Positions 1 through 42,712 of a stretch of 42,712 nt of DNA are shown here, piece after piece. Both the position numbers and the translations under genes were made by a program. The notes under the pieces were generated by a model. That model had not been told where the DNA came from, made no database searches, and saw nothing but the letters and a program-made list of their open reading frames with translations. Every line of letters starts with the position of its first letter. Position 1 is the stretch's first letter. The DNA lies in assembly GCA_028822385.1 (NCBI GenBank), contig JAPKDV010000007.1, positions 1 through 42,712 on the forward strand, in the 5' to 3' direction. Source of the stretch: Alphaproteobacteria bacterium. Its GTDB lineage: Bacteria > Pseudomonadota > Alphaproteobacteria > UBA6615.

Positions 1-2
1 AT

Positions 3-257
3 ATCCTGATGCCCGAAGTTTTCAGAGAACTTGAGCTACAAGAAACGGGTGCGGGTGGTGAAATTCAGCTGACGGATGCCATGGCACGGCTGATTAACCG
101 GCAACCCTTCCACGGTCTTGCCTTCGAAGGTCAGCGATTTGACTGTGGCGATAAGCTGGGTTTCCTGGAGGCTAATATCGCCTTTGCACTGGCCCGTGAT
201 GACCTTGGTCCGCGTACGAGAGAAATGATACGGCGTCTGGGCGGGCTTTCCTCATGA
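3..257 (+). CDS. galU: UTP-glucose-1-phosphate uridylyltransferase, C-terminal part (5' end outside window)
   Basis: The reading frame is open from the window edge, so only the last 84 codons are present; the first ATG at 9 is internal, not the start. The visible part carries the C-terminal GalU signature GGEIQLTDA near the start, followed by GQRFDCGDKLGFLEA, which contains the conserved lysine and glycine of the nucleotidyltransferase fold. GalU makes UDP-glucose from UTP and glucose-1-phosphate in the cytoplasm. Its stop codon overlaps the ATG of the next gene by four bases (ATGA), so it is probably translationally coupled to UDP-glucose dehydrogenase, which uses its product. The bacterial GalU family is usually about 290 residues. 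Identity is confident; the N-terminal half cannot be assessed. Confidence 0.9.
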   Translation: MLMPEVFRELELQETGAGGEIQLTDAMARLINRQPFHGLAFEGQRFDCGDKLGFLEANIAFALARDDLGPRTREMIRRLGGLSS

Positions 258-1576
258 AGATTGCGATGGTTGGTACTGGCTACGTAGGCCTTGTGTCGGG
301 TGCCTGTTTTTCTGAATTTGGCTGGGATGTCGTTTGCGTAGACAACAATGCCGAAAAGATAGCGATGCTCGAAAACGGGCGAATGCCGATCTATGAACCA
401 GGCTTGGATGATCTGGTGGAGCGCAATGTCGTAGCGGGGCGTTTGAGTTTTACAACAGATCTTGCCAGTGCTGTGAAAGCCGTCGATGCTGTGTTTATTG
501 CAGTTGGCACTCCCTCGCGACGAGGCGATGGTCATGCTGATCTGAGTTATGTGTTCCAGGCGGCCGAGGATGTTGCCCGCCACGCTGATGGCTATACTGT
601 CGTAGTTACCAAATCGACTGTGCCGGTTGGGACGGGTCGTGAAGTAATGAAGCGCATGCAGGCGGTGCGCCCCAGTGGTGAGATCGAGATCGCTTCCAAT
701 CCAGAATTTCTGCGTGAAGGTTCGGCGATTGAGGATTTTAAGCGGCCGGATCGAGTGGTTATTGGTGCAGATTCAGAACGTGCGGCGGAGACGGTTAGCG
801 CTCTCTATAGGCCTCTGTTTCTGCGTGATACCCCGATCATCCACACCAGTCTGGAATCCGCTGAGCTGATCAAATACGCCGCTAACACGTTTCTCGCGAC
901 CAAGATTACATTCATCAATGAGTTTGCTGATCTTTGCGAAAAGGTTGGTGCTGATGTGCAGGATGTGGCGAACGGAATTGGCCTCGATGGCCGTATCGGG
1001 TCCAAGTTTTTGAATGCAGGTCCAGGATATGGTGGGTCCTGTTTTCCGAAAGATACAGAAGCCCTAGTGCGGTCCGCGCGTGATGTTGACGCGCCGATTT
1101 CGATTGTCGAGCAAGTGATCAAGGTCAATAGCGATCGTAAGGAGGCGATGGCACAAAAAATCATCAATGCCTGTGGCGGTGATGTCAGGGGCAAAACAGT
1201 TGCTGTTCTGGGGCTCACCTTTAAACCGAACACCGATGACATGCGGGATTCGCCCAGTCTGGTGATTGTCCCGCGTCTGATTGAAGCTGGTGCAACGGTG
1301 CGGACATTTGATCCGGTTGGTATGGATGAAGCTAAATTACTCATGGATGGGCCGATCTGGTGCTCCGATGCTTATGATGCGATGGATGGCGCGGATGTTG
1401 TGGCGATCGTGACGGAGTGGAACGAATTCCGTGCGCTGGATTTAGCGCGCGTGAAAACACTTCTGACGCGGCCTGTAATGGTCGACCTTCGCAATATCTA
1501 CCGTCCCAATGACATGCGTGAATCTGGTTTCGACTATATTTCAATCGGGCGTGCCGCCGTTTTTGCAATAAGCTGA
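254..1576 (+). CDS. ugd: UDP-glucose 6-dehydrogenase
   Basis: This enzyme oxidises UDP-glucose twice with NAD+ to UDP-glucuronate, a precursor for capsule, exopolysaccharide and LPS sugars. The 440-residue length is normal for the family. The N-terminus is a Rossmann fold with GTGYVG at residues 7-12. The central dimer helix and the catalytic loop GPGYGGSCFPKD follow, with the nucleophile Cys at residue 263. The C-terminal nucleotide-sugar domain has the conserved FKPNTDDMRDSP stretch around residue 325. The start ATG overlaps the galU stop (ATGA). It lies between galU and a phosphohexomutase, which gives a compact route from glucose phosphate to UDP-glucuronate. Confidence 0.95.
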   Translation: MKIAMVGTGYVGLVSGACFSEFGWDVVCVDNNAEKIAMLENGRMPIYEPGLDDLVERNVVAGRLSFTTDLASAVKAVDAVFIAVGTPSRRGDGHADLSYVFQAAEDVARHADGYTVVVTKSTVPVGTGREVMKRMQAVRPSGEIEIASNPEFLREGSAIEDFKRPDRVVIGADSERAAETVSALYRPLFLRDTPIIHTSLESAELIKYAANTFLATKITFINEFADLCEKVGADVQDVANGIGLDGRIGSKFLNAGPGYGGSCFPKDTEALVRSARDVDAPISIVEQVIKVNSDRKEAMAQKIINACGGDVRGKTVAVLGLTFKPNTDDMRDSPSLVIVPRLIEAGATVRTFDPVGMDEAKLLMDGPIWCSDAYDAMDGADVVAIVTEWNEFRALDLARVKTLLTRPVMVDLRNIYRPNDMRESGFDYISIGRAAVFAIS

Positions 1577-1585
1577 CGGGTTAGT

Positions 1586-2971
1586 ATGTCCAGTCCTCAC
1601 AGTTTCAGTCCGACGATCCTGCGTGAGTACGATATTCGTGGTGTGGTGCATGAAACGCTTTCTCATGATGATGCCTATGCCGTGGGGCGTGCTTTTGGGA
1701 CTTGCGTTGTTGAGGTCGGTGGAGATCAGGTCGCACTTGGGTTCGACGGGCGCCTAACGTCACCGGGACTTGCCAGATCGTTGCTCGAAGGATTGTTGGC
1801 CTGCGGTCTGCATGTGAAACGGATCAATATGGGGCCGACACCCATGCTGTCATTCGCCATACGTCATCTCGATACAGGGTCGGGAATTATGGTGACGGGA
1901 AGTCACAATCCTGCCGACTATAACGGTTTTAAGATGACTCTGGCCGGCAAGCCGTTCTTCGGTGATGCAATACAGCGTTTGGGGGGGATCGCTGAGCACG
2001 CGAGCTATGCGTCTGGTGAGGGCAGTGTTGAAGATATCGATGTGCGACGTGATTATGTTGAAGTGTTGGCGCAAGAGTATCAGCCCCTCCGCATGGCACG
2101 CATTGCATGGGACCCAGGCAATGGTGCGGCGGGTGAAGTCCTTAACATGCTCTGCGCGCGTATGCCTGGGTATCACCACGTGGTGAATGGGGTCGTTGAC
2201 GGAACTTTCCCAGGCCACCACCCGGACCCGACGGTAGTAGAGAACCTTGTCGATCTTCAGAAGCATATAGTCGAGCATGACTGTGAGTTGGGGATTGCCT
2301 TTGATGGTGACGGTGATCGTGTAGGCGTGGTTGACGGGAAGGGACGTATCCTTTGGGCTGACCAACTTATGATGCTCTTTGCTGCAGATGTTCTGCGTGA
2401 TGACCCTGGCGCAACGATTATCGCGGATGTAAAATCCAGCCAGGTTCTGTTTGATGAAATTGCTAGGCTTGGCGGTGTTCCTGTGATGTGGAAGACCGGG
2501 CATTCGCTCATAAAATCGAAAATGACTGAAACGGGTTCTCCCCTAGCCGGAGAGATGAGCGGCCATATTTTTTTCGCAGATCGTTATTTTGGGTTTGATG
2601 ATGGGTTATATGCCGCCGTTAGGCTTCTAGCTTTGTTAGAGCGTCAGGGCGTCACACTTGCAGAGCTCCGAGATCGAATCCCGAAAGTTGAGAACACGCC
2701 GGAGCTTCGCTTTCCCTGCTCGGAAGAGCGTAAATTCGTGGTTATCGATGAGGTTGCTGCGCGCCTTGGTGCTGCAGGGGCTGATGTGACGTTGATCGAC
2801 GGCGTTCGCGTGAATACGGAAGATGGCTGGTGGCTTTTGCGTGCCTCTAACACCCAAGATGTGTTGGTGGCGCGATGCGAAGCAAGTGATGTTGACGGAC
2901 TTGCGCGGCTCAAAATTACGCTGACGGAGCAATTAATCGAAAGCGGAATTGCCGCACCCAAGGACCTTTAA
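1586..2971 (+). CDS. phosphomannomutase/phosphoglucomutase (AlgC/ManB-type phosphohexomutase)
   Basis: This enzyme interconverts hexose 6-phosphates and 1-phosphates, supplying glucose-1-phosphate or mannose-1-phosphate for nucleotide sugars. The 461 residues contain all four alpha-D-phosphohexomutase landmarks. These are the phosphoserine loop TGSHNP (Ser106), the metal loop FDGDGDR (Asp240, Asp242, Asp244), the sugar-binding GEMSGH loop near residue 318 and the phosphate-binding RASNTQ loop near residue 420. The N-terminal REYDIRG motif is typical of the bifunctional PMM/PGM group rather than the glucosamine mutase GlmM. It starts nine bases after ugd, probably in the same transcript. Substrate preference between glucose and mannose cannot be decided from sequence, so no symbol is given. 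Confidence 0.9.
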   Translation: MSSPHSFSPTILREYDIRGVVHETLSHDDAYAVGRAFGTCVVEVGGDQVALGFDGRLTSPGLARSLLEGLLACGLHVKRINMGPTPMLSFAIRHLDTGSGIMVTGSHNPADYNGFKMTLAGKPFFGDAIQRLGGIAEHASYASGEGSVEDIDVRRDYVEVLAQEYQPLRMARIAWDPGNGAAGEVLNMLCARMPGYHHVVNGVVDGTFPGHHPDPTVVENLVDLQKHIVEHDCELGIAFDGDGDRVGVVDGKGRILWADQLMMLFAADVLRDDPGATIIADVKSSQVLFDEIARLGGVPVMWKTGHSLIKSKMTETGSPLAGEMSGHIFFADRYFGFDDGLYAAVRLLALLERQGVTLAELRDRIPKVENTPELRFPCSEERKFVVIDEVAARLGAAGADVTLIDGVRVNTEDGWWLLRASNTQDVLVARCEASDVDGLARLKITLTEQLIESGIAAPKDL

Positions 2972-3031
2972 AACTCGGAATATCGGGTGTATTTATTGAG
3001 CCACATGTCGGAACAAGTTCCTATACAGAAT

Positions 3032-3046
3032 CAGGCAAATTGCCTG
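3032..3046. promoter_or_regulatory. perfect inverted repeat (operator-like) upstream of the LLM oxidoreductase
   Basis: CAGGCAA-A-TTGCCTG is a perfect 7-bp dyad with a one-base centre, 40 bp before the ATG at 3087. An outer ATACAG (3023-3028) can also pair with CTGTAT (3044-3049). Its size and position suit a small dimeric repressor. No regulator gene is adjacent, so the binding protein is unknown. Confidence 0.4.
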
Positions 3047-3086
3047 TATCAAATATAGAAAACCGCACTCAAAGAAAGAGCCCGCG

Positions 3087-4184
3087 ATGAGATTAGGTTA
3101 TTTTGCCATGCCGGTGCACCCGTTGCATCGTAACTACACCGAAACTTTGAAGGAAGATCGCAACGCAATAATCTTCTGCGATGAGCTTGGCTACTATGAT
3201 GCGTTCATGGGTGAGCATCTTTCCGATGCAGCAGAGAACGTTACAAACTCCATGCTCTTCCATGCAACGCTGATCCATTCGACAAAACAGATCAAGTTAG
3301 CCACCGGCACTACTAACCTGTCGTTCCTGCACCCTACGCTTGTCGCCACCCACGCTGCGATGTTCGATCATCTTGCCGAGGGTCGCTTCATCATGGGTAT
3401 CAGCCCTGGGGCTTTGACCTCCGACGCTGAGGTGCTGGGTATTCTTGACGAAGATCGTAATCAGATGTTTGCCGAAGCGATCGATGTGATCCTCGAGATC
3501 TGGAAGCGTGACCCGCCCTACAACATTGATTTGCCAAACAATCGTTTCAAGGTGTCTTCAGAGAAGACACTTTTCGCGGAGACCGGCATTGGCATCATGC
3601 CCAAGCCATATCAGGACCCGCGTCCGGAAATTGTTGGTACAGTCGTCGCGCCATTTTCTAAGGGCGTGATCGCGATGGCCAAGCGGGACTTCCACCCGTT
3701 GTCAGCTAACTTCTTGCTGGGTAAATGGGCGGCGACCCATTGGAACAACTATGCCGAAGGTAAGGCAGAAGTTGGGGTCGAGGCGGACACGTCTGACTGG
3801 CGGATCGCGCGGACCGTATTTGTCGCTGACGACGATGCTACGGCCCAGCGCTATGGCAAGGACGATGCAAAGAGTCCGTATCGTTTCTACTATAATCAGC
3901 TGTATACCAAGTTGAAGAAAGCCAATAGACACGTTGTCTTCAAGCATGAGCGTGACGAACCGGACGAGGACATAACGATCGAGCGTGTACTTGATGATCT
4001 GGTTATCACGGGGACCGTGAATGATGTAGTGGACCAAATCCTAGCCTTCCGTGAAGTCACGGGTGACTTTGGCGAACTGGTTTATGCGGGTATGGATTGG
4101 GTGGATGAAGGCCTTGGCCGTCGTTCAATGCAGTTGATGGCCGAAGAAGTCATGCCACGCGTGAACGCTGCAATTGGCAAGTAG
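3087..4184 (+). CDS. LLM class flavin-dependent oxidoreductase (luciferase-like monooxygenase)
   Basis: The 365-residue protein has the TIM-barrel layout of the bacterial luciferase-like family, which uses reduced flavin (FMNH2 or F420-type) to oxidise small organic substrates. Visible family hallmarks are the N-terminal LGYFAMP strand, the GYYDAFMGEH segment (residues 35-44), the ATGTTNLSFLHPTLVA region (72-87) and HLAEGRFIMGISPG (95-108), where the GRF/LGxSxG pattern contributes to flavin binding. The C-terminal half contains a typical MQLMAEEVMPRVN ending. The substrate cannot be predicted. It is a single gene with its own upstream dyad and a downstream hairpin terminator, so it is probably monocistronic. 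Confidence 0.85.
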   Translation: MRLGYFAMPVHPLHRNYTETLKEDRNAIIFCDELGYYDAFMGEHLSDAAENVTNSMLFHATLIHSTKQIKLATGTTNLSFLHPTLVATHAAMFDHLAEGRFIMGISPGALTSDAEVLGILDEDRNQMFAEAIDVILEIWKRDPPYNIDLPNNRFKVSSEKTLFAETGIGIMPKPYQDPRPEIVGTVVAPFSKGVIAMAKRDFHPLSANFLLGKWAATHWNNYAEGKAEVGVEADTSDWRIARTVFVADDDATAQRYGKDDAKSPYRFYYNQLYTKLKKANRHVVFKHERDEPDEDITIERVLDDLVITGTVNDVVDQILAFREVTGDFGELVYAGMDWVDEGLGRRSMQLMAEEVMPRVNAAIGK

Positions 4185-4220
4185 GAGGATGCCGAGTAGG
4201 CCTTCCGCGACAGAAATAGT

Positions 4221-4255
4221 AAAAAGCCTCGCTTTTTTGCCGGGGCTTTTTCTTT
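4221..4255 (+). terminator. hairpin terminator after the LLM oxidoreductase gene
   Basis: AAAAAGCC (4221-4228) pairs with GGCTTTTT (4244-4251), and the second arm runs into a T-rich tract (4247-4255). The poly-A side also lets it work on the minus strand, where it would follow the MaoC-like gene ending at 4260, so it is probably bidirectional. Confidence 0.75.
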
Positions 4256-4259
4256 TGGG

Positions 4260-4712
4260 CTAGGTCGTCACCTGACGCTGGATCATCAACGGCGCGCGCA
4301 GAGTTAGCACGTCGATATTGACCTGATTGGTGAGCACGGCGCGGGTGGTGACAAATCCACGGTCTGGCTTGCTTTTGGATGTGCGGACATCCTCTATTTC
4401 CAGACGTGCCGTTAACGTGTCGCCTGGGCGGACTGGCGCGAGCCAGCGCAATTCGTCCACGCCGGGCGATCCCATGGAGGCGCAGCGATGCAGCAGTCCA
4501 TTGACTAGTAAACGCATGAACACCGATCCGGTATGCCAGCCGCTGGCGATCAGGCCACCGTAATTGGATTGGGCGGCAGCGGCTTCGTCGATATGGAAGG
4601 GCTGGGGGTCAAACTCCGTCGCGAACGTTAGAATTTCGTCCTGGGTGAAGCTGTACTGGCCGAGCTCGAACACCTGTCCGGCTTCGAAGTCGTCGAGGTG
4701 CAATAGGGTCAT
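4260..4712 (-). CDS. MaoC-like (R)-specific enoyl-CoA hydratase family protein
   Basis: At 150 residues this is the size of a single hot-dog-fold hydratase. The family hydrates enoyl-CoA thioesters or performs related dehydratase reactions. The catalytic hydratase-2 motif is visible: Asp35 and His40 in FDPQPFHID, followed by GGLIASGWHT (52-61), which forms the substrate-side helix. The C-terminal half has the usual VRPGDTLTARLEI strand. Its ATG overlaps the stop of the upstream D,D-carboxypeptidase gene (ATGA at 4709-4712), so it is co-translated with an unrelated cell-wall enzyme. A phasin lies 2.7 kb away, but no PHA synthase is in the window, so a PhaJ role is only a possibility. Confidence 0.85.
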   Translation of the reverse strand: MTLLHLDDFEAGQVFELGQYSFTQDEILTFATEFDPQPFHIDEAAAAQSNYGGLIASGWHTGSVFMRLLVNGLLHRCASMGSPGVDELRWLAPVRPGDTLTARLEIEDVRTSKSKPDRGFVTTRAVLTNQVNIDVLTLRAPLMIQRQVTT

Positions 4713-5983
4713 TGGCTCAGAAGCACTTCACTTTGTCCGGCATCCGCGATTTTTAGATTACCACTCGGAGTTACTATTACGCAGGGAGAACCCGATCTGC
4801 GGAGTTCGCGGCACACTTTGCTGGCGATGTGGCGGTCCATCCCTACAATTCTCGCCCGATAGAGGGTCTCACGTTCACCGAGAAGCGTGGTGACGTCCAC
4901 GGTGGCTGTTGCTGGCAAGTTTTGCAGGCGTTTTGCTGTGAAGCCTGCCGTCGAACGCGCCTTTCTATGTCCGCGAAAGGCGCCGATTTGCACGCCCCAT
5001 CGAATGTCGGTGCTCGGCTGAACGAGGACCCGCTGAGATTTGCGAATGGTCGGGGTTACTTCTTCACCCGGACGCCCCGGCTTAGGAACGGGCAGAGCAG
5101 CTGCGGTCGAATTAGTCTGGGCTTGCGCCCAGGCACGGTTCATCAGTGAGGCCATATGTGCATCTCGCGACTGTCCCGTTTTACCCCCAAACACTACACC
5201 AATGAGACGAACGCCGTCACGCTTTGCAGAGGCGACCAGATTAAATCCTGAAGCGCGGATGTAACCGGTTTTGATGCCATCCATACCTTCGTAGGTGCGC
5301 AGCAGTTTGTTATGATTCCGGTACGTTCGATTGTTGTATTTGTAAGTTAGCTTCGAGAAGTAGCTGTAGTAGTTTGGAAAATCGACTAGCAGCGCTTTTC
5401 CGAGCGTTGCCATGTCTCGCGCGGTGCTCCTCTGGCGGCTGTTGGGGAGGCCCGAGGCGTTCATAAAAGTCGTGCTCTTCATGCCTAAGACATGGGCGCG
5501 GCGTGTCATTAATCGCGCAAACTTGGCTTCTGTCCCGCCGATTGCTTCTCCCACGACGGTGGCGACATCGTTAGCCGACTTTACTGACAACGCGTTGATA
5601 GCTTCTCTGAGCGTGATCGTCTGCCCGGCTTTGAGCCCCAACTTCGAAGGAGCCTGCCCGGCGGCACGGCGAGAGACTGGAAGTGGTTGATCGAGAGTGA
5701 GCTTGCCCGTGTCCAGCGCATTAAAAGCCATATAGAGCGTCATCATTTTTGTAAGTGACGCCGGAAATCGTCGTGTGTCGGCGTTTCGTGCGTAGTAGAT
5801 TTTCCCGGTGTCGGCGTCGACGACGATGGCTGCGTATTTGGCCTCTGCTCTGTCCGGAAGTGAAATAGCTGCAAATAACGCCAATAAAGGTACAGCCAGA
5901 CTTAAACCCCAACACGGCGCGCGCTGTTTAATGTTACACCCTACCTTGTACAGGCGAGTTTTCACGAAGGATATTCCCATCAT
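4709..5983 (-). CDS. D-alanyl-D-alanine carboxypeptidase (PBP5/DacA type) with C-terminal SPOR domain
   Basis: This periplasmic penicillin-binding protein trims the terminal D-Ala from peptidoglycan stem peptides. Residues 29-48 form a hydrophobic signal segment ending at DRAEA, after a charged N-terminus. All three active-site motifs are intact: SLTK (Ser76, Lys79), SAN (136-138) and KTG (238-240). A Pro-rich linker around 295-320 leads to a SPOR-like domain (about 330-410, beginning WGVQIGAF), which in this family binds septal, denuded glycan and targets division sites. The 424-residue length is usual for alphaproteobacterial SPOR-tailed DacA proteins. The start could be either of two consecutive ATGs. 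The gene is divergent from the hydrolase at 6205. Confidence 0.9.
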   Translation of the reverse strand: MMGISFVKTRLYKVGCNIKQRAPCWGLSLAVPLLALFAAISLPDRAEAKYAAIVVDADTGKIYYARNADTRRFPASLTKMMTLYMAFNALDTGKLTLDQPLPVSRRAAGQAPSKLGLKAGQTITLREAINALSVKSANDVATVVGEAIGGTEAKFARLMTRRAHVLGMKSTTFMNASGLPNSRQRSTARDMATLGKALLVDFPNYYSYFSKLTYKYNNRTYRNHNKLLRTYEGMDGIKTGYIRASGFNLVASAKRDGVRLIGVVFGGKTGQSRDAHMASLMNRAWAQAQTNSTAAALPVPKPGRPGEEVTPTIRKSQRVLVQPSTDIRWGVQIGAFRGHRKARSTAGFTAKRLQNLPATATVDVTTLLGERETLYRARIVGMDRHIASKVCRELRRSGSPCVIVTPSGNLKIADAGQSEVLLSQ

Positions 5984-6204
5984 GTAAAAGCCGATATTAA
6001 TTCTTTCAATCGAATGAAACTGATCCTAGTCAACGCGCCGAAAGCGCGCAAATAGGATTTAAAGAAGTCTGTATTCTCGGCGGGCAGCCGACCCTGTTGA
6101 AGGCTTTGATGATCGCGGGGTTAGTATCAAGATCAACGGAACAGCCAATGGGACTGTCCGGTGATACGGAGCAAATAATTTTTGTAAAATTTTTGGGGGA
6201 ACTA

Positions 6205-7035
6205 ATGCCGCTTTTGAGACGTGAAGACTATCCGCCGCAATTAGAGCGGCCAGAAGCTATTCTCGCATTCCAGAATGAGCTTTGGGACCGTAGCCGTGAT
6301 GTCGAGGGTATCGATATTTCTTGGGGCGATGATATTTATCAACGGATCGCTATCTACCCGGCTGCAAAGCCCACTGGCGCGGTCTTTGCGTTTATTCATG
6401 GTGGGCGCTGGAGCAGTGGACATAAGGAAGCCATGGCGTTCATGGCACCAGCGTTCCACGGGGCAGGCATCACGTTTGCTAGCCTCGGGTACCGATTGGC
6501 GCCTAATAAGTATGATGAGGGATTTCCGGACCTTTGCAACGGCATTGCCTGTCTGGCTGCGAATGTTGATCGCTACGGTGGGGATGCCGGCCGTATTTTT
6601 GTTGGCGGCCACTCGTCCGGGGGCCATTACGCGGCGCAGATGACAATCACCGGCGATTGGCAGGCACGTCATGGTTTGATGCGTGATGTTATCAAAGGCT
6701 GTCTTCCCATATCAGGGGTCTATGATGTCTCGTCAGGGGCCAATTTTGCGGACTGGCCACCGCCCTGTCTGGCTGCCGGTGATAATGGTCGCGAAAAAAG
6801 CCCGCAGCATCGTATTGCCGGTGACCTTCCGCCTTTTTTTGTGTCTTGGGGGAGTGAAGACTACCCGTTCCTAATTCCTCAGGGAAAAGCGTTTGCTGCT
6901 GCGCTTGCTGTTGCTGGTGCCGATGTCGATACGCTGGAGATGGCTGGGAAAACTCATTTTTCAGTTCTTGGTGAAGGGGCTGATCCCGGTGGCGAGTGGA
7001 GCGGACGCGCAATCAGTTGGATTAGCGAGCATTAA
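6205..7035 (+). CDS. alpha/beta-hydrolase fold esterase (BD-FAE / kynurenine formamidase-like)
   Basis: The protein has the oxyanion loop HGGRW and the nucleophile elbow GHSSGG (Ser in GxSxG). A late SWGSEDYPF segment probably supplies the acid, and GKTHFS supplies the histidine. Together these make a carboxylesterase or arylformamidase-like hydrolase of the HGG-motif group. The frame is open from a TTG at 6097, but I chose the ATG at 6205 because a strong GGGGGA ribosome-binding site sits just before it and the upstream 36 codons lack family resemblance; this gives 276 residues. No signal peptide is visible, so it is cytoplasmic. The substrate is unknown, and no tryptophan-degradation genes are nearby to support kynurenine formamidase. 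Confidence 0.8.
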   Translation: MPLLRREDYPPQLERPEAILAFQNELWDRSRDVEGIDISWGDDIYQRIAIYPAAKPTGAVFAFIHGGRWSSGHKEAMAFMAPAFHGAGITFASLGYRLAPNKYDEGFPDLCNGIACLAANVDRYGGDAGRIFVGGHSSGGHYAAQMTITGDWQARHGLMRDVIKGCLPISGVYDVSSGANFADWPPPCLAAGDNGREKSPQHRIAGDLPPFFVSWGSEDYPFLIPQGKAFAAALAVAGADVDTLEMAGKTHFSVLGEGADPGGEWSGRAISWISEH

Positions 7036-7208
7036 CACGATGCATTGATATCTAGGCACTGGTGTTGAAGCTAGTCTGTGTTGGGCAGGATTCTTAGGCC
7101 GTTTGCTTTGTGAAGCTAATTTTTTTTATATATCTGTGTTCTGTGGGGAGAAATGGGTATTCCAAACGCTGGATTTCTAACGATGCTGCGCACGCGAATG
7201 AAAATTTG

Positions 7209-7217
7209 TGCAGTGCA
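7209..7217. promoter_or_regulatory. TGCAGTGCA box 1 (candidate PhaR-type operator)
   Basis: The box lies at the centre of a perfect 7-bp dyad, TTTGTGC-AGT-GCACAAA (7205-7221). It sits directly upstream of the putative -35 element of the phasin promoter. PhaR repressors of PHA-forming alphaproteobacteria are known to bind TGC-rich dyads upstream of phasin genes; assignment here is inference. Confidence 0.5.
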
Positions 7218-7228
7218 CAAATAATTCA

Positions 7229-7257
7229 TTGACAGAACTATGCGTGTCCCCCATATA
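7229..7257 (+). promoter_or_regulatory. putative sigma-70 promoter of the phasin gene
   Basis: TTGACA (7229-7234) is a consensus -35. A CATATA or ATATAT -10 follows after 17-18 bp (7252-7258). It is flanked on both sides by TGCAGTGCA boxes, a layout that would suit repression by steric block. Confidence 0.5.
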
Positions 7258-7267
7258 TGTCTTATGT

Positions 7268-7276
7268 TGCAGTGCA
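7268..7276. promoter_or_regulatory. TGCAGTGCA box 2 (candidate PhaR-type operator)
   Basis: This is an exact repeat of box 1, shifted 59 bp. It lies inside TTGCAGTGCAGCAA (7267-7280), just downstream of the putative -10 and therefore near the expected transcription start. Confidence 0.5.
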
Positions 7277-7339
7277 GCAAAGATGTGAATTGAAGGCTTG
7301 GTCTGTTTACGTTTCGCGAGCCCCGCACAACTTGTGTGA

Positions 7340-7348
7340 TGCAGTACA
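7340..7348. promoter_or_regulatory. TGCAGTACA box 3 (variant operator)
   Basis: One base differs from boxes 1 and 2. It is embedded in the dyad TTGTGT (7332-7337) / ACACAA (7346-7351), close to the phasin ribosome-binding site. Box 1 and box 3 share TGCAGTRCACAA over 12 bases. Confidence 0.4.
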
Positions 7349-7372
7349 CAATATTTAAAAGGAAGTTATACA

Positions 7373-7909
7373 ATGGCTACTACTAAAAAGACCGCCTCCT
7401 TTAAAACTGTTGAGGATACGTTCGAGACCGTTGTTGAAGCCCAGAAGAAAACATTCGACGACGCCGTTCAGGCCGGAACTGATGCATTCGCAAAGGGTTA
7501 CGAGGATTTCTATAACTCTGCGCGCCAGCAGGTGAACAAGGCGCAGCAGTCCGTGTTCGGCAATATGGACCAGGCTTCTGATTTCAATCGCGAGAACGTT
7601 GAGGCAGTGATCGTTTCCAGTAACATCGTTGCCAAGGGTTTTGAGGTTTTCGGTAAGGAAATCGCCGCTTATGCTCAGCAAGTCGTTGAAGCTAATATGG
7701 TCGCCGCTAAGAAGCTGAGCACCGCTAAGGACCCGCAGGAACTAATGGATATACAGTCGGAGTGCGCCAAAACAGCATTTGACGACTTTGTTTCAGAATC
7801 GACTAAACTTCAGGACATCTCGACCAAGGTCTCTAATCAGGCCTCCCTGCCAATCAGCGAACGCATCAACAAGGCTGTTGATACGTTTGCCAAGTCAGTC
7901 GCCGCGTAA
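7373..7909 (+). CDS. phasin family protein (PHA granule-associated)
   Basis: Phasins are small amphipathic helical proteins that coat polyhydroxyalkanoate granules. This 178-residue protein is almost entirely alpha-helical in character. It is rich in Ala, Glu, Lys and Gln with no Trp, and has a Lys/Thr start (ATTKKT) followed by heptad-like helices. The segment around residues 75-110 (NVEAVIVSSNIVAKGFEVFG) is the conserved phasin_2 core, and an SECAKTAFDDFVSESTKL stretch follows. No signal peptide is present. A clear ribosome-binding site precedes the ATG, and three TGCAGTRCA boxes plus a consensus-like promoter lie upstream, suggesting tight, high-level control. No PHA synthase or PhaR gene is in the window. 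Confidence 0.85.
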   Translation: MATTKKTASFKTVEDTFETVVEAQKKTFDDAVQAGTDAFAKGYEDFYNSARQQVNKAQQSVFGNMDQASDFNRENVEAVIVSSNIVAKGFEVFGKEIAAYAQQVVEANMVAAKKLSTAKDPQELMDIQSECAKTAFDDFVSESTKLQDISTKVSNQASLPISERINKAVDTFAKSVAA

Positions 7910-7934
7910 CTCTCCTCCCATACGTAGGCGTTTA

Positions 7935-7968
7935 AACGGCCCGACCCAGTAGTACTGGTCGGGCCGTT
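7935..7968 (+). terminator. 12-bp perfect stem-loop after the phasin gene
   Basis: AACGGCCCGACC (7935-7946) pairs perfectly with GGTCGGGCCGTT (7957-7968) around a 10-nt loop. It is 26 bp after the stop codon. There is no U-run after the stem, so it may be a factor-independent terminator of unusual type or a 3' mRNA-stabilising hairpin. Confidence 0.6.
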
Positions 7969-8032
7969 GCCATTTCTGGGGCTTGATTTTCGTCGGTTTC
8001 GTACACATTTAGATATACCGAAGTGAGGCCGC

Positions 8033-8494
8033 ATGGCTTTCGCTACGGGCCAAGGCTCGGTTAGAATGTCTACCGAACCAACCGGTACTACAGCGCGAAC
8101 AATGGTACGTAAGTTTATACATTCGATTGACGAAAATCTCGCACCGCCCCGAGCGGCGGGAGATGATGATTCTGATGACGCCATCGGCGGCGACGACGAT
8201 GGTAGATCCGGACTAGCGACTAAAACCAGAACCAAGACAAAGAAACCATCAATGTACAAGGTTCTGATGCTGAATGATGACTACACGCCGATGGAGTTCG
8301 TCGTGATGGTGGTAGAGCAGTTCTTTTCCAAGTCGCATGAGGACGCAATTCAAATCATGCTCCATGTCCATCAGAAGGGCGTGGGAATATGCGGTGTCTT
8401 TACCTATGAAGTTGCGGAAACCAAGGTGACCCAGGTCATGGATTTTGCACGCAAGAACGAACATCCTTTGCAGTGCACCCTTGAAAAAGACTGA
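8033..8494 (+). CDS. clpS: ATP-dependent Clp protease adaptor ClpS, with long acidic N-terminal extension
   Basis: ClpS binds proteins with destabilising N-terminal residues (Leu, Phe, Trp, Tyr) and hands them to ClpAP. The core begins near residue 73 ([17 protein letters not shown]), where NDD and the following residues form the N-degron pocket; [20 protein letters not shown] and CTLEKD at the end are typical. ClpS proteins are usually 100-120 residues. This frame has about 70 residues before the core, including the acidic run [14 protein letters not shown]. The 8033 ATG has a GAGG-like site upstream; internal ATGs at 8069 and 8102 are alternatives that would shorten the tail but keep the acidic run. 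It lies directly upstream of clpA, the usual partner gene. Confidence 0.93.
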
Positions 8495-8558
8495 CGTGCC
8501 GCGAGTGTATTGTATGTCCCAGATGACGAAGCCCCGACGCGAAAGGTAATCTTCGCAA

Positions 8559-10913
8559 ATGTTGTCTCAGAACCTTGACCAATCATTGCATCGCGCACTG
8601 GCGCTCGCGAATGAGCGCCATCACGAATATGCGACGCTCGAGCATTTGCTTCTGTCTCTTACAGAAGATCAGGACGCGGTTTCCGTTTTGCGTGCCTGTG
8701 GGGTCGATATTGATCGTCTGCGACACGACCTTTCCGAATATATCGACGAAGAGCTGTCGAGCCTCATAACTAGCCGCGTGGAAGAATCTAAACCGACGGC
8801 CGGTTTTCAGCGTGTGCTTCAGCGCGCCGCGATCCACGTTCAATCGTCAGGTAGCGAGGAAGTGACGGGTGGAAATGTACTGGTTGCAATCTTCTCCGAG
8901 CGCGAAAGCCATGCTGTCTTTTTTTTGCAGCAGCAAGAAATGACACGCCTAGATGCGGTGAACTACATATCCCACGGGATAGCTAAGGTTCCTGGTCAAG
9001 AATCCCCCCGTGCAGCTCGTGGTGCCGAGGAAGAGGATGAAGAGAGCGAGACTATTATCAAGAAGGGCCAAGAGGCCTTAGGCGCGTATTGTGTTCATCT
9101 TAATCAGAAGGCCGAAGACGGAGATATTGATCCGCTGATCGGGCGTGAGCACGAGGTTGAGAGAACGATCCAGATTCTCGCCCGGCGTACCAAGAATAAT
9201 CCACTCTATGTGGGCGATCCCGGCGTCGGGAAAACGGCAATTGCCGAAGGCCTCGCCAAACGCATCGTTGAAGGTGAAGTGCCTGAAGTTCTGGCTGATG
9301 CCACGATCTTCTCGCTCGATATGGGGTCACTGCTCGCGGGCACCCGTTATCGCGGCGACTTTGAAGAACGTCTGAAAGCGGTGATCAACGAGATTGAGAG
9401 TATGCCCGGTGCGGTCCTCTTCATCGATGAAATTCACACGGTAATCGGCGCTGGTGCCACATCGGGTGGCGCAATGGATGCCTCGAACCTGCTCAAGCCG
9501 GCTCTGGCCAGCGGCAAGCTGCGTTGCATAGGCTCGACCACTTACAAGGAATACCGTAGCTACTTTGAGAAGGATCGCGCGCTGGTGCGTCGCTTCCAGA
9601 AGATTGATGTGAATGAGCCCTCTGTTGAGGATGCGGTCAAGATTCTGCGCGGCCTCAAGCCATATTATGAGAAGCATCACGATATCCGTTATACCGAACA
9701 AGCGATCCGGACTGCGGTGGAACTTTCCGCCCGGTATATTGGTGATCGCAAACTTCCTGACAGCGCTATCGACGTGATCGATGAGACAGGAGCAGCTCAG
9801 TCGATACTCTCGCCCTCGAAGCGTAAGAAGACCGTCGGCGTAAGGGATGTGGAGGCCGTGGTCGCCAAGATCGCGCGCATTCCGCCAAAGACTGTCAGCC
9901 GTGATGACAAGACCGCGCTAGAAAATCTTGAGCGCGACCTTAAGACCATGGTGTTTGGTCAGAACGACGCGATTAACGCGCTGTCTGGTGCGATTAAGCT
10001 CTCTCGTGCGGGTCTACGTGAGCCTGAGAAGCCCATCGGGTCCTATCTTTTCTCGGGTCCTACCGGTGTTGGCAAGACCGAGGCGGCACGCCAGTTAGCG
10101 CTTTCACTTGGTGTAGAGCTGACGCGTTTCGATATGTCAGAATATATGGAGCGTCACTCGATCTCCCGTTTGATCGGTGCGCCCCCAGGCTATGTAGGCT
10201 TCGATCAGGGTGGAATGCTCACCGATGCTATCGATCAGCACCCCCACCAAGTGTTACTGCTCGACGAAATTGAGAAGGCTCATCCGGATCTTTTCAACAT
10301 CCTGCTGCAGGTGATGGACTACGGAAAACTGACTGATCACAACGGTAAGAGTGTCGATTTCCGCAATGTAATCCTGATAATGACCACTAATGCGGGTGCG
10401 TCTGATTTAGCTAAGCCGGCAATGGGCTTCGGCTCAGGTGTGCGCGAGGGTGATGATAAGGAGGCAATCAACCGCCTATTTACCCCGGAATTTCGCAACC
10501 GCCTCGATGCAGTAATTGGCTTCAAGAACTTATCGCCAGATGTCATGGGTAGGGTGGTCGACAAGTTCGTCATGCAGCTCGAAGCCCAGCTCGATGACCG
10601 AAACGTCACTATTACTCTGGACGAGGGCGCCCGCGAATGGCTCGCCAAGAAGGGCTACGACCCGCATTTCGGCGCGCGCCCGCTAGCCCGAGTGATTCAG
10701 GAAAGCCTGAAGCAGCCGCTCGCTGAGGAATTGCTCTTTGGCAAGCTCACCAAGGGTGGGGCTGTTCAAGTCGGCGTCGAAGATGGGGCACTGACCTTCG
10801 GTTATGAGGAAGATAAACCGTCGGGCGACGATAGATCAGGTAAGAAGCGCAAGAAGCCAAGCTCGGATGGTTCCGGTGATGGCGGGGGGAACAAGAAACC
10901 GGTTCTCGTCTAG
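8559..10913 (+). CDS. clpA: ATP-dependent Clp protease ATP-binding subunit ClpA
   Basis: ClpA is the AAA+ unfoldase that feeds substrates into the ClpP peptidase. The 784-residue protein shows, in order, the N-domain (1-145), the first AAA module with Walker A GDPGVGKT (219-226) and Walker B VLFIDE near 287-291, and the second AAA module with Walker A GPTGVGKT (500-507) and [15 protein letters not shown] loop near residue 650 matches the IG(F/L) tripeptide used to dock on ClpP. The C-terminal D2 small domain ([12 protein letters not shown]) is followed by a charged Lys/Gly/Ser tail of about 30 residues, which looks lineage-specific. It sits 64 bp after clpS. clpP is not in the window. Confidence 0.97.
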
Positions 10914-11106
10914 AAGTAGCGGGCTTCAGAAAATCAGGAGAATGTTGCAGCGACGGCCTGAGACCCGCTCTTTGCATGAGTGTTCACCTCTTACCGTTGG
11001 TGGGCAGGCTTGATGTGTTGCTCCCCTGTAGATCACGATCTGCTCTGTACCAAAAAAAACAGGACCGTCGTTGCATCCGCGCGATCATATCGAGGTGTTC
11101 ATCGCA

Positions 11107-11358
11107 ATGACCGGCTGCTGGAGTGCCACCTGGGGTGGGGCGGGAGAGTATGAAATATTCCTCGAGTCCTTCGATGTGATTTCCGTGCCGATCGATGAAA
11201 TGCGGGTAATCCGTAACGCCAGCGACAGTGATTCCTGGGAGCGCACGATCCTGGGCGGGACAAAACCAAGCCGTGTCGAATGGCATGAGAATGTAATTCA
11301 ACGCGCGCGGGACGCGGGGTTCGTCCTCGACGAGGACGGGAATATTCAGGAAGTCTGA
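11107..11358 (+). CDS. small conserved-looking hypothetical protein
   Basis: I do not recognise this family. The frame is open from a TTG at 11071, but the ATG at 11107, preceded by GAGGTG at a suitable distance, gives an 83-residue product. Third codon positions are strongly G/C-biased, as in neighbouring genes, while the longer antisense frame lacks that pattern; this is why I believe it is coding. The protein is acidic and soluble, with no membrane segment. It starts MTGCWSATWGG, which is unusually Trp-rich, and ends in an RDAGFVLDEDGNIQEV stretch that looks like a beta-hairpin terminus. It lies 190 bp after clpA, convergent with the FemAB-like gene, so its function cannot be guessed from context. 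Confidence 0.6.
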   Translation: MTGCWSATWGGAGEYEIFLESFDVISVPIDEMRVIRNASDSDSWERTILGGTKPSRVEWHENVIQRARDAGFVLDEDGNIQEV

Positions 11359-11374
11359 CGGGATCGTAGGCTGC

Positions 11375-12535
11375 TTAGCCTTCCTGTCGATATGGCAGGT
11401 GCTCGGCATAGGCTTCAATTTCCCAGTCTACTTCGCGCTGTTCTTCCTCGCAGAAGCGTGCGACTGCTTCGCGGAAGCTTTCATTGGGAATGTAGTGGCC
11501 TGAATAGGTCTGCACCGGCTCGTAGCCGCGCTGGATCTTGTGAGGACCCTGGGTACCAGCCTCAACTGTCGAAAGACCTTTGTCGATGGCGTATTCGATC
11601 GCCTGATAATAGCAGGCTTCGAAATGCAGGAAGCGGAAGTCACCCAGGCAACCCCAGTTACGGCCATAGAGCGCGTCCGCGCCACGCAGGTTGAGGGCAC
11701 CGGCCACAGGCAGTCCGTCCATATCAGCCATCACCAGTACGATTTTTTGGCCGAGCCGGGCCTGCGCCGCCTCAAAAAACTCGCGGGTCAGATAGGGGTG
11801 ACCCCATTTCCGGTCATAGGTATCTACATAGAACTTATAGAACGCGTCCCAGTGTTCAGGCTGGATTTCGTCACCTGAAAGTGCACGTACGCGTATGCCT
11901 TGGTTAGTGACCTGACGGCGTTCCTTGCGGATCATCTTGCGCTTGCGGCTGGTTAGGGCACCGAGAAAATCATTAAAGGTTTCATAGCCGCGGTTGTGCC
12001 AGTGAAATTGGCGACCCACTCGGGGAATCCAATCGGCGACACCCATTAAGTCATGCTCACGCTCAGTGCAGAAGGTGACATGTACTGAGGAAACATCGAG
12101 ATTCTTGCACACGGTTTCCAGCGCGCGGAGCAATGTCAGGCGCGCAACGTCAGAATCAGGACCAGACCCTGCTAGTAAGCGCGGTCCAGAGACAGGAGAG
12201 AAGGGGGCGGCCACCTGCATCTTGGGGTAATAGCGCCCGCCCGCGCGTTCCCAGGCATTGGCCCAGCCATGGTCGAACACATATTCGCCCTGGGAATGGC
12301 TTTTCAGATACATCGGTGCCGCGGCGACGATGGTTCCGTCGGTTTCTTCAACAACTATATGCTGAGGCAGCCAGCCAGCTTCATTCGTCGCGCAGCCGGT
12401 TTCTTCCAGCGCATGCAGGAACTGATGGCTCACGAAAGGATTTCCATCGCCCGCAAGGGTTTCCCAGACATCGGCTGGAATATTTGCGATGTTTTCGACA
12501 ATTCGTGCGGAAAGTACTGTGTCACCGTCGGGCAT
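11375..12535 (-). CDS. FemAB-like / DUF482 GNAT-superfamily protein (PF04339 type)
   Basis: This family has a GNAT-like acyltransferase fold related to FemAB, but its biochemical role is not established. Characteristic segments are HQFLHALEETGC near the N-terminus, GEYVFDHGWANAWERAGGRYYPKMQ (about 85-110), SVHVTFCTE, the WHNRGYETFNDFL block and the C-terminal FEACYYQAIEYAI with VEAGTQGPHKIQRGYEP. The 386-residue length is typical. The start is taken as the ATG at 12535; a GTG two codons earlier (12541) is possible. No signal peptide is visible, so it is cytoplasmic. Family members often lie near RidA genes in alphaproteobacteria (recalled, not checked), and a ridA-like gene is the next one upstream here. 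Confidence 0.88.
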   Translation of the reverse strand: MPDGDTVLSARIVENIANIPADVWETLAGDGNPFVSHQFLHALEETGCATNEAGWLPQHIVVEETDGTIVAAAPMYLKSHSQGEYVFDHGWANAWERAGGRYYPKMQVAAPFSPVSGPRLLAGSGPDSDVARLTLLRALETVCKNLDVSSVHVTFCTEREHDLMGVADWIPRVGRQFHWHNRGYETFNDFLGALTSRKRKMIRKERRQVTNQGIRVRALSGDEIQPEHWDAFYKFYVDTYDRKWGHPYLTREFFEAAQARLGQKIVLVMADMDGLPVAGALNLRGADALYGRNWGCLGDFRFLHFEACYYQAIEYAIDKGLSTVEAGTQGPHKIQRGYEPVQTYSGHYIPNESFREAVARFCEEEQREVDWEIEAYAEHLPYRQEG

Positions 12536-12722
12536 GGCCACAGTCTAGTTCGCAAGCTCGCCCGCACCCAAGTGGTGCGTCGTCACGGTTGAAAAATTCT
12601 CCACCAATGACCTGCTCAATCTTGAGCAGCACATTTACAGCAATCGCAAACGCTAGTCGCTTGCCACCCCCCGGCGTATCTGTGGAGGCTAGGCTGTTGG
12701 AATGGGACTGGATGTTGCTCAC
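12522..12722 (-). pseudogene. possible N-terminal scrap of a cation diffusion facilitator (CDF) gene
   Basis: A 66-codon frame, opening with GTG, lies between ridA and the FemAB-like gene. Its first half looks like the beginning of a CDF metal-efflux protein: a His/Ser-rich start (SNIQSHSNS), then GGGKRLAFAIAVNV and a hydrophobic stretch with Glu followed by VIGG. These match the pattern of CDF transmembrane helix 1. The second half does not continue into the expected DAGH helix and runs into the FemAB start. I read it as a degraded fragment, but 40 residues of weak resemblance are thin evidence and chance is possible. Confidence 0.3.
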
Positions 12723-12740
12723 CGGGTTTCGAGGTCTCTA

Positions 12741-13208
12741 CTAGGCGACTTCGAAGATGGCTTCAACTTCAACCGCAACGCCAGCGGGGAGGGAAGACAT
12801 GCCAACTGCTGCTCTGGCATGAGCGCCAGCTGTTCCGAAGACTTCCGCCATTAGGTCAGACGCACCATTGACGACGGACGGGTGGGCCTTGAAATCACGT
12901 GTGGCCGCAACAAATCCGGTAAGTTTGACGACCCGCGTGATGCGATCGAGATTTCCATTAAGGGCAACCTTGGCCTGAGCAATCACTGACAACGCACAGA
13001 TGCGTGCTGCTGCGGCACCTTCCTCGACGTCAAAATCAGCACCGAGGTGACCAATGAAACCCGGCTTGCCGTCGACCACGGGAATTTGTCCGGAGACGAA
13101 CAGCAGATTGCCGCTGCGGACGAAAGGCACATAGTTTCCCGCAGGAGTGTTGGCTACCGGGAGTTCGATCCCGAGTTCAGTAAGGCGTGCGTCAATCCTA
13201 CTTACCAT
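12741..13208 (-). CDS. RidA family protein (YjgF/UK114)
   Basis: RidA-type proteins hydrolyse reactive enamine/imine intermediates from PLP enzymes, protecting amino-acid metabolism. The 155 residues carry the family pattern: YVPFVRSGNLLFVSGQIP (27-44), a central ALSVIAQAKVALNGNLDRITRVVKLTGFV, then the C-terminal GAHARAAVGMSSLPAGVAVEVEAIFE signature containing the conserved Arg. This is the longer YjgF-like subgroup (about 150 residues) rather than the 128-residue canonical RidA, so deaminase activity is not certain. The ATG has a good AAGGACAA site upstream. It is transcribed in the same direction as the FemAB-like gene, about 205 bp away. Confidence 0.9.
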   Translation of the reverse strand: MVSRIDARLTELGIELPVANTPAGNYVPFVRSGNLLFVSGQIPVVDGKPGFIGHLGADFDVEEGAAAARICALSVIAQAKVALNGNLDRITRVVKLTGFVAATRDFKAHPSVVNGASDLMAEVFGTAGAHARAAVGMSSLPAGVAVEVEAIFEVA

Positions 13209-13397
13209 GGGTTGTCCTTCTTAGCGCATGTGGTGCGGTACAACACGGGAGACGGGAGGTAACATCCTATTGGAATCAAAACTGGGTGCGACCACTTTTT
13301 GCACCTTGGAGGTTAGGGATGAAAGAGTGAATCAGTGACAATTGGACTGGTGCAGAGCCGACTATTTAGGGGTTGGGTCCTGTGCCGCCCGAATTCC

Positions 13398-16300
13398 TTA
13401 GCTACACCCGCTGGTTCCACCGCAGGTGTCACATTTCATGCACGTTCCATTTCGCAGAAGTGTGAAGTTTCCGCACTCGCCGCATGCATCGCCTTCGTAC
13501 CCCTTCAGACGTGCCTGACGAATTCGCATTGAACGTTCTTCCTGCACGACATATTCAAGGTCAAGCTGCTGCTGATCCGCTGATGGCATCGGTGTCACTA
13601 TCGGTTCGACATCGCCCGCTGCCATGCCGTCAGTGCCGGTTGCTGAAACTGTGGAATGTGCTTCGGGAGCTCGCTGTACTGGCTCGAGCTCGCGCAGACC
13701 TCCTTCTATCACCGACAGGGTAGACCTACGGACATAGCCCTTACTGACCACTGCTTCCGTAAGTTTAGACCGTCGCGGAAAACTGTCATCTGATTCGCCG
13801 CGACCTATAGTGTCGGGCTCTAGGTCGTCGATTTCTACATGTGCGAGATCGTTGCGGCCAAGATAGCTGATCGCAAGTTCCCTGAAAATATAATCAAGAA
13901 TGGAACTGGCCATCTTTATGGTTTCATTGCCTTCCACCGGACCAGAAGGTTCGAACCTGGTAAAGGTATAGGCATCAACGAATTCTTCCAGCGGCACGCC
14001 GTATTGCAAGCCGATGGACACCGCAATAGCGAAATTGTTCATCAACGAGCGGAAGGCAGCGCCTTCTTTGTGCATATCCAAGAATACTTCACCGATCGAG
14101 CCGTCGTCGTACTCGCCGGTCCGGATATAGACCTTGTGGCCACCCACAATGGCTTTCTGTGTATAGCCCTTGCGGCGATGTGGGAGCTTGTGGCGATCAA
14201 CTTCGCGTTCGACGATGCGTTCGACAATGCGCTCGGCGACGATTTCCGCACGACGTCCGTTGGGAGCGTCGATCAGCGCATCGATGATGTCTTCGGCATC
14301 ATCTGAATCGTCTGAAAGAATCTGAGACTGCAGCGGCTGACTGAGCTTAGAGCCATCGCGATAGAGCGCATTGGCCTTTAATCCGAGGCGCCAGGACAGC
14401 ATGTAAGCATCGGCACATTCGCTAACACTTGCGCTGTTGGGCATGTTAATCGTCTTGGAAATCGCTCCGGAGATGAACGGCTGAGATGCTGCCATCATTC
14501 GAATGTGGCTGTCGACTGAAAGGAAGCGCTTGCCGATCTTACCGCAAGGATTGGCACAATCGAAGATCGGAAGATGCTCGTCCTTGAGGTTTGGTGCGCC
14601 CTCCAGAGTCATGGTGCCACAGGCGTGATTGTTAGCTGCCTCGATCTCTTTGTCCGTAAAGCCAATGGCCGTTAGAAGGTCGAAGGACATGCTGTCGAGC
14701 CGCGTAGCATCCAGTCCGAGGGTTTCGGTGCAGAAGGCTTCGCCCAAGGTCCACTTGTTAAAGGCGAACCGAATGTCGAAGGCGGTGCCGAGACCTTCCT
14801 CTATCGCCACGATCTGCTCGTCTCCGAAGCCTTTTTCGGCGAGGGTAACATGATTGACCGAAGGTGCATCGGCCAGTGATCCGCGGCCAACAGCGTATTT
14901 TGCCATCTCGTCGATTTGCTTGGGCGTGTAGCCAAGCCCCTGCATGGCTTGCGGGACCATGCGGTTGATTATTTTGAAGTAGCCGCCGCCCGCGAGCTTC
15001 TTGAATTTTACCAGTGCGAAGTCCGGCTCGATACCAGTGGTGTCACAATCCATCACCAGGCCGATGGTGCCTGTCGGTGCAACCACGGTGGTCTGTGCGT
15101 TTCGGTAGCCGTATTGTTCACCTAGATCGAGGGCGAGGTCCCAGGCTACCTTTGCCGCTTCGACAATGGGAGAGTCAGGACAATTGGCATGGTCGAGGGG
15201 GACCGGCGGGGTAGCCAATGCCTCATAGCCTTTGGTTTCACTGTACGCGGCGCGACGATGGTTGCGGATCACCCGCAGCATGTCTTCTGAGTTTTTGGCA
15301 TAGCCCGGGAAGCTGCCAAGCTCTTCGGCCATTTCGGCGGAAGTTGCGTAGCAGATGCCGGTCATTAACGCAGTAATGGAGGCACAGAGTGCCCGGCCTT
15401 CATCGCTGTCGTAGGACAGACCGGAGGCCATCAGCAGGCCACCTATGTTAGCATAGCCAAGACCAAGTGTGCGGAACTCGTAGCTCCGGCGAGCAATTTC
15501 CTTCGACGGGAACTGTGCCATTAGCACTGAGACTTCGAGGGTCACCGTCCACAAGCGGACGGCGTGGGTGAAACCCTCGACGTCGAAGCTGCCGTCATCA
15601 TCCCGGAAGGTCATCAGGTTCAGCGAGGCTAGGTTACATGCCGTGTCATCGAGGAACATGTACTCCGAACATGGGTTTGAGGCATTGATGCGCCCTGACT
15701 GAGGGCAGGTGTGCCAGTCGTTGATTGTGGTGTCGTACTGAATTCCTGGGTCTGCACATGACCATGCGGCGTAGGACACTTTATCCCAGAGTTCACTGGC
15801 ATTGACTGTCTTTACCACGCCGCCATCGGTGCGGCTTGTAAGATCCCAGGGCGCGTTCGTCTCAACTGCTTTGAGGAAGTCGTCGGTAACACGCACGGAA
15901 TTGTTGGAATTCTGGCCTGCAACCGTTAGGTAGGCTTCAGAATCCCAGTCAGTATCATAGGCGGGGAAGCTGATTTCCGTGAAACCCTGTTGGGCGAATT
16001 GAATTACACGCTGGACATAGTTGTCCGGTACTAGGGCTTTGCGAGCGGCCCGAATGGCGAGCTTCAGATTGGGGTTCTCTGCTGGTGTGAAGCGCTCATC
16101 ACCAATCGGGGCATCCGACCCATTGCACGCGGCCATGATTGCGGTCAGGTGCTGCTTACAGGTTTTTGAGCCGGTCACCAGCGCGGCGACCTTCTGCTCT
16201 TCGAGGACCTTCCACTCGATATATTCCTCAACGTCTGGGTGATCGATATCGACTACGACCATCTTGGCGGCGCGGCGTGTGGTGCCACCGGACTTTATGG

Positions 16301-17099
16301 CGCCGGCTGCTCGGTCACCGATTTTGAGAAAGCTCATAAGTCCGGAGGACTTGCCGCCACCTGACAGGGCCTCGTCCGAGCCGCGAATGTTGGAGAAATT
16401 GGAACCGGTGCCCGAACCGTATTTGAACAGCCGTGCCTCGCGGACCCATAAATCCATGATGCCGCCATCACCGACTAGATCATCAGCAACAGACTGGATA
16501 AAACAGGCATGGGGCTGTGGGTGCTCATAGGCGCTCTTCGACTTGGTCAGCTTGCCGGTCTGGAAATCCACATAATGGTGGCCCTGACCGGGGCCATCGA
16601 TCCCGTAGGCCCAGTGCAGTCCTGTGTTGAACCACTGTGGGCTGTTCGGTGCGGCCATCTGGCTGGCAAGCATAAAACGCATTTCATCGTAATAGGCGCT
16701 GGCGTCCTCGGCCGAATCGAAATAGCCGCCTTTCCAGCCCCAATAAGCCCAGGTACCAGCAAGCCGGTCAAAGACCTGCTTTGCATCAGTTTCGGCTGTA
16801 AAGCGCTTCTCCTTTGGCATTTTCTTTGTTTTCGGCTCGTCGGCCTGCTTACGCCATAGGAATTCGGGAACATCCTCTTCTGGCACCGCTTTCAGCTTTG
16901 CGGGCACACCGGCCTTACGAAAATACTTCTGCGCTAGGATATCGCAGGCAACCTGAGTCCAGGATGCCGGTACGTCTATATCTGCAGCCGAAAATACCAC
17001 GGAGCCATCCGGATTTCGGATCTCGCTCGACGTGGTTCTGAATTCGATGCCTGCATACGGGCTTGTACCCACTGTCGTAAAGCGGCGACTAATCCGCAT
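13398..17099 (-). CDS. nrdJ: vitamin B12-dependent (class II) ribonucleoside-diphosphate reductase
   Basis: NrdJ reduces ribonucleotides to deoxyribonucleotides using adenosylcobalamin as radical source, independent of oxygen. I chose the ATG at 17099 ([11 protein letters not shown]) over the upstream GTG at 17120 because GGGGGA lies just before it and the family begins MRIxRRFT; this gives 1233 residues, typical of the long alphaproteobacterial form. Visible landmarks are [14 protein letters not shown], the [13 protein letters not shown] loop, [21 protein letters not shown], the [22 protein letters not shown] block and the C-terminal zinc ribbon (CGECG...CMKCDTCGG) followed by a Cys-containing tail that re-reduces the active site. 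No class I or III reductase is in the window, and no cobalamin riboswitch is recognisable upstream. Confidence 0.97.
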
Positions 17100-17211
17100 C
17101 TCTTCCCCCAATACCAGCACCTGAATCGGTGCACAAAAACAAACAAATATGTCAGGGGCGCCCCTTATGGTTGAAGAGCGGCACCCGCTGAGTCGATAAC
17201 TGAATCTTAAT

Positions 17212-17256
17212 TTTAGCTTGAAAAACCACTAAATCTCGACAGCTCCTCAAGCTAAA
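17212..17256 (-). repeat. 9-bp inverted repeat in the nrdJ upstream region
   Basis: TTTAGCTTG (17212-17220) is perfectly complementary to CAAGCTAAA (17248-17256), with a 27-nt loop. It lies about 115-155 bp before the nrdJ start and abuts the first NrdR-like box. It could be a leader hairpin or a two-site operator. Confidence 0.4.
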
Positions 17257-17272
17257 CCACAAGATATTTGCG
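17257..17272. promoter_or_regulatory. NrdR-box-like element 1
   Basis: CCACAAGATATTTGCG keeps most of the core of the NrdR consensus acaCwAtATaTwgtgt (about 10 of 16 positions) but has a poor 3' half. NrdR is the usual repressor of ribonucleotide reductase genes. Confidence 0.3.
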
Positions 17273-17306
17273 CCGCAACCACATTTTGGGATTGGAGTGC
17301 ATTATT

Positions 17307-17322
17307 TGACTATATGCTGTGT
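17307..17322. promoter_or_regulatory. NrdR-box-like element 2
   Basis: TGACTATATGCTGTGT matches the NrdR consensus at about 11-12 of 16 positions, depending on strand (minus-strand reading ACACAGCATATAGTCA). It starts 50 bp from element 1, about five helical turns, rather than the usual three. Confidence 0.4.
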
Positions 17323-17327
17323 TTGCG

Positions 17328-17343
17328 ATCCCTAAATAGGGAT
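17328..17343. repeat. 7-bp perfect inverted repeat
   Basis: ATCCCTA-AA-TAGGGAT is a perfect dyad six bases from NrdR-like element 2 and 92 bp before the NDUFA12 gene. It is operator-like; the regulator is unknown. Confidence 0.4.
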
Positions 17344-17435
17344 TTCACCAAATTGCATTAAGACGCTGGACCAGAACCGCCATGCGGTGCGATAGTCCTC
17401 CTAATTCGTAGCGTGAACAGGGACTTGCAGGCGAC

Positions 17436-17789
17436 ATGGCGACAATCGGAACCTTGCTCCGGACGATGGTATCGGGCGAACTTGTGGGATCAGACAAGTT
17501 CAACAACCGTTACTATCGCGGAAAAAAGCACAACCGCTATAATCGTGAACGTCGTTGGGTGATCTACAAAGGCCGACCGGAGGCCAGTAAGGTGCCGCCG
17601 GAATGGCACGCTTGGCTTCACCACCTCAGTGACGAGCCGCTTGATAATAATACGCGCCATGACTGGCAGCAGGAACATGTTCCGAACTTGACCGGGACCC
17701 GCGCTGCATATCATCCTCCTGGCAGTGTGCTGCGCGACGGGGAACGTAAGCGCGGCACCGGCGATTATGAACCCTGGACGCCGCGATAG
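17436..17789 (+). CDS. NADH:ubiquinone oxidoreductase NDUFA12-family accessory subunit
   Basis: This is the alphaproteobacterial counterpart of mitochondrial complex I subunit NDUFA12/B17.2, a peripheral subunit that stabilises the hydrophilic arm. The 117 residues contain the family core: GxLVGSDKFNNRYY near 15-28, the RRWVIYKGRPEASKVPPEWHAWLHH block (40-64) and the PNLTGTRAAYHPPGS stretch close to the C-terminus. It is very basic and rich in Tyr, Trp and His, with no membrane span. As in other alphaproteobacteria, it is encoded away from the nuo operon and beside the mlaD/DUF2155 genes. The family is largely restricted to Alphaproteobacteria and mitochondria, so it is a good lineage marker. 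Confidence 0.93.
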   Translation: MATIGTLLRTMVSGELVGSDKFNNRYYRGKKHNRYNRERRWVIYKGRPEASKVPPEWHAWLHHLSDEPLDNNTRHDWQQEHVPNLTGTRAAYHPPGSVLRDGERKRGTGDYEPWTPR

Positions 17790-17840
17790 ACGCTAGGCAT
17801 ACATGCTGAATGTTGTGAGAATGATGACGAGCTTGAAGCT

Positions 17841-18326
17841 ATGAAGAGTTCTACCCGTCAGGAATTGCGTGACGTTGTTGTCGGCCTTTGCGTCAGTGCA
17901 GTCGTTGTTTTGGCGATAGTTCTGGTGTTTGGGCCTTCATTTCTTGCTGGCGCTTCGACCTATCAGGTCTATGCCTCGTTTCAACGAACGGACGGTCTCG
18001 TGATCGGAAATTCGGTTCACGCAGCCGGTGTTAAAGTCGGCGAGGTCACCGCGATGGATCTGGTGGACGGATTTCGTGTTCGAACGACCTTGCTGATTGA
18101 TACCAATGTTGAACTTGATACCGACGCAAGTGCGGCGATTATCACCGATGGTATTTTTGGCGGAAAGCTTGTTCTTATCGATATTGGTGGGGGTAGTGAT
18201 CTGATCGAAGATGGCGGCACCATCTCCTATACCGAGGACGCCGTTGTTCTTGATGATTTGTTCGGTCTAATTATTTCTCAGGCGCGTGCTGGCAAGGATG
18301 TTGGCACAAAGGAAGATAACCGATGA
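17841..18326 (+). CDS. MlaD/MCE-domain protein, copy 1
   Basis: MlaD proteins are inner-membrane anchored MCE-domain subunits that form a hexameric ring and shuttle phospholipids between membranes. Residues 11-36 form the single N-terminal transmembrane anchor (VVVGLCVSAVVVLAIVLVF). The MCE domain follows (about 42-120), with GLVIGNSVHAAGVKVGEV and the IFGGKLVLIDIGGG loop. The C-terminal tail is short. At 161 residues it is the expected size for a single-MCE protein. It overlaps the next MlaD-like gene by four bases (ATGA). Compared with copy 2 the core motif is less canonical (HAAGVKVG instead of RISGVKVG), so the two may form mixed rings. Confidence 0.85.
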   Translation: MKSSTRQELRDVVVGLCVSAVVVLAIVLVFGPSFLAGASTYQVYASFQRTDGLVIGNSVHAAGVKVGEVTAMDLVDGFRVRTTLLIDTNVELDTDASAAIITDGIFGGKLVLIDIGGGSDLIEDGGTISYTEDAVVLDDLFGLIISQARAGKDVGTKEDNR

Positions 18327-18772
18327 AACGTGGTGCTGTTGAAACCTTTCTGGGTGCGTTGGTTCTGATTGTAGCCATCGGCTTTGTGATACTGGGAGTA
18401 GGAGCAATTGATGTCCAATCGGATGATGGCTATGAGCTCAGCGCACGGTTTCTGAAAGTCGGAGGACTTGAGCGAGGAAGTGACGTCCGGATATCAGGCG
18501 TCAAAGTGGGCACCGTGATCGGTCGCAAACTGGACGTAGAAAATTTTGAGGCTGTTGTCACATTTTCGATGCGTAGTGACGTGTTGTTGCCTGCCGACAC
18601 CGAAGCGGGCGTAACAGCTGAGGGCCTGCTGGGCGGAAAGTATTTACGCCTGTTTCCTGGACAAGCCATAGAAAAACTTTCGGCTGGTCAGGAAATTTCC
18701 CGAACGCGTGACTATAAGGCTTTGGAAGATACGATTTCCGAGATCATATTCCTCGCCACCGACAAGAAATAA
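18323..18772 (+). CDS. MlaD/MCE-domain protein, copy 2
   Basis: This second MCE-domain protein is coupled by an ATGA overlap to copy 1. One transmembrane helix (about residues 8-28, FLGALVLIVAIGFVILGVGA) is followed by the MCE domain, with the canonical GGLERGSDVRISGVKVGTV (46-64) and EGLLGGKYLRLFPG (about 102-115) motifs. The C-terminal DTISEIIFLATDKK helix is of the type that lines the MlaD pore. The ATPase (MlaF), permease (MlaE) and MlaB partners are not in the window. The neighbouring DUF2155 gene is a usual companion in alphaproteobacteria. Confidence 0.9.
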   Translation: MKRGAVETFLGALVLIVAIGFVILGVGAIDVQSDDGYELSARFLKVGGLERGSDVRISGVKVGTVIGRKLDVENFEAVVTFSMRSDVLLPADTEAGVTAEGLLGGKYLRLFPGQAIEKLSAGQEISRTRDYKALEDTISEIIFLATDKK

Positions 18773-18796
18773 ATTGGACGAAACTCCGTCCATCGG

Positions 18797-19258
18797 ATGA
18801 TCTGGAAATTGAAATATTCTGCAAACTATCGTCGCACGCTGTATCAAATTGCCTTTGTGGGGTGCTCGCTGTCTGTGGTGAGCCCGGCCGCCTCGCAGAC
18901 ACCAGAAACGCTCGGGTTTAAGGACGTACCGACGACAATTGGGGCCTTGCTTCAGGGCCTCGATAAGGTAACGGCGCGCATATCCACTATTGAGGGCCCG
19001 TTTGATAGTCTGGTTGAGTTCGGATCACTGACGATTCGGGTTCGCGCGTGCCACAAGGCACCGCCAACTGAGGCACCGGAAAGTACGGCGTTTCTGGAAA
19101 TTGAAGAAAGTTTCGAGAAGGGGTCGGCGCAGCCGATCTTCACGGGCTGGATGTTTGCTTCAAGCCCTGCCGTCTCGGCACTAGAACACCCGGTTTACGA
19201 TGTCTGGGTTGTAGATTGTATAAAGTCGTCGAGTTCCAATGCTGAAAGACCGGGCTGA
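18797..19258 (+). CDS. DUF2155 family exported protein
   Basis: This exported alphaproteobacterial protein has unknown biochemical function. A signal segment (about residues 16-34, ending SPAASQ) is followed by the family core: LQGLDKVTARISTIEGP, the LTIRVRACHKAPPTEAPES segment with the conserved Cys and FTGWMFASSPAVSALEHPVYDVWVVDC with a second conserved Cys, which could form a disulfide in the periplasm. The 153 residues fit the family. Its last 64 bases overlap the 3' end of the convergent aat gene, so the two mRNAs are complementary at their ends. Proximity to the MlaD genes suggests an envelope role, but this is inference. Confidence 0.9.
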   Translation: MIWKLKYSANYRRTLYQIAFVGCSLSVVSPAASQTPETLGFKDVPTTIGALLQGLDKVTARISTIEGPFDSLVEFGSLTIRVRACHKAPPTEAPESTAFLEIEESFEKGSAQPIFTGWMFASSPAVSALEHPVYDVWVVDCIKSSSSNAERPG

Positions 19259-19845
19259 AAATCGGCGTTGACCCGCAGTCCTTCCGCCAAACGGTTTTTA
19301 TACTCCGCTCGATCAATCTCGATCGTTCCGAACTGCTTTAAGTGATCCGTGAGAAACTGACTGTCCAACAGGGTATAACCACTCTTGTTAAGCCGTGCAG
19401 CGAGATGACAGAGCGCGATTTTGCTGGCATCGCGCGCTCGTGTGAACATGCTCTCGCCGAAAAACACACCACTCAGAGACACGCCGTACAGTCCGCCGAC
19501 GAGCTCTTCATTCGCCCAGCACTCAACCGAATGGGCGAAACCCATCTCAAACAAGGCCGCGTAGAGCCGCTCGATTTCGTCATTGATCCAGGTTTCCAGT
19601 CGAGCCCCCTTGGGTTCGGCACAGGCACGAAGAGTGCCAATGAAATCATCGTCGCAGCGAATCTCATATGGGGCAACGCGCAGGGTTTTGCGTAGCCGCC
19701 GTGGAATGTGAAAGCAGTCCAGTGGAATAATTCCACGCATGTCCGGGTCGATCCAATATAGATCTGGATCGTGACGGCTTTCCGCCATCGGGAATATCCC
19801 GCTAGCGTAGGCACTGAGAAGTAACTGTGGGGTCAAGCCTGACAT
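19195..19845 (-). CDS. aat: leucyl/phenylalanyl-tRNA-protein transferase
   Basis: Aat moves Leu or Phe from its aminoacyl-tRNA onto the N-terminal Arg or Lys of proteins, making them substrates for ClpS/ClpAP. At 216 residues it is normal in size. Family motifs are YASGIFPMAESR near residues 12-23, LYWIDPDMRGIIPLDCFHIPR (28-48), the CWANEELVGGLYGVSLSGVFFGESMF block (109-134), which forms the GNAT-like active site, and YTLLDSQFLTDHLKQFG. It is the last gene of the accB-accC relic/aroQ side, starting 13 bp after the relic's stop. Its 3' end overlaps the convergent DUF2155 gene. clpS, clpA and bpt are in the same window. Confidence 0.95.
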   Translation of the reverse strand: MSGLTPQLLLSAYASGIFPMAESRHDPDLYWIDPDMRGIIPLDCFHIPRRLRKTLRVAPYEIRCDDDFIGTLRACAEPKGARLETWINDEIERLYAALFEMGFAHSVECWANEELVGGLYGVSLSGVFFGESMFTRARDASKIALCHLAARLNKSGYTLLDSQFLTDHLKQFGTIEIDRAEYKNRLAEGLRVNADFQPGLSALELDDFIQSTTQTS

Positions 19846-19858
19846 GGATAACCGCTAA

Positions 19859-20177
19859 CTAGGAAGCTTCGACGAAACGCTCGAGCCAATGAATATCATA
19901 ATCTGAGGTCGCGAAGGAGTGGTCGTCGATCGGGCGGGGGTGCGGGGAAACGGTTGTTGAAACGCGGTCGATGACTGTTTTGCCAATGCTTCGGCGCAGC
20001 GGTAGGTTTTGAAACCGCCGTATTCTCGACGGCGGGTGCGGCTGCAACCGCAGCCGGTCGGGCGACGTGGATGCATTGTCCGCCATCTTCGTATTTTATT
20101 TCACTCGGCCTCGTTTTTTCAAGCGAGGCTGACAACTTACAGATCAGCTCTGCATTGACGTCAAAAGAGACACTCAT
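19859..20177 (-). pseudogene. deletion relic: accB 5' end joined to accC 3' end
   Basis: These would normally be the biotin carboxyl carrier protein and biotin carboxylase genes of acetyl-CoA carboxylase, placed between aroQ and aat. From 20177 one frame gives a good AccB N-terminus (MSVSFDVNAELICKLSASL, then SEIKYEDGGQCIHVAR and an Ala/Pro linker). From about 19996 to 19859 a different frame gives the AccC C-terminus, with VIDRVSTTVSPHPRP and SDYDIHWLERFVEAS aligning without gaps to the usual ending of biotin carboxylase. Everything between is missing: the biotinyl domain with its MKM lysine and almost all of the about 450-residue carboxylase. The pieces are out of frame, and the carboxylase piece has unusual substitutions (ID-Arg-V for the usual ID-Gly-V). 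Neither half can function. Confidence 0.8.
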
Positions 20178-20184
20178 AGGGGGA

Positions 20185-20673
20185 CTATAAATCCATCTGT
20201 GCAGCAAGAGCGTCGATTGCGAGTACGTAACTCATTGCACCGAACCCGCATACAACGCCTGTCGCAGCCGCGCTGATATAGGACTTATGTCGGAACTCTT
20301 CACGGGCAAAGATGTTGGACAGATGAACTTCAACAATCGGGATATCCAACAATCGGAGGGCATCGTGCACGGCCACAGACGTGTGTGTGTAGGCACCGGC
20401 ATTGATGGCTAATCCCGAGGCGGCCGTCCGTGCTTCTTGTACCCAAGCGACAAGTTCGCCCTCATGGTTGGATTGGCGGAATTCGATGTTGAAATCGGAT
20501 TTCGCAGCCGTGTCTCGGCAACGCAGTTCGATATCAGCAAGGGATTCCCCGCCATAGATACCTAGCTCACGCTCACCGAGCAGATTGAGGTTAGGGCCGT
20601 TCAAGACCCAGATTGACCTTCGCGTTACCACGTTTCTATGTCCTGCAAGTTGATCTACAACGCGGGTTACCAT
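20185..20673 (-). CDS. aroQ: type II 3-dehydroquinate dehydratase
   Basis: AroQ converts 3-dehydroquinate to 3-dehydroshikimate in the shikimate pathway. The type II signature is clear: [20 protein letters not shown] (residues 23-42), with the catalytic Tyr40 on the mobile loop. The [14 protein letters not shown] helix, [12 protein letters not shown] with the catalytic His, and [22 protein letters not shown] follow. The first 18 residues are longer than usual; a GTG at 20631 would give a more standard start. In relatives aroQ leads an aroQ-accB-accC series, and here it is still eight bases from the accB remnant. A promoter would have to lie in the 115-bp gap behind the damaged marR. Confidence 0.94.
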
Positions 20674-20788
20674 GTGCGGTTGATTCTGGGCAATTGAGTC
20701 TAATTTCTGCAGGTTGAGGCAAGGAAATATCCTGATGTTAAAAAAATGCGCTTCTGTGCTTCGAAGATTTGACTATAACCCGCCACCT

Positions 20789-21181
20789 CTAGGTTTCGGG
20801 TGACAGGGCGAGCGGCACAATCAGATAGTGAATACGCCGGCCAATTGTTGTCATATTGACGATTGTGCGACGACGATCCTCGAGATCAGTTTTTTTGGGT
20901 GACAAGATTTTTTTCAATAAGCACGTGGTCGCGCGGCTGACGGTTGCTTCGTCTATAGCTGTTCGCTGACAAATGCCTGCCGTGGTGTTCGGGCCGAGCC
21001 GTCCTAGAACTCTCATAGCACGCCATTCAGCAACGCTCAGGCCAAAACGATCCTCATAGTCGTAGGCAATCGCATGGCTGATTCTGTTGATTAGAATCGA
21101 CATGCGATAAGGGATAAAACTTTCCAGAGCGATATCTTTTTCAGCAGTGGACAGTGTTGGATTGGTGGATGATTGCGCCCT
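20789..21181 (-). pseudogene. damaged MarR-family transcriptional regulator
   Basis: The winged-helix DNA-binding region of a MarR repressor is recognisable: FGLSVAEWRAMRVLGRLGP, then TAIDEATVSRATTCLLKK (recognition helix) and the wing DLEDRRRTIVNMT. The gene looks broken at both ends. Downstream, the frame stops at LALSPET, so the C-terminal helices that form the MarR dimer are missing; family members are about 140-160 residues. Upstream, in-frame sequence continues from the ATG at 21103 back to an AGG at 21179-21181 followed by GCG CAA TCA, with no usable start codon before a TAA; AGG may be a mutated ATG. The longest product from an ATG is 104 residues. It may still make a short protein, but I think it is decaying. 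Confidence 0.65.
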
Positions 21182-21219
21182 GTAGCTGTGACGAGTTTAT
21201 ATATTGAGGAAGCAAGCTT

Positions 21220-21867
21220 TCAGTTCAGATGCTCGCGCAAGACCGTAAAGACATCCTCAAACATTTCTGTCGTCAAACGCCCAGTATTCGTGTTGTAGCG
21301 CGAACAGTGATAACTGTTGATAAGTGTCAGAGGACGTTCTTCCGCTTTGATATCATGCGCTGCAGCATGAGCAAATTTGAACGCGGATTGCGTGTAACCC
21401 AGTGTCGCAAGTGTCGCTTTATGCGCAAGGCCCCCCAGTGCGAGGACGATCTGTAAATTTGGCATCATCTCGAATTCGAACTCAAAGAACGGACGACAAG
21501 CCGCCACTTCAGCACCGATCGGTTTGTTTTGTGGGGGAACACACCGCACTGCGTTAGTGATCCGGCAGTCGATCAGTTCGACACCGTCTTTGGGGTCAGC
21601 GTTATAGGTGCCGCGAGAAAAACCGAACTTCTTGAGCGTAGGAAAAAGGAGGTCTCCAGCATAATCGCCAGTAAACGGTCGTGCCGTGCGATTAGCGCCT
21701 TTGAGCCCCGGAGCTAGACCGACAATCAACAAACGCCCATCAACACCGCCGAAGCTGGGCACGGGACCGTTATGAAAATCCGGGAATTTTGTTGCGTTCG
21801 CATTGCGAAATTTTGCCAGCCGCGGACAGAGCGGGCAGTTATAGTCCGGGGTATTTAGTGTGGCCAT
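21220..21867 (-). CDS. uracil-DNA glycosylase, family 5 (UDGb) type
   Basis: This enzyme removes uracil (and in family 5 also hypoxanthine and xanthine) from DNA to start base-excision repair. Four cysteines placed as in Fe-S UDGs (11, 14, 109, 124) should hold a 4Fe-4S cluster. The motif GLAPGLKGANRTARPFTGD (50-68) and the late HCSRYNTNTGRLT fit family 5 rather than families 1 or 4; the usual His-Pro-Ser is His-Cys-Ser here. NAVRCVPPQNKP (105-116) is also diagnostic. The 215-residue length is normal. It is on the same strand as the NYN gene, 32 bases downstream, so the two may be co-transcribed. Confidence 0.9.
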   Translation of the reverse strand: MATLNTPDYNCPLCPRLAKFRNANATKFPDFHNGPVPSFGGVDGRLLIVGLAPGLKGANRTARPFTGDYAGDLLFPTLKKFGFSRGTYNADPKDGVELIDCRITNAVRCVPPQNKPIGAEVAACRPFFEFEFEMMPNLQIVLALGGLAHKATLATLGYTQSAFKFAHAAAHDIKAEERPLTLINSYHCSRYNTNTGRLTTEMFEDVFTVLREHLN

Positions 21868-21899
21868 GGTATCAGGTTTCTGTTTCAGCTCGAGGCGTT

Positions 21900-22523
21900 T
21901 TAGTTCGTATCCTCGTCTTCGACAAAGTCATCGTCATCGTAGTACTCGTCATCATCATAGTCGTCATCATTATCACCCTGACCGGAAGGACGATTGCTGC
22001 GAGCCCGAGCAATTTTGTCGCGCAAAGAATTGAGGTCGAGAAAACTGTCGGCCTGTCGACGTAATTCATCGGCGATGGTTGCCGTGTTGTTCGCCATGGT
22101 GCTGATTACGGTAACACGGGCGCCACGACGCTGCGCGGCCTCTATCAGGCGCCGATACCCACCATCACCCGAGAACAGCACAATATGGTCGACCCGGTCT
22201 GCAATTTCCAGCATGTCTACCGCTAGATCGACGTCGATTGAGTTACGGATGCGACGGCGACCATTAGTGTCTGTGAAGTCCTTCGCCAGTTTGGTTATCA
22301 TTGTGTAGCCGTTGTAGTCCAGCCAATCGACAAGCGGGCGTATAGGGGAGTAATCCTGATCTTCAAACAACACTGTGTAGTAATAGGCACGGACGAGGTT
22401 TGTCCCGTCTCGAAACATTGCTAGGAGTTTCTTGTAGTCGATGTCGAAATCCAGCCCGCGGGCGGTTGCGTAGAGGTTGGCTCCGTCTATAAAAATGGCA
22501 GTCTTTTCATTAGTCTTAAGCAC
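21900..22523 (-). CDS. NYN-domain (LabA/DUF88) protein with polyacidic tail
   Basis: NYN domains are PIN-like nuclease folds thought to cleave RNA. The domain occupies about residues 7-165. FIDGANLYATARGL supplies the first metal-binding Asp, DVDLAVDMLE supplies a central acidic pair, and LFSGDGGYRRLIEAAQRRGARVTVIS supplies the last Asp in the GDGG loop. A basic stretch (RARSNRPSG) is followed by a 20-plus-residue tail of almost only Asp, Glu and Tyr. The family is common in Alphaproteobacteria, often as a house-keeping gene of unknown target. The gene is divergent from folK with a 173-bp gap. The acidic tail may mimic nucleic acid or regulate the domain; this is inference. Confidence 0.88.
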   Translation of the reverse strand: MLKTNEKTAIFIDGANLYATARGLDFDIDYKKLLAMFRDGTNLVRAYYYTVLFEDQDYSPIRPLVDWLDYNGYTMITKLAKDFTDTNGRRRIRNSIDVDLAVDMLEIADRVDHIVLFSGDGGYRRLIEAAQRRGARVTVISTMANNTATIADELRRQADSFLDLNSLRDKIARARSNRPSGQGDNDDDYDDDEYYDDDDFVEDEDTN

Positions 22524-22696
22524 GTCTTTGAATCCCTGTCTGAAAACACCCCGGCGAAAAATATTGGGGTCGCCTTTAAAATTTAATCGCGCGAAATCGT
22601 GCGGATGTTTGTAATGACTGGTTAGATAGCTCGCGCATTTGACTCTGTCCAGCCAGCCGAAAATTAGCGGTCTCTGGCATTATAATTGAGGAAACC

Positions 22697-23203
22697 ATGA
22701 TCCTGATCGGGATGGGGGCCAATCTATCAAGTTCCGAATATGGCGAACCCTGTGCGACGCTGGATGCGGCGCTGGAAGCAATTGGAGCGGCAGGTGTTCA
22801 GATTCGAGGTGTGTCAAAATGGTATTCGACGGCACCCTTACCGGTTTCCGACCAGCCACGATTCGTTAACATCGTCGCGTCGGTGAAAACTGTTATGGAT
22901 GCTGGCGAATTGCTAACAATTCTTCACAGTATCGAGGATGTATTTGGACGAACCCGGGGTGTCCGTAATGCCGCGAGGGTGCTCGATATCGACCTGCTCG
23001 ACTATGAGGGGCAGATTTCCGAAAATTGGCCACTTTTGCCTCATCCCCGAATGTCTGCGCGTGCATTTGTACTTGTGCCTTTGCGCGATATTGCCCCGGA
23101 TTGGCGTCATCCGTTGAGTGGAGCAACGGTCTCGGAACTGGTGGCGGTAGCTACCGATCTGGCCGGTGTTCGAGTTCTGGGTGAGGGACCTGGTCTCCGT
23201 TAG
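22697..23203 (+). CDS. folK: 2-amino-4-hydroxy-6-hydroxymethyldihydropteridine diphosphokinase
   Basis: FolK transfers pyrophosphate from ATP to 6-hydroxymethyl-dihydropterin in folate synthesis. The 168-residue protein begins ILIGMGANLSS and contains the substrate loop SKWYSTAPLPVSDQPRFVNIVASV (around 40-63). ARVLDIDLLDYEG has the two Mg-binding Asp residues, and LPHPRMSARAFVLVPLRDIAP completes the family pattern. The ATG has a GAGGAAACC site. It is followed within 86 bp by a separate promoter for rpoZ, so it may be transcribed alone or with the next gene. Confidence 0.95.
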   Translation: MILIGMGANLSSSEYGEPCATLDAALEAIGAAGVQIRGVSKWYSTAPLPVSDQPRFVNIVASVKTVMDAGELLTILHSIEDVFGRTRGVRNAARVLDIDLLDYEGQISENWPLLPHPRMSARAFVLVPLRDIAPDWRHPLSGATVSELVAVATDLAGVRVLGEGPGLR

Positions 23204-23224
23204 GTCTCCCGAGCACGTAAATGT

Positions 23225-23253
23225 TTGGCAATCTGGGATTTTGAGCTTATATA
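23225..23253 (+). promoter_or_regulatory. sigma-70-type promoter of rpoZ
   Basis: TTGGCA (23225-23230), a 17-bp spacer and TATATA (23248-23253) lie 37 bp before the rpoZ ATG. A strong GGAGG ribosome-binding site (about 23277-23281) follows. Confidence 0.55.
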
Positions 23254-23289
23254 GCTGATAAATTAGAATTCATACCCGGAGGCATTTGA

Positions 23290-23682
23290 ATGGCCCGCGT
23301 AACAGTTGAAGATTGCATTGAACGCATCCCGAACCGCTTTGATCTGGTGATGGTTGCCGGCCAACGCGCTCGTGAAATCGCCGCGGGGGCGCCGATCACG
23401 GTCGAGCGCGACAATGACAAGAACCCTGTGATTGCTCTTCGCGAGATTGCGGACGAGACCGTTAATATCGAAAATCTGCAGGAATCTCTGGTGGCAGCTC
23501 AGCAGAAACATGTTGAGTTCGATCTTCCCGAAGAAGGTGAAGTCATTGAGCTGCTCGAGTCTGAAAGCAACATCCCGGGAGTTCAGCAGGAAGTGCCGGT
23601 TGCCGATGGCGAAGATGCTGTAGACCCCGACATGCCGCAGATGCGGTTTGAGGATGCGGTCGACGAAAGTCCGGATAGCTGA
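23290..23682 (+). CDS. rpoZ: DNA-directed RNA polymerase omega subunit
   Basis: Omega helps fold and hold the beta' subunit and forms part of a ppGpp site in many proteobacteria. The N-terminus has the family block MARVTVEDC, then [16 protein letters not shown] (residues 15-30) and a VALREIAD stretch after a short loop. The 130-residue length and the long acidic C-terminal tail are typical of alphaproteobacterial omega. It directly precedes rsh, a neighbourhood also found in E. coli (rpoZ-spoT), separated here by an intrinsic terminator. Confidence 0.95.
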
Positions 23683-23746
23683 CGTCACATTCACTTTGCG
23701 GCAGATTTGTCGTGACGCACCGAGTTTTTCGCCACAGCTAGTAAAT

Positions 23747-23779
23747 GCCCGGGGACACAATGATGTGCCCGGGCTTTTT
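23747..23779 (+). terminator. intrinsic terminator between rpoZ and rsh
   Basis: GCCCGGGGACA (23747-23757) and TGTGCCCGGGC (23764-23774) form an 11-bp stem with one mismatch, a 6-nt loop and a following run of T (23775-23779). rsh translation begins only 33 bp later, so any read-through transcript would carry the hairpin in its leader. Confidence 0.8.
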
Positions 23780-23811
23780 CGTTCGTGGTGTTTCATGCTT
23801 ATGATGCGCAC

Positions 23812-25995
23812 ATGATGCTTAAAACCGAACTTGTTGAAAAAGTTCGCGCCTATGATCCCAGTGTGGATGAAGAGGCGCTTAACCGGGCTTATGAGTTCGC
23901 GATGAACGCCCACGGCGAGCAGACTCGGGCCTCGGGGGATCCATATTTCAGTCATCCGCTCGAAGTGGCTGCAATTCTGACGAACTATCACCTCGACACC
24001 GCGTCGATCATTACAGCCTTGCTGCACGATACGATCGAGGATACCGAAGCCACAAGTGCGGAAATAGCTCAACTGTTTGGCGAAGAAGTAGCGCAACTAG
24101 TGGACGGCGTCACAAAGCTGACCCGGCTGGAACTGCAATCTGATCGTGCAAAACAGGCAGAGAATTTCCGCAAGTTGTTGCTGGCGATGAGCAAGGATAT
24201 TCGTGTTCTTTTGGTCAAGCTCGCAGATCGGCTGCACAACATGCGCACATTGAATCATGTTTCCAATGAAGAGCGGCGCCATCGCATTGCCCACGAGACA
24301 ATGGATATTTATGCGCCTCTCGCCGAGCGGATCGGCATGCACGACATCAAGGATGAGCTCGAAGATCGTGCATTCCGTGAACTGTATCCTGATGAAAGTG
24401 ATTCAATTTCACGCCGTTTTGAATTTATGCGGACGGAGGGTGACAGTGTTGTCGAGGCTGTGCTTGTTGAGCTGCGAAGCGTCTTTAAGGCATCAGGCAT
24501 ACCGGCGGATATAGGCGGGCGGGAGAAGTCTCCTTATTCGATCTGGCGGAAGATGCAGCGCACGCAGTCATCGGTTGAACAACTCTCCGACATCATTGCA
24601 TTTCGCGTGGTCGTACCCTCGGTGCCGCAATGTTATCAGGCACTCGGCGTGGTCCATGGCCGGTATCAGGTCGTGCCCGGACGGTTCAAGGATTACATCT
24701 CTACGCCCAAGCCCAACGGTTACCGGACTCTGCACACTAGCGTTATTGGTCTTGCTGATCATCGGATAGAAATTCAAATTCGCACTCAAGAAATGCATGA
24801 TGTGGCCGAGCGCGGTGTTGCCGCGCACTGGGTCTACAAGGAAACCGGTTCCGGTCCTGCCTCTAGTGCAGTACGTGAAGAAAATATGCAGTATCGCTGG
24901 CTGCAGGAACTTCTTGAAATTCTTGAAAATGCTGTCGCACCCGAAGATTTTCTTGCCCATACGCGGCTGGAGATGTTTTCCGACCAAGTCTTCTGTTTCT
25001 CGCCCAAGGGAGAGATCTATTCGCTGCCGCGTGGTTCAACGTCGATCGATTTTGCCTATGCAGTCCATACCGATATCGGTGACAAGTGTGTGGGGTCAAA
25101 GATCAATGGGCGTAATATGCCGTTGCGCACAGCATTGCAAAATGGAGATCAGGTCGAAGTTCTGACTTCGAAAAATCAGACACCATCACCAGATTGGGAA
25201 AAGCTTGTTGTTACTGGCAAGGCCAAGTCACGCATTCGCCGCGTGCTGCGCGAGCAGGAGATGCGCCAATATGTTGATCTGGGCCGTAGTATCGTTGGTA
25301 AGGCGTTTGACCGGTTTGGTGAATCCCTTGAGAGCACATCGCTGGATACCTCGCTTCGTGAATTTCATGCCGGATCTTCCGAAGATCTGTTCGCAATGGT
25401 TGGGCAGGGTGTCTATACGGGTCGCGACGTTACCCGGGTTATGTTTCCGGACAAGGTAGATGAAAGGAGGCTATCCAAAAGCACTGGTTCCATATTCTCT
25501 TTGCGCCGTAAGAAACCGTTGCTGGCTAGTGACGGCGAGCATGCAATTCCCATCAGCGGGCTAACGCCGGGGAGCGCGGTGCAGATGGCAAAATGCTGCT
25601 ACCCACTTCCCGGAGATCGCATTGTTGGTATTATGACAACGGGCAAGGGTGTCACGATCCACACCATCGATTGTATGACTCTGGAAGCATTTACGGACAG
25701 TCCAGAACGTTGGGTAGAAGTCGCATGGGATCCGAATGCAGATATCACTGCTGGTGAACTCGTAAGTCGACTGAATGTGACCCTGACCAATGAACCAGGT
25801 AGCCTCGCTGATTTGGCCGCAACAATCGCGGGTGCGAAGGGGAATATTTCGAACTTGAAGTTCACCAATCGAACCTCTGATTTCTTCGATATGGTTGTCG
25901 ATATTGAGGTTGCTGATGCCAAGCACCTTAGCGCTATCATGACGATGCTGCGGGGACATAAATCGGTAAGTTCCATTGAACGGGCACGCAGCTGA
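23812..25995 (+). CDS. rsh: bifunctional (p)ppGpp synthetase/hydrolase (Rsh, RelA/SpoT family)
   Basis: Rsh makes and degrades the alarmone (p)ppGpp. The frame is open from a GTG at 23785, but MMLKTELVEKV at 23812 is the normal family start. The order is: HD hydrolase domain with HGEQTRASGDPYFSHP and the HD pair (His72, Asp73) intact; synthetase domain with GREKSPYSIWRKM near 240; TGS domain (around 385-450, VFCFSPKGEIYSLPRG); conserved Cys-containing helical region (AKCCYPLPGD); and C-terminal ACT domain. Both catalytic centres look complete, so it should act in both directions, as expected for the single Rsh of most alphaproteobacteria. It follows rpoZ. Confidence 0.95.
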   Translation: MMLKTELVEKVRAYDPSVDEEALNRAYEFAMNAHGEQTRASGDPYFSHPLEVAAILTNYHLDTASIITALLHDTIEDTEATSAEIAQLFGEEVAQLVDGVTKLTRLELQSDRAKQAENFRKLLLAMSKDIRVLLVKLADRLHNMRTLNHVSNEERRHRIAHETMDIYAPLAERIGMHDIKDELEDRAFRELYPDESDSISRRFEFMRTEGDSVVEAVLVELRSVFKASGIPADIGGREKSPYSIWRKMQRTQSSVEQLSDIIAFRVVVPSVPQCYQALGVVHGRYQVVPGRFKDYISTPKPNGYRTLHTSVIGLADHRIEIQIRTQEMHDVAERGVAAHWVYKETGSGPASSAVREENMQYRWLQELLEILENAVAPEDFLAHTRLEMFSDQVFCFSPKGEIYSLPRGSTSIDFAYAVHTDIGDKCVGSKINGRNMPLRTALQNGDQVEVLTSKNQTPSPDWEKLVVTGKAKSRIRRVLREQEMRQYVDLGRSIVGKAFDRFGESLESTSLDTSLREFHAGSSEDLFAMVGQGVYTGRDVTRVMFPDKVDERRLSKSTGSIFSLRRKKPLLASDGEHAIPISGLTPGSAVQMAKCCYPLPGDRIVGIMTTGKGVTIHTIDCMTLEAFTDSPERWVEVAWDPNADITAGELVSRLNVTLTNEPGSLADLAATIAGAKGNISNLKFTNRTSDFFDMVVDIEVADAKHLSAIMTMLRGHKSVSSIERARS

Positions 25996-26068
25996 TCCGT
26001 GTACAACTTGACCTTCTGGTTCTAAAGCTCGATTTTAGAAGCTCGACCCGAAACTATGAGATACTTCA

Positions 26069-26836
26069 ATGGCTTCTGAATTACGCCTCGGCGTCAATGT
26101 CGACCATGTGGCGACCATCCGGAACGCGCGTGGCGGAGGATTACCTGATCCTGTAAGGGCTGCGAAAGCAGCTGCCGCGGCTGGTGCGGACAGCATTGTT
26201 GCCCATCTTCGGGAGGATCGTCGGCATATTTCCGATGATGATCTGATCCGATTGCTGGATGCGATTGAAATTCCGTTGACGCTGGAAATGGCAGCGACCG
26301 ATGAGATGCTGGGTATTGCGCTGCGACACGCCCCGCATGCGGTGTGCATTGTTCCCGAGCGTCGCGAAGAGCAAACCACCGAAGGTGGACTTGACGTTGT
26401 CTCTGGTCACAACCACCTAAAGCGGTTTGTTGATGATCTGGGGGAACGTGGTGCGATCGTATCTATGTTCATTGAGCCCGATCGGGCACAGCTCGACGCC
26501 TCACGGTCGATTGGTGCGCCAGCGGTTGAAATTCACGTTGGCGCCTATTGCGACGCGCTGATTGATGGCAAAGAATACGAAGCAGATTGTCTACTTGATC
26601 GGATTGTTGACGCGGCTGAATACGGAACGAAGATAGGGCTAAAAATGCATGCCGGCCATGGCATTACCTTCGATACCGTCGGCCCAGTCGCTGCTATTCC
26701 GCAAATTGAGGAATTGAACATCGGGCATTTTCTGATTGGTGAAGCAATCTTTGATGGATTGCATAGTTCTATCAAACGCATGCGAGGGTTGATGGATAAG
26801 GCCCGGTCGAATGCCATAGACGAGGCAATCGTATGA
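26069..26836 (+). CDS. pdxJ: pyridoxine 5'-phosphate synthase
   Basis: PdxJ condenses 1-deoxyxylulose 5-phosphate with 3-amino-2-oxopropyl phosphate to make vitamin B6 phosphate. The 255-residue TIM barrel begins [19 protein letters not shown], with the conserved His and Arg residues that bind substrate. Other hallmarks are [14 protein letters not shown] (48-61), the catalytic Glu in PLTLEMA and the phosphate site HAGHGI around 192. It overlaps acpS by four bases (ATGA), so the two are coupled. The pdxJ-acpS-lepB-rnc-era-recO order is a standard proteobacterial arrangement. Confidence 0.97.
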
Positions 26837-27285
26837 GTGAAGACAATCCGTCGAAGCCGATAGTGCCGATGTATCCGATGATTATTGGGTTGGGCAGCGA
26901 CTTAATCAACATTACCCGAGTTGAAAAGACCCTCGCGCGTTTCGGGGAACGTTTTACGACAAGATGTTTTACGGATGTCGAACGTGCCAAATCTGATCGT
27001 CGCATGAACCGTGCTGACAGTTACGCCAAGCGTTACGCTGCAAAGGAAGCTTGTTCAAAGGCGCTCGGAACCGGGTTTCGAAAAGGTGTCTTTTGGCGTG
27101 ATGTGGGGGTCATCAATTTGCCATCGGGAAAGCCCACACTGCACCTGACGAATGGTGCTGCGGCACGTCTTGCCGAAATCACACCACCGGGCATGAAGCC
27201 GCTTATCGAGCTTTCACTCACCGACGAACCCCCGCTTGCGCAAGCGATTGTCATTATATCCGCAATCCCCGATATCACAGACTGA
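26833..27285 (+). CDS. acpS: holo-[acyl-carrier-protein] synthase
   Basis: AcpS attaches the 4'-phosphopantetheine arm of coenzyme A to acyl carrier protein, as needed for fatty-acid synthesis. The core starts after about 15 extra residues with [23 protein letters not shown], whose Asp binds Mg, and continues with [19 protein letters not shown], containing the second metal-binding Glu. The C-terminus has the usual [16 protein letters not shown] strand. Internal ATGs (MYPMIIGLG) could be alternative starts, but the first ATG overlaps the pdxJ stop and is the simplest choice. The length, 150, is slightly more than the usual 125-140. Confidence 0.95.
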
Positions 27286-27389
27286 TCTGACCCAAATTCT
27301 TTGGTACACCAGACGTTACTGGCGCATTAGTCGAGACGCGGCTAGAACCCGTCTCTCTCATGCCGCACGAACTAACAAAAGGCCGAAGA

Positions 27390-28139
27390 ATGGCGAAAGA
27401 CCGAAAGAAGCAAAAAAAGGAAGGCGGTACCCTCGAGATCCTGCGGACGATCATCTATGCCTTGTTGATCGCCTGCGTTGTTCGAGCGTTCCTATTCCAG
27501 CCTTTTAACATTCCTTCAGGTTCAATGGTCCCGACCCTGCTGGTTGGTGACTATTTGTTTGTGTCGAAGTTTTCCTACGGTTACAGCCGGTATTCGTTGC
27601 CGTTCGGGCTGGGTTTTTTTTCCGGTCGTATTTTCGGCGGTGCACCAGAACGTGGCGACGTGGCGGTATTTCGCCATCCCCCGTCCAATCGGGATGATTT
27701 TATAAAACGTATTGTAGGTTTGCCAGGTGACCGTATTCAGATGGTCAACGGGCGTTTACATCTGAATGGCCGGGTGCTGTCACGCGAACGCATTGAAGAC
27801 CATGTGTCACTGGATTTTCGAGGTAGTGTTCGCCGCGTACCTCAATATGCGGAGACGCTGCCGGGCGGAAAGACCTATACTATCCGTGAAGGACAGGCGG
27901 ATCTTGGTCCCGCAGACAACACACGCGAGTTTGTTGTGCCCTCTGGCAATTTCTTCGCCATGGGTGATAACCGCGACAACAGTAATGACAGCCGTAGTTG
28001 GGGATATGTACCGGCGGAGAACTTTGTCGGGCGAGCAGAGCTAATTTTCTACTCGACAGACGGGACGGCTGGCTGGTTGCGACCATGGCGCTGGATTCAG
28101 GCGACCCGCATCAATCGCATTTTTGATTCCATCGATTGA
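27390..28139 (+). CDS. lepB: signal peptidase I
   Basis: LepB cleaves signal peptides from exported proteins at the outer face of the inner membrane. I start it at the ATG at 27390 (MAKDRKKQKK) because a purine-rich site precedes it, giving 249 residues; an upstream ATG at 27360 is possible. A basic N-terminus leads to one transmembrane helix (about 17-35). The catalytic Ser45 is in PSGSMVPTL and the general base Lys106 in DFIKRIVGLPGD. GDNRDNSNDSRSWG is the conserved box E. The stop shares one base with the rnc start (TGATG). Confidence 0.95.
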   Translation: MAKDRKKQKKEGGTLEILRTIIYALLIACVVRAFLFQPFNIPSGSMVPTLLVGDYLFVSKFSYGYSRYSLPFGLGFFSGRIFGGAPERGDVAVFRHPPSNRDDFIKRIVGLPGDRIQMVNGRLHLNGRVLSRERIEDHVSLDFRGSVRRVPQYAETLPGGKTYTIREGQADLGPADNTREFVVPSGNFFAMGDNRDNSNDSRSWGYVPAENFVGRAELIFYSTDGTAGWLRPWRWIQATRINRIFDSID

Positions 28140-28807
28140 TGCCAGACACGGACGCCATTGAGGAACTGTTTGGGGCGCTTGGCCATCGGTTCAAGGACCG
28201 TGGCTTGTTGGTCCGGGCCCTGAGCCATTCAAGTGTTGCTAATGCCAACTCCTATGAACGGCTGGAGTTTCTCGGCGATCGGGTCCTAGGTCTTGTCGTT
28301 GCACAACTTCTTCTCGAGCGATTTCCTGCTGAAAACGAAGGTGAGATTGGTCGCCGGTTTGCTGCGCTTGTACAGGCGAGTACACTAGCGCAGGTTGGGT
28401 CAAAACTGGGCGTCGAACGCTATGCTCGTGTGTCTTCCGGTGTTCTGAATGAGAACATTGTCGCTGATATGGTGGAAGCTTTGATCGCAGCGCTGTATCT
28501 TGACGGGGGTATAGTTTGTGCGGAAGCCTTTGTCCGCCGGGTCTGGGACCCTCTGGTTGAGACACGCTCCCGCCCTCCCAGGGACCCGAAAACAGCATTG
28601 CAGGAATGGGGGCAGGCTCAGGGACAAGGATTGCCTATCTATACCGATATTGGACGAAGTGGACCCGATCACGAGCCAGAGTTTACTGTGCAAGTTACGG
28701 TTCAGGACCAAGAACCTGCGCGAGCTGTTGGGTCGAGCAAGCGCGCAGCAGAACAAGATGCAGCGGCCGTCATGCTCGCCCGGTTGGGAGTAAAACAGGA
28801 TGCCTGA
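28139..28807 (+). CDS. rnc: ribonuclease III
   Basis: RNase III cuts double-stranded RNA, including rRNA precursors. The N-terminal endonuclease domain has the signature ERLEFLGDRVLGL (40-52), with the catalytic acidic residues, and a second acidic cluster in VADMVEALIAALYLDGG (about 107-123). The C-terminal double-stranded RNA-binding domain runs from about 152 (DPKTALQEWGQ) to SSKRAAEQDAAAVMLARLG. The 222-residue length is normal. The ATG begins within the lepB stop region, and the 3' end overlaps era by eight bases, so lepB, rnc and era are translated as a coupled set. Confidence 0.97.
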   Translation: MPDTDAIEELFGALGHRFKDRGLLVRALSHSSVANANSYERLEFLGDRVLGLVVAQLLLERFPAENEGEIGRRFAALVQASTLAQVGSKLGVERYARVSSGVLNENIVADMVEALIAALYLDGGIVCAEAFVRRVWDPLVETRSRPPRDPKTALQEWGQAQGQGLPIYTDIGRSGPDHEPEFTVQVTVQDQEPARAVGSSKRAAEQDAAAVMLARLGVKQDA

Positions 28808-29702
28808 GGGTCAGACCCATTGTGGAATTGTTTCGGTGCTGGGGGCACCGAATGCTGGGAAGTCGACCCTTGTGAATCGATTGGTTGGAGCAAAGGTTTC
28901 GATCGTCTCGCCGAAGGTCCAGACGACGCGCATACGTGTTCGTGGTGTGGCGCTTCATGAGAACATCCAGATTGTTTATGTCGACACACCGGGCATTTTT
29001 GTCCCCAAACGGAGACTTGACCGCGCAATGGTGGATGCGGCCTGGGGTGGCGCCGCAGATGCTGATGCGATCATCTTGCTGGTCGATGCTAGGAAGGGCG
29101 TCGATGCGGATACGCGCCGCATCGTCGAGGGTCTGAACAAGCGTGGGTCAGCAGTGACGCTGGTTCTGAATAAAGTGGATACTATCCGCCGTGAAGAACT
29201 TCTTTCTCTGTCGGAAGATCTCAATAGCAGGGCAACCTTCGAACGGACGTTTATGATTTCGGCCTTGAACGGAAGCGGTGTAAGTGATCTCGAAGAAGTG
29301 CTACGCGCACGGATGCCTGCAGGGCCGTGGCTGTTTCCCGAGGATGAAATTTCCGACCTTCCCCAGCGTTTGCTCGCTGCGGAACTAACACGCGAAAAAG
29401 CCTATCTGTATCTCCATCAGGAACTTCCCTATGCCTTGGCCGTTGGAACGGAAAGCTGGGAAGATTTTGACAATGGCAGTGTGCGGATTGAGCAAGCGAT
29501 CACAGTCGCGCGTGAATCTCACAAGGGTATTGTTGTCGGCAAGGGCGGGCAGATGATCCGCCGTATTCGGGCCGAAGCACAGGCAGAGCTCGCGGAGCTG
29601 ATCGGCCGGCCAGTTCATCTGTTTGTCCGCGTAAAGGTTCGTGAGAAGTGGGCCGATGATCCGGGGCATTTCCGGGAATGGGGTCTGCGTTTCGACGCAT
29701 AA
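28800..29702 (+). CDS. era: GTPase Era
   Basis: Era is an essential GTPase that assists 16S rRNA maturation and 30S assembly. The GTPase domain shows Walker A GAPNAGKS (15-22), the switch DTPG and the base-recognition NKVD. Its C-terminal KH RNA-binding domain begins near residue 210 and has the GxxG loop in VVGKGGQMIRRIRAEA. The 300-residue length is the family standard. It overlaps rnc by eight bases and precedes recO, as in most proteobacteria. Confidence 0.97.
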   Translation: MPEGQTHCGIVSVLGAPNAGKSTLVNRLVGAKVSIVSPKVQTTRIRVRGVALHENIQIVYVDTPGIFVPKRRLDRAMVDAAWGGAADADAIILLVDARKGVDADTRRIVEGLNKRGSAVTLVLNKVDTIRREELLSLSEDLNSRATFERTFMISALNGSGVSDLEEVLRARMPAGPWLFPEDEISDLPQRLLAAELTREKAYLYLHQELPYALAVGTESWEDFDNGSVRIEQAITVARESHKGIVVGKGGQMIRRIRAEAQAELAELIGRPVHLFVRVKVREKWADDPGHFREWGLRFDA

Positions 29703-29784
29703 CTCCGTTCGAATCCTGTTCCGATTGCCCCGGCGCGGTCGATTGTGTTCCATGAACAGATAATCAGCCATCGAGTGACATCCA

Positions 29785-30552
29785 ATGGAATGGCGTGACG
29801 AAGGTATAGTGCTGGCGGCTAGGCCACATGGGGAAGGTGCTGCGGTGGTGCAGGTGCTGACCCTTGAGCATGGCCGTCACGCGGGGTTGATGCATGGTGG
29901 TAACTCCCGCGGTAAACGCGGCATGGTCGAGCCCGGAAACCGGGTGGATGCGGTCTGGCGTGCCCGACTGACAGAGCATCTCGGGCGTTACACCATTGAA
30001 TCGACGCGGCATACCGCGGCCCAGTTTATGGATGACCCCGCCCGATTGGCCGCACTTTCTGCGGCCTGTGCAGTGGTGGAAACAGTTATTCCCGAACGAG
30101 AACCATATCCGGGACTCTACGCTGCGACCAGCACCTTGCTTGATGCGCTGTCGGAAGGAGAGCTGGATATCTGGCCTGCTGTCTACATTCAGTGGGAGCT
30201 CGGTTTGTTGCAAGAACTTGGGTTTGGCCTTGATCTTAAATCTTGCGCGGCGACTGGCGATGTTGAGGATCTGATCTACGTAAGCCCGCGGACCGGGCAC
30301 GCGGTATCTCGGGTGGCAGGTCATCAGTATCGCGAACGTATGCTGACACTTCCTCAATTCTTGCGCCCCGACGGGCGTGGGCTGGGTGCAGACAATGAGG
30401 ATTTCTCTTCTGGATTGAAGCTGTCAGGGTTCTTTCTGGCCCGCCATGCCTTTGATCCTCTGGATCGGGGGCTCCCGGCAGCCCGTGAGCGTCTTGAAGC
30501 CATTATTTCACGGACTGGGAAAAATACTGATGAAACGGCTACGGAATGTTGA
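29785..30552 (+). CDS. recO: DNA repair protein RecO
   Basis: RecO helps load RecA onto SSB-coated single-stranded DNA in the RecFOR pathway. The 255-residue protein begins MEWRDEGIVLAARPHGE, the OB-fold N-terminal domain of the family, followed by LEHGRHAGLMHGG. The helical C-terminal region contains the ELGLLQELGFGLDLKSCAATG motif with its conserved Cys. It is the last member of the pdxJ-recO series; the next gene, parC, starts 54 bases later and may be in the same transcript. Confidence 0.95.
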   Translation: MEWRDEGIVLAARPHGEGAAVVQVLTLEHGRHAGLMHGGNSRGKRGMVEPGNRVDAVWRARLTEHLGRYTIESTRHTAAQFMDDPARLAALSAACAVVETVIPEREPYPGLYAATSTLLDALSEGELDIWPAVYIQWELGLLQELGFGLDLKSCAATGDVEDLIYVSPRTGHAVSRVAGHQYRERMLTLPQFLRPDGRGLGADNEDFSSGLKLSGFFLARHAFDPLDRGLPAARERLEAIISRTGKNTDETATEC

Positions 30553-30606
30553 GGTGAATCAGGCGCAGGGCCTAAAAGAAATCCCGATTCAGCGGAGTTT
30601 TTTGAA

Positions 30607-32829
30607 ATGACGATAGTCGGCGGCGGTGTACGCCAGGAAGCGTTCAAGGATGCGCTCAGTGAGCGATATCTGAGTTATGCGCTTTCCACCATTATGGCGC
30701 GATCCCTGCCGGATGTGCGCGACGGGCTGAAACCTGTGCATCGGCGCCTGTTACACGCGATGCGCCAACTGCGCCTTGATCCCGATCAGGGCTACAAGAA
30801 ATGCGCGCGCGTCGTTGGTGACGTCATGGGCAAGTATCACCCCCACGGTGATCAGGCTATTTACGACGCGTTGGTGCGTCTGGCGCAGGAATTTGCCGTG
30901 CGTTACCCGCTGGTTGATGGTCAGGGTAATTTCGGCAATGTCGATGGCGATAACGCGGCTGCCATGCGTTACACCGAAGCGCGGATGACTGAAGTCGCAC
31001 AGGCGTTGCTCGAAGGCATTGATGACGATGCTGTCGATTTTCGCGAAACCTATGACGGGGAAGGTAGCGAACCGGTTGTTCTCCCATCGAACTTCCCGAA
31101 CCTGTTGGCCAATGGTGCTACGGGTATTGCTGTGGGCATGGCCAGCAGCGTTCCGCCTCATAATGTTGGTGAAATCTGTGACGCACTGTCGCATTTGCTA
31201 AAAACCCCGAATGCGACCCTAGTAAAGCTGGTCGATCTGATGCCGGGGCCCGATTTCCCGACCGGCGGTGTGCTGGTTGAAGACCGGGCTACAATTACGG
31301 ATGCTTACAGTTCGGGGCGCGGAAGTTTTCGAGTACGCGCTAAATGGGAGAGCGAGGATATTGGTCGCGGCCAGTATCAGGTCGTGATCACTGAAATCCC
31401 TTATCAGGTGCAGAAGTCACGGTTGATCGAACGGATTGCCGAACTAATGCACAATCGTAAACTGCCCTTGCTCGGCGATATTCGGGATGAATCCGCTGAT
31501 GATATTCGGTTGGTGCTGGAACCGAAAAGCCGCAACGTCACCGCCGAAATGCTGATGGAGAGCCTGTTCCGAAACACTGAGATGGAATCTCGTGTTTCGT
31601 TGAACATGAACGTGCTCGACGCAGATCAGGTGCCCCGCGTGATGACGCTGCGTGAAGTTCTGCAGGCCTATCTGGACCATCGTCATAACGTCCTTGTGCG
31701 AGTAACAAAGCACCGACTGGAAAAGATTGCCGAACGCCTGAATGTCCTGAAGGGCTATATGATCGTTTTCCTGAATCTGGATGAGATCATTGCGATAATT
31801 CGTGAAGAAGATGACCCCCGGGCGGTCATGAAGAAGCGCTGGAATCTAAACGACGCGCAAGTCGATGCAATTCTGAACATGCGTTTACGCTCCCTGCGAC
31901 GGCTCGAGGAAATCGCGATCCGCAAGGAGATAGCAGGCCTCGAGGATGAACAAAAATCACTGAAGGGACTGCTGAAGGACAAGGTCAGACGCGTCAAATA
32001 TCTCGCCGATGAAGTGGCCGATGTGAAGAAGCGGTTTGGCAAGAAAACCGAATTGGGCAAGCGCCGCACGGAAATCAGAGAAGCACCCACTGTGATCGAA
32101 GTGCCGCTTGAAGCCATGATCGAAAAGGAACCGGTGACGGTTGTTTGTTCGGATAAGGGCTGGGTGCGTGCTATTCGTGGTCACGGTCTCGTCGTCGACG
32201 AACTGAAGTTTAAGGAAGGCGACAAGGGCCGGTTCGTTCTGGAAGCAGAAACCACGGACAAGCTGCTTGTATTCGCAACCAATGGACGTTTCTACACGCT
32301 TGGTGTCGATAAACTTCCGGGTGGCCGTGGCCATGGTGAGCCACTGCGGCTGATGTTTGATCTCGGGAATGATGCGGATGTCGTGACACTGCAAGTTCAC
32401 AGCCCAGGTGCGAAGCTGGTCGTCGCATCAAGCGATGGCCGCGGTTTCGTCGTTTCCGAAGACGATGTGATTGCTCAAACCAAGAGCGGCAAGCAGGTCC
32501 TCAACGTGAAGGGTGATGCGGAAGCTGCGGCCTGTACCCGCGTCACTGGTGAACATCTGGCGGTTCTTGGTCGGAAACGCAAACTGCTAGTATATCCACT
32601 TTCCGAACTTCCGGAAATGTCGCGTGGACGTGGTGTTGTGCTGCAAAGTTATTCCAATGACATGCTTGCTGACGTGGCAACCTTTGATCTGGAAGAAGGT
32701 CTGACCACGATGACCGGAGACCGTCATCGAACCTTCACCAAGCAGGAATTGGCGGAGTGGATTGGAAAACGGGCGCAGGCGGGACGCAGGGTGCCGCGTG
32801 GTTTTCCGGCAGCACCGCGTTTTAGCTGA
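30607..32829 (+). CDS. parC: DNA topoisomerase IV subunit A
   Basis: ParC is the DNA-cleaving subunit of topoisomerase IV, which separates linked daughter chromosomes. The 740-residue protein has the breakage-reunion domain with [11 protein letters not shown] (42-52), [17 protein letters not shown] (75-91) and the catalytic Tyr122 in [11 protein letters not shown]. The C-terminal half holds the beta-pinwheel repeats that bind DNA. The motif after HPHGD has Gln at the position equivalent to E. coli ParC Ser80 and Asp at Glu84's place; I believe such variants are common in alphaproteobacteria, so this is not evidence of drug selection. Length and lack of a GyrA-box QRRGGKG support ParC over GyrA. 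Confidence 0.93.
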
Positions 32830-32910
32830 CCTTTCACGTACATTGTGAGAGCGCCAGAAAACTGATAATTGTCTGTAACTGCAGTTGAGCCATCGAATCG
32901 GAGACGAACC

Positions 32911-33492
32911 ATGCAGATAGCAACGGGCACTGCGCCTACCTTAATTAATGCAATTTGGCCCCGCGAAACTGGCGGCGTGTTGCGCTTAGCCCTGTTGGCA
33001 ATTGTCGGCAGCATGCTGATGGCGGTATCGGCAAAAATTCAGGTCCCGATGTGGCCTGTGCCGATGACTATGCAGACCTTTGCCGTTCTTGTGATCGGTA
33101 TGGCCTATGGCGCGAAGCTCGCTGGTGCGACCCTGTTGCTCTATCTCGCCGAAGGCGCTGCCGGACTTCCCGTATTCGCGAGTGGCGCTGGCCTGCCTTA
33201 CATGGCCGGGCCGACGGGCGGTTATCTGGTGGGTTTCCTCGTCGCTGCGATAATGGTTGGCTGGCTCGCTGAGCGCGGCTGGGACCGAAATGTCGCGTTG
33301 ACGTTTCTGGCCAATCTCGCTGGCACAGCTATAATTTTTGCGTTGGGCGTGGCCTGGTTGTCCACGATCATGGGTGGTTTTGAGAAAGCGGTCGTCGCTG
33401 GTTTTCAGCCATTTATTGTCGGCGCGATAGTAAAGATCGCTTTGGCCGCGGCTATGCTTCCGCTGGTCTGGAAGCTCCTGCCTCGACGTTAG
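32911..33492 (+). CDS. bioY: biotin transporter BioY (ECF S-component)
   Basis: BioY is the membrane substrate-binding component that imports biotin, alone or with an ECF module. I start it at the ATG at 32911, preceded by GGAGACGAACC, rather than the TTG at 32869; this gives 193 residues. Five to six hydrophobic helices are visible, with the family signature VPMTMQTFAVLVIGMAYG (about 48-65) and the AGLPYMAGPTGGYLVGFL segment (about 97-114) that forms the biotin-binding loop. No bioM/bioN genes are beside it. Its presence suggests biotin uptake; biotin synthesis genes are not in the window, so auxotrophy cannot be judged. Confidence 0.93.
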   Translation: MQIATGTAPTLINAIWPRETGGVLRLALLAIVGSMLMAVSAKIQVPMWPVPMTMQTFAVLVIGMAYGAKLAGATLLLYLAEGAAGLPVFASGAGLPYMAGPTGGYLVGFLVAAIMVGWLAERGWDRNVALTFLANLAGTAIIFALGVAWLSTIMGGFEKAVVAGFQPFIVGAIVKIALAAAMLPLVWKLLPRR

Positions 33493-33515
33493 TTTGACGT
33501 GTACTATTTATAAAC

Positions 33516-33545
33516 AAACGGCCGCCTTTTGGGCGGTCGTTTTTG
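33516..33545. terminator. bidirectional terminator between bioY and the TRAP large permease gene
   Basis: AAACGGCCGCC (33516-33526) pairs with GGCGGTCGTTT (33532-33542; one G-T wobble) around a 5-nt loop, followed by TTT. On the minus strand the second arm is followed by a T-rich stretch, so it can serve both convergent transcripts. Confidence 0.85.
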
Positions 33546-33563
33546 TTGTGTTCTTAGTCACAA

Positions 33564-36227
33564 TCAGAAGTTGAGCGAGATATCCCGATGGATGGCCAGA
33601 CAAGACGCTATCTCACTGATTTTTTCGGATGGTAGGCGATCCTGCTGCCGCAGCCCGATTGTCTCGGCGATTGCTTTGTCATAGACGCGAAGTGCCTCGG
33701 ACATCTCCTTCGCAGCACGTGTGCGCCAGGCTAATTCATCTAGGTAAAGCGAAACAGATTTCCGGGCTTCGGTAACGGCTTTGATCGGCTTGGGGTTCCG
33801 TGCCGTAAGCGCACGTCGCGCCCGTGTCAGGGTAGATCGTATCTTACTTGTGTCTGTCAGACGGCCGAGTCTGGATTCGGCAGCTTTTATGGCTGCAACA
33901 GCATCTTCGCCTGACTGGTTTGCTAGGGTTTCGGGAAGTGCAGTGATCATGTCCTCCACGTCTGCGAAATTGTTTGCATCGAGAAGAATCTGACGTAGTT
34001 CGACAATTGGCACATAAGCTTGGTCGACATTTTTACGATAGGTCAGGCGTGCTTTCTTCTCTGCACCGGCCAGCGCCAAAAATTTCTTGCGGCTGCCGTC
34101 CCAGCTATCAGGCAGGGAGGCTTCGAGAATCTTCTGCTCTGCTTCAGCCTCTATAATTCGCGCTTCGGCATGCGCAACATCTTCAGGGATGACAAATCCG
34201 TTGCGCTTGTTCTGACGTAGCTCGTCACGCAACTTCTGGATTTCTACGTTGTGTCCACGGATATCGTCCTGAATACGGCGTATGCTGCGGTGGATCGGTC
34301 GGTACTCAGGAATATAGGACTGCAGAGCGGTCCTGCTCTTACGAATGTCCGCAACCAAATCAAACGTCGCGAGTGCATTGTCGTAGCTTGTGGTCAGGGC
34401 CTTACCGCGTTTCGTTGGAAGGTAGCTGAAATCAAGCTTTCTGCCCTGCCCGATAGCTGCAATCAGCTCCGACTTTTGCTCATCGTATATTGGGAACAGA
34501 TGGTCTTCGATGCAGATCTGCAATCTTGGATTTTTTGGGGGAGGGGCAGTCTCTGCGGACAGAAAAGACTGATTGGGAAGAAAATTTACCAGCGAAGGAA
34601 ACGTACCGACAATGGCCAGGCCGAGAAGCTGCAGGCCGATAAAAGCAACAACGCCTTTGTACATGGAGGTGGTTTTGACAATCGCAGGTGCGACACCCCG
34701 GAGGTAGAACAGCGCAAACCCGAAGGGTGGTGTGAGGAACGAGGTCTGCATGTTGACGCCGATCATCACGCCCAACCAGACCGCAGTGATATTCGCCGAA
34801 GGGTCCTGCAACAGGATTGGCGCGACGATGGGCACGACGACAACGGCAATTTCAATAAAGTCGAGGAAGAAACCGAGAACGAAGATCACGCCCATAACCA
34901 CGACGAACTGGGTCCAGAATCCGCCGGGCAGTCCGCCGAGGAATTCTTTTACCAGTTCTTCCCCGCCAAACGCTCGGAACGCGGCGGTGAGCATGGCGGC
35001 ACCGAGGAGAATGATGAAAACCATAGAGGTGGTCTTCGCTGTCTCGATCATGACACTACGCATCGTGTCGTTGATCTTGTGGACGCGCCAACCGCTCCAC
35101 AGGACTGCCATCAAAAATGCGAACACCGCAGCGACGGCCAGCAGTATACCGAACAGGTCAGTTCCCGTGTCGATGCTCTTGATGTTGAGATCAAAACTAC
35201 CCAATAGGAAGAACACCGCTACGATTGAAGCAATGGCGATCAGGGCAGGTAAATAGGTGAGGCGATTACCCTCGGTCAGCCGGTAGCCAGCCATGATAAT
35301 GGCCCCGACTGCGCCAATGGCACCCGCTTGGTTCACGGTGGCAATGCCCATGATGATTGAGCCGAGTACGGCCAGGATTAGCGCAAGAGGTGGGATCAGA
35401 ACGAGCAGCACGCGGAGTGCGAAGCGGAGATTAAATGAACCTTCTCGGGCAACTGCAGGTGCGCTTTGGGGCCGAATCAGTGCGAAAACTAGGATATAGA
35501 CGAGGTAGAGACTGACGAGAACTATCCCCGGCAAGAAAGCGCCGAGGAACATGTCTCCTGCACTGGTCGAAGCGATGTCAAACTCACCCGGCATGGAAAA
35601 CTCGCCGGTCGCTTCTTTGTATTCGGCCTTGCGTGCGGTGCTGGCCTGGTCCGATGCGCTGGAAAGTTGATCGGCGAGAATGATCAGGACAATCGAGGGC
35701 GGAATGATTTGACCCAGCGTGCCTGACGCCGCGATCGTCCCGGTCGCCAATGAGTGAGAGTAGTTGTTACGTAGCATGGCGGGCAGGGAGATCAGGCCCA
35801 TCGCTACGACCGTGGCCCCGACAATCCCGGTGGTAGCAGCCAACAAGGCGCCCACAATCACCACAGACATGCCCAAACCGCCAGGAACTGGGCCGAACAG
35901 TTGCGCCATGGTGACGAGAAGATCTTCAGCGATCTTCGAGCGTTGCAGCATGATGCCCATAAAGACGAAAAGTGGAATTGCAATGAGGGTGTCGCGTTCG
36001 ACTTCCCAATAGATCCCGCGGAAGTTAGTCACACCGGCGGTCAGCCACTGGATAGGACCGTCTTGGGCAAAGTAGCTGCCTGTATCTCCGGCAAATACCC
36101 AGCCGGCAAGTGAAGCAAGCGCGATGGTCAGGATCGCCGAGCCCGGCAAGGCAAAGGCGACCGGATAACCCATGGCCAGAGCACCGGCCATAAGCAGAAC
36201 CAGAACGGCTATAAAGAAGACTTCCAT
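33564..36227 (-). CDS. TRAP transporter large permease (DctM family) with long C-terminal helical extension
   Basis: DctM subunits form the Na+-coupled transport path of TRAP transporters. Residues 1 to about 545 are the membrane part: family segments GLGMSVVIVGALLAATTGIVGATVV (about 108-132), GTLGQIIPPSIVLIILAD near 170, PGIVLVSLY, and MIGVNMQTSFLTPPFGFALFYLRG near the end. This is the enlarged DctM subgroup, with an insertion of extra hydrophobic helices about 270-380, rather than the usual 430-residue protein. From about residue 555 to 887 the sequence is hydrophilic, Lys/Glu/Arg-rich and largely helical (coiled-coil-like), with no match I recognise. It is the third gene of the minus-strand transporter set and ends at the bidirectional terminator. 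Confidence 0.9.
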   Translation of the reverse strand: MEVFFIAVLVLLMAGALAMGYPVAFALPGSAILTIALASLAGWVFAGDTGSYFAQDGPIQWLTAGVTNFRGIYWEVERDTLIAIPLFVFMGIMLQRSKIAEDLLVTMAQLFGPVPGGLGMSVVIVGALLAATTGIVGATVVAMGLISLPAMLRNNYSHSLATGTIAASGTLGQIIPPSIVLIILADQLSSASDQASTARKAEYKEATGEFSMPGEFDIASTSAGDMFLGAFLPGIVLVSLYLVYILVFALIRPQSAPAVAREGSFNLRFALRVLLVLIPPLALILAVLGSIIMGIATVNQAGAIGAVGAIIMAGYRLTEGNRLTYLPALIAIASIVAVFFLLGSFDLNIKSIDTGTDLFGILLAVAAVFAFLMAVLWSGWRVHKINDTMRSVMIETAKTTSMVFIILLGAAMLTAAFRAFGGEELVKEFLGGLPGGFWTQFVVVMGVIFVLGFFLDFIEIAVVVVPIVAPILLQDPSANITAVWLGVMIGVNMQTSFLTPPFGFALFYLRGVAPAIVKTTSMYKGVVAFIGLQLLGLAIVGTFPSLVNFLPNQSFLSAETAPPPKNPRLQICIEDHLFPIYDEQKSELIAAIGQGRKLDFSYLPTKRGKALTTSYDNALATFDLVADIRKSRTALQSYIPEYRPIHRSIRRIQDDIRGHNVEIQKLRDELRQNKRNGFVIPEDVAHAEARIIEAEAEQKILEASLPDSWDGSRKKFLALAGAEKKARLTYRKNVDQAYVPIVELRQILLDANNFADVEDMITALPETLANQSGEDAVAAIKAAESRLGRLTDTSKIRSTLTRARRALTARNPKPIKAVTEARKSVSLYLDELAWRTRAAKEMSEALRVYDKAIAETIGLRQQDRLPSEKISEIASCLAIHRDISLNF

Positions 36228-36254
36228 ATTGCGTATCCGTCCGGGTGTCGGTGG

Positions 36255-37304
36255 CTAGTGGGCTGGCTCGTTCGCCGGTTTCTGTTTCCCCGGCTCGCCG
36301 CGCAGATCAGCGACGCTCGATAAGAAAGAGCTGATGAACTGCACCATCATTGAAATAGCGAACACGGCCAGGAAGCCTGCCATCAGATATTTAACGTAAA
36401 GCCCAAAACCACTCTGGGATGTTTCGAAGCTAAGCAAGGGACTGTTGATGACCGTTGCGCGTCCGGCCATGCCCATAGACAAGATGATCCAGCAGAGCGG
36501 CAGCCCGAGGAACAAGGCACCCAAGGCATTGGTCCACGCCTTTCCACGTTCGTTAAACCCGGTGTAAATCACGTCGACGCGGACATGTCCTTCCTCGGTC
36601 AGCGTATAGGCACTAGCGAAGAGGAACAGTGCCGCATACCAGAACCGCACCAGATCGCCCATGAAGGCCTGTTCATAAGAGAAGATGAACCGCGCGATGA
36701 CGATCTGCAATTCTGCGATCACCACAAGCAATGCTAACCAGGCAAAACCTAGGGTCCGCGTGAGATATGCGATCACGATCGAGACTAGGATCAGTGGGTA
36801 GTGGACAAAGGCACCGCGAAATCTTGATAGCCCCAGCTCAGTTGTCAGCTTGTCACCAACAAAGAACGAAAGAAACCCTTCAACCCGGAGGAATGAAATA
36901 ATGGCATCGACGAACCCGATCAGGAGCACCGACCAGAAGGCAGCCCGGATAATGAAAGCGGCAAGACCAGAAAGGTACTCAGCATCAACGCGAAGTCCCC
37001 GCTCGGAGGTTTTATGGACATATTTAGCCACAATTCCGACCAGCGACGCATAGAGCAATATCTGTATCCATGCGAGAAGCAGCGCACTGTCGGCTAGCGG
37101 CTTGCCCAATGCTTCGGCACCGAACCACTCGAGGTGAGAAAACAAGTTTCCAATACCTGGCCATTCACGCCAGAAGGTTAGGTAGTTATTGACCAAAAAT
37201 CCGACACAGATGGCGATGATGGAAAGTGCAAAGATGCGAAACGCCATAGCCCATGGCCGTCCGTCTTTTCCAGATTCTATGTCCCCAAGTGTGATCGCTA
37301 TCAT
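36255..37304 (-). CDS. TRAP transporter small permease (DctQ-like, enlarged)
   Basis: This is the small membrane subunit that pairs with DctM. I start it at the ATG at 37304 (MIAITLGDI), because a GGAGAA-like site lies before it; the frame extends upstream to 37370. The 349 residues are about twice the common DctQ size (about 170) and contain about eight hydrophobic segments, consistent with the subgroup that accompanies enlarged DctM proteins. The DctQ-type core is in the second half, with FSYEQAFMGDLVRFWYAALFLFASAY and TEEGHVRVDVIY. It lies between the binding protein and the large permease, 27 bp before the latter. Confidence 0.85.
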   Translation of the reverse strand: MIAITLGDIESGKDGRPWAMAFRIFALSIIAICVGFLVNNYLTFWREWPGIGNLFSHLEWFGAEALGKPLADSALLLAWIQILLYASLVGIVAKYVHKTSERGLRVDAEYLSGLAAFIIRAAFWSVLLIGFVDAIISFLRVEGFLSFFVGDKLTTELGLSRFRGAFVHYPLILVSIVIAYLTRTLGFAWLALLVVIAELQIVIARFIFSYEQAFMGDLVRFWYAALFLFASAYTLTEEGHVRVDVIYTGFNERGKAWTNALGALFLGLPLCWIILSMGMAGRATVINSPLLSFETSQSGFGLYVKYLMAGFLAVFAISMMVQFISSFLSSVADLRGEPGKQKPANEPAH

Positions 37305-37401
37305 GGTGTCTGGATTCTCCGGGATTACATCCGTAACGCTAGGGCAAGTCGCGCTAAGCGTCCTTGCCAAAATCCTTCACGTTTGTGTCAGACACATATG
37401 G

Positions 37402-37428
37402 AAAACGGAGCCGACTGGGCTCCGTTTT
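37402..37428 (-). terminator. attenuator-like hairpin between the binding-protein and permease genes
   Basis: AAAACGGAGCC (37402-37412) pairs perfectly with GGCTCCGTTTT (37418-37428) around a 5-nt loop. On the minus strand the stem ends in TTTT. Located after the abundant binding-protein gene, it probably reduces permease transcription, as in many transporter operons. Confidence 0.75.
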
Positions 37429-37450
37429 CTCTTGTGGTTCTGCGTCAGGA

Positions 37451-38551
37451 CTAAAGTCCGAGAACACGGTTGCGCTGGGCAACGTAGGCCTGATCTGAAA
37501 TGTTCGTCCAACCACCAACTTCCTCTCGAGCCTTGAGGAAGCTATTGTGGATGCGCGAGGCGAGGTCACTGTGTGCAACCACTTCGCCGAAGACTTCATC
37601 TGCAGCCGTGCCGAAGCTGTCATAGATCTCATCAGAGAATTCGCGTAGTTCAACACCGTTGTCGTTGATCAGCTGCTTAAGCGATGCACCGTTCTTAGCG
37701 TTGTACTCCGACATCATCACATCATTTTCCATCGCCGCCGCAGCTTCGATCATGACTTGGTCAGATTTGGATAGCTTACCCCAGAATGAAGCATTCAGGC
37801 CCAGTGCCAGCATCGAGCCTGGCTCGTGCATGCCTGGATAGTAGTAGAACTTGGCTGCTTCATAGAACTTCATAACCTGATCGTTCCACGGCCCCACCCA
37901 CTCGGTAGCATCGATAGCGCCGGAGACGAGGTTTTCATAAATCTGGCCACCCGGCAGGGAGACAGGAGAAGCTCCCAATTTAGCCATGACGTCACCACCC
38001 AGACCTGGGATACGCATCTTCAGGCCTTTGAGGTCGTCAGCGGTGTTAATTTCTTTGTTGAACCAGCCACCCATCTGGACGCCGGTATTACCGCACATTA
38101 GGCCCTTGAGGCCGAACTCGGCACCGAGCTCATCCCATAATTCTTGGCCACCGCCGAAACGGACCCAGGCGTTCATCTCGGTATAGGTCAGCCCAAATGG
38201 CACGGATGTGAAATAGGCCCAACCCGGATGTTTACCTTTCCAATAATAATCGGCTGCGTGATAGCCTTGTGCATTTCCAGAAGCGACTTCATCGAAAGAA
38301 TCGAAGGCACCAACACGCTCACCAGCAGCAAAATACTTCATCTGGATGCGGCCGTCGCTCATGGTGGACAGGCGTTCGGCAAAACGCTGTGCGCCAGTCC
38401 CGAGGCCTGGGAAGTCACGCGGCCACGTACTCACCATCGCAAATTCGATGCGTTCCTGCGCTATAGCAGGTTTTGGGAAAGCGGATACAGCAGCGGCTGC
38501 GCCGGTCACACCGGCAAGACCTGCGGCCTTTATAAACTTACGACGTTCCAT
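37451..38551 (-). CDS. TRAP transporter solute-binding protein (DctP family, TakP-like)
   Basis: This periplasmic binding protein captures the substrate and delivers it to the two permeases. I start it at the ATG at 38551; seven codons upstream is another possible start at 38572. The N-terminus MERRKFIKAAGLAG is a twin-arginine (Tat) signal ending near AIAQ. The mature part has the TRAP pattern: MVSTWPRDFPGLGTGAQRFAE near the start, WFNKEINTADDLKGLKMRIPGLGG with the conserved carboxylate-binding Arg, and ATEWVGPWNDQVMKFYEAAKFYY, with the Trp found in the TakP branch that binds 2-oxo acids such as pyruvate. A 2-keto acid substrate is therefore a fair inference, but it is not proven. Confidence 0.92.
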   Translation of the reverse strand: MERRKFIKAAGLAGVTGAAAAVSAFPKPAIAQERIEFAMVSTWPRDFPGLGTGAQRFAERLSTMSDGRIQMKYFAAGERVGAFDSFDEVASGNAQGYHAADYYWKGKHPGWAYFTSVPFGLTYTEMNAWVRFGGGQELWDELGAEFGLKGLMCGNTGVQMGGWFNKEINTADDLKGLKMRIPGLGGDVMAKLGASPVSLPGGQIYENLVSGAIDATEWVGPWNDQVMKFYEAAKFYYYPGMHEPGSMLALGLNASFWGKLSKSDQVMIEAAAAMENDVMMSEYNAKNGASLKQLINDNGVELREFSDEIYDSFGTAADEVFGEVVAHSDLASRIHNSFLKAREEVGGWTNISDQAYVAQRNRVLGL

Positions 38552-38708
38552 GAGTTGCTCCCTGGGCTGCATGTTGAAGTGTTCGTTTTACCCGTTGTAA
38601 AAACCAACCGGTACACGGACTCACTTGGTAGCGACTTAAACAAGCCGTTGAACGTTAATCCGACCATATGTGAGGGAACTTGGGGAGCCCTACATAAGTA
38701 TGATGTTT

Positions 38709-39452
38709 TTACTTGGAGCGGTTTGGATTAGGTAGCGGGCCCGTCTGCCATCCATTTGTACCTAGATGTTCAACCGGCTTAAAGCGGCTTTTATATGCCA
38801 TCTTCGCGCATTCTGCGATCCAGTAGCCGAGATAGAGATGATCAAGTTCTTGTTTCTGTGCACGATCGAGCAACCAGAGTACACAGAATGTACCTAGGCT
38901 CCGCTGCTCCTCATCTGGGTCAAAGTAACTATAGACGGCCGAGTATCCTCGGGTGAGGTCGTCTATCAGACAGGCGCCAATTAGCTGGTCATCAGAATTT
39001 TTGATCGAAACGAGTTCAGTCTGCACCACAGAATCTTCGATCATCGCGCGGAAATCCGAGAACGACATTGTCGCCATCTCGCCACCTTGGTGCCTAGTGT
39101 TCTGATAGCGAGAAAACAGGTCGTAATGCTCGTCTGTTGCGCGTGTTTTGCCGACAGAGATACTCAGATCTCTGTTCTTGCCCCAGACACGTCGTTGAGA
39201 TCGCGACATGTTGAACTCTGCCACTGGAATACGAACAGGAACGCATCCATTACATCCCGGGCAGGCAGGCCGATACATGATTTGATGTGACCGACGGAAC
39301 CCCGCTTGTGCAAGCTGGTCATGCAATCTCTGGGATTGTACGTCATTTAGTTCAGTGAACAGGTTTCGTTCGACGCGACCGCCTAGATAAGGGCAGGGCA
39401 TTGGTCCTGTTCGATAGAATGAGAGTGGTGGCTGTGGCACTTGGGCCGTCAT
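38709..39452 (-). CDS. bpt: aspartate/glutamate leucyltransferase
   Basis: Bpt transfers Leu from Leu-tRNA to proteins with N-terminal Asp or Glu, turning them into ClpS/ClpAP substrates. The 247 residues show the N-terminal CPYLGGRVERNLFTEL, the Cys cluster PACPGCNGCVPVRI (about 62-76), which resembles the ATE1-type site, and the C-terminal GYWIAECAKMAYKSRFKPVEHL. This is the bacterial Bpt form of the ATE1 family. The gene is beside hemB, with one small gene between, a neighbourhood common in alphaproteobacteria. aat, clpS and clpA are elsewhere in this window. Confidence 0.93.
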   Translation of the reverse strand: MTAQVPQPPLSFYRTGPMPCPYLGGRVERNLFTELNDVQSQRLHDQLAQAGFRRSHQIMYRPACPGCNGCVPVRIPVAEFNMSRSQRRVWGKNRDLSISVGKTRATDEHYDLFSRYQNTRHQGGEMATMSFSDFRAMIEDSVVQTELVSIKNSDDQLIGACLIDDLTRGYSAVYSYFDPDEEQRSLGTFCVLWLLDRAQKQELDHLYLGYWIAECAKMAYKSRFKPVEHLGTNGWQTGPLPNPNRSK

Positions 39453-39509
39453 AGGATCATGCGATGGTGGTGTATTAAGTGTAGCTGAAACTGTATCGGG
39501 TCTTCGGAG

Positions 39510-40130
39510 CTATGATACGAAATCCTCGGCTTTGGGGGGTAAATCAACTATATCGTGATGTCCTTTCTGCCAATGAGCGATCTGTGCCTGAATGGCTTCG
39601 AGGATCACATCGACGGGTGTGTCGAGACCAAATTGTTGGATCACCGGTTCCTGGATTGCAAACTCCGCGGAAATAAACTGCCACCAGGAAAACGGAATCG
39701 GTACGGTAGGCTTCACCTTAGGTGTTTCGATGAACCGGAACTGCAGATAGGGCTTGCGTCGTGTACGGGTGATTGAGGACACGATGCCGCGCCGGATGGA
39801 GCTGGAATGCGCGATATATTCGATGTTTTCCCAAGGCACAGTTCCCACGACCCATTCGCTGAAATAGACGCCGTTTTCGTCGACTACTACTTGAGGAGTC
39901 CGATTGCGAGCACGTTTGAATGTCAACAAAGCCCACATTGCGGCCGCGCCCATCAGTAGCCCGGCAAACTTCCACGTTTTTGGACCTTCTCCCTCAGCCA
40001 CAAACGGGATGATAAGTGCTAGTGCACCTACAGCCAGAATGGCGAAACCGCGAAACGTCTGAGCAGCGACGCTGTATTGCACGTGCAGGGGGGGCGGAGA
40101 AAAGTCACCGCTTTCGGTGTCATGCGTCAT
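39510..40130 (-). CDS. small membrane protein with PH-like (STM3941-type) domain
   Basis: I recognise this only loosely. The start at 40130 (MTHDTESGDFS) overlaps the end of hemB by 11 bases. Two hydrophobic segments (about 29-45 and 53-70) are followed by a soluble domain. VVVDENGVYFSEWVVGTVPWENIEYI (about 83-108) has the pattern of PH-like/STM3941 proteins, in which short membrane anchors precede a beta domain. An amphipathic C-terminal helix completes the roughly 206 residues. It sits between hemB and bpt, where relatives often carry an RDD-family membrane protein. Function unknown. Confidence 0.65.
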   Translation of the reverse strand: MTHDTESGDFSPPPLHVQYSVAAQTFRGFAILAVGALALIIPFVAEGEGPKTWKFAGLLMGAAAMWALLTFKRARNRTPQVVVDENGVYFSEWVVGTVPWENIEYIAHSSSIRRGIVSSITRTRRKPYLQFRFIETPKVKPTVPIPFSWWQFISAEFAIQEPVIQQFGLDTPVDVILEAIQAQIAHWQKGHHDIVDLPPKAEDFVS

Positions 40131-41136
40131 TGAGTAACCGGGCCGCATCGACAGCGAAGTAGGTGAGAACGCCGTTGCAACCAGCGCGTTTGAACGCCAT
40201 TAGGCTTTCGAGCACGACGCGGTTGTAATCGAGCGCCCCACTGTCGGCGGCAATTCGAAGCATTGCATATTCGCCACTGACATTGTAGGCGAAGGTGGGA
40301 ACGCCAAAGCGCTCTTTGACCCGGTAGACTATGTCGAGATAAGGCATCCCGGGTTTTACCATTACCATATCGGCGCCTTCCTCGATGTCGAGTGCGACTT
40401 CGCGCAGCGCTTCGTCGGAGTTGGCTGGGTCCATCTGATAGGTGTCTTTGCTCTCTCCTTTGAGAAAACCAGCGCTTTCGATCGCGTCGCGAAACGGGCC
40501 ATAAAACCCCGATGAGTACTTGGCGGCATAGGACATCAGTAATACCTGCTCATGCCCGTTCCTATCGAGTGCGCTTCGCAATGCACCAATCCGCCCATCC
40601 ATCATGTCTGAAGGTGCAATTACGTCGCATCCGGCCTCTACCTGAACTAGTGCCTGACGACACAGTGCGTCCAGCGTTTCATCATTTACAACGTGTCCGT
40701 CGCGCACGATTCCGTCATGGCCATCGGAGTTGAAGGGGTCGAGTGCTACATCGCACATCACACCCATATCGGGATGTGCATCCTTGATTGCGCGGACGGC
40801 CTGACAGACTAGATTGTTTGGATTCCAAGATTCTTCCGCACCGGGTGTTTTGGCTGCGGAGGGGGTAGCCGGGAAGATTGCGACCGCGGGAATGCCTAAT
40901 GACTTGGCTTCTGCTACCGCCGCCGGGAGCCTGTCTGAGGAATAACGCACGACGCCAGGCATGGTGGGGACGTTTTCGCTTAGGTCCTTGCCTTCACAAA
41001 CAAAGACTGGCCAGATTAGATCGTCCGGGGTTAGCGTGTTTTCGCGCACCAGACGTCGCGACCAATCCCAGCGCCTATTTCGGCGCATGCGGGTTTGCGG
41101 AAAAACACCAACAGGCGTTGACGGGCCACGCGACAT
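40120..41136 (-). CDS. hemB: porphobilinogen synthase (delta-aminolevulinate dehydratase)
   Basis: HemB condenses two aminolevulinates into porphobilinogen for heme and cobalamin. The ATG at 41136 (MSRGPSTPVG), with GGGAG before it, is preferred over the in-frame TTG at 41148, giving 338 residues. Both Schiff-base lysines are present: Lys206 in SYAAKYSSGFYGPFRDA and Lys261 in MVMVKPGMPYLDIV. The metal-site segment reads CDVALDPFNSDGHDG: Ala131, Asp133 and Asp141 stand where zinc enzymes have three Cys, so it should be a Mg-dependent, zinc-independent form, as in many alphaproteobacteria. It feeds the cobalamin needed by NrdJ. Confidence 0.96.
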   Translation of the reverse strand: MSRGPSTPVGVFPQTRMRRNRRWDWSRRLVRENTLTPDDLIWPVFVCEGKDLSENVPTMPGVVRYSSDRLPAAVAEAKSLGIPAVAIFPATPSAAKTPGAEESWNPNNLVCQAVRAIKDAHPDMGVMCDVALDPFNSDGHDGIVRDGHVVNDETLDALCRQALVQVEAGCDVIAPSDMMDGRIGALRSALDRNGHEQVLLMSYAAKYSSGFYGPFRDAIESAGFLKGESKDTYQMDPANSDEALREVALDIEEGADMVMVKPGMPYLDIVYRVKERFGVPTFAYNVSGEYAMLRIAADSGALDYNRVVLESLMAFKRAGCNGVLTYFAVDAARLLNDA

Positions 41137-41589
41137 GAGAACTCCCAAGTTTCATCAAAATTCTGCGCACCATAACCGTATCAGTCCGGCTGCGCCAAGG
41201 CCGTGATTTTCTTCGGAACTCGGGGCCCTCCTTCCTTTCGTAACTGCTGACCGCCAATCACCGGCAGATTTATTGTCCTACTTAAGTGGTCATTAACCGG
41301 CCAGTGTTATGACCGAGACTGAAAATTACGCTTGAAAAACGGGAGACCTAGGAAACTAAACATATTTATCTATCGACCATCGTGCTTCTGGAACGGATTC
41401 GGCTCCCGTTGGGCTCTCCAATTGTTCCTTTCTCCTAAGTCTTTAAACAACTGTGCCGCTCAGGGAGCCACAGTCGTGAAATGTTGGACGTGTTCATTGC
41501 GCATAGACTAAGTGTAGCTTGGGTGGATAGGCCGAATTGCTGCCGTCCTCAATTGACCTTGTGTGTCCTCCCGGATAGAGAATGCTCCT
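41137..41589. other. about 450-bp intergenic region between hemB and the potassium channel gene
   Basis: These genes are divergent. I see no convincing gene here. A weak long-range inverted repeat exists, GGCTCCC (41401-41407) with GGGAGCC (41463-41469), but its 55-nt spacing makes it unremarkable. Promoters for both genes must lie here; I could not pick clear ones. Confidence 0.5.
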
Positions 41590-42381
41590 ATGGCTGAAGA
41601 GTTGCGTAAGCGGATACACATTGCTTTGGAGCCAACGGCACGGGCGGCTCCCGGGCTATCTCTGACGAACAAATTGTTATTTGGATTAATTATTTGCTCG
41701 GCACTCGCAGCCATTCTCGAGACTGAGGTAACGCTGTCATCGCTCGCTGGTTCTTTGTTTCTTTACCTTGAGTGGGGGTTCACGGTCATATTCTTTGTAG
41801 AATACTTGGTCCGCCTATGGGTGGCTAATGAGAATCCAAAATTTAGTGATGGTATTTCGGGGGTCTTTCGTTATGCGAGGACTCCGGCGGCAATTCTGGA
41901 CCTTCTCGCTATTGCCCCAATCTTGATCACCTTTGTGGGTAACGAAGCTTTTATGCTTCGACTGTTCCGCCTTCTCCGTGTATTGCGTCTGGCGCGGCTG
42001 GGGCGGTTCTCAGAAGCCATGGATTGCATCATCTTAGCCGTTAGATCCCGGCGCCATGAGTTAATCTTGAGTTTTTGTGCGGCTGTCGCGTTGCTGATTG
42101 TGTCGGCGACGCTTTTATACGTCGTTGAAGGAGGGCGTCAGCCGGAAGCCTTTGGAAGTATCCCGCGGGCGATGTGGTGGGCAGTCTCGGCTTTGACGAC
42201 TGTAGGCTATGGGGATGTGTACCCAATCACTATTCTGGGCAAGGTATTTGCATCGATTTCCTCAATAGCGGGTATCGCGCTAATTGCTATGCCAACGGGA
42301 ATTCTTGCAGCCGCCTTCGGTGATGCTCTGCAAGCGCGACGTGCTGACAAAGGTCCGGGACGAAATTCTATCGATGACTAA
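41590..42381 (+). CDS. voltage-gated potassium channel-like ion transporter (six-TM, Kv type)
   Basis: The protein has six hydrophobic segments and a pore loop. The S4-like helix LRLFRLLRVLRLARLGR, with regularly spaced Arg, acts as voltage sensor. The selectivity filter is TVGYGD in SALTTVGYGDVYPIT, diagnostic for K+ selectivity. S6 ends in MPTGILAAAFGDAL. I use the ATG at 41590, giving 263 residues; an upstream GTG at 41563 would add nine. No regulatory RCK or cyclic-nucleotide domain follows; the C-terminal tail is only about 25 residues. A tetramer in the inner membrane is expected. The gene stands alone on the + strand. Confidence 0.9.
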   Translation: MAEELRKRIHIALEPTARAAPGLSLTNKLLFGLIICSALAAILETEVTLSSLAGSLFLYLEWGFTVIFFVEYLVRLWVANENPKFSDGISGVFRYARTPAAILDLLAIAPILITFVGNEAFMLRLFRLLRVLRLARLGRFSEAMDCIILAVRSRRHELILSFCAAVALLIVSATLLYVVEGGRQPEAFGSIPRAMWWAVSALTTVGYGDVYPITILGKVFASISSIAGIALIAMPTGILAAAFGDALQARRADKGPGRNSIDD

Positions 42382-42712
42382 GCGCCTATAGAAAAACCGG
42401 TTCAGAAACGCACCGCCCCCCGGGGGTGCGTTCGAGCCTCACGTAGAGGCGATCTCTGACAATATTGACTAACAAAAGCTGAGCGAGGCCAATGCTGCCT
42501 CACGTGATGTGGAGTATTTCTGATTGCAACAGCTTGGTTAAGGAGCCGGTGTTGCCAAGCTTTTTAGGTGGAGAGAGGCGGCTGACGGGACGATTTTCTC
42601 CACGAAAATACTGTGAATTAAAAAGGGCGGCCGAAGGGCCTCCCTTAATGTTGGTAGAGCTGCCTTCAGCTAAACGAATAGATCGTTGTCTAGGATCGAT
42701 TTAGCGTCGTTT
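42382..42712. other. 331-bp region at the window end without a supported gene
   Basis: An 8-bp perfect stem, AACGCACC (42407-42414) with GGTGCGTT (42425-42432), follows the channel gene by 26 bp and may be its terminator, although no T-run follows. A 70-codon frame at 42492-42704 lacks a ribosome-binding site, codon bias or family resemblance, so I do not call it. Nothing else is recognisable. Confidence 0.5.

Follow-up and report, generated by a model that had tools for sequence, protein, structure and literature searches.

Most bacteria cannot live without heteromeric acetyl-CoA carboxylase (ACC), a pursued antibiotic target. What, then, has become of this enzyme in a genome whose aroQ and aat genes enclose mere stumps of accB and accC, and what could have taken its place? 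We addressed these questions in a 42,712-nt stretch of DNA from an Alphaproteobacteria bacterium (assembly GCA_028822385.1, contig JAPKDV010000007.1, positions 1 to 42,712 of the forward strand), hereafter the window, and in the assembly to which it belongs.

The interval between aroQ and aat

Read along the minus strand, the locus consists of aroQ (20673-20185), a spacer of 339 bp, and aat (19845-19195). Both flanking genes are intact: the left neighbour aroQ encodes a type II dehydroquinase (Pfam DHquinase_II, E 3.5e-57) and the right neighbour aat a leucyl/phenylalanyl-tRNA protein transferase (Pfam Leu_Phe_trans, E 4.8e-64). The aroQ stop codon occupies 20185-20187, and the ATG of a truncated accB, accB', lies at 20177. 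This stump (20043-20177, minus strand) comprises approximately the first 45 codons of accB, encoding the AccB N-terminus and the start of the Ala/Pro linker, and lacks the biotinyl domain. A second stump, 'accC (19859-19999, minus strand), retains the final 46 codons of accC and the stop codon in a frame that differs from that of accB'. Its stop (19859-19861) precedes the aat ATG at 19845 by 13 bp, exactly as the original prediction stated. Missing from the spacer are the AccB biotinyl domain and nearly all of AccC, including the ATP-grasp domain, a loss that had also been foreseen. The deletion is somewhat smaller than the 1.6-1.8 kb first claimed. In the four other aroQ-bearing congeners (G001-G004) the aroQ-aat interval measures 1823-1833 bp, so that the net loss amounts to 1.48-1.50 kb. 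Split alignment against the four congener spacers places the junction within 19965-20027, a zone across which the best split shifts with the congener used as reference.

Alignment to the congeners provides the identity of both stumps. The accB' stump (FDVNAELICKLSASLEKTRPSEIKYEDGGQCIHVAR) aligns gap-free over 36 residues at 56% identity with the AccB of each of the four congeners, as against 86-100% AccB identity among the congeners themselves. The 'accC stump (LRRSIGKTVIDRVSTTVSPHPRPIDDHSFATSDYDIHWLERFVEAS) aligns gap-free over 46 residues at 50-57% identity with the congener AccC C-termini and is also matched by tblastn with congener AccC queries. These alignments, in two frames, bear out the central proposal of an accB'-'accC deletion relic. 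The profile search suggested alongside it was less uniform: 'accC gives a weak match to Pfam Biotin_carb_C (E 0.22) confined to profile positions 68-108, the C-terminal end, while accB' gives no Pfam match. Identification of the stumps thus rests on congener alignment and not on profile search.

Gene order in relatives is as the original prediction described it. Full accB and accC fill the interval in G001-G004, and of 80 alphaproteobacterial loci retrieved through their aat gene, 66 have a near-full accC directly upstream of aat; in the remaining loci accC is cut by a contig end, lies farther off, or gives no match. The window therefore retains the neighbours, order and orientation of the conserved alphaproteobacterial aroQ-accB-accC-aat arrangement and departs from it in holding only stumps of accB and accC. 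Two relatives deserve separate mention. In Sneathiella glossodoripedis (L129), accC, between accB and aat, matches over only 305 of ~447 residues, possibly owing to a draft frameshift. A fifth member of the genus, G005 (L153, L163, L169), yields accD, fabD and plsX and no match to accA, accB or aroQ; it may share the deletions or may simply be incomplete (87%).

The stumps have decayed as expected of non-functional DNA. Among residues invariant in the four congeners, 26 of 62 are changed in the stumps versus 18 of 307 in aat and aroQ combined (Fisher p 5e-12; singly, 9 of 127 for aroQ and 9 of 180 for aat), in agreement with the substitutions at conserved positions noted at the outset. In leave-one-out controls, the corresponding accB and accC pieces of the congeners show 0-4 changes among 29-37 residues. 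Likewise, dN to the congeners is mostly 0.23-0.33 for the stumps and 0.06-0.10 for the flanking genes. This decay argues against a misassembly, because an assembler junction would join fragments of working genes, whereas the stumps have lost constraint. An artefact of metagenome assembly or strain mixing, with intact accBC at this locus in the real genome, is accordingly improbable. In its favour, the sequence does come from a fragmented assembly. Against such an artefact, however, stand the divergence of the stumps at sites conserved in intact genes, the independent scars of like kind borne by accA and several unrelated genes, and the lack of any other contig in the bin with intact accB or accC. 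It is scarcely credible that the remnant encodes a functional small or fused protein: open frames of 93-103 codons across accB' and of 75 codons across 'accC do exist, but the pieces lie in different frames, contain neither a biotinyl nor an ATP-grasp domain, and are no longer under constraint. The scar is genuine, old and non-functional, and is almost certainly a real deletion relic.

Loss of accA and erosion of other genes

The remainder of ACC was sought across the assembly (2.43 Mb in 233 contigs, 89.8% complete). HMM searches of these data recovered no ACC-type BCCP, no accC over the cut-off, no accA and no accD. The sole biotin-carboxylase and carboxyltransferase genes in the assembly are a propionyl-CoA carboxylase (PCC) pair on contig C205 and a 3-methylcrotonyl-CoA carboxylase (MCC) pair on contig C50. 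The second accBC copy or replacement ACC that had been anticipated elsewhere in the genome was not found in the 233 contigs. Within the family, accA passes the cut-off in 22 of 24 genomes and accD in 23 of 24.

To locate the native positions of accA and accD, the neighbouring proteins of the congeners, joined by runs of X, served as probes. On contig C129, 138 bp separate the end of xerD at 4226 from that of secA at 4364 (L187, 4227-4363). This gap contains no remaining accA sequence. It does hold the N-terminal stump of a luciferase-like oxidoreductase (RQASHMAVFGIYDYIDQR, compared with RQAIHMVEFGIFDHLDQR in G003), whose gene adjoins accA in G003 and G004. Thus accA was deleted as well, at a locus unlinked to accBC. 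Loss of accD, by comparison, was rejected as a finding: contig C78 stops inside folC, the congener neighbour of accD, and trpA, on the other side of accD, is likewise not found, so the accD position falls in an assembly gap. With accBC and accA both gone from their native loci, these sites can no longer encode the standard heteromeric ACC. Relocation of accBC alone, one of the histories first proposed for the scar, is too narrow an account because accA has also been deleted, from its own unlinked locus between xerD and secA.

When the window was compared over its full length with G001, G003 and G004, several similar scars emerged beyond the single one originally described. A CDF cation-efflux gene, full length in all three congeners, survives at 12545-12743 (minus strand) as an N-terminus joined in frame to the last residues, with ~60 of ~300 codons left; tblastn with the congener gene matches 46 amino acids of this relic at 72% (frame 2). 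A lipoprotein-like gene, intact in the same three genomes, persists as a C-terminal stump (PVEGFDDRGVSIKINGTANGTV) at 6087-6164 (plus strand). An ODC-like decarboxylase gene is absent from its place between aroQ and a marR-like gene (20674-20788) and has no match anywhere in the window; it encodes 379 amino acids in congeners and is present in L032, L034 and L035. Two further absences fall on other contigs: that of a sensor-like gene next to PCC and that of a membrane-protein gene next to MCC. Throughout the window, the neighbours of eroded genes are intact.

The accBC scar thus belongs to a set of deletions in a lineage that is losing genes, and there is nothing unusual in how the loss came about. 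As in other bacterial deletion pseudogenes, the centre has been removed, both ends remain, the neighbours are intact, constraint has been lost, and several such relics occur in one genome. Unlike those pseudogenes, the affected gene is normally essential. The unusual point is that ACC was dispensable.

Fatty-acid synthesis and candidate sources of malonyl-CoA

FabD uses malonyl-CoA as its substrate, and the state of fabD and its partners bears directly on whether that metabolite is still supplied. Intact fabD, fabG and fabF lie together on one contig, a partial plsX is kept as well, and an acpS-like gene, named from its ORF sequence as a holo-ACP synthase and with orthologues in G004 and others, is retained in the window (26800-27282, plus strand). 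Among congener-invariant residues, 13 of 247 are changed in FabD and 11 of 215 in FabG, compared with 4-13 in congener controls; both genes are as constrained as in the ACC-bearing congeners. Since fabD did not decay alongside the stumps, the supply of malonyl-CoA appears to have continued after ACC was lost, and malonyl-CoA is probably still made. We infer that the constraint retained by fatty-acid synthesis favours replacement of ACC over its plain loss.

Loss of the housekeeping fabH was considered and rejected in favour of an assembly gap, as contig C100 breaks off within plsX, immediately short of the position of fabH in the congeners. The sole FabH match in the assembly sits in a large glycan gene cluster on contig C195 (L208), which comprises a FabH-like ketosynthase, a carrier protein and an acyl-ligase-like gene adjoining sialic-acid-type sugar genes. 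In the congener G001, plsX is split into two frames (contig C16, 3438-4438; L214, L215), which reflects either a true frameshift or an error in sequencing.

Of the enzymes visible in the assembly, PCC is the favoured candidate for malonyl-CoA synthesis, by analogy with the rickettsiae. Rickettsiae lack all ACC subunits, and PCC has been proposed as the substitute; this replacement was inferred from gene content together with the ability of Wolbachia PCC to complement an Escherichia coli ACC mutant (PMC5615194). In the present genome, pccA is full length and pccB is cut by the start of contig C205, and the pair is 79-91% identical to its congener counterparts. MCC, the other candidate within the assembly, is less likely to serve than PCC.

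Closer examination of PccB lends no support to a switch in specificity, which was rejected since the known Asp/Ile position is unchanged: PccB retains the Asp (GGAYDVM) associated with a preference for propionyl-CoA. That Asp influences substrate choice, and a PCC-like enzyme with the same residue can nonetheless be promiscuous (PMC7835884). PccB has accumulated 20 private substitutions versus 9 in G004, as against 140 versus 203 across nine other genes; the excess, a post hoc comparison, has an uncorrected p of 0.005 and is weak once the ten genes are corrected for. PccB (C205; L191, 3-1304) also carries a Glu to Gln change in the motif SGGARIQE, at a Glu otherwise kept in the AccD and PccB proteins fetched from relatives and likewise among the five nearest solved structures listed. 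The substitution excess and the Glu to Gln change are at most a weak pointer to PCC and are a lead only.

The bioY-like gene of the window (32869-33489, plus strand), originally thought to fit a need for imported biotin, is not informative. Congeners carry bioY at the same place (86% full-length identity in G003 and 81% in G004), and bioY was rejected as a sign of a biotin need tied to the scar. PCC and MCC still require biotin.

Possible replacement of acetyl-CoA carboxylase

The explanation that we prefer, with a probability of roughly 45%, is a composite: the scar is a deletion relic in a gene-losing lineage in which another resident carboxylase, chiefly PCC, replaces ACC. The lineage sheds non-essential genes through deletions of ~1-2 kb that spare their neighbours, the pattern shown by the scars above. 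The same process removed accA from between xerD and secA, and with it all but a stump of the adjoining luciferase-like oxidoreductase gene, a loss equally shown by what is left there. The likeliest course is that another carboxylase took over the carboxylation of acetyl-CoA and rendered ACC redundant; PCC could be that enzyme, as proposed for Rickettsia. The fuller claim, namely that a non-Rickettsiales alphaproteobacterium has lost the whole of ACC, relies on resident PCC for the malonyl-CoA of fatty-acid synthesis and still carries its old genes as readable scars, is tentative, and we consider it possible but somewhat doubtful.

A serious rival to PCC, itself doubtful though well worth entertaining, is that a complete ACC, either an accBCAD cluster or a multidomain enzyme, was acquired or relocated and made the native ACC redundant. 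Such genes would reside in the ~10% of the genome that is unassembled or unbinned, for example on a plasmid or island whose composition or coverage is atypical. In an assembly of 233 contigs that is 89.8% complete, an acquired ACC could well have been missed, and accD and the housekeeping fabH demonstrably fall in assembly gaps beyond contig ends. These features favour an acquired enzyme and weigh against the PCC explanation. The propionyl-CoA-preference Asp that PccB keeps also weighs against PCC, and the normal constraint on the fatty-acid synthesis genes accords with an acquired ACC too. However, the assembly yielded no fragment of an extra BCCP, biotin carboxylase or ACC-type carboxyltransferase. 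It is unlikely that the organism makes no malonyl-CoA from acetyl-CoA and instead uses imported fatty acids or malonate. The assembly does lack every ACC subunit and does encode several acyl-CoA ligases, with 13 AMP-binding proteins of this kind found. Among the ten of these that were scanned, however, none exceeds the family cut-off for malonyl-CoA synthase (MatB; best 286 versus 558 bits), and fabD and fabG show no decay, in contrast to the strong decay of the ACC stumps.

Replacement by PCC would place this organism beside Rickettsia, which it resembles as an alphaproteobacterium without accB, accC and accA that has kept type II fatty-acid synthesis and PCC. Unlike in Rickettsia, the loss of ACC here has left readable scars, none of the four congeners inspected at this position shares the loss of accBC, and MCC is also kept. 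If this reading is true, a natural lineage that dropped ACC yet kept fatty-acid synthesis would show how an essential enzyme gets replaced, and its ACC-bearing close relatives permit the states before and after to be compared directly, PCC first among them.
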